Assembly (NCBI RefSeq): GCF_014269225.2
Contig: NZ_CP077097.1
Location: 3,359,001-3,423,000, forward strand
Source: Pseudomonas anuradhapurensis
Lineage (GTDB): Bacteria; Pseudomonadota; Gammaproteobacteria; Pseudomonadales; Pseudomonadaceae
DNA: 64,000 nucleotides
Reading direction: 5' to 3'
This document shows positions 1 to 64,000 of this stretch, piece by piece; position 1 is the first letter of the stretch; each line of letters starts with the position of its first letter. A program made the position numbers and the translations under genes. The notes beneath the pieces were generated by a model. The model ran no database searches. It was not told the DNA's origin and saw only the letters and a list, made by a program, of their open reading frames with translations.

Positions 1-47
1 AGCAGCGGTTGGTCCTGGCGACCGCGGGTATAGCTTGGTTGACTCAT
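1..47 (-). CDS. Acyl-CoA ligase (AMP-binding) gene, 5' end only
   Basis: Only the first 15 codons are inside the window, starting at an ATG on the minus strand at 47 and running off the left edge. An AGAAGGGA Shine-Dalgarno lies just upstream. The visible N-terminus (MSQPSYTRGRQDQPLL) resembles the start of the AMP-binding fatty-acyl-CoA ligases that sit divergent from liuABCD in P. putida. The two LiuR-type operators in the shared upstream region suggest common regulation with the leucine genes. The product call rests mainly on this context, since no catalytic motif is in the window. Confidence 0.5.
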   Translation of the reverse strand, partial: MSQPSYTRGRQDQPL

Positions 48-110
48 GGGTGTCCCTTCTTGTGGTTGTTCTGGGCACGGCTGAAGCAAGCGGGAATACT
101 CTGGCGCAGA

Positions 111-126
111 TTTACGTTTACGTAAA
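111..126. promoter_or_regulatory. Putative LiuR operator 1
   Basis: TTTACGTTTACGTAAA is a near-perfect palindrome matching the ACGT-N2-ACGT type of site described for LiuR, the MerR-family regulator of leucine/isovalerate catabolism. It lies between the divergent acyl-CoA ligase gene and liuA, and its centre is 50 bp from a second copy. Confidence 0.65.
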
Positions 127-160
127 GGTGACGAGTCGATTGACAGTCACCCTGCACAGG

Positions 161-176
161 TTTACGTTAACGTAAA
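161..176. promoter_or_regulatory. Putative LiuR operator 2 and possible liu promoter
   Basis: TTTACGTTAACGTAAA is a perfect 16-bp palindrome. A TTGACA hexamer at 140-145 is a candidate -35 element whose spacer and -10 would run into this operator, as is usual for MerR-type activators. The exact promoter is inferred and no start site is known. Confidence 0.65.
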
Positions 177-213
177 GGTGATGAACGACACCGGCCCCAG
201 GCTTGACGCCGAG

Positions 214-306
214 CCCTGTGGGAGCGGGCGTGCCCGCGAATGCGATCACTCAGGCAATGACGGTGGTCCTGCTGACGCATTGGCGGGCACGCCCGCTCCC
301 ACAGGG
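214..306. repeat. Inverted pair of P. putida-type REP elements
   Basis: Two 31-nt arms (214-244 and 276-306) are inverted copies of each other with one mismatch. Each contains the GGGAGCGGGC and GCCCGC core typical of P. putida REP sequences. The pair can form a long hairpin in the leader between the LiuR sites and the liuA start, so the liu transcript would have to read through it. Confidence 0.85.
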
Positions 307-369
307 TTCGACGCCAGATCCTTGAGCTACTGTGTCACCCATATTTCAAGAACAACAAGGTGCCCCAGC

Positions 370-1533
370 ATGCATTACCCCACCCTGAACTTCGCCCTGG
401 GCGAAACCATCGACATGCTCCGCGACCAGGTCCGCACCTTCGTCGCCGCCGAACTGGCGCCACGCGCCGCGCAAATCGACCACGACAACCTGTTCCCCGC
501 CGACATGTGGCGCAAGTTCGGTGACATGGGCCTGCTGGGCGTCACCGTGCCGGAAGAATACGGCGGTGCCGGCCTGGGCTACCTGGCCCACGTGGTGTCG
601 ATGGAAGAAATCAGCCGTGGCTCGGCCTCGGTGGCACTGTCCTACGGCGCCCACTCCAACCTCTGCGTCAACCAGATCAACCGCAACGGCAGCCACGCGC
701 AGAAGCTCAAGTACCTGCCCAAGCTGATCAGCGGCGAGCACATCGGCGCCCTGGCCATGAGCGAGCCCAACGCCGGCTCCGACGTGGTGTCGATGAAGCT
801 GCGCGCGGAAAAGCGCGGCGACCACTACGTGCTCAACGGCAGCAAGACCTGGATCACCAACGGCCCCGATGCCAACACCTACGTGATCTATGCCAAGACC
901 GACCTGGACAAGGGCGCGCACGGCATCACCGCGTTCATCGTCGAGCGTGACTGGAAAGGCTTCAGCCGCAGCAACAAGTTCGACAAGCTGGGCATGCGCG
1001 GCTCCAACACCTGCGAGCTGTTCTTCGACGGCGTCGAGGTGCCGGAAGAAAACATCCTCGGCCAGCTCAACGGCGGCGTGCGCGTGCTGATGAGCGGCCT
1101 GGACTACGAGCGCGTGGTGCTGTCGGGCGGGCCGACCGGCATCATGCAAAGCTGCATGGACCTGGTGGTGCCGTACATCCATGACCGCAAGCAGTTCGGC
1201 CAGAGCATCGGCGAGTTCCAGCTGATCCAGGGCAAGATTGCCGACATGTATACCCAGCTCAACGCCAGCCGCGCCTACCTGTACGCCGTGGCCCAGGCCT
1301 GCGACCGTGGCGAGACCACCCGCAAGGACGCTGCCGGGGTCATCCTCTACACCGCCGAGCGCGCCACGCAGATGGCCCTGGAGGCGATCCAGATTCTTGG
1401 CGGCAACGGCTACATCAACGAATTCCCGGCAGGCCGCCTGCTGCGCGACGCCAAGCTGTACGAGATCGGTGCCGGCACCAGCGAAATCCGCCGGATGCTG
1501 ATCGGCCGCGAACTGTTCAACGAAACCCGCTGA
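370..1533 (+). CDS. liuA: Isovaleryl-CoA dehydrogenase
   Basis: A 387-residue FAD-dependent acyl-CoA dehydrogenase that oxidises isovaleryl-CoA to 3-methylcrotonyl-CoA in leucine catabolism. The ATG at 370 gives the usual family length. The open frame continues upstream through the REP pair, but that part looks non-coding. Family hallmarks include the [10 protein letters not shown] and WITNG flavin/substrate motifs in the middle domain. The [11 protein letters not shown] helix carries the glutamate that is the catalytic base of isovaleryl-CoA dehydrogenases, and the C-terminus has the [12 protein letters not shown] and GAGTSEIRR motifs. It is the first gene of a tightly packed operon with liuBCD, 19 nt before liuB, and is probably controlled by LiuR from the two palindromes upstream. 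Confidence 0.95.
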
Positions 1534-1552
1534 GCACAAGGGACGGGCGCAC

Positions 1553-3160
<1,608 letters not shown>

Positions 3161-3163
3161 CCC

Positions 3164-3979
3164 ATGAGCGATTTCAGCACCCTCGAAGTGATCCGCGACC
3201 CGCGCGGTTTCGCCACCCTGTGGCTGAGCCGCGAGGACAAGAACAACGCCTTCAACGCCTTGATGATCCGCGAGCTGATCGTCGCCCTCGACCAGCTGGC
3301 CGAGGACGCCAGCCTGCGCTTTGTGCTGCTGCGCGGCCGTGGCCGGCACTTCAGCGCCGGCGCCGACCTGGCCTGGATGCAGCAGTCGGCGCAACTGGAC
3401 TTCAACACCAACCTGGACGACGCCCGCGAGCTGGGCGAGCTGATGTACGCCCTGCACCGCCTGAAGACGCCGACCCTGGCGGTGGTCCAAGGCGCAGCCT
3501 TTGGCGGCGCACTGGGCCTGATCAGTTGCTGCGACATGGCCATCGGTGCCGAGGACGCCCAGCTGTGCCTGTCGGAAGTGCGCATCGGCCTGGCCCCGGC
3601 AGTGATCAGCCCGTTCGTGGTCAAGGCCATCGGTGAGCGCGCCGCCCGCCGCTACGCCCTCACCGCCGAACGCTTCAGTGGTGTGCGAGCGCGCGAACTG
3701 GGCCTGCTGGCCGAGGTGTACCCGGCCAGCGAGCTGGACGCCCAGGTCGAAGCCTGGGTCGCCAACCTGCTGCAGAACAGCCCGCAGGCGCTGCGCGCCA
3801 CCAAGGACCTGCTGCGCGAGGTGGACGCCGGCGAACTCAGCCCGGCCCTGCGCCGCTACTGCGAAAACACCATCGCCCGCATCCGCGTCAGCGCCGAAGG
3901 CCAGGAGGGCCTGCGCGCCTTCCTGGAAAAACGCCGCCCCGCCTGGCAAACCGATGACAAGAAGGAGCCGCGCCCATGA
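3164..3979 (+). CDS. liuC: 3-methylglutaconyl-CoA hydratase (crotonase family)
   Basis: A 271-residue enoyl-CoA hydratase/isomerase that hydrates 3-methylglutaconyl-CoA to HMG-CoA. The first oxyanion-hole strand reads RGRGRHFSAGADLAWM and the second lies in VVQGAAFGGALGLISCCDMA. The following AIGAEDAQLCLSEVRIGLAPAV segment carries the glutamate region used by hydratases. It starts 3 nt after the liuB stop and overlaps liuD by an ATGA, so the genes are translationally coupled. No HMG-CoA lyase gene (liuE) follows here, so that last step must be encoded elsewhere, as is usual in P. putida-group genomes. Confidence 0.93.
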   Translation: MSDFSTLEVIRDPRGFATLWLSREDKNNAFNALMIRELIVALDQLAEDASLRFVLLRGRGRHFSAGADLAWMQQSAQLDFNTNLDDARELGELMYALHRLKTPTLAVVQGAAFGGALGLISCCDMAIGAEDAQLCLSEVRIGLAPAVISPFVVKAIGERAARRYALTAERFSGVRARELGLLAEVYPASELDAQVEAWVANLLQNSPQALRATKDLLREVDAGELSPALRRYCENTIARIRVSAEGQEGLRAFLEKRRPAWQTDDKKEPRP

Positions 3980-5928
3980 GCCGCCCCGCTTTGACCACCC
4001 TGCTGGTCGCCAACCGTGGCGAAATCGCCTGCCGGGTGATGCGCACCGCCAAGGCCATGGGCCTGACCACCGTTGCCGTGCACAGCGCCACCGACCGTGA
4101 CGCCCGGCACAGCCGCGAAGCCGATATCCGCGTCGACCTCGGCGGCAGCAAGGCAGCCGACAGCTACCTGGTGGTCGACAAGATTCTCGCCGCCGCCAAG
4201 GCCAGCGGCGCCCAGGCCATTCACCCCGGCTATGGCTTCCTGTCGGAGAACGCGGGCTTTGCCCGTGCCATCGAACAGGCCGGGCTGATTTTCCTCGGCC
4301 CACCGGCCAGCGCCATCGATGCGATGGGCAGCAAGTCGGCGGCCAAGGCGCTGATGGAAGCCGCTGGCGTGCCGCTGGTACCGGGTTACCACGGCGAAGC
4401 CCAGGACCTCGACACCTTCCGCGCCGCCGCCGAACGCATCGGCTACCCGGTGCTGCTCAAGGCCAGCGCCGGCGGTGGTGGCAAGGGCATGAAAGTGGTC
4501 GAGGAGGAAAGCCAGCTGGCCGACGCCCTGGCCTCGGCCCAGCGCGAAGCGCAAGCGTCGTTCGGCGATGCGCGCATGCTGGTGGAAAAGTACATGCTCA
4601 AGCCGCGCCACGTGGAAATCCAGGTGTTCGCTGACCAGCACGGCAATTGCCTGTACCTCAACGAGCGTGACTGCTCGATCCAGCGCCGTCACCAGAAGGT
4701 GGTTGAAGAAGCCCCGGCACCTGGCCTGTCGCCTGAACTGCGCCGGGCCATGGGCGAAGCGGCGGTCCGCGCCGCCCAGGCGATCGGCTATGTCGGTGCC
4801 GGCACCGTCGAGTTCCTGCTCGACGCCCGTGGCGAGTTCTTCTTCATGGAGATGAACACCCGCCTGCAGGTGGAGCACCCGGTTACCGAGGCCATCACCG
4901 GGCTCGACCTGGTGGCCTGGCAGATCCGCGTAGCCTGCGGCGAGCCCCTGCCGATCACCCAGGAACAGGTGCCGCTGATCGGCCATGCCATCGAAGTGCG
5001 CCTGTATGCCGAGGACCCGGCCAACGAATTCCTGCCCGCCACTGGCACGCTGGCGCTGTACCGTGAGTCGGCGCCTGGCGAAGGCCGGCGGGTGGACAGT
5101 GGCGTCAGCGAGGGCGATGCGGTATCGCCATTCTACGACCCGATGCTGGGCAAGCTGATCGCCTGGGGCGAAGACCGCGAGCAGGCACGCCTGCGCTTGC
5201 TGGCCATGCTCGATGAATTTGCCATTGGCGGGCTGAAGACCAACATTGCCTTCCTGCGGCGCATTCTCGTGCACCCGGCATTTGCCGCGGCCGAGCTGGA
5301 CACCGGCTTCATTCCGCGCCACCAGGCCATGCTGCTGCCCGCGCCGCAGGCGTTGCCAGCCGCTTTCTGGGAAGCCGCGGCCGAGGCGTGGCTGCAAGGC
5401 CAGGGCGGGCAGCAGCGGGATGACGACCGCGGTTCGCCGTGGGCCGAGCGCACTGGCCTGCGCCTGGGCCTGCCGGCACGCAGCAGCCTGCATCTGGCCA
5501 GTAATGGGCAGGATCAGGCGGTGGCCCTGGAACGCAGTACCGCGTCCGCCTGGCAACTGCTGGGCGAGCACCTGGTGCATGACCATGCAGGTGTACGCCG
5601 CCAGCATCTGGCGCTCCGCCGTGGTGGCATGCTGTACCTGCAGTGGGACGGCGAGATGCATGCGGTGCAAGCCTTCGACCCGATCGCCGAGGCCGAGGCC
5701 AGCCACAGCCATCAGGGCGGTTTGGGCGCGCCGATGAATGGCAGCATCGTGCGGGTGCTGGTAGAGCCGGGACAGCTGGTCGAAGCGGGGACGGCGCTGG
5801 TGGTGCTGGAGGCGATGAAGATGGAGCACAGCATTCGAGCGCCGCATGGCGGCACGGTACAGGCGTTGTTCTGCCAGGAAGGCGACATGGTCAGCGAAGG
5901 GACGGTCCTGGTCGAATTGGCCGAGTGA
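3976..5928 (+). CDS. liuD: 3-methylcrotonyl-CoA carboxylase, biotin carboxylase/BCCP (alpha) subunit
   Basis: A 650-residue biotin-dependent subunit. Residues 1 to about 445 form a biotin carboxylase (N-terminal LLVANRGEIACRVMRTA, ATP-grasp loop GGGGKGMKVV, and the EMNTRLQVEHPVTE signature). A linker domain follows. The last 70 residues are a biotinyl carrier domain with VLEAMKMEHS, whose lysine near residue 612 is the biotinylation site. It uses ATP and bicarbonate to carboxylate its own biotin and works with LiuB. It overlaps liuC by four bases (ATGA) and is the last gene of the operon. A hairpin at 5966-5995 lies just beyond its stop. Confidence 0.95.
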   Translation: MSRPALTTLLVANRGEIACRVMRTAKAMGLTTVAVHSATDRDARHSREADIRVDLGGSKAADSYLVVDKILAAAKASGAQAIHPGYGFLSENAGFARAIEQAGLIFLGPPASAIDAMGSKSAAKALMEAAGVPLVPGYHGEAQDLDTFRAAAERIGYPVLLKASAGGGGKGMKVVEEESQLADALASAQREAQASFGDARMLVEKYMLKPRHVEIQVFADQHGNCLYLNERDCSIQRRHQKVVEEAPAPGLSPELRRAMGEAAVRAAQAIGYVGAGTVEFLLDARGEFFFMEMNTRLQVEHPVTEAITGLDLVAWQIRVACGEPLPITQEQVPLIGHAIEVRLYAEDPANEFLPATGTLALYRESAPGEGRRVDSGVSEGDAVSPFYDPMLGKLIAWGEDREQARLRLLAMLDEFAIGGLKTNIAFLRRILVHPAFAAAELDTGFIPRHQAMLLPAPQALPAAFWEAAAEAWLQGQGGQQRDDDRGSPWAERTGLRLGLPARSSLHLASNGQDQAVALERSTASAWQLLGEHLVHDHAGVRRQHLALRRGGMLYLQWDGEMHAVQAFDPIAEAEASHSHQGGLGAPMNGSIVRVLVEPGQLVEAGTALVVLEAMKMEHSIRAPHGGTVQALFCQEGDMVSEGTVLVELAE

Positions 5929-5965
5929 CCGAGGCCGATTGGCTTGAGTCTTGTGGGGCCTATGA

Positions 5966-5995
5966 GATCGAGCGCCGCGCGAGCGGCGTTCGATC
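5966..5995. repeat. Hairpin downstream of liuD (REP-like or terminator)
   Basis: Two 13-nt arms, GATCGAGCGCCGC at 5966-5978 and GCGGCGTTCGATC at 5983-5995, pair with one G-T wobble around a 4-nt loop. It lies between convergent liuD and the repressor gene. There is no U-tract, so it may be a dispersed palindromic repeat or a weak bidirectional transcription barrier. Confidence 0.6.
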
Positions 5996-6053
5996 TGCAA
6001 CGCGCCACACCAACCACGCCTGGCACCCGACAGCCCCACCAGAATCGCAAACC

Positions 6054-6707
6054 TTAAAACACCCCGTGCACCCGTACGACCACACCCAGAAACTCGCACC
6101 CCGCTTCACAGAGAACAGTCGGATAGCGCGTATTCAGCGGCTTGAGCATCTTGTCTCCGCCCTCCTCGATCAACTGCCGCAACACCGCCGGCCGCCCCGG
6201 CTGCCGGGCAATGACCAGCCTACCTGGCTCTGCCGGCAGGCCGGTATCCACCAGCACTCGCATACCCTCGGGCACGCTCTTGCCACTGGCGGCATTCATC
6301 GAATCGTTCTCTACCACCAGCCAGAACGCATTACCCGCAGGCATGTAGTCGCTCTGTTCGTGGCTTTTGCCTGTTTCTGGCAAGGGCCCCTGCAAGTCCG
6401 CCCAGCTCAGCACTGGGAAGCGAAAGCTTGCATAGAGCAGCGCCTTGCCTGAAGCCGGTTGGTCGGCCGCATAGCGACCAGGTGATTCGCGCACCATATC
6501 GCGCTCCACCACCATGACTTGGGCTTCAAGAAACACCAGCCCAAGTTTCTCAAGCTTTTCGTTGATGGTTTCCAACGTCGGCTGCCGTGTGCCACGCAGC
6601 CAATGACCTACGCCGCCCTGGGTCATGCCCAGGCGTTCGGCCAGCTTGAGCTGGCTGAGATTGTGTTCGCGCTTGTAGCGCTTGAGAAAAGCGTTCCAGT
6701 TTTCCAT
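6054..6707 (-). CDS. XRE-family repressor with S24 (LexA/CI-like) C-terminal domain
   Basis: A 217-residue regulator starting at the ATG at 6707. Residues 5-45 form a helix-turn-helix (SQLKLAERLGMTQGGVGHWL) and residues 120-217 form a LexA/CI-type S24 domain. The nucleophile serine is present in ENDSM (Ser136). At the position of the catalytic lysine (VTVKRL in LexA, TFKKL in lambda CI) this protein reads VLRQL, with arginine at residue 177. No Ala-Gly or Cys-Gly cleavage bond is visible in the hinge (residues 66-100). It may therefore bind DNA without RecA-dependent self-cleavage. It is divergent from a DUF6124 gene, and a palindrome at 6727-6747 may be its operator. Confidence 0.85.
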   Translation of the reverse strand: MENWNAFLKRYKREHNLSQLKLAERLGMTQGGVGHWLRGTRQPTLETINEKLEKLGLVFLEAQVMVVERDMVRESPGRYAADQPASGKALLYASFRFPVLSWADLQGPLPETGKSHEQSDYMPAGNAFWLVVENDSMNAASGKSVPEGMRVLVDTGLPAEPGRLVIARQPGRPAVLRQLIEEGGDKMLKPLNTRYPTVLCEAGCEFLGVVVRVHGVF

Positions 6708-6726
6708 GAGCGGCAACAATACGGAC

Positions 6727-6747
6727 TGTATTACCCGCAGCAATACA
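6727..6747. promoter_or_regulatory. Possible operator for the divergent S24 repressor
   Basis: TGTATT (6727-6732) and AATACA (6742-6747) are perfect inverted 6-bp arms around a 9-nt spacer, directly upstream of the repressor start and between the divergent genes. Layout suggests autoregulation; no binding data are available. Confidence 0.35.
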
Positions 6748-6837
6748 CAATCTGAATTATTTCTTTGGCCATGAATAGTACAGATTGACCTATGCTGTGA
6801 TTCCTGTGTGTTTGAAGGGAAATCAGAAGGTATCGCG

Positions 6838-7149
6838 ATGAAACCACCGAAAAACGACGAAACAGATCTCGACAGCGAAGCCGCCCGCCGCGCCCTCGAC
6901 TACTACCTCAACCCCAACCCGCAGCGTCCCACCCTCGACAACAGGATCTGGACGTTGCACGAGGGTGTCACCAGCGAACAGGCCCGGGAGCATGCCATCG
7001 CCCTGCTGCGCTGCGCCGCCGCCACCGCCCAGGAAACCGCCACCCACCAGCACGGCAGCCAGCGCGAACTGACCTTAGCCCTGATGCACATGATGGACAT
7101 GGCCCGCGCGCTGCTGGAGCACAAACGCGCCGTGGAACCAGGCATCTAG
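6838..7149 (+). CDS. DUF6124-type hypothetical protein
   Basis: A 103-residue soluble protein of unknown function. It begins MKPPKNDETDLDSEAARRAL, then has an ALDYYLNP segment and a helical second half rich in alanine and histidine. This matches the small Pseudomonas DUF6124/DUF3077-like family often found beside prrF or regulators. There is no signal peptide or membrane segment. The ATG at 6838 is chosen because the extra upstream codons look non-coding. It is transcribed divergently from the S24 repressor. A hairpin at 7223-7243 ends the region before prrF. Confidence 0.7.
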   Translation: MKPPKNDETDLDSEAARRALDYYLNPNPQRPTLDNRIWTLHEGVTSEQAREHAIALLRCAAATAQETATHQHGSQRELTLALMHMMDMARALLEHKRAVEPGI

Positions 7150-7222
7150 GCAACAAAGAAGGGAGAGAACGTGATTGGCCGGGTAACGGCAAAGGCCCCG
7201 ATTGCCGGGACAAGGAAGCGCA

Positions 7223-7243
7223 CCGGTAAAACTTTTTTACCGG
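7223..7243. terminator. Hairpin between the DUF6124 gene and prrF
   Basis: CCGGTAAAA (7223-7231) pairs perfectly with TTTTACCGG (7235-7243) around a 3-nt loop. The A- and T-rich flanks of the stem make it a likely intrinsic terminator for the DUF6124 transcript, upstream of the prrF promoter. Confidence 0.6.
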
Positions 7244-7260
7244 ATAAGCGAAAAATTCAT

Positions 7261-7288
7261 TTGACTTGCAAATGATAACGATTATTAT
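7261..7288 (+). promoter_or_regulatory. prrF promoter with Fur box
   Basis: A TTGACT -35 (7261-7266) and a TATTAT -10 (7283-7288) are separated by 16 nt, with the sRNA start expected about 8 nt further on. GCAAATGATAACGATTATT (7268-7286) matches the 19-bp Fur consensus at about 14 positions and occupies the promoter spacer, so iron-loaded Fur should block transcription. Confidence 0.85.
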
Positions 7289-7296
7289 TGCACTCA

Positions 7297-7405
7297 ACTG
7301 ATCGCGAGATCAGCTGGATAACCTGGAGCTTAGGTCGCTCTCGGATTATCTCCTCATCAGGCTAATCACGGTTTTGGACCCGGCTTTTTGCCGGGTCTTT
7401 TTTTT
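7297..7405 (+). ncRNA. prrF: PrrF iron-responsive small RNA
   Basis: This 109-nt sequence matches the PrrF family from memory. It has a 5' hairpin around ACTGATCGCGAGATCAG, the conserved antisense core CTCCTCATCAGGCTAATCAC near 7350-7370, and a strong intrinsic terminator (CCCGGCTTTTTGCCGGGT followed by eight T). PrrF RNAs are made when iron is low and repress mRNAs of iron-rich, non-essential proteins with the help of Hfq. A single copy is present here, unlike the tandem prrF1-prrF2 of P. aeruginosa. The ends are estimated from the promoter and the terminator. Confidence 0.93.
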
Positions 7406-7501
7406 GGCTCTTCAGGCTAATGAAGATCGTGATGGCGCGCATGCTAGCAAAAGTGTTTCAGGGCGTGAACGCTCATTGCAGAACATTGCAAAATCAGCAC
7501 T

Positions 7502-7520
7502 TGAGAATCAATATCGTTTA
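7502..7520 (+). promoter_or_regulatory. Putative Fur box upstream of the sigma4/FecR-N gene
   Basis: TGAGAATCAATATCGTTTA resembles the TGAGAATCATTATCATTT-type Fur boxes found before iron-regulated ECF sigma genes. TTGCAA at 7486-7491 is a possible -35 with the -10 inside the box. Similarity was judged by eye. Confidence 0.5.
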
Positions 7521-7580
7521 GCTTAGGCTGACAGTGCGTCACGGAAGATGCCCCCTCTCCCTCCCAGCAAGGAGCTGACC

Positions 7581-8096
7581 ATGAGCCGCCTGCTACTGCC
7601 GCTCGAACACCCAACCCCGACTACGGGGGACGCTACCGCAGAGTCCCTGCTGCATGCCTTGCAACAGCTGCCACGGCGCGTACAGCAAGTGTTCCTGCTC
7701 AACCGCCTGGACCAGCTGGACTTCGCCGCCATCGCTGCCCGCCTCGGCCTGCCCCTGGCAAGCATCGAGCGGCACATGGACCAGGCCCTGCAAGCCGGCC
7801 GTTCGCGCCGCGACGGGCTGGCGAGTGCTGCCGGGCGATGGTATGTGCGTTTGCAGAGCCCCGAGGTGACCGCCTGCGAGCGCATCGATTTCCGTCGCTG
7901 GCTCGACGCAGACCCGGCGCACCTGCAAGCGTTTCATGACACCGAACTGCACTGGCGCAGCCTGCTGGTACCGGCACGGCAACTGGGACATGACGGCTGG
8001 TACCGGCACGGACGAGCCGCGCTGTCGCTGGGCGGCTGCTCGGTCGCGCTAGGCCTGGGCGTGGCGGCGCTGCTGCTGCTCGGTATTTGCGCCTGA
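7581..8096 (+). CDS. Sigma-70 region 4 / FecR N-terminal (DUF4880) fusion protein
   Basis: A 171-residue protein starting at an ATG preceded by AAGGAG. Residues 22-72 resemble ECF sigma region 4 (LPRRVQQVFLLNRLDQLDF, then a helix-turn-helix IAARLGLPLASIERHM). Residues 83-128 resemble the DUF4880 domain at the N-terminus of FecR anti-sigma factors (AAGRWYVRL, FRRWLDADPAHLQAF). Residues 149-170 form one membrane segment, after which the protein stops. Sigma region 2, needed for core polymerase and -10 binding, is absent, as is the periplasmic FecR domain. It looks like a fused remnant of a fecI-fecR pair or a small membrane-bound DNA-binding regulator. A Fur-box-like site lies upstream. Confidence 0.7.
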   Translation: MSRLLLPLEHPTPTTGDATAESLLHALQQLPRRVQQVFLLNRLDQLDFAAIAARLGLPLASIERHMDQALQAGRSRRDGLASAAGRWYVRLQSPEVTACERIDFRRWLDADPAHLQAFHDTELHWRSLLVPARQLGHDGWYRHGRAALSLGGCSVALGLGVAALLLLGICA

Positions 8097-9287
8097 TCAA
8101 CCCTCAGCTATGCGGTCAGTTTCCGCCATGCATGCAAGCAGTAGCCACCCGCACAGACTGGCGCCCAGGAAAAAAAGCCCCAGGCTCATCGGCAGCGCGC
8201 TTTCGACACCGGCCACAAGACTGCCAGCCAAACCACCACCTGCGAACAGCAATGTCGTATTGAGCGACGCTGCCGCACCGGCCTGGTGTGGGTAACGCGC
8301 CAAGGCTTGGGTCGTCGCAGCAGGACGCACCAGTGTTGTCCCCGTCGTGCAGATGATCATCGGTAGAACAAGGCCTGTCACCGTCAGTCCCGCTAGCTGC
8401 TCCCAAACCAAAAGTGTGATGCCCCCGGCAGCTATGAGCAGGAATCCCGTCTTGATCTGAACCTGCGGAGTTACTCGATTGTTCAAATAGGTCGCGGCTG
8501 CTCCGCCAGCGATATATGCAAGCCCATAGGCGATAAATACCACCGAGAATTGATATGGCGTCAGCCCCAGGCTGTCCATCAACGCCAATGGCGCGACAAC
8601 GATGAAGGAAAAATGGCAGGCAAAAGCGAGACTGGACAGCAGGGAGTGCGCAAGATAGGTCGTATCACGCAGCATGACCCAGTAGCTGCGCATGCCCGAC
8701 CTACGGCCTCTCAATGCAGGCGTGTCCTGCAGCAATGCATATGACAGGGATGAAACGATCACGGCTATGAAAGCGAATACCGTAAAGCTGCCCTTCCAGC
8801 CAAAGGATTGTTGGAGAAAAGCGCCTGCGACCGGTGACAACGAGATGAATAGCCCACTTGCGCTGGTCAGCAGGATACGCATGGCATTGCGCTGTCTACC
8901 ACTGTACAGATCTTGCACGAGCGCCTGGCCCAGCACGAAACTCCCGCAGCCCAGGGCCTGCAGCAAACGGAACGCCATGAACGTCTCATAGCGGGTTGAA
9001 AGTACACAACCCACTGCGCCTGCAATGGACACTGCCAACCCAGCGAGCAACAACCGCTTGCGCCCCGTGCCATCCGACAATGGCCCGATCACGATTTGCG
9101 CCACGGCGACACCAAACGCAAAGAAGCTCACCGAGTAGGCTATCTGTTGCGGCTCGACGTGAAACTCGTCTGCGAGCGCCGGGAATGATGGCAGGATCAC
9201 ATCCAGAGGGAATACGCCTAACAGACACAACAGGATCAACAGGGCCGAGCACAGAAAACTATTGAGCGATTCGGAGGGCCGATTCAC
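8097..9287 (-). CDS. Bcr/CflA-type MFS drug/metabolite exporter
   Basis: A 396-residue major facilitator protein with about 12 membrane helices. The MFS loop motif reads GPLSDGTGRKRLLLAGL near residue 70, and the first helix has the LDVILPSFPALADEF pattern of the Bcr/CflA efflux subfamily. Translation starts at a GTG that overlaps the stop of the diiron-oxygenase gene (GTGA), so it belongs to the same minus-strand unit as the SagB-like and AurF-like genes and the small peptide. In that context it most likely exports, or gives immunity to, the product of the cluster. The frame is intact, unlike the two enzyme genes before it. Confidence 0.85.
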   Translation of the reverse strand: MNRPSESLNSFLCSALLILLCLLGVFPLDVILPSFPALADEFHVEPQQIAYSVSFFAFGVAVAQIVIGPLSDGTGRKRLLLAGLAVSIAGAVGCVLSTRYETFMAFRLLQALGCGSFVLGQALVQDLYSGRQRNAMRILLTSASGLFISLSPVAGAFLQQSFGWKGSFTVFAFIAVIVSSLSYALLQDTPALRGRRSGMRSYWVMLRDTTYLAHSLLSSLAFACHFSFIVVAPLALMDSLGLTPYQFSVVFIAYGLAYIAGGAAATYLNNRVTPQVQIKTGFLLIAAGGITLLVWEQLAGLTVTGLVLPMIICTTGTTLVRPAATTQALARYPHQAGAAASLNTTLLFAGGGLAGSLVAGVESALPMSLGLFFLGASLCGWLLLACMAETDRIAEG

Positions 9288-10233
9288 GCTACTAACCCCG
9301 CTTTTCTGAATTGCAATAAATAGCCCTCATCATCCAGCAAATCAGTCCGTTCAATCGCTCGAAGCGTGGGCCCAGAAACTTCAAGCATCCGAGCAGACCA
9401 ACTCGACTCCAAATAAACGACAACTTCATTTCCGATTACTGGCCGACCTTTAAAAAGCGTCTGCAAGAAAGAAATATCAGGCCTACAGAATACCGCGAGC
9501 ACCTCAAGCAGTACTTGAACTACATAATTCCTCTCGCACCTGGAGATTTTCCGCCACAGCTGAACAAAGCATTCAGAAAAGAAAACCGCATGACGCCCTT
9601 CATCATGTAGGTGATCAATAAACATATGTGCCACAGGATCTACAAGTGAGTCGCGAGACAACTTTAACAGCTCGCAAGCAATCAAAGCCTCTGAGACAAA
9701 TACAATACAAAATCGGGTTAGACACCTAAACCCTAAGGACTTTTCTCTAAAATACGATCCAACCCCACAATGCGAGTAGATTTAGCTCGCACCAGATCAA
9801 AATGCTTTGACACTTGATCTGCAATATCCCGTGAAAATAAAGCGTGATAGCCTTCATCAGCATACAACTTCAAAGCAATACGCCGCTCTCCATCCTCAAA
9901 GTACTTCTTTAAACCACCAATTACAATGCACTGCACAGCTTCGTTGACATGCGCTATCTCTAGCTCAGTCGTGTAATCCATAAAACACACTAAATGATAC
10001 ACATGCAAAATCCTCAACTCTTGCTTTGAAAGAGCTCTTACTGAGTCATGAGCTAGCACAGGACTGAGCGCAGCAGGAAACCACAAGCCAGGATCACATC
10101 GAGCAAAGTCCGCCTCTGAAAATTTATACACATAAGGCCGCGAGCGCACAGCGCTAGTCAGGTGCCAGCCTCTAAACATAGTAATACTACGATCAGTTCC
10201 TTTCCTCATGCACACACCCCATTGTAAACTCAC
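9284..10233 (-). pseudogene. AurF-like diiron N-oxygenase, split by a frameshift
   Basis: Two adjacent frames together encode one AurF-family (p-aminobenzoate N-oxygenase type) protein of about 315 residues. The upstream half (to 9733) has TTELEIAHVNEAV and YADEGYHALF. The downstream half (9685 to 9284) has SEALIACELL and HMFIDHLHDEGRHAVFF. These are the two Glu/ExxH metal-binding halves of the family. Adding one A to the AAAA run near 9745 joins them (EKKSLGFRCLTRF then IVFVSEALI). The break is thus a one-base loss in a homopolymer, either real decay or a sequencing error. The start could be the GTG at 10233, overlapping the SagB-like stop, or the ATG at 10209. Each half alone lacks metal ligands. 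Confidence 0.75.
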
Positions 10234-11272
10234 TTAAGTAGAGATTTTAGGCAGTTCGGGATAGCGGAACCATCGCTATAACCACAGCCAACAAAAAAAA
10301 TCACCTGCTCATCAGAATTTTCAAGATGTAGCAATGATTCAATGGAGGATTCATTCAACGCACCAGTTAGCCATGTATTCATCCCACGGGCAGTTGCCGC
10401 TAGTTGGAACGTCTGCGCCACATGACCAACCTCTATCAATGCCATCCGATAGGCGCGGGAATGCTCGTACTTCCACCACAATTTATCGAATCTGGATGTT
10501 AGAAACAGCCCCACTGGTATATCGTTCGCGAAATGCTGTCCTGAAGGCAAGGCGCCGAGTTTCGGTACCAATTGACTACGCCAATGCACCTGATGAAGAT
10601 GAGGGTCGTAATAATATATTCCTGGCTCTAAGCTTCGACATTAGCCACATATACATAACCTTCTGTAGCATTTAAGCCACCTGCTGATGGACTGCTACGC
10701 CGCTTGGAGAACTGCTCCACTCCTCCTTGTTGATTAGAAAGTTCCCGCCTTTCAACAAAGCCCAGTGTACGATGCAAGATCTTCCCTAGCTCAGCTATTG
10801 AAATCGGTAACTGATGGAAAGCTCTTGCTGTTGCGCGGCGTGCAAGCACCTCATCGAATTCATCAGCAGCGCAAAAACCAGGTAACTGGATACCACCCCC
10901 AACGCCCCGAAAGCTCTCAACAGGAGAAGTTTTACCCAATACATCATTACAGTGTTCTAAGTATTGAACAGCCCACTCATGCTCGCTGGCAGGCTGGTTT
11001 TCCGGAACTATATCTTTAGTACCAATATGAAAAATCCTAGACAGCACATCCCAACCCCAATCACTCTCGCCCCTGGGAGAGTCCAACATAACCTTGCAAC
11101 GTTTAAAATCCTCAACCACAGTATCACTTGAATCACTGCAACCCTGATCATAAATTAGTGAAATCAACCGATGAGCATGCTCCGCCGACAACTGATACTG
11201 CTTGTGCCTTTTGAAATCCCAGCAAATCAGAGCATTATCTACGGCAATAAAAAAGCAGTCGCTACTTATCAT
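10230..11272 (-). pseudogene. SagB-like FMN-dependent (nitroreductase-fold) dehydrogenase, split by a frameshift
   Basis: The gene starts at an ATG at 11272 behind a very strong AAAGGAGGGGG site. The N-terminal 110 residues resemble the region that precedes the flavin domain in SagB proteins. Next come RRATARAFHQLPISIAELG and PSAGGLNATEGYVYVANVE, where the frame hits a stop at 10628. Another frame continues directly with LEPGIYYYDPHLHQVHWRSQ, the WKYEHSRAYRMALIEVGHVA motif and a C-terminal IFFVGCG to 10230. Restoring one base in GAAGCTTAG near 10633 rejoins it into about 345 residues. SagB enzymes oxidise azolines in azole-containing peptides, but no YcaO cyclodehydratase gene is nearby, so the substrate here is unknown. 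Confidence 0.75.
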
Positions 11273-11288
11273 ACCCCCTCCTTTAGCC

Positions 11289-11313
11289 AAAGCGCAGGCC
11301 GGCACTGCGCTTT
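11289..11313 (-). terminator. Hairpin between the peptide gene and the SagB-like gene
   Basis: AAAGCGCAG (11289-11297) and CTGCGCTTT (11305-11313) form a perfect 9-bp stem with a 7-nt loop, 19 nt after the peptide stop and before the ribosome site of the SagB-like gene. There is no U-tract on the minus strand, so partial attenuation or mRNA stabilisation, as common after RiPP precursor genes, is more likely than full termination. Confidence 0.55.
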
Positions 11314-11332
11314 AGCACTTATCGGCTAAGGC

Positions 11333-11401
11333 TTATTTAGCCGTTTTAACCAGAAGAGCCAAATTTGCCAATTTTGCGGATTCCATCTTGATAGCTTTCA
11401 T
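11333..11401 (-). CDS. Predicted 22-residue peptide, possible RiPP precursor
   Basis: An ATG at 11401 follows GGGGA with 7-nt spacing and opens a 22-residue peptide that begins MKAIKMESAK, continues with LANLALLV and ends KTAK, then TAA. It is lysine-rich (five Lys) with a leucine/alanine core, one Ser, one Thr and no Cys. It is the first gene of a minus-strand unit with SagB-like and AurF-like enzymes and an exporter, and a hairpin separates it from them. That order is typical of ribosomally made, modified peptides. Residue composition does not fit an azole peptide; oxidation of lysine amines by the AurF-like enzyme is one speculation. The same frame is open further upstream, but there it has no ribosome site and looks non-coding. 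Confidence 0.5.
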   Translation of the reverse strand: MKAIKMESAKLANLALLVKTAK

Positions 11402-11443
11402 ATTCGATTCCCCATTAAATGCCGCGAAATTGCGACACGCCTG

Positions 11444-11471
11444 ATAATAGCGGCATCTTGAAGATGTACAA
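11444..11471 (-). promoter_or_regulatory. Candidate promoter of the peptide cluster
   Basis: On the minus strand TTGTAC (11466-11471) and TATTAT (11444-11449) are spaced by 16 nt, giving a predicted start near 11437 and a leader of about 35 nt before the peptide ATG. This is a match by eye only. Confidence 0.4.
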
Positions 11472-11913
11472 GCCGAAGCAGGCAGCGAAACTTCCGAAGG
11501 CATTGTAGGATTTTTTACCGGCACACTTGCGGACGACGCGTCTAATTCGCCTGCAGAGTATCTGGAACGCGCCAAACAAGCTATTAGGCCGCAGCTTCGC
11601 TCGGCTCATCTCAGCTGATAAAAACAATTTAGTCTCAGGTCTAGACCAGGAAATCAGATTTATTGAGGACCAAAGGACTGGAAGTTCCTGGAATGGCAGG
11701 ACCGTCGCACGCGTAGGCGATCGGATCAGTTACAGTGCCGTCATCGAAACAGATGCAGCCTGCACAATCATCGAGGGAGCGAGACACAACCTGCCACGGA
11801 CGGATCTTGGTCGAGGGAGAGCCGGGTTGGCTCATTGATTGAAAGGCCGACAGCGACATATCAGTATTACAAATACTGACACTGTCGCCGGGCAAGCCTT
11901 TCCAGAAAACCGC
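11472..11913. other. Intergenic stretch without a convincing gene; contains a perfect palindrome
   Basis: No open frame here has a good ribosome site and a recognisable product. A 72-codon minus-strand frame starting at 11859 lacks a Shine-Dalgarno. Directly before it, at 11861-11879, TCAGTATT and AATACTGA form perfect 8-bp inverted arms with a 3-nt spacer, the shape of a MarR/TetR-type operator. The base composition is mixed and the stretch looks like a junction between transferred and resident DNA. Confidence 0.4.
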
Positions 11914-12094
11914 TTAGCCTTCCAGTCCCTTCTTCAGCGCCGCCAGGCCATCTTCCTAGATGCCGGCTAACAGCGCAGTTGCTTCAGCATCGCTGATACC
12001 CATCGGCACGAACGAACCAGACCACTCCCCCGAGACCCGCTACCTTCAGCCATGTTGCCCAGTGGGGCGGCACCGAAGCCCAGCGGGTTGGTGA
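11914..12094 (-). pseudogene. Remnant of a degraded gene, aldo/keto-reductase-like N-terminus
   Basis: On the minus strand a short stretch encodes NPLGFGAAPLGNM, the N-terminal signature of aldo/keto reductases of the D-threo-aldose/pyridoxal dehydrogenase type. A different frame close behind reads GISDAEATALLAGI, an in-frame TAG, then EDGLAALKKGLEG and a stop at 11914. The core of the enzyme is absent, so this seems to be an internally deleted, frameshifted leftover. The family call for the first part is tentative and I do not recognise the C-terminal part. Confidence 0.3.
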
Positions 12095-12321
12095 TAAGGG
12101 GGTATGAGGTTCCTGTGCGTTTTCCTGATGGGAGAGTCGGTTGTGAACTCCAGTGGCTGCAATGCTATGCGCCACCCACCAAGACCGTCCAAGTCATATT
12201 TCGAACGACTTGAGACCTTTTATGCGACACCGATCAATCGTACTTCGTAATCCCACCATGGCATCTTTGCGATAGCGATCAGCGCCTTGTTGCCTTCAAC
12301 AGTCTGTCGTGCGGACTGCTC

Positions 12322-13242
12322 TCAGTAATTGAAGTCATGACCGAGCTGGCCTTGCACCCATTCAAGGAACTGACGAACCCTGAGAGCTTCAGCATGGCCT
12401 CGAGGAAATACCAAGTGGTGGGCACTGACGGGCGTCGCCAGGTCTTCTACAAATACCGGTACCAACTCGCCTCGGGCAATATAGTCCTGAGCCAGCAAGG
12501 AACTCTCCAAGGCCACCCCATACCCGTGGCTGGCGGCTTCAAGGCTCATGTACGAGCGATCGAAACTCAGCGCATACGGGGATTGCGGCAACGCCAAGCC
12601 TTGCTGGGCAAACCACTGCGGCCACTGCACCAATGCGGCCTCCGACAGGATCAGGTTCTGCCCCAGCAGGTCGCTGGGCTGCTTGACCGGTGTGCGTTCG
12701 AGCAGCCGCGGCGAAGCCAGCACGGTGGCGCGTTCATGGCGGATGGTGCGCACTTCCAGGTTGGGCCAGTTGGGATAGCCATGGCGGATATCCAGGTCGA
12801 TCTGATGACGGCCAAAGTGCAATGACTCGTACGAGCAGGACAGGTTGATCTGGATTTGCGGGTGACTGTTGCGGAAGTGGTCCAGGCGCGGCAGCAACCA
12901 GAGCAGCCCGAAGCTTGGTGCGGAATGCAGCCGCAGGCAATCGAAGCCCACGGCGTTACCGGCGCGCTCGGTGGCCATGGCCAGGCTCTGCAGGATGCCC
13001 GATACCTCGCGCAGGTACTGCTCACCCGCCGGGGTCAGCGCTACACCACGCGCCTCGCGAATGAACAATGGTCGACCAATCAGGGCCTCCAGGTTGGCGA
13101 TCTGATGGCTGACCGCTGAGGGCGTGAGGTTCAACTGCTCGGCGGCACGCGCAACGTTAGCGAAGCGGGCGACTTGCTCGAAGGCCTGAATTGCTTTCAG
13201 CGAAGGGATCTGCGGAGACTTTCTGAGAAGGTCCAGGCTCAT
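12322..13242 (-). CDS. LysR-family transcriptional regulator (GcvA-like)
   Basis: A 306-residue LysR regulator. The start is placed at the ATG at 13242, preceded by AGGA at good spacing; the frame is open 30 codons further up without a better site. Residues 15-75 form the winged helix-turn-helix (LKAIQAFEQVARFANVARAA, LNLTPSAVSHQIANLE), followed by a type 2 periplasmic-binding effector domain containing DLDIRHGYPNWPNLEV. It diverges from the SDR-MFS-transketolase operon and is probably its regulator. A T-N11-A palindrome lies in the shared upstream region. The inducer cannot be told from sequence. Confidence 0.9.
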   Translation of the reverse strand: MSLDLLRKSPQIPSLKAIQAFEQVARFANVARAAEQLNLTPSAVSHQIANLEALIGRPLFIREARGVALTPAGEQYLREVSGILQSLAMATERAGNAVGFDCLRLHSAPSFGLLWLLPRLDHFRNSHPQIQINLSCSYESLHFGRHQIDLDIRHGYPNWPNLEVRTIRHERATVLASPRLLERTPVKQPSDLLGQNLILSEAALVQWPQWFAQQGLALPQSPYALSFDRSYMSLEAASHGYGVALESSLLAQDYIARGELVPVFVEDLATPVSAHHLVFPRGHAEALRVRQFLEWVQGQLGHDFNY

Positions 13243-13313
13243 GGGCATTCCTGCATGGTTCGCGGCGGTACCTAGGGTTTTACCCGTCCATCGAACCCAG
13301 GCACAAGCCGAGG

Positions 13314-13330
13314 GCTGAATTTTTTTCAGC
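13314..13330. promoter_or_regulatory. Candidate LysR-type binding site
   Basis: GCTGAATTTTTTTCAGC has perfect 6-bp inverted arms and contains a T-N11-A motif, the core of LysR-family sites. It lies in the 196-bp region between the divergent LysR and SDR genes. Confidence 0.45.
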
Positions 13331-13438
13331 ATCGGGTGAAAGCGGCAGCGTTGCTCGGCCCGCCCAGCGAGACGAAGCTGTGCCTATCGGTTCTGCCTGA
13401 ACCGCTGCTCACAACAATAATCACCCGGAGCACTCCCG

Positions 13439-14188
13439 ATGCTGTTAACAGGAAAATTTGCCGTCATCACTGGCGCCGCCTCGCCCCGCGGTATCGGCCG
13501 CGCGACTGCCCAGGCGTTCGCCGAACAGGGCGCCAAGGTCGCGATTCTCGACCTTGATCCAACGGCCGCCGCCGAAGCCGCCGCCTCCCTCGGCGAAGGC
13601 CACATCGGCCTGGCCGCCAACGTTGCCGATGAAGCGCAAGTGCGCGATGCCATCGCCCAGGTCCTGGCGCAGTTCGGACGGATCGACGTGCTGGTCAACA
13701 ACGCCGGTATCACCCAGCCAGTGAAGACCCTCGACATCACTGGCGCGGACTATGATCGCATTCTGAACGTGAACCTGCGTGGCACGCTGCTGATGTCCCA
13801 GGCGGTCATCCCGACCATGCGTGCGCAGCAGGCCGGCAGCATCATCTGCCTGTCGTCGGTGTCTGCACAACGCGGTGGCGGCATCTTCGGCGGCCCTCAT
13901 TACAGCGCCGCGAAGGCTGGCGTACTCGGCCTCGGCAAGGCCATGGCCCGGGAGCTGGGGCCGGATAACATCCGCGTCAATTCGATCACCCCTGGCCTGA
14001 TTCACACCGACATCACGGGCGGCCTGATGCACGATGAGCGCCGTCACGCCATCATCGAAGGCATCCCGCTGGGGCGCCTGGGCGAGGCCCGCGATGTCGC
14101 CAATGCGGCATTGTTCCTTGCCAGTGATCTGTCCAGCTACCTCACGGGCATTACCCTGGATGTCAACGGCGGCATGCTTATCCACTGA
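13439..14188 (+). CDS. Short-chain dehydrogenase/reductase (SDR)
   Basis: A 249-residue classical SDR. Visible hallmarks are the NAD(P)-binding TGAASPRGIG near residue 11, LDLDP after the second strand (an aspartate there favours NAD), NNAG near residue 88, the catalytic serine in CLSSVSAQRG, and YSAAK with the catalytic tyrosine and lysine near residue 156. A typical C-terminal YLTGITLDVNGGM follows. It probably oxidises a hydroxyl group of a sugar, polyol or hydroxy acid. It is the first gene of an operon with an MFS permease and a two-part transketolase, divergent from the LysR gene. Confidence 0.88.
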   Translation: MLLTGKFAVITGAASPRGIGRATAQAFAEQGAKVAILDLDPTAAAEAAASLGEGHIGLAANVADEAQVRDAIAQVLAQFGRIDVLVNNAGITQPVKTLDITGADYDRILNVNLRGTLLMSQAVIPTMRAQQAGSIICLSSVSAQRGGGIFGGPHYSAAKAGVLGLGKAMARELGPDNIRVNSITPGLIHTDITGGLMHDERRHAIIEGIPLGRLGEARDVANAALFLASDLSSYLTGITLDVNGGMLIH

Positions 14189-14264
14189 GCATCCACCGCA
14201 TCGTGACCGGCGCCCGAGCCCGGCGCAGGTCACGCGTTCGATAACAACAAGAGATCAGAACGAA

Positions 14265-15563
14265 ATGACCACACTAGCGCTCGATGCGGTGTCCGCCGCA
14301 CGCAGCAGTGCCTACCGCAAGACGGCCTGGCGACTGATGCCCTTTCTCATGCTCTGCTACCTGTGTGCCTACCTCGACCGGGTCAATGTCGGCTTCGCCA
14401 AGCTGCAGATGATGGACGACCTGGCCCTGTCCGAAGCGGTCTATGGCCTGGGTGCGGGCATGTTCTTCATCGGCTACTTCCTCTGCGAGGTGCCCAGCAA
14501 CATCATCCTGCACAAGGTCGGCGCCCGGCGCTGGATTGCCCGCATCATGATCACCTGGGGCATCATCTCGGCAATGTTCGCCCTGGTGGAGACGGCCTGG
14601 CAGTTCTATGCCCTGCGCTTCCTGCTGGGTATCGCCGAGGCGGGCCTGGCACCTGGGCTGCTGCTGTACCTGACCTACTGGTTCCCCTCCTATCGCCGGG
14701 CGAAGATGACTGCGCTGTGGTTCATCGCCATTCCGCTCTCGGGGATGATCGGCGGCCCGCTGTCAGGCTGGATCATGGAACGTTTCGCCGGTGTGCACGG
14801 CTGGGCGGGCTGGCAGTGGATGTTCCTGCTCGAAGCCATCCCCACGGTGCTGGTGGGGATCCTGGTGCTGAGCTACCTGAAGGATGGCGTCGACCAGGCA
14901 CACTGGCTGAGCGACGAAGAAAAGGCCCTGGTGCGCAAGGAACTGGCCGAAGACGAGCAACACAAGGTCACGCATGGTTCGGTGTCCGACTTCATCCGCG
15001 ACCGTCGCCTGTGGTTGCTGGCCAGCATCTACTTCTGCGTGGTGATGGGCCAGTACGCGATCACCTTCTGGCTGCCTACGCTGGTGCGCAATGCCGGTGT
15101 CAGCGAGCCTTTGCACATCGGCCTACTGACCAGCCTGCCGTACCTGTGCGCCATCGTCGCGATGCTGCTGGCCGGACGCAGTGGCGACCGCCACCGTGAG
15201 CGCCGCTGGCACCTGGCGATCCCCATGCTGATCGGCGCCCTGGGCTTGAGCCTCGCCGCCGCGCTGGGCAGCAGCCTGACCCTGTCGATCCTCAGCCTGT
15301 GCCTGGCTGCGGCCGGGGTGCTGTCCGCTTCCTCGCTGTTCTGGATGTTGCCTACCACGCTGCTCGGCGGGGTTTCGGCAGCAGCCGGCATCGCCGCGGT
15401 GAACAGTTTCGCCAACCTTGCCGGGTTCTGCTCGCCGTACCTGATCGGCTGGGTTACCACCACCTTGGGCAGCAATGCCATCGGTATGTATCTCATCACC
15501 GCCGTGCTCATCCTTGGCGCCTTCCTGGTGTCGCGGGTACCGGCTCATCTGGTCAATCGCTGA
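14265..15563 (+). CDS. MFS transporter, anion:cation symporter type
   Basis: A 432-residue major facilitator protein with about 12 membrane segments. LCAYLDRVNVGFAK in the first helix-loop, GYFLCEVPSNIILHKVGARRW and RFLLGIAEAGLAPG are characteristic of the ACS family, which takes up organic anions such as sugar acids, phthalate or nicotinate. The ATG at 14265 is the likely start. It sits 76 nt after the SDR stop and 21 nt before the transketolase subunits, so it probably imports the substrate of this pathway. Confidence 0.88.
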   Translation: MTTLALDAVSAARSSAYRKTAWRLMPFLMLCYLCAYLDRVNVGFAKLQMMDDLALSEAVYGLGAGMFFIGYFLCEVPSNIILHKVGARRWIARIMITWGIISAMFALVETAWQFYALRFLLGIAEAGLAPGLLLYLTYWFPSYRRAKMTALWFIAIPLSGMIGGPLSGWIMERFAGVHGWAGWQWMFLLEAIPTVLVGILVLSYLKDGVDQAHWLSDEEKALVRKELAEDEQHKVTHGSVSDFIRDRRLWLLASIYFCVVMGQYAITFWLPTLVRNAGVSEPLHIGLLTSLPYLCAIVAMLLAGRSGDRHRERRWHLAIPMLIGALGLSLAAALGSSLTLSILSLCLAAAGVLSASSLFWMLPTTLLGGVSAAAGIAAVNSFANLAGFCSPYLIGWVTTTLGSNAIGMYLITAVLILGAFLVSRVPAHLVNR

Positions 15564-15584
15564 TTCGAAAAAGGAGTCACCCCC

Positions 15585-16433
15585 ATGACTGCTGTGCGTT
15601 CCACCAACGAGGCGCTGCCACTGGCTGTGCGCGCCCGCAATATCCGCCGCCATGCATTGCGCATGGGCCAGGTCCAGGGCCAGGGCTATGTCGGCCAGGC
15701 CCTGGGCGCTGCCGACCTGCTGGCCGTCGCATACTTCCACGCGCTGCGTATCGACCCCGCCAACCCTGAGTGGGAGCGGCGCGACCGCTTCTACCTGTCC
15801 ATCGGGCATTACGCGATTGCCCTCTACGCCGCACTGATCGAGGCCGACGTGATTCCCGAGGAGGAGCTGGAAACCTACGGCAGCGACGATAGCCGCCTGC
15901 CCATGTCGGGCATGGCTGCCTATACCCCCGGCATGGAAATTACCGGCGGTTCGCTGGGTCATGGGCTGGGCATCGCGGTCGGCGCCTGCCTCGGGCTCAA
16001 GCGCAAGGGTTCGGACAGCTGGGTGTACAACCTGTTGTCCGATGGCGAGCTGAACGAGGGTTCGACCTGGGAGGCGGCAATGTCGGCCAGCCATTGGCGC
16101 CTGGACAACCTGATCGCGATCATCGATGTGAACAACCAACAGGCCGATGGCCACGCCAGCGAAGTGCTTGCCTTCGAGCCGATCGTCGAGCGTTGGCAAG
16201 CGTTTGGCTGGTTCGTGCAGCGAGTGGATGGCAACGACCTGGATTCGCTGGTCAGCGCCTTCGACCAGGCCCGCGCCCACCCGGCGGCACAACCGCGGGT
16301 GATCATCTGTGACACGCGCATGGGCAAAGGTGTGCCATTCCTGGAAAACCGCGACAAGACGCATTTCATTCGCGTCGATGAAAACGAATGGGATCTCGCC
16401 CTTGAGGCGCTGGACGCCGGGAGCCAAGCATGA
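15585..16433 (+). CDS. Transketolase, N-terminal (TPP-binding) subunit
   Basis: A 282-residue protein equal to the N-terminal third of transketolase. It carries the thiamine-diphosphate motif region LSDGELNEGSTWEAA followed by LDNLIAIIDVNNQQADG, in which serine stands where most have glycine (GDGE). The substrate-side segments ISIGH-like FYLSIGHYAIALYAAL and GGSLGHGLGIAVG are present. A good AAAGGAG site precedes the ATG. The C-terminal subunit overlaps by four bases. Split transketolases of this kind serve dedicated catabolic pathways (apulose 4-phosphate and sulfoquinovose routes are known examples); the substrate here is not known. Confidence 0.9.
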   Translation: MTAVRSTNEALPLAVRARNIRRHALRMGQVQGQGYVGQALGAADLLAVAYFHALRIDPANPEWERRDRFYLSIGHYAIALYAALIEADVIPEEELETYGSDDSRLPMSGMAAYTPGMEITGGSLGHGLGIAVGACLGLKRKGSDSWVYNLLSDGELNEGSTWEAAMSASHWRLDNLIAIIDVNNQQADGHASEVLAFEPIVERWQAFGWFVQRVDGNDLDSLVSAFDQARAHPAAQPRVIICDTRMGKGVPFLENRDKTHFIRVDENEWDLALEALDAGSQA

Positions 16434-17428
16434 GCACAGTGAATGCACCGAAGAAACGCCTGACCACCTCGGCCATGATCGCCTCGATTGCCGCCGAGGG
16501 CCAGCCAACCCGCCCTGCCCCGTTCGGCCATGCCCTGGCCAGCCTGGCCGAGCACCGTCAGGATATCGTCGGGCTCAGTGCCGACCTGTCCAAGTACACC
16601 GACTTGCACATCTTCGCCAAAGCCCACCCCGAGCGGTTCTACCAGATGGGCATGGCCGAGCAGTTACTGATGAGCGCTGCCGCTGGCATGGCCCGCGAAG
16701 GCATGACCCCGTTCGCCACTACCTATGCGGTATTCGCTTCGCGTCGGGCTTATGACTTCATTTGCATGGCGATCGCCGAAGAAAACCTCAACGTCAAGAT
16801 CGTCTGCGGTTTGCCTGGCCTGACTACCGGCTATGGCCCAAGCCACCAGGCCACGGATGACCTGGCGATCTTCCGGGCGATGCCCAACCTGATGATCGTC
16901 GACCCCTGTGATGCGCTGGAAATCGAACAGGCCGTGCCGGCGATCGCCGCCCACCAGGGGCCGGTGTACATGCGCCTGCTGCGCGGCAACGTACCGTTGG
17001 TACTGGATCGCTACGACTACCGCTTCCAGCTGGGCAAGGCCCAGGTGCTGCGCGGTGGCCGCGACGTGTTGCTGATCGCCAGCGGCCTGATGACCATGCG
17101 CGCCCTGGAAGCTGCAGAGCAATTGCACAAGGATGGCGTGGATGTGTCGGTACTGCATGTGCCGACCATCAAGCCGCTGGATGAACAGACCCTCCTCGCC
17201 GAGGCGCGCAAGCCTGGGCGCCTGGTGGTCACGGCGGAAAACCACTCGATCATCGGTGGCCTTGGCGAGGCGGTGGCGGGCGTGCTGCTGCGCAACGGGG
17301 TCACGCCCACCTTCCGCCAGATCGCACTGCCGGATGCGTTTCTCGATGCGGGTGCGCTACCGACACTGCATGACCGCTACGGGATTTCCACCGACGCGGT
17401 GTCGAGGCAGATCAAGGCGTGGTTGTAG
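16430..17428 (+). CDS. Transketolase, C-terminal subunit
   Basis: A 332-residue protein with the pyrimidine-binding and C-terminal domains of transketolase. The activating glutamate lies in MGMAEQLLMSAAAGMA, and YGPSHQATDDLAIFRAMPNL and the late VTAENHSIIGGLGEAV segment are typical. It pairs with the N-terminal subunit encoded just upstream (ATGA overlap) to form one active enzyme. It is the last gene of the SDR-MFS-transketolase operon and converges on the aminotransferase gene, with a REP element between them. Confidence 0.9.
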   Translation: MSTVNAPKKRLTTSAMIASIAAEGQPTRPAPFGHALASLAEHRQDIVGLSADLSKYTDLHIFAKAHPERFYQMGMAEQLLMSAAAGMAREGMTPFATTYAVFASRRAYDFICMAIAEENLNVKIVCGLPGLTTGYGPSHQATDDLAIFRAMPNLMIVDPCDALEIEQAVPAIAAHQGPVYMRLLRGNVPLVLDRYDYRFQLGKAQVLRGGRDVLLIASGLMTMRALEAAEQLHKDGVDVSVLHVPTIKPLDEQTLLAEARKPGRLVVTAENHSIIGGLGEAVAGVLLRNGVTPTFRQIALPDAFLDAGALPTLHDRYGISTDAVSRQIKAWL

Positions 17429-17447
17429 CGCAGCCAGTCGTTGCGGG

Positions 17448-18905
17448 TCAGGCTGGGATGGCACCGGCTTCGCCGGTGCTCGCGGGTGACCCCGCTACCA
17501 CAGGTTGTGCGCAGCGTTTGCGAACAGCCTGTGCAGCCAAGGCGATCTCCAGCTTCTCGACCAGTGTATCGATCTCCTCACTACCGATGGTCAACGGCGG
17601 CAGGAAGCGCAGCACCGCGCCATGCCGCCCGCCCAGTTCGAGGATCACCCCTTCACGCAGGCAGCCCTGCTGCACGGCCTTGGCCAGCACGCCATCCCCG
17701 GCCGGCACCCGGCCTTGACCTGCGTCGGTAGAGACGATCTCCACCCCGACCATCAGCCCACGCCCACGTACATCGCCGATACACGGGTAATCGCGTTGCA
17801 ACTGGCGCAGCCGGGTCATCAGGTAGTCGCCCATGCGCTCGGCGTTGGCCACCACGCCCTCGTCGCGGATATACCGCAGGGTCGCGGTGCCGGCCGCCAT
17901 GGCCAGCTGATTGCCGCGGAACGTGCCCGCATGCGCACCCGGCGTCCACACATCGAGCGCCTGCCGGTAGACCACCACTGCCAGCGGCAGGCCACCGCCG
18001 ATGGCCTTGGACAGCACCAGTACGTCCGGCTCGATAGCGGCGTGCTCGAAGGCGAACATGCGCCCGGTGCGGCCAATGCCGCTCTGCACCTCGTCGATGA
18101 TCAGCACCACGCCATGCTCGCGGGTCAGCTTGCGCAGGCCCTGTAGCCAGCGCACCGGCGCCGGAATGACACCGCCCTCGCCCTGCACCACTTCCACCAC
18201 CACCGCCGCCGGCAGCGGCACCCCGGACTCGGGGTCACTCAGCAGCTGGCCGATATAGCTCAGCCCTGCGTCGATACCGGCCTCGCCACCCAGGGCAAAC
18301 GGGCAACGGTAGTCATAGGGGTACGGCAGCACCTGCACATCGGGCATCAGTGAGCCCGGCAGCTGCTTGGGCCCCAGGTTGCCCATGAGGCTGAGCGCGC
18401 CGTGGGTCATGCCGTGGTAGCCGCCGGAGAAGCAGAACACGCCTTTGCGCCCCGTGGCGATCTTCGCCAGCTTGATCGCCGCCTCGATCCCGTCGGCCCC
18501 GGTCGGCCCGCAGAACTGGATACGCGCCTCGGCAGCAAAGGCTGGCGGCAAGGCTGCGAACAAGGTCTCGACGAACAGGTCCTTGACCGGCGTGGTCAGG
18601 TCGAGGGTATGCAAGGGCACGCCGCTGTCCAGGGTCGCGCGCATCGCCGCCAGGGTGCACGGATGGTTGTGGCCAAGCGCCAACGTCCCTGCCCCCGCCA
18701 GGCAGTCCATGAACAGTTGCTCACGGGTGTCCTGTACGTAGAGCCCCTGCGCTGCCTTCAGCGCAAGTGGGATACGCCGCGGGTAGGAGCGCGCGTTCGA
18801 CTCGCGCGCCGCCTGGCGCTGCAGCAGCGGGTCAGCCTCGAAGTGGCGCGGCGGTTGGCGGCGAAAATGCGCCAGGTTGTACGGTGCAAGCTGAATGTCT
18901 TCCAT
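17448..18905 (-). CDS. dat: Diaminobutyrate--2-oxoglutarate aminotransferase
   Basis: A 485-residue class III PLP aminotransferase that makes L-2,4-diaminobutyrate from aspartate semialdehyde and glutamate. The fold signatures are GPTGADGIEAAIKLAKIATG, GGYHGMTHGALSLMG, LIIDEVQSGIGRTG and VLSKAIGGGLPLAVV, where the lysine binds PLP. The ATG at 18905 is chosen over an upstream frame without a ribosome site. It lies beside mbtH and the NRPS genes, one of whose adenylation domains has a Dab-like pocket, so it likely supplies Dab for the siderophore. The last codons (GSPASTGEAGAIPA) are encoded inside a REP element. Confidence 0.9.
   Translation of the reverse strand: MEDIQLAPYNLAHFRRQPPRHFEADPLLQRQAARESNARSYPRRIPLALKAAQGLYVQDTREQLFMDCLAGAGTLALGHNHPCTLAAMRATLDSGVPLHTLDLTTPVKDLFVETLFAALPPAFAAEARIQFCGPTGADGIEAAIKLAKIATGRKGVFCFSGGYHGMTHGALSLMGNLGPKQLPGSLMPDVQVLPYPYDYRCPFALGGEAGIDAGLSYIGQLLSDPESGVPLPAAVVVEVVQGEGGVIPAPVRWLQGLRKLTREHGVVLIIDEVQSGIGRTGRMFAFEHAAIEPDVLVLSKAIGGGLPLAVVVYRQALDVWTPGAHAGTFRGNQLAMAAGTATLRYIRDEGVVANAERMGDYLMTRLRQLQRDYPCIGDVRGRGLMVGVEIVSTDAGQGRVPAGDGVLAKAVQQGCLREGVILELGGRHGAVLRFLPPLTIGSEEIDTLVEKLEIALAAQAVRKRCAQPVVAGSPASTGEAGAIPA
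17460..17505. repeat. REP element overlapping the 3' end of dat
   Basis: GCACCGGCTTCGCCGGTGC forms the REP stem and is followed by TCGCGGGTGACCCCGCTACC and ACAGG, the P. putida REP layout. It occupies the end of the convergent dat reading frame. Confidence 0.8.
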
Positions 18906-18930
18906 GGATCGCTCCCTCTGCGGCTGGCGC

Positions 18931-19146
18931 TCAGCGTTGCTCGGCGGTTTCAAGGGCCTGGCGCAGGCTCAGCGGGCGCATGTCCGTCCAGTGCTGTTCG
19001 ATCCAGGCCAGGCACTGCGCCTTGTCACCCTGCTGGCCGACCGCACGCCAGCCCTCGGGCAGGGCTTTGTAATCCGGCCAGATGGAATACTGCTCCTCAT
19101 GATTGACCACCACCACGTACCCGCACTCGGCCTTTTCCCAACTCAT
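18931..19146 (-). CDS. mbtH: MbtH-like protein
   Basis: A 71-residue MbtH-family protein, the small partner that folds and activates NRPS adenylation domains. Conserved residues are seen in NHEEQYSIWPDYKALPEGWR and CLAWIEQHWTDMRPLSLR, including the invariant tryptophans. The ATG at 19146 follows an AAGGAG. It is 25 nt upstream of dat on the same strand and divergent from the hydroxylase-NRPS operon, sharing the Fur-box-like promoter region. Confidence 0.95.
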   Translation of the reverse strand: MSWEKAECGYVVVVNHEEQYSIWPDYKALPEGWRAVGQQGDKAQCLAWIEQHWTDMRPLSLRQALETAEQR

Positions 19147-19228
19147 TGTCGACTCCTTGGACAAACGTTTTCACAGAATCCCGGCTGCCCGCAGGAAGGC
19201 TGCAGTCGAGGCGCTCACAAACAATGTG

Positions 19229-19275
19229 AATGCTAATAAATTGCATTAACACTTACCATCTCTTTCGTATATATT
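19229..19275. promoter_or_regulatory. Fur-box-like palindrome and promoter for the NRPS operon
   Basis: AATGCTAATAAATTGCATT (19229-19247) is symmetric at 7 of 9 base pairs and resembles a divergent Fur box. It overlaps a candidate plus-strand -35 TTAACA (19246-19251), with TATATT at 19270-19275 as -10. The same site could control mbtH-dat on the other strand. I see no PvdS-type (TAAAT-N16-CGT) element. Identification is by eye. Confidence 0.45.
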
Positions 19276-19344
19276 CCGCCGGGGCCCCGTGGGAGACCAG
19301 GGATGGCCTTTTGCTGTGACTACCACGATAAAAAGGAGCAACTC

Positions 19345-20331
19345 ATGGGACGAGGTGTCGGGCCGGGCAATGGCCTGTCGGTGCAAGCACTTTTGCCAGA
19401 CAGCGCCCTGCCGCTGCTGGTCGAGCCGGCACAACCCGGTGCGGGGAACTTCGCGGCGCTGCATGCGCTGGCCAACGACTGCCTGCACGAAAGCGGCGCC
19501 CTGCTGCTGCGGGGCTTCGGAGTGCTGGGCGAACAGGCGTTCCAGGGGTTGGTGCGCAGCTTCGGTCACCCGCTGCTCAATTACGAATTCGGCTCCACCC
19601 CGCGCAAGGCGATCGAACAGGGGGTGTATACCTCCACCGAATACCCCGCGCACCAGGTCATCCCGCTGCACAACGAGCAGTCCTACACCCTGCAGTGGCC
19701 GATGAAGATCTGGTTCCACTGCATACAGCCCAGCGCTGAAGGTGGCGAAACCCCGATCGCCGACAGCCGGCGCATCTTCCAGCAGCTCGACCCGGCCCTG
19801 CGCCAACGCTTCGAAAGCAAACGCCTGATGTACGTGCGCAACTACGGCAACGGTCTCGACCTGCCCTGGGAACAGGCCTTCAACAGCGCAGACCGCGCCG
19901 TGGCCGAGGCCTACTGCCGGGCCAACCAGATCGCCTTCGAGTGGAAGGACGACGGTGAACTGCGCACCCGCCAGGTCTGCCAGGCCAGCGCTCGCCACCC
20001 GGTCACGCAGGACTGGGTCTGGTTCAACCAGGCGCACCTGTTCCACGTGTCCAACCTGCCAGCTGCCGTGCGGGAAAGCCTGCTGGCGGTGGTCGACGAC
20101 CCGCTCGACCTGCCGCGCAACGTCTATTACGGCGACGGCAGCGAACTGGAAGAAAGCGCGCTGGCGGAGATCCGCGGCGTGCTCGAGCAATGCACCGTGC
20201 GTTTCCCCTGGCAGCAGGGCGACGTGCTGATGCTCGACAACATGCTGGTGGCCCATGGCCGCGCCAGTTTCAAAGGGCCACGGCAAGTGATCGTGGCCAT
20301 GGCCGAACCCGCCCAGGAGTGCCGCCCATGA
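19345..20331 (+). CDS. SyrP/TauD-type Fe(II)/2-oxoglutarate hydroxylase, stand-alone
   Basis: A 328-residue TauD/TfdA-family dioxygenase related to SyrP, the aspartyl beta-hydroxylase of syringomycin biosynthesis. The iron ligands are in HNEQSY near residue 110 (HxE) and the distal VAHGR near residue 307, and GPRQVIVAM carries the arginine for 2-oxoglutarate. The start at 19345 is set by AAAAAGGAG. It overlaps the first NRPS by ATGA. Likely role: beta-hydroxylation of a carrier-bound amino acid. Since the first adenylation domain downstream has an Asp pocket, Asp1 is the best guess for its substrate. Confidence 0.85.
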   Translation: MGRGVGPGNGLSVQALLPDSALPLLVEPAQPGAGNFAALHALANDCLHESGALLLRGFGVLGEQAFQGLVRSFGHPLLNYEFGSTPRKAIEQGVYTSTEYPAHQVIPLHNEQSYTLQWPMKIWFHCIQPSAEGGETPIADSRRIFQQLDPALRQRFESKRLMYVRNYGNGLDLPWEQAFNSADRAVAEAYCRANQIAFEWKDDGELRTRQVCQASARHPVTQDWVWFNQAHLFHVSNLPAAVRESLLAVVDDPLDLPRNVYYGDGSELEESALAEIRGVLEQCTVRFPWQQGDVLMLDNMLVAHGRASFKGPRQVIVAMAEPAQECRP

Positions 20332-23300
20332 CCACTTCCCAGCCGTTGCGTGAGGCCAGCGCCGGCCAGCAGGCGCTGTGGCAGTACCATCAGCTCAACC
20401 CGGCCAGCCCGGCCTACAACATGGTCGCCGCACGCGAGCTGCGCGCCGACCTCGACCCGGCCACCCTGTGCCAGGCCTTCGCCCAGGTGGTCAGGCACTG
20501 CGAGACCCTGCACTGCGGCTACCGCGAGCAGGATGGCAAGTTGTGGATGTACCGCCCGGAGCACATCCAGGTAAACACCCGCATCGAGCGTATCGACGAC
20601 CTGGACAGCGCCGGCGTCGCCGCCTGGATCGCGCAACACGCCGACCAGCCGTTCGACCTGGCTGCGGCAGACATCTGCCGGCTTGGCCTGTTGCAAAGCC
20701 AGGGCCGCCTGTACCTGTGCATGGCGGCCCACCATATCAGCGGGGATTTCCTCAGCGTCGAATGGATGCTCAAGCTGACCTTCGCCGCCTACCATGCAGC
20801 GCTCAGCGGCGAGGCTCTGGTCCTGCCGCCGGCCGGCCTGTATTTCGACTGGCTGGACGAACAGCGCACGCTACTCGCCGAGGACAAGCTCGAGGCGGCA
20901 GCCAGCTACTGGCGCAACCAGCTCAGCGGCAGCCCGACGGCACTGGCGCTGCCGGCCGACCGACCACGCCCGCGCACGCCCGGCTTCGCCGGTGAAGAAA
21001 TCGAGTACCTGCTCGCACCGGCCCTCAGCAGCCAGCTGCGCCAGCTCGCCGAGGCCCAGGGCGTCAGCCTGTACGTCGTGCTGGCCACGCTGTTCCAGAT
21101 GTTCATGCACCGTTACACCGGCCAGGACGACTTCCTCATCGGCACGCCGACCATGGACCGGCACAGGGCGCGCTACAAGCAGCTGATCGGTTTCACCCTC
21201 AACAGCCTGCCGCTGCGCGCCCGCTTCGCGCATGCCCCGAGCCTGGCCGAATGCCTGCGCGACACCGCCCAGCAAATGCGCGAGGGGCTGCGCCATCGCC
21301 GCTACCCGGCGGCGCGCCTGCAGCAGGAAGTCGACGGCCCGCTGTTCCAGTGCATGATGACCTACATGCCCAGCCAGCGTGACGCCGCCTTCGCCGAGTA
21401 CACGCTGCGCGAGCACCTGTTCACCCAGCGCGGCGCCGCCAACGAACTCAACCTGCGCTGGCAGGACGACGGCGTGCAACTGCTGGCGCAGTGGCGCTAT
21501 CGCAGCGACCTGTTCGACGCCGCACGTATCGCCCGCCTGGCCGAGGATTTCGCCTGGTTCGCCGGCATCGCCCTGGCGCAGGTCGACACGCCCGTCCACC
21601 AGTTGCCGGCCACGCCGCCGGCCAACGGCGCGCGCCGCGCCGGGGCCGACCAGCCGCCCACCTTCGCCACGGCGCTGGCTGCCTTCGAGCACCAGGTGCA
21701 GACGCATGGCCAGCGCATTGCCCTGCGCGATGCCGACGGCAGCCTGAGCTATAGCGAACTGGACCAGGCCGCCAGCGCCCTGGCCGCACGCCTGGGCGAG
21801 GCCGGTGCCGCTGCCGGTCACATCGTTGCCATCGCCCTGCCGCGCAGCCGCGCGCTGATCACGGCGATGCTGGCCAGCTGGAAGCTCGGCGCCGCCTACC
21901 TGTGCCTGGACCCGGGCCTGCCCGCGCAGCGCCAGCGCCAGCTGCTCGACAACAGCGGCGCCAGCGTACTGATCGACCCCACGCATACCCTGCATGGCCT
22001 GGCCCCAGCGGTAAGCCAGGCGCACACCGCCGGCCACCCGCAGCAGCTGGCCTACCTGATCTACACCTCCGGCTCTACCGGTACGCCCAAGGCCGTGCGG
22101 GTGACCCAGGGTAACCTGGCGCACTATGCCCAAGCCGTACTCAAGCCGCTGGCCCTGAGCCCGCAAGCCAGCCTGACGGCACTGGCCAGCGTCGCCGCGG
22201 ACCTGGGCTACACCGCCTGGTTCGGCGCGCTGCTCAGCGGCCGTACCCTGCAGCTGATCAGCGACGAACTGGCCAGCGCCCCGGAAGAGCTCGCCCAATA
22301 CCTGGCAGCCAACCCGGTCGACTGCCTGAAGATCGTGCCCTCGCACCTGGCCGCCCTGCTCGCCGTGGCCGAGCCACACCGCCTGCTGCCGCGCCAGTGC
22401 CTGGTGCTCGGTGGCGAAGGCCTCGACCTGGCGCTGGTCCAGCGCCTGCAGCAGCTTGCCCCGAGCTGCCGCATCGTCAACCACTACGGCCCCACCGAAA
22501 CCACCGTTGGCTGCCTGACCCACGCCGTGCAGGACGAAGCCCCGAGCCTTTCCGGTTTCGCCCCGGTCGGCCTGCCGCTGGACAACGTGCAGGTGCATGT
22601 GCTCGATACGCACCTCACGCCACTGCCGCTGGGCAGCATCGGTGAGCTGTACATCGGCGGCGCCGGGGTCGCCGACGGCTACCTCGGCCAACCCGGCCTG
22701 ACCGCCCGGCAGTTCGTGCCCGACCCGTTCGCCGGCAATGGCCAGCGCCTGTACCGCAGCGGCGACCGCGTGCGCATGTTGGCCAGCGGCGCCATCGAGT
22801 TCCTGGGGCGGATCGACGACCAGGTCAAGATCCGCGGCTTCCGGGTCGAGCCGGGCGAGGTCGAAGCCTGCCTGCGCGCCTGCAGCGGTGTGCGCGAAGC
22901 AGCCGTGCTGGCGCGCGCCCTGGCTGAAGGCGAAGCGCCACGGCTGGTTGCCTACCTGGTGGCCGAACCCGGGCTGGACCGGGCGCAGCTGCGCCAGCAA
23001 CTGGCCGAGCGCCTGCCCGAGCCACTGCTACCGAGCGTTTATGTCGAACTCGAGCAGCTGCCGCGCCTGGGCAACGGCAAGGTCGACCGGCACAACCTGC
23101 CCCTGCCGGCGCCCGAGCCAGCCCCTGCGCAGGCGCACAGTACCCCGCGCGACCCAGTCGAGGCGCTGCTGCTGACACTCTGGTGCGAGGTGCTGGGCAA
23201 ACCGGCGCTGTCGATCCATGACGACTTCTTCGCCCTGGGCGGCGACTCGATCATGGCCCTGCAAGTGATCGCCCAGGCGCGCAAGCAACAGCTCAAGTTC

Positions 23301-26300
23301 AGCCCCCGGCATTTCTTTGCCCACCCCACCATTGCCCGCCTCGCAGCCACCCTGGACTCGCCGCTCAAAGCCCTGGAAGCCCAGTTGCTGGGGGTCTGGC
23401 GCGAAGTGCTGGAGCGCCCCGAACTCACTCGCCAGGACGACTTCTTCAGCGTTGGCGGCGACTCGATCATCGCCCTGCAGGTGATTGCCAAGGCGCGCAA
23501 GCTGGGCTTGAAGTTCAGCCCCAAAGAGCTGTTCGCCCAGCCGCGGGTCGACGCCCTGGCCCTGCTCCTCGCCCAGCGCCAAGCGGCCCAACCCACAGCT
23601 GTGGCAACGCCCTCGGTACCACCAGCCACCCCCTCGGTATCGCTGAGTGCCGAACAGCGGCAACCGTTGCAAGCGCTGCTCGGTACCCCGCTGGAGGACG
23701 CCTACCCGCTGTCGCCGCTGCAAAAAGGCCTGCTGTTCCACACCCTGCTGGAAGGTGCCAGCGGGGTCTACGTCAACCAGCTGCAGGCCGAGCTGCAAGG
23801 CCCACTGGACGCCGAGCGCTACCTCGCTGCCTGGCATGCCACCTTCGCCGCCCATCCCCTGATGCGCACGGCAATCCTCTGGCAAGGCCTGGACGAGCCG
23901 GTGCAAGGCGTGTGCAGTGGCCTCACCCTGCCGGTGCAGCGCCTGGACTGGAGCGCGCTGGACCCGAGCCAACGCCAGCAGGCCCTGGACGCCTACTGCC
24001 AGGCCGACCGAGCCCAAGGCTTCGACCCTCAGCGCCCACCGCTGCAACGGTTGGCCCTGATCCACCTCGACGCGCAGCACAGCTGGCTGATCTGGAGCCG
24101 TCATCACCTGATTGCCGACGGCTGGAGCTCGGTGCTGCTGATGGAGGAGATTCTCGCGCGCTACAACGGCCTTGCCGTACCGTCGCGCCCACCTTACCGC
24201 GACTACATCGCCTGGCTCGCCGCGCAACCGCACCAGCACAGCCTGCAGTACTGGCAGCAACACCTGGCGCAGTTCGAAGGCGTCGGCACGCTGCCGGCGC
24301 TGAACCCGGCCGACCCCGAGCACAAACCGCGCTACCACAGCCGCAGCCTGCGCCTGAGCGAAGCCCACAGCAGCCGCCTGAACGCACTCGGCAAAGCCTG
24401 CCGAGTCACCCTCAACACCCTCATGCAAGCTGCCTGGGGCCTGTTGCTAGCCCGCGCCAACAACCACACCGAGGTGATGTTCGGCGTCACCAGCAGTGGC
24501 CGCCCGGATGCCTTGGCCGATGCCGGGCAGATGCTCGGCGTGTTCATCAATACCCTGCCGCTGCGCCTGCGCATCGACCCCGGCATGGCCCTCGGCGACT
24601 ACCTGCAGCAGGTGCAAGCCACCAGCGTGGCCATGCGCGAACACGAGCAGACACCGCTGGCGCAGATCCTCCAGCAGCACCCGCGCGGTGCCGGGCTGTT
24701 CGACACCCTGCTGGTATTCCAGAACCTGCCGGCGCTCAGCGAGCGTCAGTTGCAGGCTGGCGAGCTGACCTTCAAGGTCCTCGACAACCTCGAACAGACC
24801 AGTTACGGCCTGACCGTCGAAGTGCTGCCCGGGCGCTGCCTGGAGGTGCTGTTCAGCGCCGATGCCCAGCGCCTTCCCGCTGCCGCGCTGGCGCGCCTGA
24901 GCGACGACTTGCTGAACCTGCTGCAGATGCTGGACAGCCCACCGGACACCCGCCTGGAACAACTCACCACACTCAGCCCGGCCCAGTATCGGCGCCTGCT
25001 CGACTGGGGCCGCCACCCGGCGGACTACGACCTTGAGCAAAGTTGGGAAGCACGGGTGGCAGCCCAGGTCGCCGCGCACCCCGAACGCATCGTCGCGCGC
25101 TGCGCCGAGCAAACGCTCACCTATGCCGAACTATGGCAGCAGTCCGAACGCCTGGCGCGGGGCCTGCAAGCCCTGGGCGCCCAGCCCGACCAGCCGGTGG
25201 CCTTGTTGGCCGAGCGCGGCATCGAATGGTTCTGCCTGATGGTTGCGACCCTGCGTGCCGGTTGTGGCTGGTTGCCGCTGGAGCCCTCGCAGCCGCCGGC
25301 GCGCTGGCAGCAGGTGCTGGCGCGCCTGGAGCAGCCGCTGGTGGTTTGCAGCCAGGCCTGTGCCGAGCCTTTGGCCAGCATCTACCAGGGCCGCCGTGCG
25401 TTGCCGTCGGAGCTGCTGCAGCTGAGCACCAGCGGCCGGCTGCCGCAGCAGCCGGCACGCCCGCAACAGTTGGCCTACGTGCTGTTCACCTCTGGCTCCA
25501 CCGGCCAGCCCAAAGGGGTGATGGTGCCGCGCGCCGGCATGCTCAACAACATGCTGGCCAAGGTGCAGCCATTGGGCCTGAACGCCGACGACGTGATCGC
25601 CCAGACCGCCCCGGCGTGCTTCGACATCTCGGTCTGGCAAACCCTCACCGCGCCGCTGTTCGGCGCCTGTGTCGAGATCATCGGCGATGCGCTGGTGCAC
25701 GATCCGCAGGCCCTGCTGGCGCTGCTGCGCGAGCGCCGCGTGAGCCTGTTCGAACCGGTACCGGCACTGCTCCAGGCGATGCTCGAAAACCTCGACGGCC
25801 AGCCAGCGGCGCTGCCGCATCTGCGCTGGGTCATACCGACCGGCGAAGCACTGCCGGTCGCCACCGCGCAATTGTGGTTCCGCCACTACCCGCACATCCC
25901 GCTGATGAATGCCTACGGCCCGGCCGAATGCTCCGATGACGTGGCTTTCCAGCCGCTGTACCAGGCCCCGGGGCCAGACGCCAGCGTGGCCATCGGCCGG
26001 CCCACCGCCAATGCCGAGCTGTATGTGCTGGGCCATGACCTGCAACCGGTCGCCGCCGGGGTGGTCGGTGAGCTGGCGATTGGCGGCATCGGCGTCAGCC
26101 GCGGTTACCTGGCCGACCCGGCGCGCACCGCCGCCAGCTTCATCCCCAACCCGTTCGGCACGCCGGGCAGCCGCCTGTACCTCAGTGGCGACCTGGCCCG
26201 CTGGGACGCTGACGGCGTGCTGCAGTACCTCGGGCGCAAGGATTTCCAGCTCAAGTTGCGTGGGTTCCGCATCGAGCCTGGCGAGATCGAGGCGCACCTG

Positions 26301-29252
26301 GAGCGCCACCCCGACGTCCTGCGGGCCATGGTCAGCCTGCAAACACTCGGCGGCAGCGACCTGCTGGTGGGCTACTGGCAAGGCCGCAGCGGCCATCGGC
26401 TGAACGACGCCCAGCTGGCCCAGCACGTGCGCGACAGCCTGCCGGCGTACATGGTGCCGTCGTTGTGGGTGGCGATGGACAGCTGGCCGACCAACGCCAA
26501 CGGCAAGGTCGACCGCAAGGCCCTGCCACTGCCAACCTTGCAGCACGCCGAGGTCGAGCCACTGGTCAGCGCCAACGAGCAGTTGCTCGGCGAGCTGTGG
26601 GCCGCGCTGCTGCCCGCGCAACCGCTGGGGCGCAACAGCCACTTCTTCGAAGCCGGCGGGCATTCGCTACTGGCCACCCGCCTGATCGCCCGCCTGCGTC
26701 AGCGCTGTGCCGTGGAACTGCCGCTGCGCAGCGTGTTCGAGGCGCCGCTGCTGTGGCAACTGGCCGAGCGCCTCGACGCCCTGGCCGCCGCGCCTGCGGC
26801 GGGCACGACGCGCCCGGTGCTGCTGCCGGTGCCGCGCCAGGCGCACATGCCGGTGTCGCTGAGCCAGCAGCGGCTGTGGCTGGTCGACCGTCTGCACGGC
26901 CCCTCGGCGTCCTACAACATGGCCGCCAGCCTGAGCTTGAACGGGCAGCTGGACCTGGCGGCGCTGCGTGCCACCTTCAATGCCCTGCTCGCCCGCCATG
27001 AAGTGCTGCGCAGCGCCTACCACGACATCGACGGCGAACCGGTCATGCGCATCGCCGAGCCACTCGCGCTGGAGGTCGGCCTGCGCGACCTCAGCTCGAT
27101 GGATGACGCCCAACGCCAGCAAGTGGCCGAACAGGAAAGCCTGGACAACCTGCGCCTGCCGTTCGACCTGCGCCAGGCGCCGCTGATCCGGGCGCGGCTG
27201 CTCAAGCTTGGCGAGCACCAGCACCTGCTGTTGCTGGCACTGCACCATATGGTCGCCGACGGCTGGTCGGTGGGCGTGCTGGTCAACGAGTTCAGCCAGC
27301 TCTATGCGAGCCTGCGCGCAGGGCAACCGGCGGCGCTGCCCGCACTGCCCGTGCAATACGCCGACTACGCGGCCTGGCAGCACCAATACCTGCAGGGCGC
27401 AGTATTGCAGTGCGAGGTCAGCTTCTGGCAGCAGCAGCTGCAAGGCGCGCCCCAGGTGCTGGCCCTGCCCTGCGACTGGCCACGCCCGGCCCAGGCCGAC
27501 GCCCGCGGCGCCGCCAGGGCGCTGGAGATCCCCGCGCCGCTGCTGGCGCGTCTCGAAGCCCTGGCCCTGGCCGAGGGCGTGAGCCTGTACATGCTGTTGC
27601 TGGCCAGCTTCGAGCTGCTGTTGCACAGCATCACCGGTGCCGACGACCTTTTGCTGGGTACCGACGTGGCCGGCCGCGAGCACGCCCACCTCGATGGCCT
27701 GATCGGCTTCTTCGTCAACGTCCTGCCGCTGCGCTCGCGGCGCCTGGCTGGCGAGACGTTGCGCGAGTTCCTCGGCCGCACCCGCGACACCTGCCTGCAG
27801 GCCCTGGAACACCAGGCGCTGCCGTTCGACCGCATCGTCGAGGCGTTGCAAGTACCGCGCGAGCGCAGTCGCAACCCACTGGTGCAGGCGCTGTTCGTGC
27901 TGCAGAACACGCCGTCGGGTGATTTCTCCATCCCTGGCCTGGAGGTGCGCATGCAACCTGCGGCCGAGCGCACCAGCAAGTTCGACATGGCGCTGTTCCT
28001 CGAACGCCACGGCGACGTCATGCGCGGCGACTGGGTATACGCCCGCGCCCTGTTCAAGGGCGAGCGCATCGACGCGCTGATCGGCGCCTGGCTGAACCTG
28101 CTGCAGCAAGTGGTGGAGCAGCCGCACGCCGCCCTTGCCCATTTCACCGTCACGCTGCCCCTCGTGGAGACCCCGGCCTTGGCAAAACCCGCCCCCTCGT
28201 CCAGCAAGCTCGACAAGCTGAAAAAACTCCCGGCCCGGGCCTCTGCACCGCGGCCATTGATTCGTACCTCACCGCTGCAAGCAGGCCGCACCTTCCCGCT
28301 GGTGATCGAACCGCTGGCCGCCGACCTCGACCCGGTGGGCTGGGCGCAAAGCTCGCGCGACCTGATCGACACCCTGCTGTGCCAGCACGGTGGCCTGTTG
28401 TTCCGCGGCTTTGCCCTGGACGACGCAAAAGCCTTCGAAGCCTTTGCCGAAGCCATTCACCCCGGCCTATTCGGCGGTTATGGCGACCTGCCGAAAAAGG
28501 AAGGCGGGCGCAACATCTACCGCTCCACGCCCTACCCGGAACGGGAAATGATCCTGTTCCACAACGAGAGTTCGCACCTGCCCCGCGCCCCGCGCAAGCA
28601 GTGGTTCTACTGCGAACAACCGTCGCCGGTCGGCGGTGCCACGCCGATCGTCGACTGCCGCGAGCTGTACCGGCAACTGCCGGCCGAGCTGGCCGCGGCC
28701 TTCGAGCGCAAGGGGCTGCTGTATGTGCGCACCTTCACCGAACGGCTGGACGTCAACTGGCGGGCGTTCTTCAAGACCGACAGCCGCGACGAAGTCGAGG
28801 CCTTGTGCCGGGCCAGCCATACCGAATTCCGCTGGCTGGCCAATGACGAGCTGCAAACCCGTACGCGCTGCCCGGCGGTGATCCGTCACCCGCTGAGCGG
28901 CGAACGCAGCTTCTTCAACCAGCTGCAGCTGCACCACAGCTTCTGCCTGGACGCCCAGGTGCGCGAAGACCTGCTGAAGATGGTCGGCGCCGAACGCATG
29001 CCACGTCAGGTGTACTTCGGCGACGGCAGCCCGATCGACGACGCCAGCATGGCCCTGATCGGCCGCCTCTACGAAGCCTGCGCGGTGCGCTTCGACTGGC
29101 AGCGCGGCGATGTGGTGATGCTCGACAACCTGATTGCCGCCCACGCCCGCGACCCGTACGAAGGCCCACGCAAGATCGCCGTCGCCATGGGCGACATGCA
29201 TGAACCGGCCCGGCTGGCCGCCCGCCACAACGCAACGGAACTGCAGGACTAA
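20328..29252 (+). CDS. NRPS 1: C-A(Asp)-T-T-C-A(Dab)-T-C-TauD hydroxylase
   Basis: A 2974-residue NRPS. Order with approximate residues: starter-like C (1-430, HHISGDF core near 134); A1 (445-930); tandem carriers GGDSIMAL (970) and GGDSIIAL (1042); C2 (1120-1550, HHLIADG); A2 (1570-2070); carrier GGHSLLAT (2109); C3 (2175-2610, HHMVADG); SyrP/TauD domain (2650-2974) with HNESSH near 2744 and AAHARD near 2937. The A1 pocket reads D-L-T-K-V-G-H-V-G, the aspartate code. A2 reads D-I-W-E-I-T-A-D-D, a Dab-like code that fits the adjacent dat gene. The first C domain probably loads an acyl chain. There are no epimerisation domains. The C-terminal hydroxylase fusion is unusual. Confidence 0.93.
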   Translation: MTTSQPLREASAGQQALWQYHQLNPASPAYNMVAARELRADLDPATLCQAFAQVVRHCETLHCGYREQDGKLWMYRPEHIQVNTRIERIDDLDSAGVAAWIAQHADQPFDLAAADICRLGLLQSQGRLYLCMAAHHISGDFLSVEWMLKLTFAAYHAALSGEALVLPPAGLYFDWLDEQRTLLAEDKLEAAASYWRNQLSGSPTALALPADRPRPRTPGFAGEEIEYLLAPALSSQLRQLAEAQGVSLYVVLATLFQMFMHRYTGQDDFLIGTPTMDRHRARYKQLIGFTLNSLPLRARFAHAPSLAECLRDTAQQMREGLRHRRYPAARLQQEVDGPLFQCMMTYMPSQRDAAFAEYTLREHLFTQRGAANELNLRWQDDGVQLLAQWRYRSDLFDAARIARLAEDFAWFAGIALAQVDTPVHQLPATPPANGARRAGADQPPTFATALAAFEHQVQTHGQRIALRDADGSLSYSELDQAASALAARLGEAGAAAGHIVAIALPRSRALITAMLASWKLGAAYLCLDPGLPAQRQRQLLDNSGASVLIDPTHTLHGLAPAVSQAHTAGHPQQLAYLIYTSGSTGTPKAVRVTQGNLAHYAQAVLKPLALSPQASLTALASVAADLGYTAWFGALLSGRTLQLISDELASAPEELAQYLAANPVDCLKIVPSHLAALLAVAEPHRLLPRQCLVLGGEGLDLALVQRLQQLAPSCRIVNHYGPTETTVGCLTHAVQDEAPSLSGFAPVGLPLDNVQVHVLDTHLTPLPLGSIGELYIGGAGVADGYLGQPGLTARQFVPDPFAGNGQRLYRSGDRVRMLASGAIEFLGRIDDQVKIRGFRVEPGEVEACLRACSGVREAAVLARALAEGEAPRLVAYLVAEPGLDRAQLRQQLAERLPEPLLPSVYVELEQLPRLGNGKVDRHNLPLPAPEPAPAQAHSTPRDPVEALLLTLWCEVLGKPALSIHDDFFALGGDSIMALQVIAQARKQQLKFSPRHFFAHPTIARLAATLDSPLKALEAQLLGVWREVLERPELTRQDDFFSVGGDSIIALQVIAKARKLGLKFSPKELFAQPRVDALALLLAQRQAAQPTAVATPSVPPATPSVSLSAEQRQPLQALLGTPLEDAYPLSPLQKGLLFHTLLEGASGVYVNQLQAELQGPLDAERYLAAWHATFAAHPLMRTAILWQGLDEPVQGVCSGLTLPVQRLDWSALDPSQRQQALDAYCQADRAQGFDPQRPPLQRLALIHLDAQHSWLIWSRHHLIADGWSSVLLMEEILARYNGLAVPSRPPYRDYIAWLAAQPHQHSLQYWQQHLAQFEGVGTLPALNPADPEHKPRYHSRSLRLSEAHSSRLNALGKACRVTLNTLMQAAWGLLLARANNHTEVMFGVTSSGRPDALADAGQMLGVFINTLPLRLRIDPGMALGDYLQQVQATSVAMREHEQTPLAQILQQHPRGAGLFDTLLVFQNLPALSERQLQAGELTFKVLDNLEQTSYGLTVEVLPGRCLEVLFSADAQRLPAAALARLSDDLLNLLQMLDSPPDTRLEQLTTLSPAQYRRLLDWGRHPADYDLEQSWEARVAAQVAAHPERIVARCAEQTLTYAELWQQSERLARGLQALGAQPDQPVALLAERGIEWFCLMVATLRAGCGWLPLEPSQPPARWQQVLARLEQPLVVCSQACAEPLASIYQGRRALPSELLQLSTSGRLPQQPARPQQLAYVLFTSGSTGQPKGVMVPRAGMLNNMLAKVQPLGLNADDVIAQTAPACFDISVWQTLTAPLFGACVEIIGDALVHDPQALLALLRERRVSLFEPVPALLQAMLENLDGQPAALPHLRWVIPTGEALPVATAQLWFRHYPHIPLMNAYGPAECSDDVAFQPLYQAPGPDASVAIGRPTANAELYVLGHDLQPVAAGVVGELAIGGIGVSRGYLADPARTAASFIPNPFGTPGSRLYLSGDLARWDADGVLQYLGRKDFQLKLRGFRIEPGEIEAHLERHPDVLRAMVSLQTLGGSDLLVGYWQGRSGHRLNDAQLAQHVRDSLPAYMVPSLWVAMDSWPTNANGKVDRKALPLPTLQHAEVEPLVSANEQLLGELWAALLPAQPLGRNSHFFEAGGHSLLATRLIARLRQRCAVELPLRSVFEAPLLWQLAERLDALAAAPAAGTTRPVLLPVPRQAHMPVSLSQQRLWLVDRLHGPSASYNMAASLSLNGQLDLAALRATFNALLARHEVLRSAYHDIDGEPVMRIAEPLALEVGLRDLSSMDDAQRQQVAEQESLDNLRLPFDLRQAPLIRARLLKLGEHQHLLLLALHHMVADGWSVGVLVNEFSQLYASLRAGQPAALPALPVQYADYAAWQHQYLQGAVLQCEVSFWQQQLQGAPQVLALPCDWPRPAQADARGAARALEIPAPLLARLEALALAEGVSLYMLLLASFELLLHSITGADDLLLGTDVAGREHAHLDGLIGFFVNVLPLRSRRLAGETLREFLGRTRDTCLQALEHQALPFDRIVEALQVPRERSRNPLVQALFVLQNTPSGDFSIPGLEVRMQPAAERTSKFDMALFLERHGDVMRGDWVYARALFKGERIDALIGAWLNLLQQVVEQPHAALAHFTVTLPLVETPALAKPAPSSSKLDKLKKLPARASAPRPLIRTSPLQAGRTFPLVIEPLAADLDPVGWAQSSRDLIDTLLCQHGGLLFRGFALDDAKAFEAFAEAIHPGLFGGYGDLPKKEGGRNIYRSTPYPEREMILFHNESSHLPRAPRKQWFYCEQPSPVGGATPIVDCRELYRQLPAELAAAFERKGLLYVRTFTERLDVNWRAFFKTDSRDEVEALCRASHTEFRWLANDELQTRTRCPAVIRHPLSGERSFFNQLQLHHSFCLDAQVREDLLKMVGAERMPRQVYFGDGSPIDDASMALIGRLYEACAVRFDWQRGDVVMLDNLIAAHARDPYEGPRKIAVAMGDMHEPARLAARHNATELQD

Positions 29253-29260
29253 AGCACACG

Positions 29261-32200
29261 ATGAACGACGCCATGGAATTGAACCACGACCTGCCACTGA
29301 GCGCCGAACAGGCCCTGGCCGTACAGCTCGGCCGCACGCCCCTGCACCTGGGGCTGAACCTTGCCGGGCCGCTGCAGGCAAGCCGCCTGCACGAAGCCTT
29401 GCTGCAGGTTATCCAGCGCCACACCAGCCTGCGCGTGGCCTTGCGCCCGTCGACGCTGTACCGCAGCCTGCGCCAGAGCACGGTCCCGGCCAGCCTCGAC
29501 TGGCACCTGCTGGGTACTGAGCAGCACGCCGAGGCCCAGGCCCTGGCCGCCCAGCCACAGGCCGTCGAGCAAGGTTGCCTGGTGCGCGCCATCCTGCGTC
29601 CGCAGGGTGCCGACCAGTGGCGCCTTGACCTGTATGTCGCCGCCTGTGCCGCCGACCGGCTGAGCCTGCAGAACCTGCTGGGCGAACTGGCAGCGCTGTA
29701 CGCCCAGCCCGACGCGGCCCTGGAGGAGCCGTTCCAGTACAGCCAGTACGTGGAATGGCGCAACGACCTCGACGCCGACGAAGAAGCCCCTGCCGGGCGC
29801 GCCTACTGGGCCGGCCTGGGCCTGGAGACGCTGGCGCCGGTGCGCCTGGGCGGCCTGCGCGAGCCCGCTGCGCAGGCGCCAGGCAACGCCGTTCAACAAG
29901 CCCTGTCCGAGGCCCTGCAAGCGCAGCTGGAACACCTGGCGCAACGCAGCGAGCAAAGCGTGGGCAGCGTGTTGCAAGCGGCCTGGTGGGCGTTGCTGGC
30001 GCGCATTGGCGGTGATGCCAGGTTCATCGGCGGCTGGCAACAGGACTGCCGCTTCGACTACGAAGCCCTGGCCAACGGCATCGGCGCCTACGAAAAAATC
30101 CTGCCGCTGGCCTTGGCACCGCAGCTCGATCAGCCCTTCGGCACCTGGCTGCAGCAACTGGCCGAACAGCTCGACGGCCACGCCCAGCAGCAGGAGTACT
30201 GGCACGTCAACGACCCTGCGCACACCCTGCAGCGCACGGTCGGCTTCACCTTGGTGCGCGACACCGCACCCTTCGCCAGCGGCGGCCTGCACTGGTCGGT
30301 CGATGCCCTGCCCGGCGCCGATGTGGGCTTCGCCCTGGCACTGCAAGCCACCCTCGACGCGCAGGAGCGGGTACTGGCCCTGAGCGTGCAGTCGCCTAGC
30401 GCGCATTACGCCGAGGCCGATTTGCGCTGCCTGCTGGAGCAATACCTGCACCTGCTGCAGGCACTGGTCGAACAACCATCCCAGCGTGCCCTTCTCGAAC
30501 TGCCGCTGAGCCCGCCGGCGCACCAGGCCTTGCAGCAACGCCTGCGCGGCCCGCAGCGCGACTTCGGTAGCCGCCCGCTGATCGCGCGCCTGGCCCACTG
30601 GGCACAGCACACCCCGGATGCAGCGGCGTTGCAGGACGGCGCGCTCAGCCTGACCTACGGCCAGTTGCATGGCCAGGTCGAACACCTGGCGGCCGTGCTG
30701 CAGGCGCGCGGCATCGGTCGCGGTGCGGCCGTCGCCCTGCTGCTGCCGCGCTCGGCGCAACTGCTACTGGCGCTGCTCGCGGTCATGCGCGCGGGCGCCG
30801 CCTATGTGCCGCTGGATCCAACCTGGCCAGCGGCACGCCAGCAGCGGATCCTGGCCGACGCCCAGCCGCAGCTGGTGATCGGCGGCGCGCAGGGCATCGC
30901 CCTCGGCGAATTGCTCGAAGCCCCTGCTGGTGCGCTAGCCAGCAGCGACGTCACCCTGGATGATGCCGCCTACCTGCTGTACACCTCCGGCACCAGCGGC
31001 GAGCCCAAGGGCGTAGTGATCGAACATGGCCAACTGCTCAACTACACCGCCGCGGTCAGCGAGGCGCTGAGCCTGGGGCAATGCAAGCGCTTCGCCTTGA
31101 TCTCCTCGGTGGCCGCCGACCTTGGCAATACCACCCTGTATGCCGCGCTGTGGGCCGGCGCTTGCCTGGTGCTGGCGGACGACCACGCCAGCCGGGATGC
31201 CAACGCCTTCGCCCGCTTCCTCGAAGACGGGCAGATCGACTGCCTGAAAATCGTGCCGTCGCACCTGGCAGCGCTGCTCGACGGCCAGCCAGCCATCGCC
31301 CTGCCCCAGGTGCTGGTGCTCGGCGGCGAGGCCTGCCCTGCGGCCTTGCGTCAGCGCATCGGCCAACTGGCCCCGGCCAGCCGCGTGCACAACCATTACG
31401 GCCCCACCGAAACCACGGTCGGCGTCCTCTACAGCCTCGACCAGACGCCTGACCCGCGCAGCCCGCTGCCGCTGGAACAGGCCTTGGCCAACACCTGGGT
31501 GCGCCTGCTGCAAGCTTCCCCGGCCGGCCTGCAACCTGCACCGATCGGCGCCCTGGGCGAGCTGTACATCGGCGGGGCGCAGGTCTGCCGCGGCTACCTG
31601 AACCGGGCCTCCGACGCCTTCATCGACGACCCGCTGCAACCCGGCCAGCGCCTGTACCGCAGCGGCGACCTGGCGCGCCTTGCGGCCAACGGCCAGTTGC
31701 ACCTGGCCGGGCGCGTCGACCAGCAGATCAAGATTCGCGGTTTCCGCGTCGAGCCCGGCGAGCTGGAAGCTGCGCTGCTGGCCCTGGAGGGGGTCAGCCA
31801 GGCCGTGGTGCAGTACCGCGACGGCAAGTTGCTGGCGCATGCCGTCAGCCAGCGTGACAGCGCCGCGCTGCTGGCCGAACTGCGTGACCGCCTGCCGGAC
31901 TACCTGATACCGGCGCAACTGCTGTGCCTGGCCGAACTACCACGCCTGGCCAACGGCAAGGTCGATTTCGTCGCACTGCCAAGCGAAAGCCCGGCCAGCG
32001 AACAGCTCGAGGTGCCGCCGCGCGATGCCCTCGAAGCGCTGCTGGTCGACCTGTACCAGGAATTGCTCGAACGCCCACAGGTGAGCATCAACGACAGCCT
32101 GTTCGACCTGGGTGGCCATTCGCTGATCGTCATCAAGCTGTGCACCCGCCTGCGCAACCTGCTGCAACTGGAGGTGGCGCCGGCGCTGGTGTTCGACCAC

Positions 32201-32362
32201 CCGAGCGTGGCGGCGCTGGGCGCAGCGCTGCGCGCCGGCGAAAGCCGGCCCGGCCAATTGCTGAAGATCGCCGAGCTGCGCCGCCAGCTCGCGGCGCTGT
32301 CACCCGAGGAGCGTGCCGCCCTGCAGGCCCGCGCCCAGTCCGCCACTGTGCCACGGAGCTGA
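29261..32362 (+). CDS. NRPS 2: degenerate C-like domain, A(Asp), T
   Basis: A 1033-residue NRPS, 8 nt after NRPS 1. Residues 1-440 have the condensation fold, but the catalytic HHxxxDG is replaced by ACAADRL near residue 128, so this domain cannot catalyse peptide bonds. The A domain (450-930; YTSGTSGEPKG, NHYGPTETT) has a pocket reading D-L-T-K-V-G-H-V-G, an aspartate code. A carrier domain follows (DLGGHSLIVIK near 947). Condensation for this module is probably done by the intact C3 domain at the end of NRPS 1. The degenerate domain may be the docking interface described for siderophore beta-hydroxylases. Confidence 0.9.
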   Translation: MNDAMELNHDLPLSAEQALAVQLGRTPLHLGLNLAGPLQASRLHEALLQVIQRHTSLRVALRPSTLYRSLRQSTVPASLDWHLLGTEQHAEAQALAAQPQAVEQGCLVRAILRPQGADQWRLDLYVAACAADRLSLQNLLGELAALYAQPDAALEEPFQYSQYVEWRNDLDADEEAPAGRAYWAGLGLETLAPVRLGGLREPAAQAPGNAVQQALSEALQAQLEHLAQRSEQSVGSVLQAAWWALLARIGGDARFIGGWQQDCRFDYEALANGIGAYEKILPLALAPQLDQPFGTWLQQLAEQLDGHAQQQEYWHVNDPAHTLQRTVGFTLVRDTAPFASGGLHWSVDALPGADVGFALALQATLDAQERVLALSVQSPSAHYAEADLRCLLEQYLHLLQALVEQPSQRALLELPLSPPAHQALQQRLRGPQRDFGSRPLIARLAHWAQHTPDAAALQDGALSLTYGQLHGQVEHLAAVLQARGIGRGAAVALLLPRSAQLLLALLAVMRAGAAYVPLDPTWPAARQQRILADAQPQLVIGGAQGIALGELLEAPAGALASSDVTLDDAAYLLYTSGTSGEPKGVVIEHGQLLNYTAAVSEALSLGQCKRFALISSVAADLGNTTLYAALWAGACLVLADDHASRDANAFARFLEDGQIDCLKIVPSHLAALLDGQPAIALPQVLVLGGEACPAALRQRIGQLAPASRVHNHYGPTETTVGVLYSLDQTPDPRSPLPLEQALANTWVRLLQASPAGLQPAPIGALGELYIGGAQVCRGYLNRASDAFIDDPLQPGQRLYRSGDLARLAANGQLHLAGRVDQQIKIRGFRVEPGELEAALLALEGVSQAVVQYRDGKLLAHAVSQRDSAALLAELRDRLPDYLIPAQLLCLAELPRLANGKVDFVALPSESPASEQLEVPPRDALEALLVDLYQELLERPQVSINDSLFDLGGHSLIVIKLCTRLRNLLQLEVAPALVFDHPSVAALGAALRAGESRPGQLLKIAELRRQLAALSPEERAALQARAQSATVPRS

Positions 32363-32366
32363 AGCC

Positions 32367-35300
32367 ATGCAACTCGATCCCCAGCAACTGGCCGAGCGTA
32401 TCGCCAGGCTCGCCCCGGAAAAACGCCAGGCCTTCGCCAGCGCCCTGGCCGCGCAAGGCTTCGCCCTCAGCCGCCTGCCCATCGTCGCCGCTGGCGAGCC
32501 GGGCCCGTACCCGCTGTCGTGGGCCCAGCAGCGCCTGTGGTTCCTGCACCGCCTGGACCCGGCCAGCAGCGCCTACAACATGCCCGCGGCCCTGCGCCTG
32601 CGCGGCAGCCTCGACAGCGCGGCGCTGCAACGCAGTTTCGACCAGCTGATCGCCCGCCATGCGATCCTGCGCAGCACCTTCGACGAGGCCAACGGCCAGG
32701 CACGCCAGACCGTGCATGAGCAGTTGCCGATGGTGCTGGCCCAGGTGGACTTGGCCTCGCTGCCCGAGGAACAGCGCAGCGCGCGCCTGCAACAGCTGAT
32801 CGACAGCGAGAGCAACCGCCCCTTCGACCTCGGCCAGGCGCCCTTGCGCGGCCTGCTGGCGCGGCTCGCTGCCGATGAGCATGTGCTGGTCCTCAGCGCC
32901 CAGCACATCGTTGCCGACGGTTGGTCGCTGGGCATCCTGGTCAAGGAACTCTCCGCCCTGTACAGCGCCGCCGTGCAAGGCCGCGACAACGACCTGCCGG
33001 CCCTGCCGATCCAGTATCACGACTACGCCGCCTGGCAGCAGACCGGCCTCGGCGACAGTGCCCTGGCCAGCGAGCTGGCGTACTGGCGCGAGCAGTTGGG
33101 CGCCGAGCAGCCGACCTTGCAACTGCCCACCGATCACCCACGCCCGCGCCAGCCGAGCGGGCGTGGCAGCCGCCACACGTTGCGCATCGAGGCGCCGTTG
33201 TGCCAGGCCCTGCGTGAGCTGGCCCAGGCCCGTGGCACAACGCTGTTCAGCGTGCTGCTGGCGGCGTTCAACGTGCTGCTGTATCGCCTCAGCGGGCAGA
33301 CCGACCTGCGGGTCGGCGTGCCGGTGGCCAACCGCAACCGGGTCGAGACCGAAGGGCTGATCGGTTGCTTCATCAACACCCTGGTGCTGCGTTGCCAGCT
33401 CGACGGCCAGCTGCGCTTCGACAGCTTGCTCGACACCCTCGAGCACACCCGCCGCCAGGCCCTGGCCCACCAGCAGCTGCCGTTCGAGCGCCTGGTCCAG
33501 GCCCTGGAGCCCGAACGCCAGTTGCAGCATTCGCCGCTGTTCCAGGTGATGTTCAACCTGCTTGACGGCACCACCCCGCGTCGCCTGCAACTGCCCGGCC
33601 TGACAATCGACGAGATCGAGCGCGAACAGACCAGTGCGCAGTTCGACCTGGTGCTCACCGTGGTCGAGCGCAGCGACGCACTGGAACTGACCCTGACCGG
33701 CAATGCCGACCTGTTCGAGGCCGCTACCCTGGCCGACCACGGTCGCAGCTATGCCACCCTGCTGCACAGCCTGGCGCAGGCGCCCGCCACGCGCATCGCG
33801 CAACTGCCGCTGTACAGCGACGCGCAACAACAGCGCCTGCTCGCCGACTGCCAGGCTGCGCTGGACCTCGGCCCGCTGCCGCAGTTGGTGCACCTGCGGC
33901 TGGCCGCGCAAGCGGCCGAACAGCCGCAACGCATCGCCCTGATCCACGACGACCGCACCTGGAGCTACGCCACCCTGCAGCAGCGTGCCGCGCTGATCAG
34001 CCGCCACCTGCTGGCCCTGGGCCTGCCCGCCGAAGCGCGCATCGGCCTGTGCCTGCCGCGTGGCCTGGACATCATCGCCGCCGTGTTCGGCACGCTCAAT
34101 GCCGGGCTGGCCTTCGTGCCCCTCGACCCGCAGTTCCCCAGCGAACGCCTGGCGCACATGATCGACGATGCCGACATCTGCCTGGTGCTGGTGGCCCCGG
34201 ACACCGCACCCTGCATGGCGGCGTACCAGCGCCCGTGCCTGGACGTCACCAGCCTGGACGCCGACGCACCGGCGCTGGCCGGGGTGCCGAGCACGCGCCC
34301 GGTACAGCGCGAACAACTGGCCTATGTCATCTATACCTCCGGCTCCACCGGCAAGCCCAAGGGCGTGGCAGTCACCCACCGCTCGCTGGCCGGCTACAGC
34401 GAAGTGGCGCGCACCTATTACGGCGTCGACGCCGACGACCGCGTATTGCAGTTCTCGACGTTCAACTTCGATGGCTTTGTCGACCAGCTGTTCCCCCCGC
34501 TGGTGTGCGGCGCGGCGCTGGTGGTGCGCGGCCCGGAGCTGTGGGACAGCCACGAGTTCCATGCCCGCCTGTACCGGCACCGCATCACCGTCGCCGCCTG
34601 CCTGACCACCGCCTACTGGTTCCAGCTGGTGCAGGATTTCGCCCGCCAGCCGCACGCCGCCTATGGCGCGTTGCGCCTGGTCAGCGTGGGCGGCGAAGCG
34701 ATGCCCAGCGCCGGCCTCGCGGCCTGGCGCCAGGCCGGCCTGGGCGCCGTGCGCCTGCTCAACATCTATGGCCCGACGGAAATCACCGTGGTCTCCAGCA
34801 TCCAGGACTGCACCGCGCTGCTGGCCCGCGAGCCGCTGCCGCTACAACTGCCAATTGGTGCACCACTGCGCGGGCGCGCCTATTACCTGCTCGACCGCGA
34901 CGACAACCTGGCAGCGCCCGGCGTCCCTGGCGAGCTGTGCATCGGCGGCGAGCTGCTTGCCCGTGGCTATCACGACGTGCCCGACCTGACCGCCGAGCGC
35001 TTCTGCCCCGACCCCTACGGCCCGCCCGGTAGCCGCCTGTACCGCACCGGCGACCTGGCCCGGCGCTTGCCTGACGGCAGCTACGAGTACCTGGGCCGGA
35101 TCGACCAGCAGGTCAAGCTGCGCGGTTTCCGCATCGAGCTCAGCGAGATCGAATCGCACCTGCGCAGCCACCCCCAGGTCCGCCAGGCCCTGGCGCTGGT
35201 GCGCGAGGACCGCCCAGGCGATCGCCGCCTGGTGGCCTATCTGGTGTTCCACGATCACCCCGTAGATGCCAGCGAACTGCGCCAGCACCTGGCCGCGCAA

Positions 35301-37136
35301 TTGCCCGACTACATGATCCCCGCGGCGTTCGTGAACCTGGCACAGATGCCCATGACCCCCGGCGGCAAGCTCGACCGCGCCGCCCTGCCGGTGCCGGACT
35401 ACAGCGTCCAGGGCAGCAACCAGCGCGCCGCGCAGAGCGAGCGCGAGCAGCAGCTGCTGGCCCTGTGGCAGGAAGTGCTGGGCGAGCAGGCGATCGCCAT
35501 GGACGACAACTTCTTCGCCATCGGCGGCCACTCGCTGCTGGCCGCGCAACTGGTGGCCCGTATCCGCCAGGTGCTGAAACTGGAACTGCCCCTGCGCAGC
35601 CTGTTCGAGGCGCCGACCATCGCCCAACTGGCCATCCTGCTGGACAACGCCAGTGCCGACCGCCAGGCAGCCATCGGCGTCGCCGCACTGCCGAGCGATG
35701 GCCGCCGCGTGCTGTCCCATGCCCAGCAGGGCATGTGGCTGGTGCAGGCGTTGCAACCGGGCAGCGCGGCCTACCACATCCCCAGCGCCGCGCGCCTGCT
35801 CGGGCGCCTCGACCTGGCCGCCTTGCGCCAGGCATTCCAGGCGCTCGCCCAGCGCCACGAGGCCCTGCGCAGCAGCTTCCACGAAGACGACGGCACGCTG
35901 TATGTAAAGGTGCAGGACAGCCTCGAACTGCCGCTGGACTGGCACGACCTCGGCCTGCTGCCGGAAACCGAGCGCGAGGCCAGCGCCCGGCGCCTGCTGG
36001 TGGAGCTGGCGACCCGCCCGATCGACCTGCGCCAGGCCCCGCTGCTGCGCCTGCACCTGGTGCGCCTGGACGATCAGCAGCACCTGCTGTTGCTGGTGAT
36101 GCACCACATCGTCTCCGATGGCTGGTCGATGGGCGTGCTGGTGCGCGAACTCGGCCAGCTCTACCGCGCAGCGCTGCACGGCGCCAGCGCTGCGCTGCCC
36201 GCACTGCCGGTGCAGTACAGCGACTATGCCGCCTGGCAGCGCCAGCAGCTCGACGCCGCGACCTGCCAGCGCCACCTGGACTACTGGCGCCAGGCCCTGG
36301 GCGAGCCGCTGGCGCCGCTCGAACTGTTCAGCTACCGGCCGCGCCCCGAGGTGCTCGGTGGCCAAGGCGCACGGCTGTCGTTCCAGATCGACGCGGCCTC
36401 GGCCCAGGCCCTCAGGCAGCTGTGCCTGAGCCATGGCGCCACCTTGTTCATGGGTTTGCTGGGCGTGCTGCAACTGAACCTGTACCTGCACAGCGAGCGT
36501 ACCCAGGCGGTGATCGGTACCGACGTGGCCAACCGCGAACGCAGCGAGACCGAGGGCCTGGTGGGCTTCTTCATCAACCAGCTGGCGCTGCGCGGCGATG
36601 TCGGCGGCAACCCCAGCTTCAACGCCCTGCTGCAGCGCCTGCGGCCACAGGTGCTGGAAGCCTTCAGCCACCAGGCCCTGCCTTTCAGCAGCCTGGTCGA
36701 AGCACTCAACCCCGCCCGCAGCCTGGCCTACAACCCGCTGTTCCAGGCCAAGCTGGTGCTGCAGAACCAACCCGACAGCGCCCTGGAATTGCCGGGCCTG
36801 AAGGTGCTGCCCGAACGCATCGAGCATGGCCAGTCGCAGCTGGACCTGCACCTGAGCGTGGAAGAGCACCCGGCTGGCCTGGCCTGCACCCTGAAATACA
36901 ACACCGACCTGCTCGATGAGCACGCGGCCGAGGCCTTCGCCAGCGCCTTCACGCGCCTGCTCGAACAGCTGGTGATGGCCCCCGAGCTGCCGGTGGAAAC
37001 GCTGCTCCAGCCGCTGCGCGCGCAGCTGCAGGAACAACGCATGCAGCACCTGAGCGCGCGTAGCGAACGGAGCCTGGCCCGCCTGGGCGGCAGCCGTCGC
37101 CGCAGCCGCATCACCATCGACTCTATGGAGGGATAA
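32367..37136 (+). CDS. NRPS 3: C-A-T-C
   Basis: A 1589-residue NRPS whose ATG at 32367 follows GGAG, 4 nt after the NRPS 2 stop. A short helical N-terminus (residues 1-35) resembles a docking segment. C1 has QHIVADG near 178 (first His replaced by Gln, second retained). The A domain (500-1010; YTSGSTGKPKG, NIYGPTEIT) has pocket residues D-G-D, probably C, then S-G-I-V-V. I cannot assign this code; the acidic residue at the third position resembles ornithine/lysine-type codes. The carrier is AIGGHSLLAAQ (1049). A second, intact C domain (HHIVSDG near 1245) ends the protein without its own A domain, presumably serving NRPS 4. Confidence 0.9.
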   Translation: MQLDPQQLAERIARLAPEKRQAFASALAAQGFALSRLPIVAAGEPGPYPLSWAQQRLWFLHRLDPASSAYNMPAALRLRGSLDSAALQRSFDQLIARHAILRSTFDEANGQARQTVHEQLPMVLAQVDLASLPEEQRSARLQQLIDSESNRPFDLGQAPLRGLLARLAADEHVLVLSAQHIVADGWSLGILVKELSALYSAAVQGRDNDLPALPIQYHDYAAWQQTGLGDSALASELAYWREQLGAEQPTLQLPTDHPRPRQPSGRGSRHTLRIEAPLCQALRELAQARGTTLFSVLLAAFNVLLYRLSGQTDLRVGVPVANRNRVETEGLIGCFINTLVLRCQLDGQLRFDSLLDTLEHTRRQALAHQQLPFERLVQALEPERQLQHSPLFQVMFNLLDGTTPRRLQLPGLTIDEIEREQTSAQFDLVLTVVERSDALELTLTGNADLFEAATLADHGRSYATLLHSLAQAPATRIAQLPLYSDAQQQRLLADCQAALDLGPLPQLVHLRLAAQAAEQPQRIALIHDDRTWSYATLQQRAALISRHLLALGLPAEARIGLCLPRGLDIIAAVFGTLNAGLAFVPLDPQFPSERLAHMIDDADICLVLVAPDTAPCMAAYQRPCLDVTSLDADAPALAGVPSTRPVQREQLAYVIYTSGSTGKPKGVAVTHRSLAGYSEVARTYYGVDADDRVLQFSTFNFDGFVDQLFPPLVCGAALVVRGPELWDSHEFHARLYRHRITVAACLTTAYWFQLVQDFARQPHAAYGALRLVSVGGEAMPSAGLAAWRQAGLGAVRLLNIYGPTEITVVSSIQDCTALLAREPLPLQLPIGAPLRGRAYYLLDRDDNLAAPGVPGELCIGGELLARGYHDVPDLTAERFCPDPYGPPGSRLYRTGDLARRLPDGSYEYLGRIDQQVKLRGFRIELSEIESHLRSHPQVRQALALVREDRPGDRRLVAYLVFHDHPVDASELRQHLAAQLPDYMIPAAFVNLAQMPMTPGGKLDRAALPVPDYSVQGSNQRAAQSEREQQLLALWQEVLGEQAIAMDDNFFAIGGHSLLAAQLVARIRQVLKLELPLRSLFEAPTIAQLAILLDNASADRQAAIGVAALPSDGRRVLSHAQQGMWLVQALQPGSAAYHIPSAARLLGRLDLAALRQAFQALAQRHEALRSSFHEDDGTLYVKVQDSLELPLDWHDLGLLPETEREASARRLLVELATRPIDLRQAPLLRLHLVRLDDQQHLLLLVMHHIVSDGWSMGVLVRELGQLYRAALHGASAALPALPVQYSDYAAWQRQQLDAATCQRHLDYWRQALGEPLAPLELFSYRPRPEVLGGQGARLSFQIDAASAQALRQLCLSHGATLFMGLLGVLQLNLYLHSERTQAVIGTDVANRERSETEGLVGFFINQLALRGDVGGNPSFNALLQRLRPQVLEAFSHQALPFSSLVEALNPARSLAYNPLFQAKLVLQNQPDSALELPGLKVLPERIEHGQSQLDLHLSVEEHPAGLACTLKYNTDLLDEHAAEAFASAFTRLLEQLVMAPELPVETLLQPLRAQLQEQRMQHLSARSERSLARLGGSRRRSRITIDSMEG

Positions 37137-37139
37137 CAC

Positions 37140-38192
37140 ATGAACGGCCCCGCGATTGCCAAGCTGGGCGGCATGCGCCGCAAACCAATCCGTGTGGACG
37201 AGGATTCCCTGGTCCGCTTCACGCCGCTCAACCCGGGCAGCGGCTACACTGCCGTGTGCGAACCGGCCGGCTCCGGCATCAGCCTGGTGGCCTGGGCCGA
37301 GGCCAACCGCGAGCTGATCGAGCGCAAGTTGCTCGAGCATGGTGCGCTGCTGTTCCGCGGCTTCCCGGTGGACAGCGCCCAGGCCTTCGACGACTGCATC
37401 AGCGCGTTGTCCGGCGGCGCGCTGGAGTACAAGTTCCGCGCCTCGCCGCGCACCCAGGTGGACCCGCGCCTGAACATCTACACCTCCACCGACTACCCCA
37501 AGGACCAGCGGATCTTCCCGCACAACGAGCACTCCTATTCGCCGGTGTTCCCACTGAAGATCTTCCTCTGGTGCGACATCGCCCCGCTGGCACGCGGCGA
37601 AACGCCGATCGGCGACACCCGGGCAATCACCCGCGCCATCGACCCCGAGGTGCGCGAACGCTTCGCCCGCCTGGGCATCATGTACGTGCGCAACTATGGC
37701 GATGGTTTTGGCCTGCCCTGGCAGACCGTATTCCAGACCGACGACCGCGCCCAGGTCGATGCCTACTGCGCCAGCGTCGGCATCCAGACCGAATGGAAGG
37801 CCGACGGCCGCCTGCGCACCCGCCAGGTCGGCCCGGCGCTGGTACGCCACCCGCGCAGCGGCGAGACGCTGTGGTTCAACCACGCCACGTTCTTCCACGT
37901 CAGCACCCTGCCGCCCAGCGTGCGCGACGCCCTGGAGGCCGACTTCGCCGATGACGACCTGCCGCAGAACACCTTCTACGGCGACGGCAGCCCAATCGAG
38001 CCGCAGGTGCTGGAACACCTGCGCGGCATCTACCTGCAGCACATGACCGAGTTCCCCTGGCGCCACGGCGACGTGCTGCTGCTGGACAACATGCTCTCGG
38101 TGCATGCCCGCAACGAATACGACAGCCCGCGACGCATCCTGGTGTCGATGGCCGAGGCCCTGAACAGCACGGAGGTGGCGCTCAAGCCCTGA
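37140..38192 (+). CDS. SyrP/TauD-type Fe(II)/2-oxoglutarate hydroxylase, stand-alone
   Basis: A 350-residue TauD-family dioxygenase, starting 3 nt after the NRPS 3 stop behind GGAGGGATAAC. HNEHSY near residue 129 and SVHARNEY near 320 give the HxE...H iron triad, and SPRRILVSM carries the 2-oxoglutarate arginine. It resembles the hydroxylase upstream of NRPS 1 (shared MYVRNYGxG and ELRTRQV-like segments). It sits directly before NRPS 4, whose A domain has a His-like pocket and whose N-terminal C-like domain is degenerate, so beta-hydroxylation of carrier-bound histidine is the leading hypothesis. Asp remains possible. Confidence 0.85.
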   Translation: MNGPAIAKLGGMRRKPIRVDEDSLVRFTPLNPGSGYTAVCEPAGSGISLVAWAEANRELIERKLLEHGALLFRGFPVDSAQAFDDCISALSGGALEYKFRASPRTQVDPRLNIYTSTDYPKDQRIFPHNEHSYSPVFPLKIFLWCDIAPLARGETPIGDTRAITRAIDPEVRERFARLGIMYVRNYGDGFGLPWQTVFQTDDRAQVDAYCASVGIQTEWKADGRLRTRQVGPALVRHPRSGETLWFNHATFFHVSTLPPSVRDALEADFADDDLPQNTFYGDGSPIEPQVLEHLRGIYLQHMTEFPWRHGDVLLLDNMLSVHARNEYDSPRRILVSMAEALNSTEVALKP

Positions 38193-38243
38193 CGCGCGCG
38201 CCTGGTTCACGGTTTCCCTGCCCACCATTCAAGGTTTTCACAC

Positions 38244-42863
<4,620 letters not shown>

Positions 42864-42870
42864 CGAGCAG

Positions 42871-42892
42871 CTGCGGGGCACTGTCCCCGCAG
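42871..42892 (+). terminator. Hairpin after the NRPS operon
   Basis: CTGCGGGG (42871-42878) pairs with CCCCGCAG (42885-42892) around a 6-nt loop, 8 nt after the NRPS 4 stop. It has no T-tract, so termination strength is uncertain. Confidence 0.5.
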
Positions 42893-42895
42893 GTG

Positions 42896-42980
42896 ATCGC
42901 GGATAAATCCGCTCCTACAGGTCCGGCGTCGGCCCGAAGCCGGCGCGGTTCACATGTGTAGGAGCGGATTTATCCGCGAT
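42896..42980. repeat. Inverted REP pair between convergent operons
   Basis: Two 24-nt arms (42896-42919 and 42957-42980) are perfect inverted copies containing GCGGATAAATCCGCTCCTAC. They lie between the convergent NRPS and iron-uptake operons. A further REP-like stem (GCACCGGCCTTGCCGGTG region) lies at 42996-43042. Confidence 0.85.
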
Positions 42981-42995
42981 GCAGGCAACGCGGAG

Positions 42996-43042
42996 GATGG
43001 CACCGGCCTTGCCGGTGATCGCGGCTGAAGCCGGTCCTCCTG
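42996..43042. repeat. Additional REP element
   Basis: CACCGGCCTTGCCGGTGATC followed by GCGGCTGAAGCCGGTCCTCC has the paired-stem structure of another P. putida repeat class, just downstream of the DUF3325 gene stop. Confidence 0.65.
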
Positions 43043-43064
43043 ACGGTGGGCAAAAAAACCAATT

Positions 43065-43343
43065 TCAGGCGCGCAGCCAGTACAGCAGCAGGGCCACAGC
43101 CAGGCCACACGGCAGCAACGCAAGCACCCAGAACAGCGCCCCCATGGCCAGCCCCAGGTCCCCCATGCTCACCAACAGGGCCAGCGCCGATAGCAGCAGC
43201 GCCACCAGCCGCAAGCCTCGCGTGCCGGGAAACCGCCGTGGCTGCATTACCCCCTGCCAATGCTGCGCCTGGCTCAGGGCCAGGGCCGACAGCCCCAGCA
43301 GTTGCAAACCCAGCGCTGCTACGCTGAGCAGCCCTTCAAGCAT
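43065..43343 (-). CDS. DUF3325 small inner-membrane protein
   Basis: A 92-residue hydrophobic protein with about three membrane helices and the GLxLLGLSALALSQAQHW start typical of DUF3325. Its ATG overlaps the end of the PepSY gene by 8 nt. DUF3325 proteins are commonly encoded with PepSY and DUF3649 proteins beside TonB-dependent siderophore receptors. A helper role in iron handling at the inner membrane is inferred from that context, and the molecular function is unknown. Confidence 0.75.
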   Translation of the reverse strand: MLEGLLSVAALGLQLLGLSALALSQAQHWQGVMQPRRFPGTRGLRLVALLLSALALLVSMGDLGLAMGALFWVLALLPCGLAVALLLYWLRA

Positions 43344-44883
43344 CCTTGACCTCCGCCAACCGATGCACCAACACCGCGCGTCGTCGCAAGCGCCAGCCCA
43401 GGCAGCCAGCCAGCACCGCGCAGGCCAGCAGCACCAGGTCGACCCCGGCTACCGCCCACAGGCCCTGGCCAAGCGCGCGCAGCAGATGATCACCAGTGCT
43501 CCAGGCATTGGCCAGCACCGCCAGCAACGCCAGGGCAGCGATCGCCAGGCACTGGCTGGCCCACGGGGCACGAGCATGCGCGCAGCGGCCGATCGCCCAC
43601 CAGGCGTGCACGCCAGCCAATAGCCAGACGCCGAAGAATACCTGCACTTCCCAGTCGGCGCGCCCAGCCAGGCCGGAGGGCAAGCAACGGTTGGCCAGCA
43701 GCATGCCCAGCGTGGCCAGCGGCATGCCGGTGATCAGTACGCTGCACAGCAGGGTCATCACCAGCGAGCCCCATTCCCGGCCGGGCTGCTGCAGGCGGCG
43801 CTTGGCCAACCAGTACAGCAAGCCGCTGGCAAGCATCACGCAACCACTGAGGCCGGCGAAAAAGTACAACGCGCGCAGCGCCGGTTGATGGAAATGCGCC
43901 ACATGCAGCCCAGCCAGTACATCCAGGGTCGCCGCCGCGGCGGGCAGGCGCGCGGCATGCAGCAAGCGTGCGCTGGCACCATCGAAGTACAGGGTTTGCC
44001 CGTCCACACTCAGGCGGTCGGCCACGCTGCGGCTGATCTCGACATAGGCGTTGGCATCGCCGGGATGCCACACCCTGACAAATGCCGGTGCGCCCCCGCC
44101 CCACTGTTGGCGGGCCTGGGTCAGCATGCCATCGAGCGAGGCCAGCGGCCCCGGGGTGCCGGTCGCCGGGCGGCTGTAGCCAGCGTCGGCGTGTACCGCG
44201 AACTGCCCGGCCTGGCCGGGGTACAGCGCCTCGATGGCCGACGGCAAATACAGCGGAAACAAAATCAGCAGGCCACTCAGCAGGATCAGCGCATGAAACG
44301 GCAAGGCCAGCACACCGGTGAGGTTGTGCAGGTCGAGCAGGCGCCGGGGGGCTTTGTTGGCGCGCAGGGTGAACAGGTCCTGGAACAACCGCGCATGGAT
44401 GCACAGCCCGGCGACCAGGGCGATCAGCCCGACCATGGCGGCCAGCCCCAGCAGCCGGGTACCGAGGTTCCAGGCCTGGAGGTTCAGGGTGTAGTGCAAA
44501 CGGTAGAAGAAGTCGCCGCCACGGCTGCCGGCCACCTCCAGCGCGCCCTGCCTGTCTGGCAGCAGAAAGCGGCTGAAGCCTTCGCGCTCGACACTCCAGG
44601 CCTGGAAGCGCACCAGCGGACGGCGGGCATCGGGCAATTCGACATACCACTGCAACAGCGCCTTGCCGTCGCTCAGGCTGGCCACCTGGGGCAGCACCTG
44701 GCGGTCCAGCGACAACGGTGTGGTGGCCGGCGCCACGCGCAGCGCTGGCAGCATCCAGCTGTCCAGTTCGCGGTCATACAACGCCAGGCTGCCCATGAAG
44801 AAGGCGATCAGCAGCAGCCCGGAAAAGCCCACGCCGAGCACCCGGTGCGCCCACAGCATGGCCTGGCGAACACTGTCGAACAT
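43336..44883 (-). CDS. PepSY-associated TM protein (FoxB/FpvG/PiuB-like siderophore reductase)
   Basis: A 515-residue inner-membrane protein. It starts with the HRVLGVGFSGLLLIAFFMGSL helix of PepSY_TM proteins. A periplasmic region follows, then LHNLTGVLALPFHALILLSG with conserved histidines, LHVAHFHQPALRALYFFAGL, and several C-terminal helices. Homologues such as FoxB and FpvG are thought to reduce ferric siderophores using haem-coordinating histidines, releasing iron in the periplasm. It shares one base with the upstream DUF3649 gene (TGATG) and overlaps DUF3325, so the three are co-translated. It likely processes the siderophore made by this locus. Confidence 0.85.
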   Translation of the reverse strand: MFDSVRQAMLWAHRVLGVGFSGLLLIAFFMGSLALYDRELDSWMLPALRVAPATTPLSLDRQVLPQVASLSDGKALLQWYVELPDARRPLVRFQAWSVEREGFSRFLLPDRQGALEVAGSRGGDFFYRLHYTLNLQAWNLGTRLLGLAAMVGLIALVAGLCIHARLFQDLFTLRANKAPRRLLDLHNLTGVLALPFHALILLSGLLILFPLYLPSAIEALYPGQAGQFAVHADAGYSRPATGTPGPLASLDGMLTQARQQWGGGAPAFVRVWHPGDANAYVEISRSVADRLSVDGQTLYFDGASARLLHAARLPAAAATLDVLAGLHVAHFHQPALRALYFFAGLSGCVMLASGLLYWLAKRRLQQPGREWGSLVMTLLCSVLITGMPLATLGMLLANRCLPSGLAGRADWEVQVFFGVWLLAGVHAWWAIGRCAHARAPWASQCLAIAALALLAVLANAWSTGDHLLRALGQGLWAVAGVDLVLLACAVLAGCLGWRLRRRAVLVHRLAEVKDA

Positions 44884-45212
44884 CAGCCCGCCTCCGCCAG
44901 CAGGTGCTGCAGGGCCAGCAGCGCCAAGGCGATGGTGGTCAGCCGCAGGGCGTTACGCCGGGCACGGCGCGCGCACAACAGCCACAGCACCAGCGCCGGG
45001 TACGACATAAAGGCCGCAAGCGAACTACTCAGCACCGCCTCGCTGCGCGCCTGCCCCAGCCAGGCCAGCGCCAACGCGAGCTGGGCGCTGAGCGCCCAGG
45101 TGAACAAGTAGGCCAGCAGCATGACCAGCAGCAGCCATAGCGCACGCTGTCGGCCGCGCCTGGCGGCCGTGTTGGATACGGGTCGTTTCAACCGGGCCTC
45201 CTTGTTCGGCAT
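44883..45212 (-). CDS. DUF3649 inner-membrane protein
   Basis: A protein of about 109 residues with three or four membrane helices (WLLLVMLLAYLFTWALSAQL, FMSYPALVLWLLCARRARRN), matching DUF3649, a family linked to iron-uptake operons. The start is uncertain. The ATG at 45212 has a weak ribosome site, while a TTG at 45191 lies 5 nt after a perfect AAGGAGG, giving 102 residues. It is followed immediately by the PepSY gene (TGATG). Function is inferred from association with the receptor gene upstream. Confidence 0.75.
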   Translation of the reverse strand: MPNKEARLKRPVSNTAARRGRQRALWLLLVMLLAYLFTWALSAQLALALAWLGQARSEAVLSSSLAAFMSYPALVLWLLCARRARRNALRLTTIALALLALQHLLAEAG

Positions 45213-45267
45213 CAAGTGCAGCGCGACCAGGGCGCAGCATGCCGCCAGGTCACGCGGCTGTCACGCC

Positions 45268-47487
45268 TCAGAACTTGGCACGCAGGGTGAACGACACTGC
45301 GCGCGGGTCGCCGAAGATGTTGCCATCCTGGAAGGTGTTGATGCGCTGGTAGTACTTCTTGTTGGCCAGGTTGGTACCGAGCAGGTCGGCCGACAGGTTC
45401 TCGTTGATCTGGTAACCGATACCGGCATCGTAGAGGGCGTAGCCACTCTGCTGCAGCTTGGTGCCGTGCATGTCGATGCTCGGCACGTTGAGCTTGTTGT
45501 AGGTTTCGCTGACCACGCTCACCCCACCCTGCACGCTCCACTTCTCGAACTCGCCCGGCAGCTTGTAGAGGGTCCAGACGCGCAGCATGTTCTTCGGCAG
45601 GTAGGTCTGCAGCTGCTCGTTGGGGCTGTCGTAGCGCTTGTAGGTGTGGGTGAAGTTGGCGGTGAGGAACCAGTCCGGGGTCATCTGGCCGCTGACTTCC
45701 AGCTCGTAGCCGCGGGTGCGGGCCTTGCCACCGGCCACCACGGCCCGCGACGACGGGTCGTTCATGTCGGGAACGGCACGGTTCTCTTCCTCGATCTGGA
45801 ACGCCGCCAGCGAGGCATTCACCGCACCGTCGAGGAACTCACCCTTGATCCCCAGCTCGTGCTGCTTGCCTTCGATCGGCTCGAGGATGTTGTTGTTGAT
45901 GTCCAGGTTGCTGACCGGCTGCGGGTTGAACACTTCGGCGTAGTTGGCATACAGCGAGTAGGTGTCGTTCAGCTGGTAGATCAGCCCGTAGAACGGGGTG
46001 AACTTCTGCGACTCGCTCTGGCTGCTTTTTTCCGATGGCGAACCGGCCTCGGGCTGGTGCTGGCTGCGGTGCATGTCGAGCCAGGTGACGCGCCCGCCCA
46101 GGACCAGGGTCAGCGGCTCGGCCAGGCTCAGGCGCAGGTTGCCGTAGACCGCCTTGGTGCGGCTGTTGGCGACGTTGGTGGGCAGGCGATCGGAGTCGGG
46201 GAACGCCGGGTAAGGGAAGTTCGCCTGCGGGTCATACAAGTCGACATCGCCGAGGTAGCTGGAATAGTAGCCGCCGTTGGAGGAGAACTCCGAACGCGAA
46301 TAGTTGGTCCCCACCAGCAGCTTGTGCTCGCGGCCGAACAGGCTGAACGGGCCGTCGGCGTACAGGTCCACTTCGTCCTGTTTTTCGCGGTAGTCGAACA
46401 TGATCGAGTTCATCGACACCAGGTTGTCGGCCGGGTCGATCCCCCCGCCGTTGCGCGCGTAGGCCTGGGTCAGGTCGTAGTTGTTGTCGGCATGGCGCAC
46501 CGACAGCTTGGTCTTCCAGCCGCCACCAAGCTGGTGCTCGAGTTCGGTGAACACCGAGGTGCTCCAGAAATAGTCGCGGTTCCAGTTGGCCCCGTAGAAG
46601 TTCTTGCGCGACACATCCGGCAGCGACATGGCCGCTTCGCCGGCGCTGTTGGTGTAGCGGAACGCCGGCAACGAGCGTTGGGCGCCACGGATGTCGGTGT
46701 TCTGGTTGCTGGCACCGAGGGTCCAGACCGTGTCCGGGGTCAGGTCGATATCGACGATGCCGTAGGCCTGGTTGGTCTCGCGCTTGCCGCTGCCGTCGTA
46801 GGGGAATGCCGTCTTGTTCTCGCTGAGCACCAGGCGCCCGCGGATGTTGCCGGTTTCGGTCAGCGGGCCGGTGACATCGATCATGCCGCGGTAGGCATCC
46901 CAGGAGCCGGCGCTGATTTCGGCCGATACCGCTGGGTCGGCCATCGGCCGCTTACGCACCAGGTTGATGCTGCCGCCGGGGCCACCCGCGCCGGTCAGGC
47001 TGCCGGCCGGCCCCTTGAGCACTTCGACGCGGTCATACATGGTCAGGTCCGGGGACAGGAAGATCCGGTTGTCCATGGTGGTCGGCGTGCCGTCCAACTG
47101 CAGCGAGGTGATCTCGAAGCCACGGGCGAAGAAGCTCAGGCGGCTGGCGTCAATGCGCTGCACGGTCACACCACCGACTTTGCCCAAGGCATCTTCGAGG
47201 GTATAGAGGTTCTGCTTCTGGATGCGTTCCTGGCCGATCACGTTGATGGTCTGCGGCACTTCCTTCAGGCGCAGCGGTACCTTGGTGCCCACTGACACCG
47301 TCGGTGCTTCGGTCTGCATGCCGACGATGGTCTGCTCCGGCAAGGTGATCGAAGACGGTGGCAGCTGCTCCTCGGTGCTTTCCTCGGCCCAGGCCATTGG
47401 CGCAAGCAGCACACTGCTGCTCACCAGCGGGGCCAGCAGCCAGCTCCCCGTCTTGCTCGGCTGGCGGCCCTTTTCAACTTGACACAT
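45268..47487 (-). CDS. TonB-dependent ferric-siderophore receptor
   Basis: A 739-residue outer-membrane receptor. A signal peptide occupies roughly residues 1-35, cut after PMAWA. A TonB box-like segment is seen in SSITLPEQTIVG, followed by a plug domain (PQTINVIGQERIQKQ, GPAGSLTGAGGPGGSINLVRKRP) and a 22-strand barrel ending in the typical C-terminal SFTLRAKF. No N-terminal signalling (STN) domain is present and no ECF sigma/anti-sigma pair lies nearby, so regulation should be by Fur rather than cell-surface signalling. The ATG at 47487 follows AGGAG. It lies between the exporter and the inner-membrane iron genes and likely imports the siderophore made here. Confidence 0.93.
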   Translation of the reverse strand: MCQVEKGRQPSKTGSWLLAPLVSSSVLLAPMAWAEESTEEQLPPSSITLPEQTIVGMQTEAPTVSVGTKVPLRLKEVPQTINVIGQERIQKQNLYTLEDALGKVGGVTVQRIDASRLSFFARGFEITSLQLDGTPTTMDNRIFLSPDLTMYDRVEVLKGPAGSLTGAGGPGGSINLVRKRPMADPAVSAEISAGSWDAYRGMIDVTGPLTETGNIRGRLVLSENKTAFPYDGSGKRETNQAYGIVDIDLTPDTVWTLGASNQNTDIRGAQRSLPAFRYTNSAGEAAMSLPDVSRKNFYGANWNRDYFWSTSVFTELEHQLGGGWKTKLSVRHADNNYDLTQAYARNGGGIDPADNLVSMNSIMFDYREKQDEVDLYADGPFSLFGREHKLLVGTNYSRSEFSSNGGYYSSYLGDVDLYDPQANFPYPAFPDSDRLPTNVANSRTKAVYGNLRLSLAEPLTLVLGGRVTWLDMHRSQHQPEAGSPSEKSSQSESQKFTPFYGLIYQLNDTYSLYANYAEVFNPQPVSNLDINNNILEPIEGKQHELGIKGEFLDGAVNASLAAFQIEEENRAVPDMNDPSSRAVVAGGKARTRGYELEVSGQMTPDWFLTANFTHTYKRYDSPNEQLQTYLPKNMLRVWTLYKLPGEFEKWSVQGGVSVVSETYNKLNVPSIDMHGTKLQQSGYALYDAGIGYQINENLSADLLGTNLANKKYYQRINTFQDGNIFGDPRAVSFTLRAKF

Positions 47488-47555
47488 ACCGCGAACTCCT
47501 ATGCGTGGCCGTTTGGGGCCATTGTTTTTATGTGGTGTGAGGTGTTTTGCGTCGG

Positions 47556-49220
47556 CTACACCGACGCGGGCAGAACGGGAGAAGCACCGGGCGCCGTGCT
47601 GATCGCGCCATGCTCGTAGGGATAGAGCTGGCCGCCGTCGCACTTGAGCACCCGGTCGGCAACCGAGAAATAGTGGTCGTCGTGGCTGATGGCGATGATG
47701 GTCTTGCCCTGGGCCTTGAGCTCGGGCAGCAGCTCGCGGTAGAAGAACGCGCGGAAGCCCGGGTCCTGGTCGGCGGCCCACTCGTCGAGCAACAGGATCG
47801 GCCGCTCCTCGACCAGTGCCACCAGCAGCGCCAGGCGCTTGCGCTGGCCTTGCGACAAGCGGGTGGTAGACAACCCGCCCTGCGCATCGATGGTGACCTT
47901 GCGCTGCATGCGCAGGCGCTCCAACCAGGCCTGGGCCAACTGCGGGTCGAAGTCGCCCTGCGGGCCGACCAGGCGTTCGAACAGGTAGAAGCTGGAGAAC
48001 ACCGTGGAGAAATGCGTCCGGTACCAGTCGCGCAGTGCCGGGGTGATGGCGACGCCGTGCAGCTTGAGCGCGCCGGCACTGGGTTCGTAGAGGCCGGTGA
48101 GCAGCTTGGCCAGGGTCGACTTGCCGCTGCCGTTGCCGCCGACGATGAACAGGATTTCGCCCTTGGCGACGCTGAGGTTCACCGGCCCCAGGCGGAAGCC
48201 GTAGTCATCGCCCTGCGGCGGGTAGTCATAGCTCAGCGCCTGCAGTTCGAGCAGCGGTTGGCTGGGGTCGGGCTGGCCGCTGTCGGCCATCAACCCGCTG
48301 CGCTCGTCGGCGAAGGCCAGGGTGTGGATCTTGGCCAGCGACACATTGCCCGCCACCAGCGTCGGCAGGCTGCCGATCAGGTCGTTGAGCGGCATGCGCA
48401 GGAACATCAGCACCAGCACGAAGGCGGCGATCACGCCATTGCCCACCCCCAGCCAGGCACCAGCGGCGAACAGCCCGCCGGCCAGGGCGAGGATCAGCGC
48501 CACGGTCCAGTTCAGGCTCAAGGTCCAGTAGCGGTCGGCATGGACCTCGTTACGCCGCGCATATTCGGCAGCCGGCTGCAGGTCGAGGGCATAGAAGCGC
48601 TCCTTGCGCCGGGCATTGAGGGCCAGTTCGAAACGCCCTTCGATGGCGCCCTGGTAGGCGGCATACAGGCGATCGTCGGTTTCCCGCACGCGCAGCATCA
48701 ACTGGCGCATGCGGGCGAACCAGCCGTGCGCCAGCCAGGTACCCAGGCCCAGGCCGACCACGCAGAGCAGCAGCAACTGCCAGGACAGCCAGGCCATGTA
48801 CAGGCAGCCACCGAGCATCAGCAGCAGGTTGTAGAACACGAACGGCATGCGGTTGAAGGCCTGGCCGATGCTGACGATGTCCTTGCTCAAAGTCGCATAG
48901 AGGCTGGCTTCACCGATCTTTTCCAGTTGTTCGATGGAGGTGTCGAGCAGGCGCTTGACCATCTGCAGGCGCAGTTCGTAGACCACCCGGTGGCCCAGTG
49001 CCGTCAGCAGCGCCTGGGCGCCGAAACCGAAGCCGAACAGCACGACCAGCAGGCCGACGAACATCGCCCCCAGGGCCGGGGTCATGCTGACGCTGCCGGC
49101 GATCAAGCGGTTGATCTCGTTGATCAGGCCGATGCCGGCGGCCGCGCTGACCAGGCTGGCCAGCAGGCCCAGGCCGAGCAGGCCACGGTGACGCTTGAGC
49201 AGGGATAGAAACAAAGGCAT
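47556..49220 (-). CDS. ABC exporter of the cyclic-peptide/siderophore type (PvdE/SyrD-like)
   Basis: A 554-residue half-transporter with a six-helix membrane domain (residues 1-320) fused to an ATPase. The Walker A is VGGNGSGKSTLAKLL, the signature LSQGQRKRLALLVAL and the Walker B ILLLDEWAADQDPGF, followed by the switch histidine in AISHDDHYF. This DEWAADQDP form is typical of the PvdE/SyrD cyclic-peptide exporter family. It starts at an ATG at 49220 and lies 40 nt after the NRPS 5 stop. By analogy with PvdE it moves the peptide precursor into the periplasm. Confidence 0.92.
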   Translation of the reverse strand: MPLFLSLLKRHRGLLGLGLLASLVSAAAGIGLINEINRLIAGSVSMTPALGAMFVGLLVVLFGFGFGAQALLTALGHRVVYELRLQMVKRLLDTSIEQLEKIGEASLYATLSKDIVSIGQAFNRMPFVFYNLLLMLGGCLYMAWLSWQLLLLCVVGLGLGTWLAHGWFARMRQLMLRVRETDDRLYAAYQGAIEGRFELALNARRKERFYALDLQPAAEYARRNEVHADRYWTLSLNWTVALILALAGGLFAAGAWLGVGNGVIAAFVLVLMFLRMPLNDLIGSLPTLVAGNVSLAKIHTLAFADERSGLMADSGQPDPSQPLLELQALSYDYPPQGDDYGFRLGPVNLSVAKGEILFIVGGNGSGKSTLAKLLTGLYEPSAGALKLHGVAITPALRDWYRTHFSTVFSSFYLFERLVGPQGDFDPQLAQAWLERLRMQRKVTIDAQGGLSTTRLSQGQRKRLALLVALVEERPILLLDEWAADQDPGFRAFFYRELLPELKAQGKTIIAISHDDHYFSVADRVLKCDGGQLYPYEHGAISTAPGASPVLPASV

Positions 49221-49260
49221 GCGAAATCCTCGGGGTGGCCTGTTAAGCGGCGCAAATGGC

Positions 49261-52200
49261 TTACTCGAAGGCGAGCAACAGTTTTTCGATCTCGGCCAGC
49301 TCATCGACGACCGGCGTGCTGCAGGCCTGCTCGATCAACCCTGCCATGTCGGCCAGCACCGGGTTGGCGAACAACTGCGCCAGGGCGATTTCGCAGGCGA
49401 ACTGCTGGCGGATCCGCGCCTGGATCCGCACCAGTTGCAGCGACTGCGCGCCCAGGCGGAACAGCTCGGCACGCGGGGCGATCGGCCAGACGCCCAGCAC
49501 CTCGCGCCAGATCTGCGCCAGCCCTTCTTGCCACGGGCCGGCCAGGGGCGCCTCGTCGCAGGCAGCGGCGGCGTCCCACTGCGGCTCGGGCAGCGCCTTG
49601 CGGTCGACCTTGCCATTGGCGTTCAGCGGCAGACGCTGCAGCACCACGAACGCGCTCGGTACCATGTAGGCCGGCAGTTGCAGGCGCAGGCGCTGCTGTG
49701 CCGCGAGGCTGTCGAAGGTGCCGGCACCCAGGCACAGGTAGGCCACCAGCAAGTCCTGGCCGGCCGCCGCCTGACGCAGCGCGACCACGGCCTGGGTGAC
49801 CCCAGGCAAGGCTGCCAGTGCGCTTTCGATCTCGCCCAGTTCGATACGGAAACCGCGCAGCTTGACCTGGAAGTCGCTGCGCCCGAGGAACTCCAGGCTG
49901 CCATCGGCGCGGTAGCGTGCACGGTCACCGGTGCGGTACAGCCGGCTGCCGGCCTGCGCCCCTGGCGCCGAGGCCTGGGCAAACGGGTTGGGCACGAAGG
50001 CGGCAGCGGTCAGTTCCGGGCGATCGGCATAACCACGGGCCACGCCAGCGCCACCGATGTACAGGTCGCCCGCCACGCCCACCGGCAGCGGTTCGAGGTA
50101 GTCATCGAGCACATACAGGCGGTTGTTGGCCAGCGGTCGGCCAATTGGCAATACCGCGCTGGTCACCTGCTCGACCGCGTGCGCCGCCGACCACACCGTG
50201 GTTTCGGTCGGGCCGTAGACGTTCAGCAGCTGCACCTTGCGCGCCAGCAGGCGCTCGGCCAGCTCGGCCTTGAGCGCCTCGCCACCGCACAGCAGGCGCA
50301 GGCCGGCCCAGGCCGGCGAGTCGTGTTCGACCAGCATCTGCCAGGTGGCGGGCGTGGCCTGCATCACGCTGATGCCATGGCGCGCCATCAACCCCAGCAA
50401 TGCCGCCGGGTCCTGACTGTCGGCGCGGCTTGCCAGCACCACGGTGGCGCCGTGGACCAGTGGCAGGAACAGCTCCAGGCCGGCGATATCGAAGCCCAGG
50501 GTGGTCACCGCCAGCAGCCGGTCGGCGGCGCTCAGCTGCACACGGGCCTGGATGCCATGGAGGAAATTGACGAACGCCTCGCGCTCGATGTCGACGCCCT
50601 TGGGGCGCCCGGTGGAGCCCGAGGTATACAAGGTGTAGGCCAGCTGGCGCGGGTGCACCGGCAGGCCGAGGGGGCTCTGCGGCAGTTGGCTCAGGGCGTC
50701 GTCCAGGGTTTCCAGCAGCACCACCCGGCCGGCATTGCCGAGCACCTGCTGCAGGTTGGCGCGGGTCAGCACCAGCCGTGGCCGGGCCTGGCCGAGGATA
50801 TCGCTGTTGCGCGCAGCCGGTTGCCCGGGGTCGATCGCCAGGTAGGCGCCACCCGCCTTGTGCACGGCCAGCAGCGCTACCAGCAGCTCGGCTTCGCGCT
50901 CCAGGCAGATGCCTACCCGCTCGTCGCAAGCCACGCCATTGGCCCGCAGCCAATGGGCCAGGCGGTTGGCACGGGCGTCGAGCTCAGCGTAGCTCAGGGC
51001 CTCCCCGCCACAGATCAGGGCGCAGCGCTGCGGCGCGGCCAGCACCTGGCGCTCGAACAGCGCGAGCATGTCCTGCCCTGGCTGCAAGGCCAGTTCGCTG
51101 GCGTTCCAGCGCTGCAACTGGTGCTGGCGCTGCGCCGGTGCCAGCAGCGGCAGTTGCCACACGGGCGTGTCGGGCTGGCCCATCAAGCCATCGAGCAGCA
51201 GGCCGTAACTGCTGGCGAAGCGCTCGATGGTGGCCGGGGCGAACAGCTCCAGGCTGTATTCCAGTTCGCAGAAGATCCCGTCAGGGCGCACCGCGACATC
51301 CAGCGTGAGGTCGAACTTGGCGCTGTCCTGGGCGGGCAGGACGCGCACGATGTGCAAGCCGGGCAGGCTGAAATTGACCGCTGCCCCGCTGCTGAGGTTG
51401 AACATGGCCTGGAACACCGGGGTACGGCTGACATCGCGCTGCACGTCGAGGTGTTCGAGCAACAGTTCGAACGGTGGTTCGGCGTGTTGCAAGGCATCGA
51501 GCGACTCATGGCGCAACCGCTCGCACAGCGCGCGGCCGCTCAGGTGCGGATCGAGATCGACGCGGTAGACCAGGGTATTGACGAAAAAGCCCAGCAAGCC
51601 ATCGAGTGCTTCGTGATTGCGCCCACCGTGGGGCACGCCCACGGCGAAGCTGGACTGGCCGCTGTAGCGCGCCAGCAGCAGCTGCCAGGCGGCCAGCAGA
51701 ATCACCAGGGCGCTGCTGCCATTGGCACGGCAGAAGGCCTGGACCTGCTCGGCCTGCGCGGCGGGCAGTTGCCAACGCAGGCGTTGCCCGCGCAGCCCTG
51801 GCTGCGCCGGACGAGGATAATCGGTGGGCAGCTCCAGCACCGGCACTTGGGTGCCCAGGTACTGCTTCCAGTAGTCGAGGTCGGCCTGGTATTGCGCGCC
51901 GTCCAGGCGTTCACGCTGCCACAGTGCGTAGTCGATGTACTGCACTGGCAGCGCTGGCAGCTGCGGCGTATCGCCACGCAGCGCCTGGGCATAGGCACTG
52001 GCCAGGTCGGCCACCAGGATCGGGTTGGACCAGGCATCGCTGACGATATGGTGCATCTTCAGTAACAGCCCGTGGCAGGTTGCGTCGTAGCGGATGAGCT
52101 CGACCTTGAGCAAGGGGGCCTGGGACAGGTCGAAGGCGGTGCCGTCCTCGATGCTCAACAAACCCTGCAGATGATCGTGTCGTGCGGCCTCGGCCACGTC

Positions 52201-52545
52201 CGGGAACGCCCGCTGGTGCAGGACGAATGCGGCCTCGGCCAGCATCTCCTGGCGCGGCTCGCCGTCAATTTCGATGAAGCGCGTACGCAGCACCCCGTGC
52301 CGTTCGACCAGTGCGGAGAATGCCTGGCGCAGGGCCGGCACATTCAGCTCGCCGTTGAACAGAAAGGCGCGAGTGAGGTTGTAAGCGGTGGAAAGCGGTG
52401 CCAGGCGTTGCAGGAACCACAGGCGCTGCTGGGCGAAAGAGAGCGGTTGCGGCCCCTCATGGGCGCGCCTGCGAAGCGGGTCTGGCTGTGCCTGGGCATC
52501 GCTTTGCAACAGGGCAAGCAACTCATCGACATTGTCCATCGGCAT
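49261..52545 (-). CDS. NRPS 5: C-A(Gly)-T
   Basis: A 1094-residue single-module NRPS, first gene of the minus-strand operon, starting at an ATG behind AAGGGA. The C domain core is HHIVSDA (last Gly replaced by Ala; the active second His is kept). The A domain (YTSGSTGRPKG near 640, NVYGPTETT near 773) has pocket residues D-I-L-Q-L-G-V-V-W, which resembles published glycine codes. The carrier reads LGAQSLQL, with Ala-Gln where Gly-His is usual but the phosphopantetheine serine retained. No thioesterase follows. Its product may be the missing last residue for the A-less C-T end of NRPS 4. Confidence 0.92.
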   Translation of the reverse strand: MPMDNVDELLALLQSDAQAQPDPLRRRAHEGPQPLSFAQQRLWFLQRLAPLSTAYNLTRAFLFNGELNVPALRQAFSALVERHGVLRTRFIEIDGEPRQEMLAEAAFVLHQRAFPDVAEAARHDHLQGLLSIEDGTAFDLSQAPLLKVELIRYDATCHGLLLKMHHIVSDAWSNPILVADLASAYAQALRGDTPQLPALPVQYIDYALWQRERLDGAQYQADLDYWKQYLGTQVPVLELPTDYPRPAQPGLRGQRLRWQLPAAQAEQVQAFCRANGSSALVILLAAWQLLLARYSGQSSFAVGVPHGGRNHEALDGLLGFFVNTLVYRVDLDPHLSGRALCERLRHESLDALQHAEPPFELLLEHLDVQRDVSRTPVFQAMFNLSSGAAVNFSLPGLHIVRVLPAQDSAKFDLTLDVAVRPDGIFCELEYSLELFAPATIERFASSYGLLLDGLMGQPDTPVWQLPLLAPAQRQHQLQRWNASELALQPGQDMLALFERQVLAAPQRCALICGGEALSYAELDARANRLAHWLRANGVACDERVGICLEREAELLVALLAVHKAGGAYLAIDPGQPAARNSDILGQARPRLVLTRANLQQVLGNAGRVVLLETLDDALSQLPQSPLGLPVHPRQLAYTLYTSGSTGRPKGVDIEREAFVNFLHGIQARVQLSAADRLLAVTTLGFDIAGLELFLPLVHGATVVLASRADSQDPAALLGLMARHGISVMQATPATWQMLVEHDSPAWAGLRLLCGGEALKAELAERLLARKVQLLNVYGPTETTVWSAAHAVEQVTSAVLPIGRPLANNRLYVLDDYLEPLPVGVAGDLYIGGAGVARGYADRPELTAAAFVPNPFAQASAPGAQAGSRLYRTGDRARYRADGSLEFLGRSDFQVKLRGFRIELGEIESALAALPGVTQAVVALRQAAAGQDLLVAYLCLGAGTFDSLAAQQRLRLQLPAYMVPSAFVVLQRLPLNANGKVDRKALPEPQWDAAAACDEAPLAGPWQEGLAQIWREVLGVWPIAPRAELFRLGAQSLQLVRIQARIRQQFACEIALAQLFANPVLADMAGLIEQACSTPVVDELAEIEKLLLAFE

Positions 52546-52587
52546 TCGAATTCCCTTGTATGAACCGACTGGAATTGGGTGCGCGGG

Positions 52588-52617
52588 ATCTTATTGGCAA
52601 ATGATAATTGATGTCAA
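52588..52617 (-). promoter_or_regulatory. Promoter with Fur box for the NRPS5-exporter-receptor operon
   Basis: On the minus strand TTGACA (52612-52617) and TAAGAT (52588-52593) are spaced by 18 nt. The intervening plus-strand sequence GCAAATGATAATTGATGTC (52597-52615) matches the Fur consensus at about 12 of 19 positions, with the ATGATAAT core intact. Fur bound here would cover the promoter, so the whole downstream operon should respond to iron. Confidence 0.75.
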
Positions 52618-52867
52618 TTAAGATGGAATACAATTCTCTTCCGCGTGTCCAGACACGCCGAATACCGCAGCGTCATGCTTCAGGCACGAGAGAATTGCGT
52701 TGATACACGCAGGGATGAGGTACCGGGGTGCAGCAACAGCGGCAGGCCGGAAGAGGCAAGTGAATACGCTTGATGAGTGTGGCTGGGTGATGTCGGCGGT
52801 GATACCGGCGTCTGCCCCACAAAGGTAGTGCAGCTGAGGCTACAGAACCTTTTTTCAGCACAAAAGC
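52618..52867. other. Non-coding junction between the NRPS locus and the conserved block
   Basis: No convincing gene is seen. The few open frames lack ribosome sites and recognisable products. This is the right-hand edge of the accessory region, before the tRNA-Gly transcription unit. I found no obvious direct repeat of the tRNA 3' end elsewhere in the window. Confidence 0.5.
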
Positions 52868-52894
52868 AAACGCCCCGAACAAGTCGGGGCGTTT
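52868..52894 (-). terminator. Terminator of the pgsA/tRNA-Gly transcript
   Basis: AAACGCCCCGA (52868-52878) and TCGGGGCGTTT (52884-52894) form a perfect 11-bp stem with a 5-nt loop. On the minus strand it is followed by a TTTT run, giving a good intrinsic terminator about 95 nt beyond the tRNA. Confidence 0.8.
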
Positions 52895-52988
52895 GTTGAA
52901 TTGCCTTTGCAGGGCGTCTTCACGCAACCTGCTTAGGCCCATATTTCGAGCAGCTACAGAATCCTGAGGGCCTCTGTAGTACATAATT

Positions 52989-53064
<76 letters not shown>

Positions 53065-53127
53065 GTCGTGATGGGTGCCATTCTAGCGATTTCCAAAACG
53101 GCGTCAACCCCTTGATTCAAAAAACTT

Positions 53128-53688
53128 TTATTTCTGCTCCGAGCCTTCGCGCAGGTGCGGCCAGGCCGCCAGCAGGTAGTGCACCATCGACCACAGCGTC
53201 AGCCCCGCTGCCACCAGCAGCAGTGCATAGCCAAGGATGACCCAGAAGGTCACTGCCGGTGGGTTGGCCAGCAGGATCACCAGCGCCAGCATTTGCGCGG
53301 CAGTCTTCCACTTGCCCAGGTTGGACACCGCCACCTGCGCCCGCGCCCCCAGTTCGGCCATCCATTCGCGCAGTGCCGAGACCACGATCTCGCGGCCGAT
53401 GATGACTGCCGCCGGCAGGGTCAGCCAGAAGTTGGCGTGGGTCTGCACCAGCAATACCAGCGCCACTGCTACCATCAGCTTGTCGGCCACCGGGTCGAGG
53501 AAGGCGCCGAACGGCGTGCTCTGCTGCAGGCGACGCGCCAGGTAGCCATCCAGCCAGTCGGTAGCGGCGGCGACGGCGAACACGCTGCTGGCAGCCATGT
53601 AGCTCCAGTGGTACGGCATGTAGAACAGCAGGATGAAAATCGGGATGAGCAGGACGCGCAGGACGGTGAGCAGGTTTGGAATATTCAT
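53128..53688 (-). CDS. pgsA: CDP-diacylglycerol--glycerol-3-phosphate 3-phosphatidyltransferase
   Basis: A 186-residue inner-membrane enzyme that forms phosphatidylglycerol phosphate, the committed step to PG and cardiolipin. The CDP-alcohol phosphotransferase motif is complete: [10 protein letters not shown], then [10 protein letters not shown], supplying the metal-binding aspartates. It begins [18 protein letters not shown] and has about four membrane helices. It follows uvrC on the same strand, 33 nt after its stop, in the order typical of Pseudomonas. Confidence 0.96.
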
Positions 53689-53721
53689 CGATACGACTGG
53701 CCGCAGGTTGAGCCCGGCATT

Positions 53722-55545
53722 CTACTCGCTATGCAGGCTGGCATAAATCGACTCGGCAAGCTTTTTACTGATGCCGGGGGCTTTGGCAATTTCGTCGACA
53801 CTGGCGCGGTTGAGTTCCTGCAGACCGCCGAAATGTTTCAGCAGGTCGCGGCGGCGCTTGGGCCCTACCCCGGCCACATCTTCCAGGCTCGACACCCGCC
53901 GCGCCTTGCCACGGCGGGCGCGGTGGCCGGTAATGGCAAAACGGTGCGCTTCGTCGCGGATCTGCTGGATCAGGTGCAAAGCCGGCGAATCGCCCTTGAG
54001 GGTGAATTCGTGGTGCACGTCGTTCAGGTACAGGGTTTCGAAGCCGGCCTTGCGCGTCACGCCTTTGGCCACGCCGAGCAGGGTCAGGTCGGTGAAGCCC
54101 AGCTCCTGCATCACGTCGCGAGCCATGTTCAGCTGGCCTTTGCCACCGTCCACCAGCAGCACGTCGGGCAGCTTGCCCTCACCGTCGCGGATGCGCCCGT
54201 AGCGGCGGGTCAGCGCCTGGTGCATGGCGGCGTAGTCGTCTCCGGCGGTGACCCCTTCGATATTGAAACGGCGGTAGTCGGACTTCAGCGGGCCTTCCGG
54301 GCCGAACACCACACAGCTGGCCACCGTGGACTCGCCGCTGGAATGGCTGATGTCATAGCACTCCAGGCGCTGCGGCACTTCGTCCAGGCCCAGCACTTCG
54401 GCCAGTGCTTCGAAACGCGCGGCCATGTGCTGGCGGTTGGCCAGGCGTGCATTGAGGGCCTGCTCGGCATTGGTCACCGCCAGCTGCTGCCAGCGGGCGC
54501 GAGTGCCACGCACGCGGTGGCTGATGGCCAGCTCGCGGCCACGCAGGGTCTGCAAGGCTTCGCTGATGGCCTCGAAATCTTCATGTACCACGTTGACGAT
54601 CAGCTCGCCGGGCAGTTCGCGCTCGGCGTTACCCAGGTAGTACTGGGCGAGGAACGCGGCCATCACTTCGGCCACTTCTTCCTCGATGCCCACCTGCGGG
54701 AAGAAGTTCTTGCTGCCCAGCACCCGCCCGCCGCGCACGCTGATCAGGTGCACGCAGGCGCCGCCAGGGTTGACGAAGGCGGCAATGACGTCAACGTCGC
54801 CGCTACCGCCTTCGATGTATTGCTGGTCCTGGACCCGGCGCAACAGGGCGATCTGGTCACGCAGCTCGGCGGCCTTCTCGAAGTCGAGGGCCATGGCGGC
54901 CTTTTCCATCTCGGCATTCAGCTCGTTGCCCAACTGCTGGCTGCGGCCTTCGAGGAACATCACCGAGTGGCGGACGTCTTCGGCGTATTCCTCGGCGCCC
55001 ACCAGCCCAGTGCACGGCCCTTTGCAGCGCTTGATCTGATACTGCAGGCACGGCCGGGTGCGGTTGGCGTAGTAGCTGTCTTCGCACTGGCGCACGGAAA
55101 AGGCCTTTTGCAGCAGGCTGAGGCTCTCGCGTATGGCGCCGGCGCTGGGGTACGGGCCAAAGTAACGGCCCTTGGCCTTCTTTGCCCCACGGTGAATGCC
55201 CAGGCGCGGAAACTCACCGTCGGAAAGAAACACGTAGGGGTAGGACTTGTCGTCGCGCAACAGGATGTTGTACGGCGGCCGCCATTCCTTGATCAGGTTC
55301 TGCTCCAGCAGCAGCGCCTCGGTTTCGTTGGCGGTGATGGTGGTTTCGACCTGGGCGATGCGCGCCACCAGCGCGGCAGTCTTGGGCGCCAGGCCGGTCT
55401 TGCGGAAGTAGCTGGCCAGGCGCTTCTTGAGGTTCTTGGCCTTGCCTACGTAAAGCAGGCGGGCTTCGCCATCGAACATGCGGTAGACGCCCGGGCGACC
55501 GCTGCAGGTCGCCAGGAAAGCGCTGGCATCGAAAACTTGGGACAT
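53722..55545 (-). CDS. uvrC: UvrABC excinuclease subunit C
   Basis: A 607-residue nuclease of nucleotide-excision repair that cuts both sides of the lesion. A GIY-YIG domain is at the N-terminus ([20 protein letters not shown]), a UVR motif lies near residues 205-240 ([20 protein letters not shown]), the RNase-H-like endonuclease domain includes [20 protein letters not shown] and [10 protein letters not shown], and a C-terminal helix-hairpin-helix pair reads [19 protein letters not shown] and [16 protein letters not shown]. Length is normal. It lies 6 nt after gacA and is probably co-transcribed with it. Confidence 0.97.
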
Positions 55546-55551
55546 GAGATT

Positions 55552-56190
55552 TTACAGGCTTGCGTCGACCATACCGTGGCGAACGGCCAGCAAGGTCAGT
55601 TCGACGTCGCTGGTGACCGAGAGTTTTTCAAAGATCCGATACCGGTAAGTATTGACGGTCTTGGGCGACAGGCACAACTTGTCGGAGATGATCTGCACTT
55701 TCTGGCAGCCAACGATCATCAGGGCAATCTGGATTTCCCGTTCCGACAGGGCATCGAACGGCGAGCCCTGTGGCTGGAAAGGTTTCAACGCCAGCTGCTG
55801 GGCGATCTGCGGGCTGATGTAGCGCTGGCCGGCGAAGGCCAGGCGGATGGCCTGGACCATTTCGTCAAGGCCGGCACCCTTGGTCAGGTAGCCGGCGGCG
55901 CCGGCCTGCAACAGGCGCGTGGGGAACGGGTCTTCCTCGCAGACAGTCACGGCAACCACCTTGATGTCCGGGTGGCTGCGCAGCAACTTGCGGGTGGCCT
56001 CCAGGCCGCCGATGCCGGGCATCTTGACGTCCATCAGCACCACATCCGGCTTCAGCTCACGAGCCAGCTTGAGCGCCGACTCGCCCGAGTCACCCTCACC
56101 CACCACCTGCAAGCCGTCGATGTCGGCCAGCATGCGGGTAATACCGGTTCGTACCAGATCGTGATCGTCAACCACTAGGACCCTAATCAA
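55552..56190 (-). CDS. gacA: Response regulator GacA (UvrY/LuxR-type)
   Basis: A 212-residue two-component regulator of secondary metabolism, acting through the rsm small RNAs. The receiver domain has VLVVDDHDLVRTGI, the phosphorylated aspartate in DVVLMDVKMPG near residue 54, and the conserved lysine in YLTKGAG. The LuxR-type helix-turn-helix is LSEREIQIALMIVGCQKVQ and LSPKTVNTYRYRIFEKL. The start is taken as a TTG at 56190 behind GAGGTG, because it gives the conserved IRVLVVDD N-terminus; a non-ATG start is known for gacA in other pseudomonads. A GTG two codons upstream is inside the ribosome site. Confidence 0.95.
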   Translation of the reverse strand: MIRVLVVDDHDLVRTGITRMLADIDGLQVVGEGDSGESALKLARELKPDVVLMDVKMPGIGGLEATRKLLRSHPDIKVVAVTVCEEDPFPTRLLQAGAAGYLTKGAGLDEMVQAIRLAFAGQRYISPQIAQQLALKPFQPQGSPFDALSEREIQIALMIVGCQKVQIISDKLCLSPKTVNTYRYRIFEKLSVTSDVELTLLAVRHGMVDASL

Positions 56191-56253
56191 GCACACACCT
56201 CGTCAGCAGGGCGATTGGATCCCGTCACCTTAACAAAATTTTGCATGATGGGC

Positions 56254-56643
56254 CTAACGCATTCCTTCTGTCAGAAACGTCTGACGTTGAGCGCTGGCTG
56301 GCCGCGCTGCCTGAGGTAGCCTGGCGTTGTCGGTCAAACGTGTCATCAGGTGCCAAAGTACCGCCTGATCGTCGCTTGACAACTGCCGGAAAGCCGCCAG
56401 CAAACCGGCCTCATCCGCACTCAGCCCCGCTAGCGGTGCCGGGGTGCGCGTGCCGTTGAGCACATACAATGCATCCACGCCATGGGCCGCCAATGCCGCC
56501 AGGTAATCGAGCCGCGGTGTGCGCCCGCCACTCTCGTATTTGCCCTGGGCATTGGGTTCGACCCCACCGATATCGCCAAACACACGCTGGGTCATGCCCA
56601 GTCGTTCCCGCTCTTCCCGCAACCGTGCTCCGATTCCATTCAT
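56254..56643 (-). CDS. XRE-family helix-turn-helix regulator
   Basis: A 129-residue protein with an N-terminal helix-turn-helix (IGARLREERERLGMTQRVFG, GKYESGGRTPRLDYLAALAA) and a helical C-terminal half of unknown role. The ATG at 56643 is preceded by AGGAGA; an upstream extension in the same frame has no ribosome site. It resembles small phage-type or stand-alone repressors. No adjacent target is evident; the GNAT gene lies 69 nt upstream on the same strand. Confidence 0.8.
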   Translation of the reverse strand: MNGIGARLREERERLGMTQRVFGDIGGVEPNAQGKYESGGRTPRLDYLAALAAHGVDALYVLNGTRTPAPLAGLSADEAGLLAAFRQLSSDDQAVLWHLMTRLTDNARLPQAARPASAQRQTFLTEGMR

Positions 56644-56712
56644 GGTGGCTCTCCTGTTACCAGAAGCCACTATGCCGATGCGCTCAGGCCACGACAAGCC
56701 ATCATCACGCTA

Positions 56713-57144
56713 TCAGTCGATCGTGCGCTGCATGCGCACGAAACACTCGTCCTCGCCCATTTCGACAAAACCATAGCGGCGGTACAGCTGGCGGGCCGGA
56801 TTGCTGCGAAACACCATCAGGCGCAGCAGTGGCAGACGGCGCTGCCTGGCCCATAGCGCCAACTCTTCCAGCACCCAGCTGCCGACGCCCTGCCCACGAT
56901 GCTCGGGAAGCAAGTGCAGTTCGCGAATGAACAGGGCCTGGCGGTCCTGGCTGAGGCTGCAGTAGCCCAGCCGGGTATCGCCGTCGGTCACCAGCCACTG
57001 CTCGCGCCAGCCCCAGGCCTCGTCGAAGGCTTCCTCTATCCACAGCAGGTCGTGTTCACGGTAGTACGGCAACATGGCCCGCCGCGTCAGGTCGCGGGCG
57101 AAGGCGCAATGGCTGGCGTTGGCGGGTGTCAGGGTCAGAGGCAT
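56713..57144 (-). CDS. GNAT-family N-acetyltransferase
   Basis: A 143-residue GCN5-related acetyltransferase. The acetyl-CoA-binding motif A is IRELHLLPEHRGQGVGSWVL (R/Q-x-x-G-x-G/A form), and the C-terminal motif B reads NPARQLYRRYGFVEMGEDE. The ATG at 57144 is the most plausible start. The substrate is unknown. It lies between the XRE regulator and a DUF488 gene on the same strand. Confidence 0.85.
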   Translation of the reverse strand: MPLTLTPANASHCAFARDLTRRAMLPYYREHDLLWIEEAFDEAWGWREQWLVTDGDTRLGYCSLSQDRQALFIRELHLLPEHRGQGVGSWVLEELALWARQRRLPLLRLMVFRSNPARQLYRRYGFVEMGEDECFVRMQRTID

Positions 57145-57205
57145 CAACTTTCGAACTCTTGGGTTTGCCAGCCCGGGCAATGGGGCCGGGACCATGAAAA
57201 ATCAA

Positions 57206-57592
57206 TCAACGGGCGTAGCACACCGGCGAGCTACCGGGCCCTTGTTTGTCCAGCTCGTCTTCAAGCCATTCAGCCAGCACCCGGGCATTGTTGCACTCGG
57301 TGTCCTTGCCGGCATACAGCAAGGTCAACGCGCCCTTCGTGGCCAGGTCCAGCAATGGATACCAATGTTCGGGGTGGGCTGCCAATTCCTGCTGGTAGCG
57401 CCGGGTAAAGCCGGCAAAATCCAGCTCGCCCTGGTGAAACGCCTTGCGCAACGCGGCCGAAGGCGCCACCTCGCGCAACCATTGCCCCTGCAGGTCTTGC
57501 TTGCGTTTGTTGCGCGGCCACAGGCGGTCGACCAACACGCGCTGGCCGTCAGCCTCCTCAACCGCATCGTAGACACGCTTGCAGCGAATCAT
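57206..57592 (-). CDS. DUF488 domain protein
   Basis: A 128-residue DUF488 protein. Family hallmarks are RVYDAVEEADGQRVLVDRLWPR at the N-terminus, WLREVAPSAALRKAF, FTRRYQQELAAHP and TLLYAGKDTECNNARVLAEW near the end. Function is not established. It is likely in one unit with the GNAT gene (61-nt gap) and diverges from the phosphate transporter gene. Confidence 0.85.
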   Translation of the reverse strand: MIRCKRVYDAVEEADGQRVLVDRLWPRNKRKQDLQGQWLREVAPSAALRKAFHQGELDFAGFTRRYQQELAAHPEHWYPLLDLATKGALTLLYAGKDTECNNARVLAEWLEDELDKQGPGSSPVCYAR

Positions 57593-57719
57593 CGGTTTTC
57601 CCTGCCTTTACCGTCTGTCTTGAGCCTAGATAATTCATTGATCGAGGTCACGGCCAGACGGCGAATTGTTTCTATGCTCAAGGGCTTCGGCACCTTTGCC
57701 AACGCCAACCGGAGCCCCC

Positions 57720-59336
57720 ATGGCTACCCCGTCACTGGCCAGCCAGCCGCAACTGGCCCAACACGACGCCCGCCCGCAGCTGGCGCACAAGCCAGGCCGC
57801 GCCACCCTGATGTTGTTCTTCGGCCTGCTGCTGGCCGGGCTCGCCTACAGCACCTGGAGCCTGAAACAGGATGTCAGTGCCAGCGGCACGGTGATCACCA
57901 CAGTCACGCCATTCGTGTTGCTGGGCCTGGCGCTGCTGATCGCCCTGGGCTTCGAGTTCGTCAATGGCTTCCATGACACCGCCAACGCGGTGGCCACGGT
58001 GATCTACACCCACTCCCTGCCAGCACCGGTTGCCGTGGTCTGGTCGGGGCTGTGCAACTTCCTTGGGGTACTGCTTTCCAGCGGTGCGGTCGCGTTCGGC
58101 ATCATCGCCCTGTTGCCGGTGGAGCTGATCCTGCAGGTCGGCTCGTCTGCCGGCTTCGCCATGGTCTTCGCCCTGCTGCTGGCGGCCATCATCTGGAACC
58201 TCGGCACCTGGTGGCTCGGCCTGCCGGCCTCGTCCTCACACACCCTGATCGGTTCGATCATCGGCGTCGGCGTGGCCAATGCGCTGATGCACGGGCGTGA
58301 CGGTACCAGCGGGGTGGACTGGGCCCAGGCCAGCAAGGTCGGCTATGCCCTGTTGTTTTCGCCCCTGATCGGTTTTGCCTGCGCCGCTCTGTTGCTGGTG
58401 GCATTGCGTGCGCTGGTCAAACGCAAGGCGCTGTACCAGGCGCCGCAAGGGCAAACGCCACCGCCGTGGTGGATCCGCGGCGTGTTGATCCTGACCTGCA
58501 CCGGGGTGTCCTTTGCCCACGGCTCCAACGACGGCCAGAAAGGCATGGGCCTGATCATGCTGATCCTGGTCGGCACCCTGCCGATGGCTTACGCGCTGAA
58601 CAAGACCATGCCCAATGAGCAGGCGCTGCAGTTTTCCGCCGTTGCCGAGGCAACCCGCCAGGCGCTGGTACGCAGTGACCCGCTGACGGCCCCGGCCGAC
58701 CCGCGCCAGGTGCTTGCCCGCTTCGTTGCCGAACCCAAGGCCAGCCCGCACCTGGTACCGGCACTGGCTGCGCTGACCGGGACGATCGGCACAGAGGTCA
58801 AAGGCTACGGCTCGCTCAAGCGTGTACCAGCCGAGGCCATGGCCAATGTGCGCAATGACATGTACCTGGCCAGCGAAGCCATTCGGCTGATCGAGAAAAA
58901 CCAGCTGGTGACCTTCGATACCGACACCCGCAGCCATCTGCAGCTGTTCAAGACCCAACTGGACGACGCCACCCGCTACATCCCGCTGTGGGTGAAAGTG
59001 GCCGTGGCCATCGCGCTGGGGCTGGGGACCATGGTTGGCTGGCGGCGCATCGTGGTGACGGTGGGCGAAAAGATCGGCAAGAGCCATCTCAGCTATGCCC
59101 AGGGTGCTTCTGCGGAAGTGGTGGCGATGTGCACCATTGGCGCAGCGGACCTGTTCGGGCTACCCGTGTCGACCACCCATGTGCTCAGTTCAGGGGTGGC
59201 CGGGACCATGGTGGCCAACGGGTCAGGCATCCAGAAGCGCACGCTGGTCAATTTGCTGATGGCCTGGGTGCTGACCTTGCCAGCGGCGATGCTGTTGGCC
59301 GGGAGCCTGTACTGGCTTCTGAGTCACATTTTCTGA
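57720..59336 (+). CDS. Inorganic phosphate transporter, PiT family
   Basis: A 538-residue membrane protein of the PiT/PHO4 family that takes up metal-phosphate with protons. The duplicated signature is visible as EFVNGFHDTANAVATVIYT near residue 80 and VSFAHGSNDGQKGMGLIML near residue 263. GLPASSSHTLIGSIIGVG and GLPVSTTHVLSSGVAGTM are the paired re-entrant segments. A hydrophilic loop (about residues 300-420) separates the halves. The ATG at 57720 starts MATPSLASQ; the frame is open a further 18 codons upstream without a good site. Function is clear; the paralogue name is not. Confidence 0.93.
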   Translation: MATPSLASQPQLAQHDARPQLAHKPGRATLMLFFGLLLAGLAYSTWSLKQDVSASGTVITTVTPFVLLGLALLIALGFEFVNGFHDTANAVATVIYTHSLPAPVAVVWSGLCNFLGVLLSSGAVAFGIIALLPVELILQVGSSAGFAMVFALLLAAIIWNLGTWWLGLPASSSHTLIGSIIGVGVANALMHGRDGTSGVDWAQASKVGYALLFSPLIGFACAALLLVALRALVKRKALYQAPQGQTPPPWWIRGVLILTCTGVSFAHGSNDGQKGMGLIMLILVGTLPMAYALNKTMPNEQALQFSAVAEATRQALVRSDPLTAPADPRQVLARFVAEPKASPHLVPALAALTGTIGTEVKGYGSLKRVPAEAMANVRNDMYLASEAIRLIEKNQLVTFDTDTRSHLQLFKTQLDDATRYIPLWVKVAVAIALGLGTMVGWRRIVVTVGEKIGKSHLSYAQGASAEVVAMCTIGAADLFGLPVSTTHVLSSGVAGTMVANGSGIQKRTLVNLLMAWVLTLPAAMLLAGSLYWLLSHIF

Positions 59337-59392
59337 CCGGCCGGACATGCCGTAGCAGGACCGGCCGGTATATACCTGCAAGGTCGGTGTGG

Positions 59393-60088
59393 TCAGCCAG
59401 GGATCTTCAGGCCACGCTGCACCGCTGGTCGTTCAAGGAACACCGCCAGCACCCGCTGCACTTCCTTGAACTGATCGAAACCGACCAGTTCGCGGGCGTT
59501 GTACCGTTCTACCAGGTTGCGCACCCAAGGGAGGATGGCGATGTCGGCGATGCTGTAGTCATCGACCATCCAGTCCCGCCCCTGCAGATGCCGGTCGAGC
59601 ACGCCGAGCAGGCGCCGGGATTCGTTGACATAGCGGTCACGCGGGCGCTTGTCTTCGTATTCCTTGCCAGCAAAGAAGTGGAAAAAGCCGACCTGGCCGA
59701 ACATCGGCCCGATGCCGCCCATCTGGAACATCAGCCACTGCATCGTCTGATAGCGCTGGGCCGGGTCGCGGCTCAGCAACTGCCCGCTCTTTTCCGCCAG
59801 GTACTGCAGGATCGCGCCCGACTCGAACAGCGCCAGCGGCTGGCCGCCCGGCCCGTCGGGGTCGAGGATGGCGGGGATCTTGTTGTTGGCACTGAGCGAG
59901 ATGAACTCGGGGCTCAGCTGGTCATCGTTGTCAAAGCTGATTTTATGCGGCTCGTAAGGCAGGCCAATTTCCTCCAGCATGATCGACACCTTCACGCCAT
60001 TGGGCGTAGGCAGCGAATACAGCTGCAAGCGCTCGGGGTGCCGCGCCGGCCATTTACGGGTGATAGGGAATGCGCTCAGATCGGTCAT
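59393..60088 (-). CDS. Glutathione S-transferase, YghU/YfcG-like
   Basis: A 231-residue GST. The thioredoxin-fold N-terminal domain has LYSLPTPNGVKVSIMLEEIG, the TPNG form seen in Nu-class enzymes (YghU, YfcG) with disulfide-bond reductase activity. It continues with NNKIPAILDPDGP and the glutathione-contacting ESGAILQYLAEKSG. The C-terminal helical domain includes IADIAILPWV. The start is the ATG at 60088. It converges with the PiT gene. Confidence 0.9.
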   Translation of the reverse strand: MTDLSAFPITRKWPARHPERLQLYSLPTPNGVKVSIMLEEIGLPYEPHKISFDNDDQLSPEFISLSANNKIPAILDPDGPGGQPLALFESGAILQYLAEKSGQLLSRDPAQRYQTMQWLMFQMGGIGPMFGQVGFFHFFAGKEYEDKRPRDRYVNESRRLLGVLDRHLQGRDWMVDDYSIADIAILPWVRNLVERYNARELVGFDQFKEVQRVLAVFLERPAVQRGLKIPG

Positions 60089-60205
60089 GCTCGGCCCCTG
60101 CAGGAATGAAAGCTGCCACTTTAGGGACAACATCGCGGTTTGGCCATCGCCAGGCAAGTGACCGAAGGCGGCGAAGGCGCAGCTCCCTGCCGCGCCCAGT
60201 GGCAA

Positions 60206-60979
60206 TCAGTAACGCGGTGCTACAGCCTCGGAGCCCTGCGAGATGATGACTTCGACGCGGCGGTTAAGCTGGCGCGATTGCGCATCGGCATTGCTCGCCA
60301 CCGGGTACTCCTTGCCATAGCCCGCACTGGCAATCCGCGCGGCCGCCACACCCTGGCGACGCAAGGCATTGGCCACGGATATGGCGCGGCGCTCGGACAA
60401 CTGCTGGTTGAAGGCATCGCTACCGGTGGCGTCGGTGAACCCTTCCACCAGCACTTTGCGCTCCGGGTTGGCCAGCAGGTACTCGGCCAGTTGCCGGATG
60501 TTACGCTGGCTGCTGCCACGCAGTTCCGCGCGGCCGGTATCGAACAACACATCGCCGAAGGTCACCACGGTACCGCGTTCGGTCTGTTTGGCCTTGAGCG
60601 CCTGTAGCGCCTTCAACTGGGCAGTGCGCACATCCAGGCGTGCCTGGGTGCGCTGTGCCTCGATACCTTGCAGGCCGGCCTCTGCCTGGCGCAACAGGAT
60701 GGTCTGCTCGGCGCTCTCGATCTTGCGCTGGGCCAGGTAAGCCAACTGCTCGACGTCGGGCGACTTCCGGTTGTTCAGCGAAGCCCCTTCGGCCTTGCCC
60801 AGGGCGATGTAGGCTTCCTGGGTTTCCAGTGCGGCAATACGGCTGGATTCAGGCTTGCTCTGCAATACCGAATAAGCCTCACGGGCCTCCAACAGGCGGG
60901 CATTTTCCGGTGAGGCAGCGCAGCCGGCCAGCAGCAGGCCGAGTAGCGAAACCATGGTAAACAGTGGGCGTTTCGACAT
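60206..60979 (-). CDS. OmpA-family lipoprotein with DUF4398-like N-terminus
   Basis: A 257-residue outer-membrane lipoprotein. A signal peptide ends in the lipobox LLLAGC near residue 20. A long alpha-helical region follows (residues 25-145). The C-terminal OmpA peptidoglycan-binding domain has VTFGDVLFDTGRAELR and LVEGFTDATGSDAFNQQLSERRAISVANAL, with the NRRVEVII end. It anchors the outer membrane to peptidoglycan. It lies 11 nt after the DUF4398 lipoprotein gene on the same strand, so the two form an operon. Confidence 0.92.
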   Translation of the reverse strand: MSKRPLFTMVSLLGLLLAGCAASPENARLLEAREAYSVLQSKPESSRIAALETQEAYIALGKAEGASLNNRKSPDVEQLAYLAQRKIESAEQTILLRQAEAGLQGIEAQRTQARLDVRTAQLKALQALKAKQTERGTVVTFGDVLFDTGRAELRGSSQRNIRQLAEYLLANPERKVLVEGFTDATGSDAFNQQLSERRAISVANALRRQGVAAARIASAGYGKEYPVASNADAQSRQLNRRVEVIISQGSEAVAPRY

Positions 60980-60990
60980 GTTGGTGTCCT

Positions 60991-61371
60991 TCAGTGGATG
61001 ACGTTCTGCGGCGCTTCGAGCATTTCCTGCCTGAGCACCTCGATGCCTTTGCGGGCAGTGTCCAGTTGCTCCTGGCGTTTGCTGGCCATGGCCTTGCGTT
61101 CGGCCAGGCGGGCATCGGCCTCGGCCTGCTCGGCCAGCCGGCGGACCAGTTCGAGGTCGTGCTGGCCGAGGGCGCGCTCCATGGCGCTGAGCTTGTCCTG
61201 GGCGGCGCGCATCTCGACCGGGGCATAGTGCGTGGCATCGGCAGACACTGCGCGATTGACCGCGCTTCGCGTCAGTTCGATCTGCTCGCTGGGCATGAGG
61301 GCGCTGGCGCAGCCGCCAAGCAACATCAGCGAACCGACGAGCACGCTTTTGACTGTGGATCTGGCACGCAT
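60991..61371 (-). CDS. DUF4398 lipoprotein
   Basis: A 126-residue predicted lipoprotein. The signal peptide ends in LMLLGGC near residue 21. The rest is a charged coiled-coil helix (AAQDKLSAMERALGQHDLEL, AEADARLAERKAMASKRQEQ), as in DUF4398 proteins. The ATG at 61371 follows AAGGAGA. It is the first gene of a pair with the OmpA-like lipoprotein, and both may act together at the cell envelope. Confidence 0.88.
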   Translation of the reverse strand: MRARSTVKSVLVGSLMLLGGCASALMPSEQIELTRSAVNRAVSADATHYAPVEMRAAQDKLSAMERALGQHDLELVRRLAEQAEADARLAERKAMASKRQEQLDTARKGIEVLRQEMLEAPQNVIH

Positions 61372-61650
61372 GCAGGGTCTCCTTGAATGCGTCTGCACAG
61401 CTTTCGGGCACGGCGTTGCCGCCGTTGCCGGAGTGTCGATGCAGAAGGTTGGGCATGAACCAGGATGGCGGTGAGAAGCCCGCCCGCGTCAGCGGGCCGG
61501 GCAAGGGGGCAGCGTGAAATACGTGCGGGTCATCCTGGGCTTGTTGTGGTGAAGACGCGGCCAGAGTAGTGCGAAAAGCGCGAAGCCCAAATCGGACCTA
61601 TCGCTGAAAGACGTGCGATTTTTCAACAGGCAGGCGGCATCGCGCCGCCC

Positions 61651-62148
61651 TCAGCCTTGGCCATGCGCCTTGAGCTTGAGCTTTTCCGTGTCCACACGCA
61701 CGAACACCGAGTCGGCACTGACCGTCAGTACGTCGCCGGCCCAGACTTCGCAGAGCACCCGCGTCTTGCGCCCGACCTCACCTTCCACGCGGGCCTTGAG
61801 CAGCAACTCGACGCCCATCGGCGTAGGCTTCAGGTAGCTCAGGTTGAGCGTGCCAGTGACACAATCGATACGCGGCAGGCTGCCGGCTTCGCGGCCCTCG
61901 GCGCGGTAGTGGTAGGCCATCGCGGTCCAGTTGGAGTGGCAGTCCACCAGCATTGCCAGCAAACCACCGTAGACCAGGCCTGGCCAGCCGATGAAGGTGC
62001 TGTCTGGGGCATGCCGGCATAACAGATGGACGCCGTCGGCGTCCCAGTGGCTTTGCAGGTGCAGGCCGCTGGGATGGGAGCAACCGCAGCCGTAGCAGGT
62101 GCCGTCGGGTGCAGCCAGGGCCTGGAGGGAAAGGGGCTGGTCGTTCAT
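61651..62148 (-). CDS. PaaI-type hotdog thioesterase
   Basis: A 165-residue hotdog-fold protein. GTCYGCGCSHPSGLHLQ at the N-terminus is a conserved cysteine-rich start seen in this subgroup. FIGWPGLVYGGLLAMLVDCH contains the PaaI-type GGxxxxLxD core with the catalytic-acid position, and VTGTLNLSYLKPTPMG follows. It probably hydrolyses an acyl-CoA; the substrate is unknown. The gene follows gabP on the same strand. Confidence 0.85.
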   Translation of the reverse strand: MNDQPLSLQALAAPDGTCYGCGCSHPSGLHLQSHWDADGVHLLCRHAPDSTFIGWPGLVYGGLLAMLVDCHSNWTAMAYHYRAEGREAGSLPRIDCVTGTLNLSYLKPTPMGVELLLKARVEGEVGRKTRVLCEVWAGDVLTVSADSVFVRVDTEKLKLKAHGQG

Positions 62149-62168
62149 ACGCTTCCTGTGCTTGTTGG

Positions 62169-62193
62169 AATGGGGGCGGATAACGCCCCCATT
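62169..62193 (-). terminator. Intrinsic terminator after the gabP-like gene
   Basis: AATGGGGGCG (62169-62178) and CGCCCCCATT (62184-62193) form a perfect 10-bp stem with a 5-nt loop, 12 nt after the permease stop on the minus strand. The T-tract is weak. Confidence 0.7.
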
Positions 62194-62205
62194 TAAGCAG
62201 AAACA

Positions 62206-63588
62206 TCAGGCTGGCTGGGTGACTGCCTTGCCGCCTTTCTGGGTCAGCGACACCAGCAGGATGAACAGCGTCACACCTGCGGTCATCAGCGTCTCGTAGC
62301 GGTAGGCATCGCTGAACAGCATGTAGCCCAGGACCATGACGATGGTGCCGATCACCAGCCAGGTCAGGCACGGGAACAGCCACATCTTCAGCTCCAGCTG
62401 GCGCCCTTCGCGCTCGGCACGGGCACGCATGCGCAGTTGCGACACGGCAATCACCAGGTACACCAGCAAGGCGATGGCACCGGTGGTGGACAGCAGGAAG
62501 CCGAACACCTTGCCGGGGAACACATAGTTGACCAGGCAACCGGCAAAACCGGCCAGGGTCGACAACAGCACCGCCACGGTCGGTACGCCGGCGCCCGAGA
62601 TGCGCTTGGTCACGCTCAGCGCCTGGTCACGGGCACCCAGCGAATAGAGCATGCGCGACGCGGTGTACAGGCCCGAGTTCATGCAACTGGTCACCGCCAC
62701 CAGCACCACCAGGTCGACCAGCAGCTTGGCACCGGGCACATTCAGCACTTCCAGCACGCGCTGGAACGACCCCACCGCTTTCAGCCCCGGGTCGTTCCAG
62801 GCCACCAGCGACACCACCAGGAAGATCGACGCCAGGTAGAAGATGGCGATGCGATACACCACCAGGTTGGTGGCGCGGCGGATCTTGTCTTTCGGGTTGG
62901 CGGTTTCGTCGGCGGCAATGGTCACGATCTCGGCGCCGAAGAACGAGAAGATGGTGATCAACACGCCGCCCAGCACCGTGCCGAAGCCGTTGGGCATGAA
63001 GCCGCCGTGGTCCCACAGCCGGCTGACCCCGGACACCTCGGCCAGCGGCCAGGCGCCGAACACCGCCAGGCTGCAGACCACGATGAAGGCGATGATCGCC
63101 ACCACCTTGACCAGGGCGAACCAGTACTCGAAGGCACCGAAGTTCTTCACGCTGATCAGGTTGGTAGCCGACAGCACCAGCATGATCAGGAAGGCGAACA
63201 GCCAGGACGGCACAGCGGGGAAGTAGGCATGCAGGATATCGGCGCCGGCAATCGCCTCGACCGGGATGATCAGCACCCAGAACCACCAGTACAGCCAACC
63301 GATGGTAAAGCCTGCCCAAGGGCCGATGGCCTCGGAGGCATAGGTGGAGAACGAACCGCTGTTGGGGTTGGCGATGGCCATTTCGCCCAGCATGCGCATG
63401 ACCAGCAGCACCAGCAGGCCGGTCATGGCGTAGGAAATGAGGATGGCCGGGCCAGCGGTGGCGATGGCGTTGGAAGAGCCGATGAACAGGCCGGCACCAA
63501 TGATGCCGGCGATGGAAATCATGGAAACCTGACGGGAAGTCAGGCCGTGCTGCAAGGAGCGCTGTTTGTTGTTGTGTAGCGAAGCCAT
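62206..63588 (-). CDS. gabP: GABA permease-like amino-acid transporter
   Basis: A 460-residue amino-acid/proton symporter of the AAT (APC) family with 12 membrane helices. It begins MASLHNNKQRSLQHGLTSRQ, then SMISIAGIIGAGLFIGSSNA, the helix 1 substrate-binding motif GIIGAGLFIG. FSFFGAEIVTIAADETANPK and the SCMNSGLYTASRMLYSLGAR segment are typical of GabP-type members. The start at 63588 is an ATG behind GAGGG. It is divergent from a LysR gene, with which it shares 255 bp. The GABA specificity is by resemblance and could be another amino acid. Confidence 0.85.
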   Translation of the reverse strand: MASLHNNKQRSLQHGLTSRQVSMISIAGIIGAGLFIGSSNAIATAGPAILISYAMTGLLVLLVMRMLGEMAIANPNSGSFSTYASEAIGPWAGFTIGWLYWWFWVLIIPVEAIAGADILHAYFPAVPSWLFAFLIMLVLSATNLISVKNFGAFEYWFALVKVVAIIAFIVVCSLAVFGAWPLAEVSGVSRLWDHGGFMPNGFGTVLGGVLITIFSFFGAEIVTIAADETANPKDKIRRATNLVVYRIAIFYLASIFLVVSLVAWNDPGLKAVGSFQRVLEVLNVPGAKLLVDLVVLVAVTSCMNSGLYTASRMLYSLGARDQALSVTKRISGAGVPTVAVLLSTLAGFAGCLVNYVFPGKVFGFLLSTTGAIALLVYLVIAVSQLRMRARAEREGRQLELKMWLFPCLTWLVIGTIVMVLGYMLFSDAYRYETLMTAGVTLFILLVSLTQKGGKAVTQPA

Positions 63589-63793
63589 GAACAACCCTCG
63601 AATGGCTCGGCCGCGGCAAAGCGGCGGAAGATTGAAGCAGAATTCTTGTCAATTTCTGATGTTGGTTATTGTTGTTTTGCAGACGCTGGAAAAAGCCACT
63701 GACCTCCTCTTCGCACAACCGGTTGTCATCGTTGATCGAGGTCAGTATTAATCTATAGGGCGGGGTCAACAAACGACCTTTTCGAAACACATA

Positions 63794-63808
63794 ATTCCGT
63801 TATGGAAT
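63794..63808. promoter_or_regulatory. Candidate LysR-type operator
   Basis: ATTCCGTTATGGAAT has perfect 5-bp inverted arms and fits T-N11-A. It lies 35 nt before the LysR ATG and within the region shared with the divergent permease gene, the usual place for autoregulation. Confidence 0.45.
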
Positions 63809-63843
63809 GAACTCCTTCCTTTTTTGCTCGGTATTTGCCCCTC

Positions 63844-64000
63844 ATGTCCAAACGCCTGATGCCTTCGACCACCGCCCTCCAGTGCTTCGAAGCGGCCGCG
63901 CGCCACCTCAGCTTCACCCGCGCAGCGCAGGAACTGCACCTGACCCAGAGCGCGGTGAGCAAGCAGGTGGCCCAGCTCGAGGACATGCTGGCGCACTCGC
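63844..64000 (+). CDS. LysR-family regulator, 5' part
   Basis: The first 52 codons of a LysR-type regulator, cut by the right edge of the window. The helix-turn-helix is clear: TALQCFEAAARHLSFTRAAQ, then LHLTQSAVSKQVAQLEDML. It resembles GcvA/AmpR-like members. It is divergent from the GabP-like permease, so it may regulate that gene. The effector domain is outside the window. Confidence 0.9.
   Translation, partial: MSKRLMPSTTALQCFEAAARHLSFTRAAQELHLTQSAVSKQVAQLEDMLAHS

Follow-up and report, generated by a model that had tools for sequence, protein, structure and literature searches.

A damaged copy of a small Pseudomonas gene set that may make a metabolite from a tiny ribosomal peptide

In TOMM/LAP systems, such as those for microcin B17, streptolysin S, and the cyanobactins, a flavin dehydrogenase of the SagB/McbC/ThcOx type is encoded beside a short peptide gene. 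The same arrangement occurs in the locus described here, which lies in a window of 64,000 nucleotides (the whole stretch of DNA that was analyzed, to which all positions refer) from Pseudomonas anuradhapurensis. However, the cassette to which this locus belongs includes an oxygenase of the AurF type together with an MFS pump and, as an earlier note on this DNA had claimed, lacks a YcaO cyclodehydratase. In 20 cassette-bearing genomes, YcaO matches lie outside the cassette, and two of these genomes have no match at all. A standard TOMM cluster is ruled out since the cassette contains no YcaO. The peptide also lacks conserved residues for cyclization, no position being consistently Cys, Ser, or Thr among 60 distinct peptides.

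The cassette oxygenase shares its fold and a seven-ligand pattern with the arylamine N-oxygenases AurF and CmlI, but its genetic partner is a tiny peptide without an aromatic amine. PQQ, mycofactocin, 3-thiaglutamate, and the ammosamides are small molecules derived from peptides. Their pathways resemble the cassette in having a very short (here putative) precursor, oxidizing enzymes, and no peptide-type exporter. Unlike those pathways, the cassette has neither a recurring radical SAM enzyme nor a recurring PEARL; a Lant_dehydr_N-type (PEARL) search gave matches in none of 20 cassette-bearing genomes and equally in none of 14 control genomes. Unlike PqqA, the cassette peptides have no Glu-Tyr pair, and Tyr is rare in them.

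Small ORFs beside enzyme genes, as in the window cassette, have also been described in two other types of Pseudomonas cluster. In the OS3 cluster of Pseudomonas sp. Os17, a small protein of 85 amino acids is encoded beside a SagB-type gene (for a protein of 650 amino acids), together with an acetyltransferase and a peptidase-like protein (PMC7726476). In the gvg clusters, a small ORF lies beside a carbamoyltransferase gene, and SagB is not named in the main text (PMC8064604). As far as the available text of these two papers describes them, these gene contents rule out either cluster as the same system. No paper on a small-molecule pathway encoded by a SagB-AurF pair, and no description of the AurF-containing cassette, was found in a literature search.

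The locus consists of four genes on the minus strand in the order peptide, SagB-like, AurF-like, and MFS, as had been proposed from the sequence, and lies in an AT-richer stretch (G+C 0.42-0.49 in 500-base segments starting at 9251-11251 vs 0.53-0.74 in the other segments of the first 25 kb). The first gene (11333..11401), intact by its translation and its homologues, encodes the putative precursor MKAIKMESAKLANLALLVKTAK, which is Lys-rich, 22 residues long, and free of Cys. A GGGGA stretch resembling a ribosome site precedes it and a strong ribosome site precedes the SagB gene; between the two genes, a G+C-rich hairpin with the loop TGCCGGC is located on the same strand at 11286..11316. The earlier note had described the genes as packed with GTGA-type overlaps, which holds only for the AurF/MFS junction, where the MFS start overlaps the AurF stop. 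The peptide and SagB genes are separated by 60 nt, and homologues favor an AurF start at the ATG at 10209, about 20 nt past SagB, over the overlapping GTG at 10233.

The locus represents a small, uncharacterized Pseudomonas gene set in damaged form. One frameshift is present in the SagB gene (10230..11272, minus strand; near 10628) and one in the AurF gene (9284..10209, minus strand; near 9733), so the window copy should not work as sequenced; the peptide and MFS frames are both open. The broken SagB keeps 68 of the 70 columns that are invariant among 32 relatives, the broken AurF keeps 32 of 33 among 48 relatives, and the window copy was probably inactivated recently.

The two pieces of the window SagB (10628-11269 and 10230-10628) each match TIGR04511 and TIGR03605, and the second also matches PF00881. 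For TIGR03605 (SagB family dehydrogenase), the pieces separately score 73.3 and 26.7 bits, below the curated cut-off of 78.4, which the intact relative L032 exceeds with 103.7 bits. TIGR04511 (putative peptide maturation dehydrogenase) is matched by all 18 members of set A1 at E up to 0.001, L032 scoring 146.4 bits against a curated cut-off of 240, below the level for membership. The enzyme resembles ThcOx, BmdC, and McbC; its structure was modeled with middling confidence (pLDDT 77), and a Lys-Tyr pair is invariant in the 32 sequences aligned out of 80 named loci. With regard to the oxygenase, the C-terminal piece of the window AurF (P0003) matches PF11583 above the cut-off of 29.6 (38.3 bits) and the N-terminal piece (P0002) below it (20.3 bits). 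Seven residues, which by their spacing in AurF we take to be the diiron ligands, are invariant in the 48 sequences aligned out of 64 listed AurF references; together with the PF11583 match, they place the protein in the AurF family, and its relatives fold like CmlI and AurF (TM about 0.7 at 15-19% identity in structural alignments). The last gene (8097..9287, minus strand) is an open frame for a Bcr/CflA family MFS exporter, scoring 205.9 bits with TIGR00710 (curated cut-off 200.9) and also matching PF07690.

The same gene order with open frames, for which a search had been proposed, turned out to be widespread in Pseudomonas. In a genus sample of 398 genomes, loci were fetched for all listed matches at E up to 2.9e-20, plus seven weaker ones. 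Among the matches listed, 104 of 127 examined loci contain AurF, and they are spread over 103 genomes, about a quarter of the sample. All three large frames are open in 91 of the 104, and the neighboring genes differ between cassettes, the four genes being linked across genomic contexts. In a separate search, 187 stretches matched, and the 80 best of them were retained. Outside the genus, SagB relatives were found in 20 genomes, besides that of the window, of 369 sampled from other Gammaproteobacteria; a quick look at 10 of their loci revealed no similar tiny peptide.

In the relatives, a conserved KLANLALLVKTAK-like peptide is encoded at the corresponding position; the earlier note had named the lack of any conserved small frame there as a finding that would speak against a precursor. 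Homologous peptides of 21-26 residues occur in 103 of the 104 AurF-containing loci, a recurrence that rules out a chance ORF. In the wide sense of a RiPP, a conserved precursor-like peptide gene is thus linked to putative modifying enzymes. No family match was obtained for the peptides in Pfam and NCBIfam. Lys-richness, which the earlier note had mentioned, is rejected as the key feature: the features conserved among the 60 distinct peptides are an MKxIxLE-like start and Asn13, and the C-terminus is variable. Third codon positions of the peptide gene vary most and second positions least. In 98 distinct sequences from AurF-containing loci, Asn13 is encoded by AAC (86) or AAT (12) and Glu7 is nearly invariant (97), while Ala12 is encoded by all four GCN codons, a synonymous variation at a conserved residue. 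The purifying selection that had been sought is present, but only moderate on average, with a pooled pN/pS of 0.51 (range 0.45-0.54) over codons 2-18 in 105 distinct sequences with and without AurF, the window copy excluded. In the last five codons of the 23-residue forms, the ratio is 0.35 for all pairs and 0.57 for close pairs; as it is no higher there, the contrast between a conserved center and a variable end is not borne out by pN/pS.

Residue 13 appears to go with the oxygenase. Asn13 is found in all 103 peptides of the AurF-containing loci of the genus sample, whereas in SagB-MFS loci without AurF, seven of eight of which still have the peptide, the residue is Ala (3), Gly (3), or His (1) and never Asn. 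The named-genome set (80 loci), which overlaps the genus sample, gave Asn13 in 77 of 77 loci with AurF and His13 in both loci without it, one further locus being cut by a contig end. On a SagB tree of 107 full-length rows without stops (L121 was taken in from the named set; L041, L059, and L060 were omitted, as were rows that were short or broken), the presence of AurF changes only about twice, so the link between Asn13 and AurF may reflect shared descent. Two kinds of sister cassette encode a similar peptide: one lacks AurF (Ala, Gly, or His13), and the other has a carbamoyltransferase in its place. The peptides of the latter carry Asn (SNDAY, SNNAY) without AurF, a point against the reading proposed below.

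In our preferred reading, to which we give a probability of roughly 0.55, a Pseudomonas cassette of four genes turns a tiny ribosomal peptide into a small metabolite, and the locus is an inactivated copy of this cassette. Gene linkage and the association of Asn13 with AurF support the peptide-modification cluster suggested earlier, in which modification of the peptide is predicted from sequence, although the copy in the window is broken. We infer the precursor role, chemistry, and product of the cassette as follows. The conserved MKxIxLE start may serve as the recognition part. The SagB-type FMN enzyme, judged by its family, would dehydrogenate one of the central residues of the peptide, and the AurF/CmlI-type diiron enzyme, because of the association noted above, would oxygenate the peptide at or beside Asn13. 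The product would be released by a protease encoded elsewhere, no protease gene recurring in the cassette, and presumably exported by the Bcr/CflA transporter, whose family is clear and whose cargo is predicted. More tentatively, and at somewhat less than even odds, the cassette could represent a new pathway class, in which an AurF-type diiron oxygenase modifies Asn13 in a ribosomal precursor 21-26 residues long and, with a SagB enzyme independent of YcaO, yields a small oxidized Asn-derived product for MFS export.

The layout of the operon also allows the peptide to be read as a regulatory leader, with ribosome stalling controlling the hairpin and hence the operon, and with the enzymes and pump acting on an unrelated small molecule. 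In most relatives, a hairpin and then SagB come after a short, conserved ORF that has a ribosome site, the pump is a Bcr/CflA family MFS protein, and some drug-efflux genes have leader peptides. The hairpin itself has a z of only -1.04 in the window spacer and below -2 in 71% of 107 distinct spacers, a set that includes the window spacer; ten spacers aligned badly and gave just 3 pairs in a consensus fold, so the conservation of the hairpin is read from single folds. However, in twelve folds it lies mostly 5' of the SagB ribosome site rather than over it. Conservation of the protein sequence alongside synonymous changes, a similar peptide start in sister cassettes whose enzymes differ, and a residue 13 that changes with the presence of AurF likewise make a leader unlikely.

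Pearlin pathways combine a short peptide with oxidizing enzymes and an exporter, and the similar logic of the cassette would suit a peptide acting as a carrier (scaffold) for an amino acid that is added by an enzyme encoded elsewhere and then modified. The variable C-terminus of the peptide speaks against this role, as does, with the reservation of its unmatched controls, the Lant_dehydr_N search, and we regard it as improbable. Alternatively, the peptide could be a microprotein that binds or stabilizes SagB, with a free amine or amino acid as the substrate of the enzymes. This would explain why the peptide is found beside SagB whether or not AurF is present and why Glu7 hardly varies, but not why residue 13 varies with the presence of AurF. 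To our knowledge, those SagB-family enzymes whose reaction has been established use substrates that are peptides or are bound to a carrier, and we regard the microprotein role as very improbable.

If the metabolite reading is true, SagB enzymes would extend beyond azole formation, and ribosomal peptides would be added to the substrates of AurF-type oxygenases. With one tiny peptide, two enzymes, and a single pump, the system is compact, and since some natural variants have AurF and others lack it, the substrate residue can be tested directly.

The earlier note had proposed a peptide-modification set of four minus-strand genes, and all four are present in the window, with the correction that the SagB-like and AurF-like genes are each frame-broken. 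The 22-codon peptide frame (11333-11401) and the MFS gene (9287-8097), which passes the Bcr/CflA cut-off, are open. The SagB-like gene (11272-10230) carries a frameshift near 10628, its two pieces matching TIGR04511 and TIGR03605, and the AurF-like gene (10209-9284) carries one near 9733, with one piece above the PF11583 cut-off and the other below. GC drops to 0.42-0.49 over the peptide, SagB, and AurF genes. Despite the breaks, 68 of 70 SagB columns and 32 of 33 AurF columns that show no variation among relatives (32 for SagB, 48 for AurF) are retained; the damage therefore looks recent, or else may reflect sequencing error. No second SagB copy was detected in this genome with the second SagB piece as query, and the cassette copy is probably inactive. 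Upstream of it, short frame-broken stretches at 11910-12100 (minus strand), one of them NPLGFGAAPLGNM, look by eye like the remnant of another gene.

The same SagB piece was used to search 398 Pseudomonas genomes, including that of the window, and 154 had a match at E <= 0.001. A total of 127 loci were examined (the window's, all other listed matches to E 2.9e-20, and seven weaker ones). SagB is followed by AurF and MFS on one strand in 104 of them, from 103 genomes, and a small frame with an M-x-x-I/V-x-L/M-E/Q start lies shortly before SagB in 103, mostly with spacers of 57-85 nt, which bears out the expectation that homologues would share both gene order and small frame. The only AurF-containing locus lacking the peptide (L056) has a badly damaged SagB. 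By a stop-free-frame measure, all three large genes are open in 91 of the 104 loci; the window's locus is among the other 13, where the short stretch fetched also cuts its MFS gene. SagB is the gene broken most often. Gene order at 119 loci (39 from the sample and 80 named) indicated that neighbours differ between groups: most P. fluorescens-type loci hold the cassette between RlmI-like and dihydroxy-acid dehydratase-like genes (products named by eye), and the neighbours in the P. putida group and others are unlike these. Thus, the recurrent unit is peptide, SagB, AurF, and MFS.

Of 187 stretches matched in the named-genome scan, the 80 best were kept, all from Pseudomonas; this set overlaps the genus sample and is not independent of it. 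Among 76 near relatives, 20 matched the second SagB piece at E 1e-20, all in the same genus, and more distant SagB relatives occurred in 20 genomes outside Pseudomonas among 369 sampled in the class. At one such gammaproteobacterial locus (L272, 5.3-8.9 kb, match strand), a gene for a 49-residue peptide lies ahead of two SagB-like proteins in a run with additional genes, which looks like another peptide-modification cluster.

With regard to the peptide, Asn13 is present in all 103 AurF-associated copies of the genus sample, encoded by AAC (86) or AAT (12) among 98 distinct genes. Ala12 occurs in 97 of these 98 (one Glu), with all four GCN codons used, and Glu7 also in 97 (one Gln). Entropy is highest at third codon positions (1.12 bits) and lowest at second (0.57; first 0.78). 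Pooled pN/pS over codons 2-18 is 0.51 (23-residue forms, 0.45; close pairs, 0.54). Over codons 19-23 of 23-residue forms it is 0.35 (close pairs, 0.57). Constraint on the peptide is therefore moderate on average, with no separation of centre from end by pN/pS, and it is the invariant sites that speak for the centre. The end is variable in length and sequence and usually basic (60 distinct peptides).

SagB and MFS occur without AurF at eight loci of the sample; seven have a peptide, with Ala (3), Gly (3), or His (1) at residue 13, and the eighth (L066) lacks it and has a damaged SagB. In the named set, Asn13 was found at 77 of 77 AurF-containing loci and His13 at two lacking AurF, one locus being cut by a contig end. 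Peptide centres in the AurF-less SagB-MFS cassettes (L062, L064, L069, L121, L147, L213, L222, L226, L231) are His-rich (HHHA, GHHA), GFHV, or LAAF. In a 107-row SagB tree, just two changes account for where AurF is present among cassettes that carry this MFS; the tree offers too few independent pairs to test the link, and a single clade holds nearly all members lacking AurF. In that clade the AurF-containing pair L048/L068 (LESKALANW) stands beside L213, L222, and L226 (LESKALAAF, LESKELAAF); residue 13 thus changes together with AurF here as well. Sister cassettes (L049, L051, L057, L067, and L052-L054, the last three with a methyltransferase/TPR protein) combine SagB with a carbamoyltransferase, another MFS protein, and a short peptide sharing an MKxIxLE/Q-like start. 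Their SNDAY/SNNAY peptides have Asn without AurF, which argues against a simple rule. The tie between Asn13 and AurF is suggestive, not proof.

Sequence motifs are conserved among relatives of both enzymes. An alignment of 48 AurF relatives shows no variation at Glu84, Glu119, His122, Glu174, His200, Glu204, and His207 (first sequence's numbering), the spacing of which matches that of the AurF ligand set. The predicted model of an intact relative (pLDDT 93.5) best matches CmlI (TM 0.71/0.75) and AurF (0.74/0.73) in the PDB. A word-limited search returned 101 AurF relatives, from Pseudomonas except for a compost metagenome and a Janthinobacterium MAG; where a name is attached, it is diiron oxygenase, aminobenzoate oxygenase, p-aminobenzoate N-oxygenase AurF, or hypothetical protein. 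In SagB, a Lys-Tyr pair, catalytic in McbC, is kept in 32/32 aligned sequences. Its model is weaker (pLDDT 77) and best matches ThcOx, then BmdC, with McbC lower down. All three are azoline oxidases that act on peptides or on carrier-bound intermediates.

As the earlier note had observed, no YcaO gene accompanies SagB in the cassette. Elsewhere in the genome, a YcaO match was found in 18 of 20 genomes with the AurF-containing cassette (the window's included), 17 of them in frames of >700 codons taken to be the housekeeping form; two genomes, G198 and G348, have no match, though their cassettes are open. Lant_dehydr_N was matched in none of the 20 genomes, nor in any control genome by the same search, and no protease gene recurs with the cassette across the 119 loci.

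The main rival explanation assigns the tiny peptide a leader-peptide role. Most relatives have a G+C-rich hairpin between the peptide gene and SagB (11286-11316, minus strand, in the window). Among 107 distinct spacers folded, 71% gave z < -2 (mean -2.7), the window's own giving -1.04; its loop, GTGCCGGC, recurs in 74 of the 107. Stem sequences vary between groups, and a consensus fold of ten spacers did not recover the hairpin. The preferred reading, a putative precursor role, rests on the linkage of the peptide to the enzymes and its covariation with AurF.

As a precursor, the peptide would bind via its conserved start, SagB would dehydrogenate its central segment, and AurF would oxygenate it at or near Asn13; cellular proteases may then release a small product for export by the Bcr/CflA pump. 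The open-access library searched yielded no description of SagB with AurF, an AurF RiPP, or a TIGR04511-type pathway, subscription papers being mostly outside its scope. The proposed pathway is RiPP-like, with an enzyme pair and a tiny precursor that appear undescribed.
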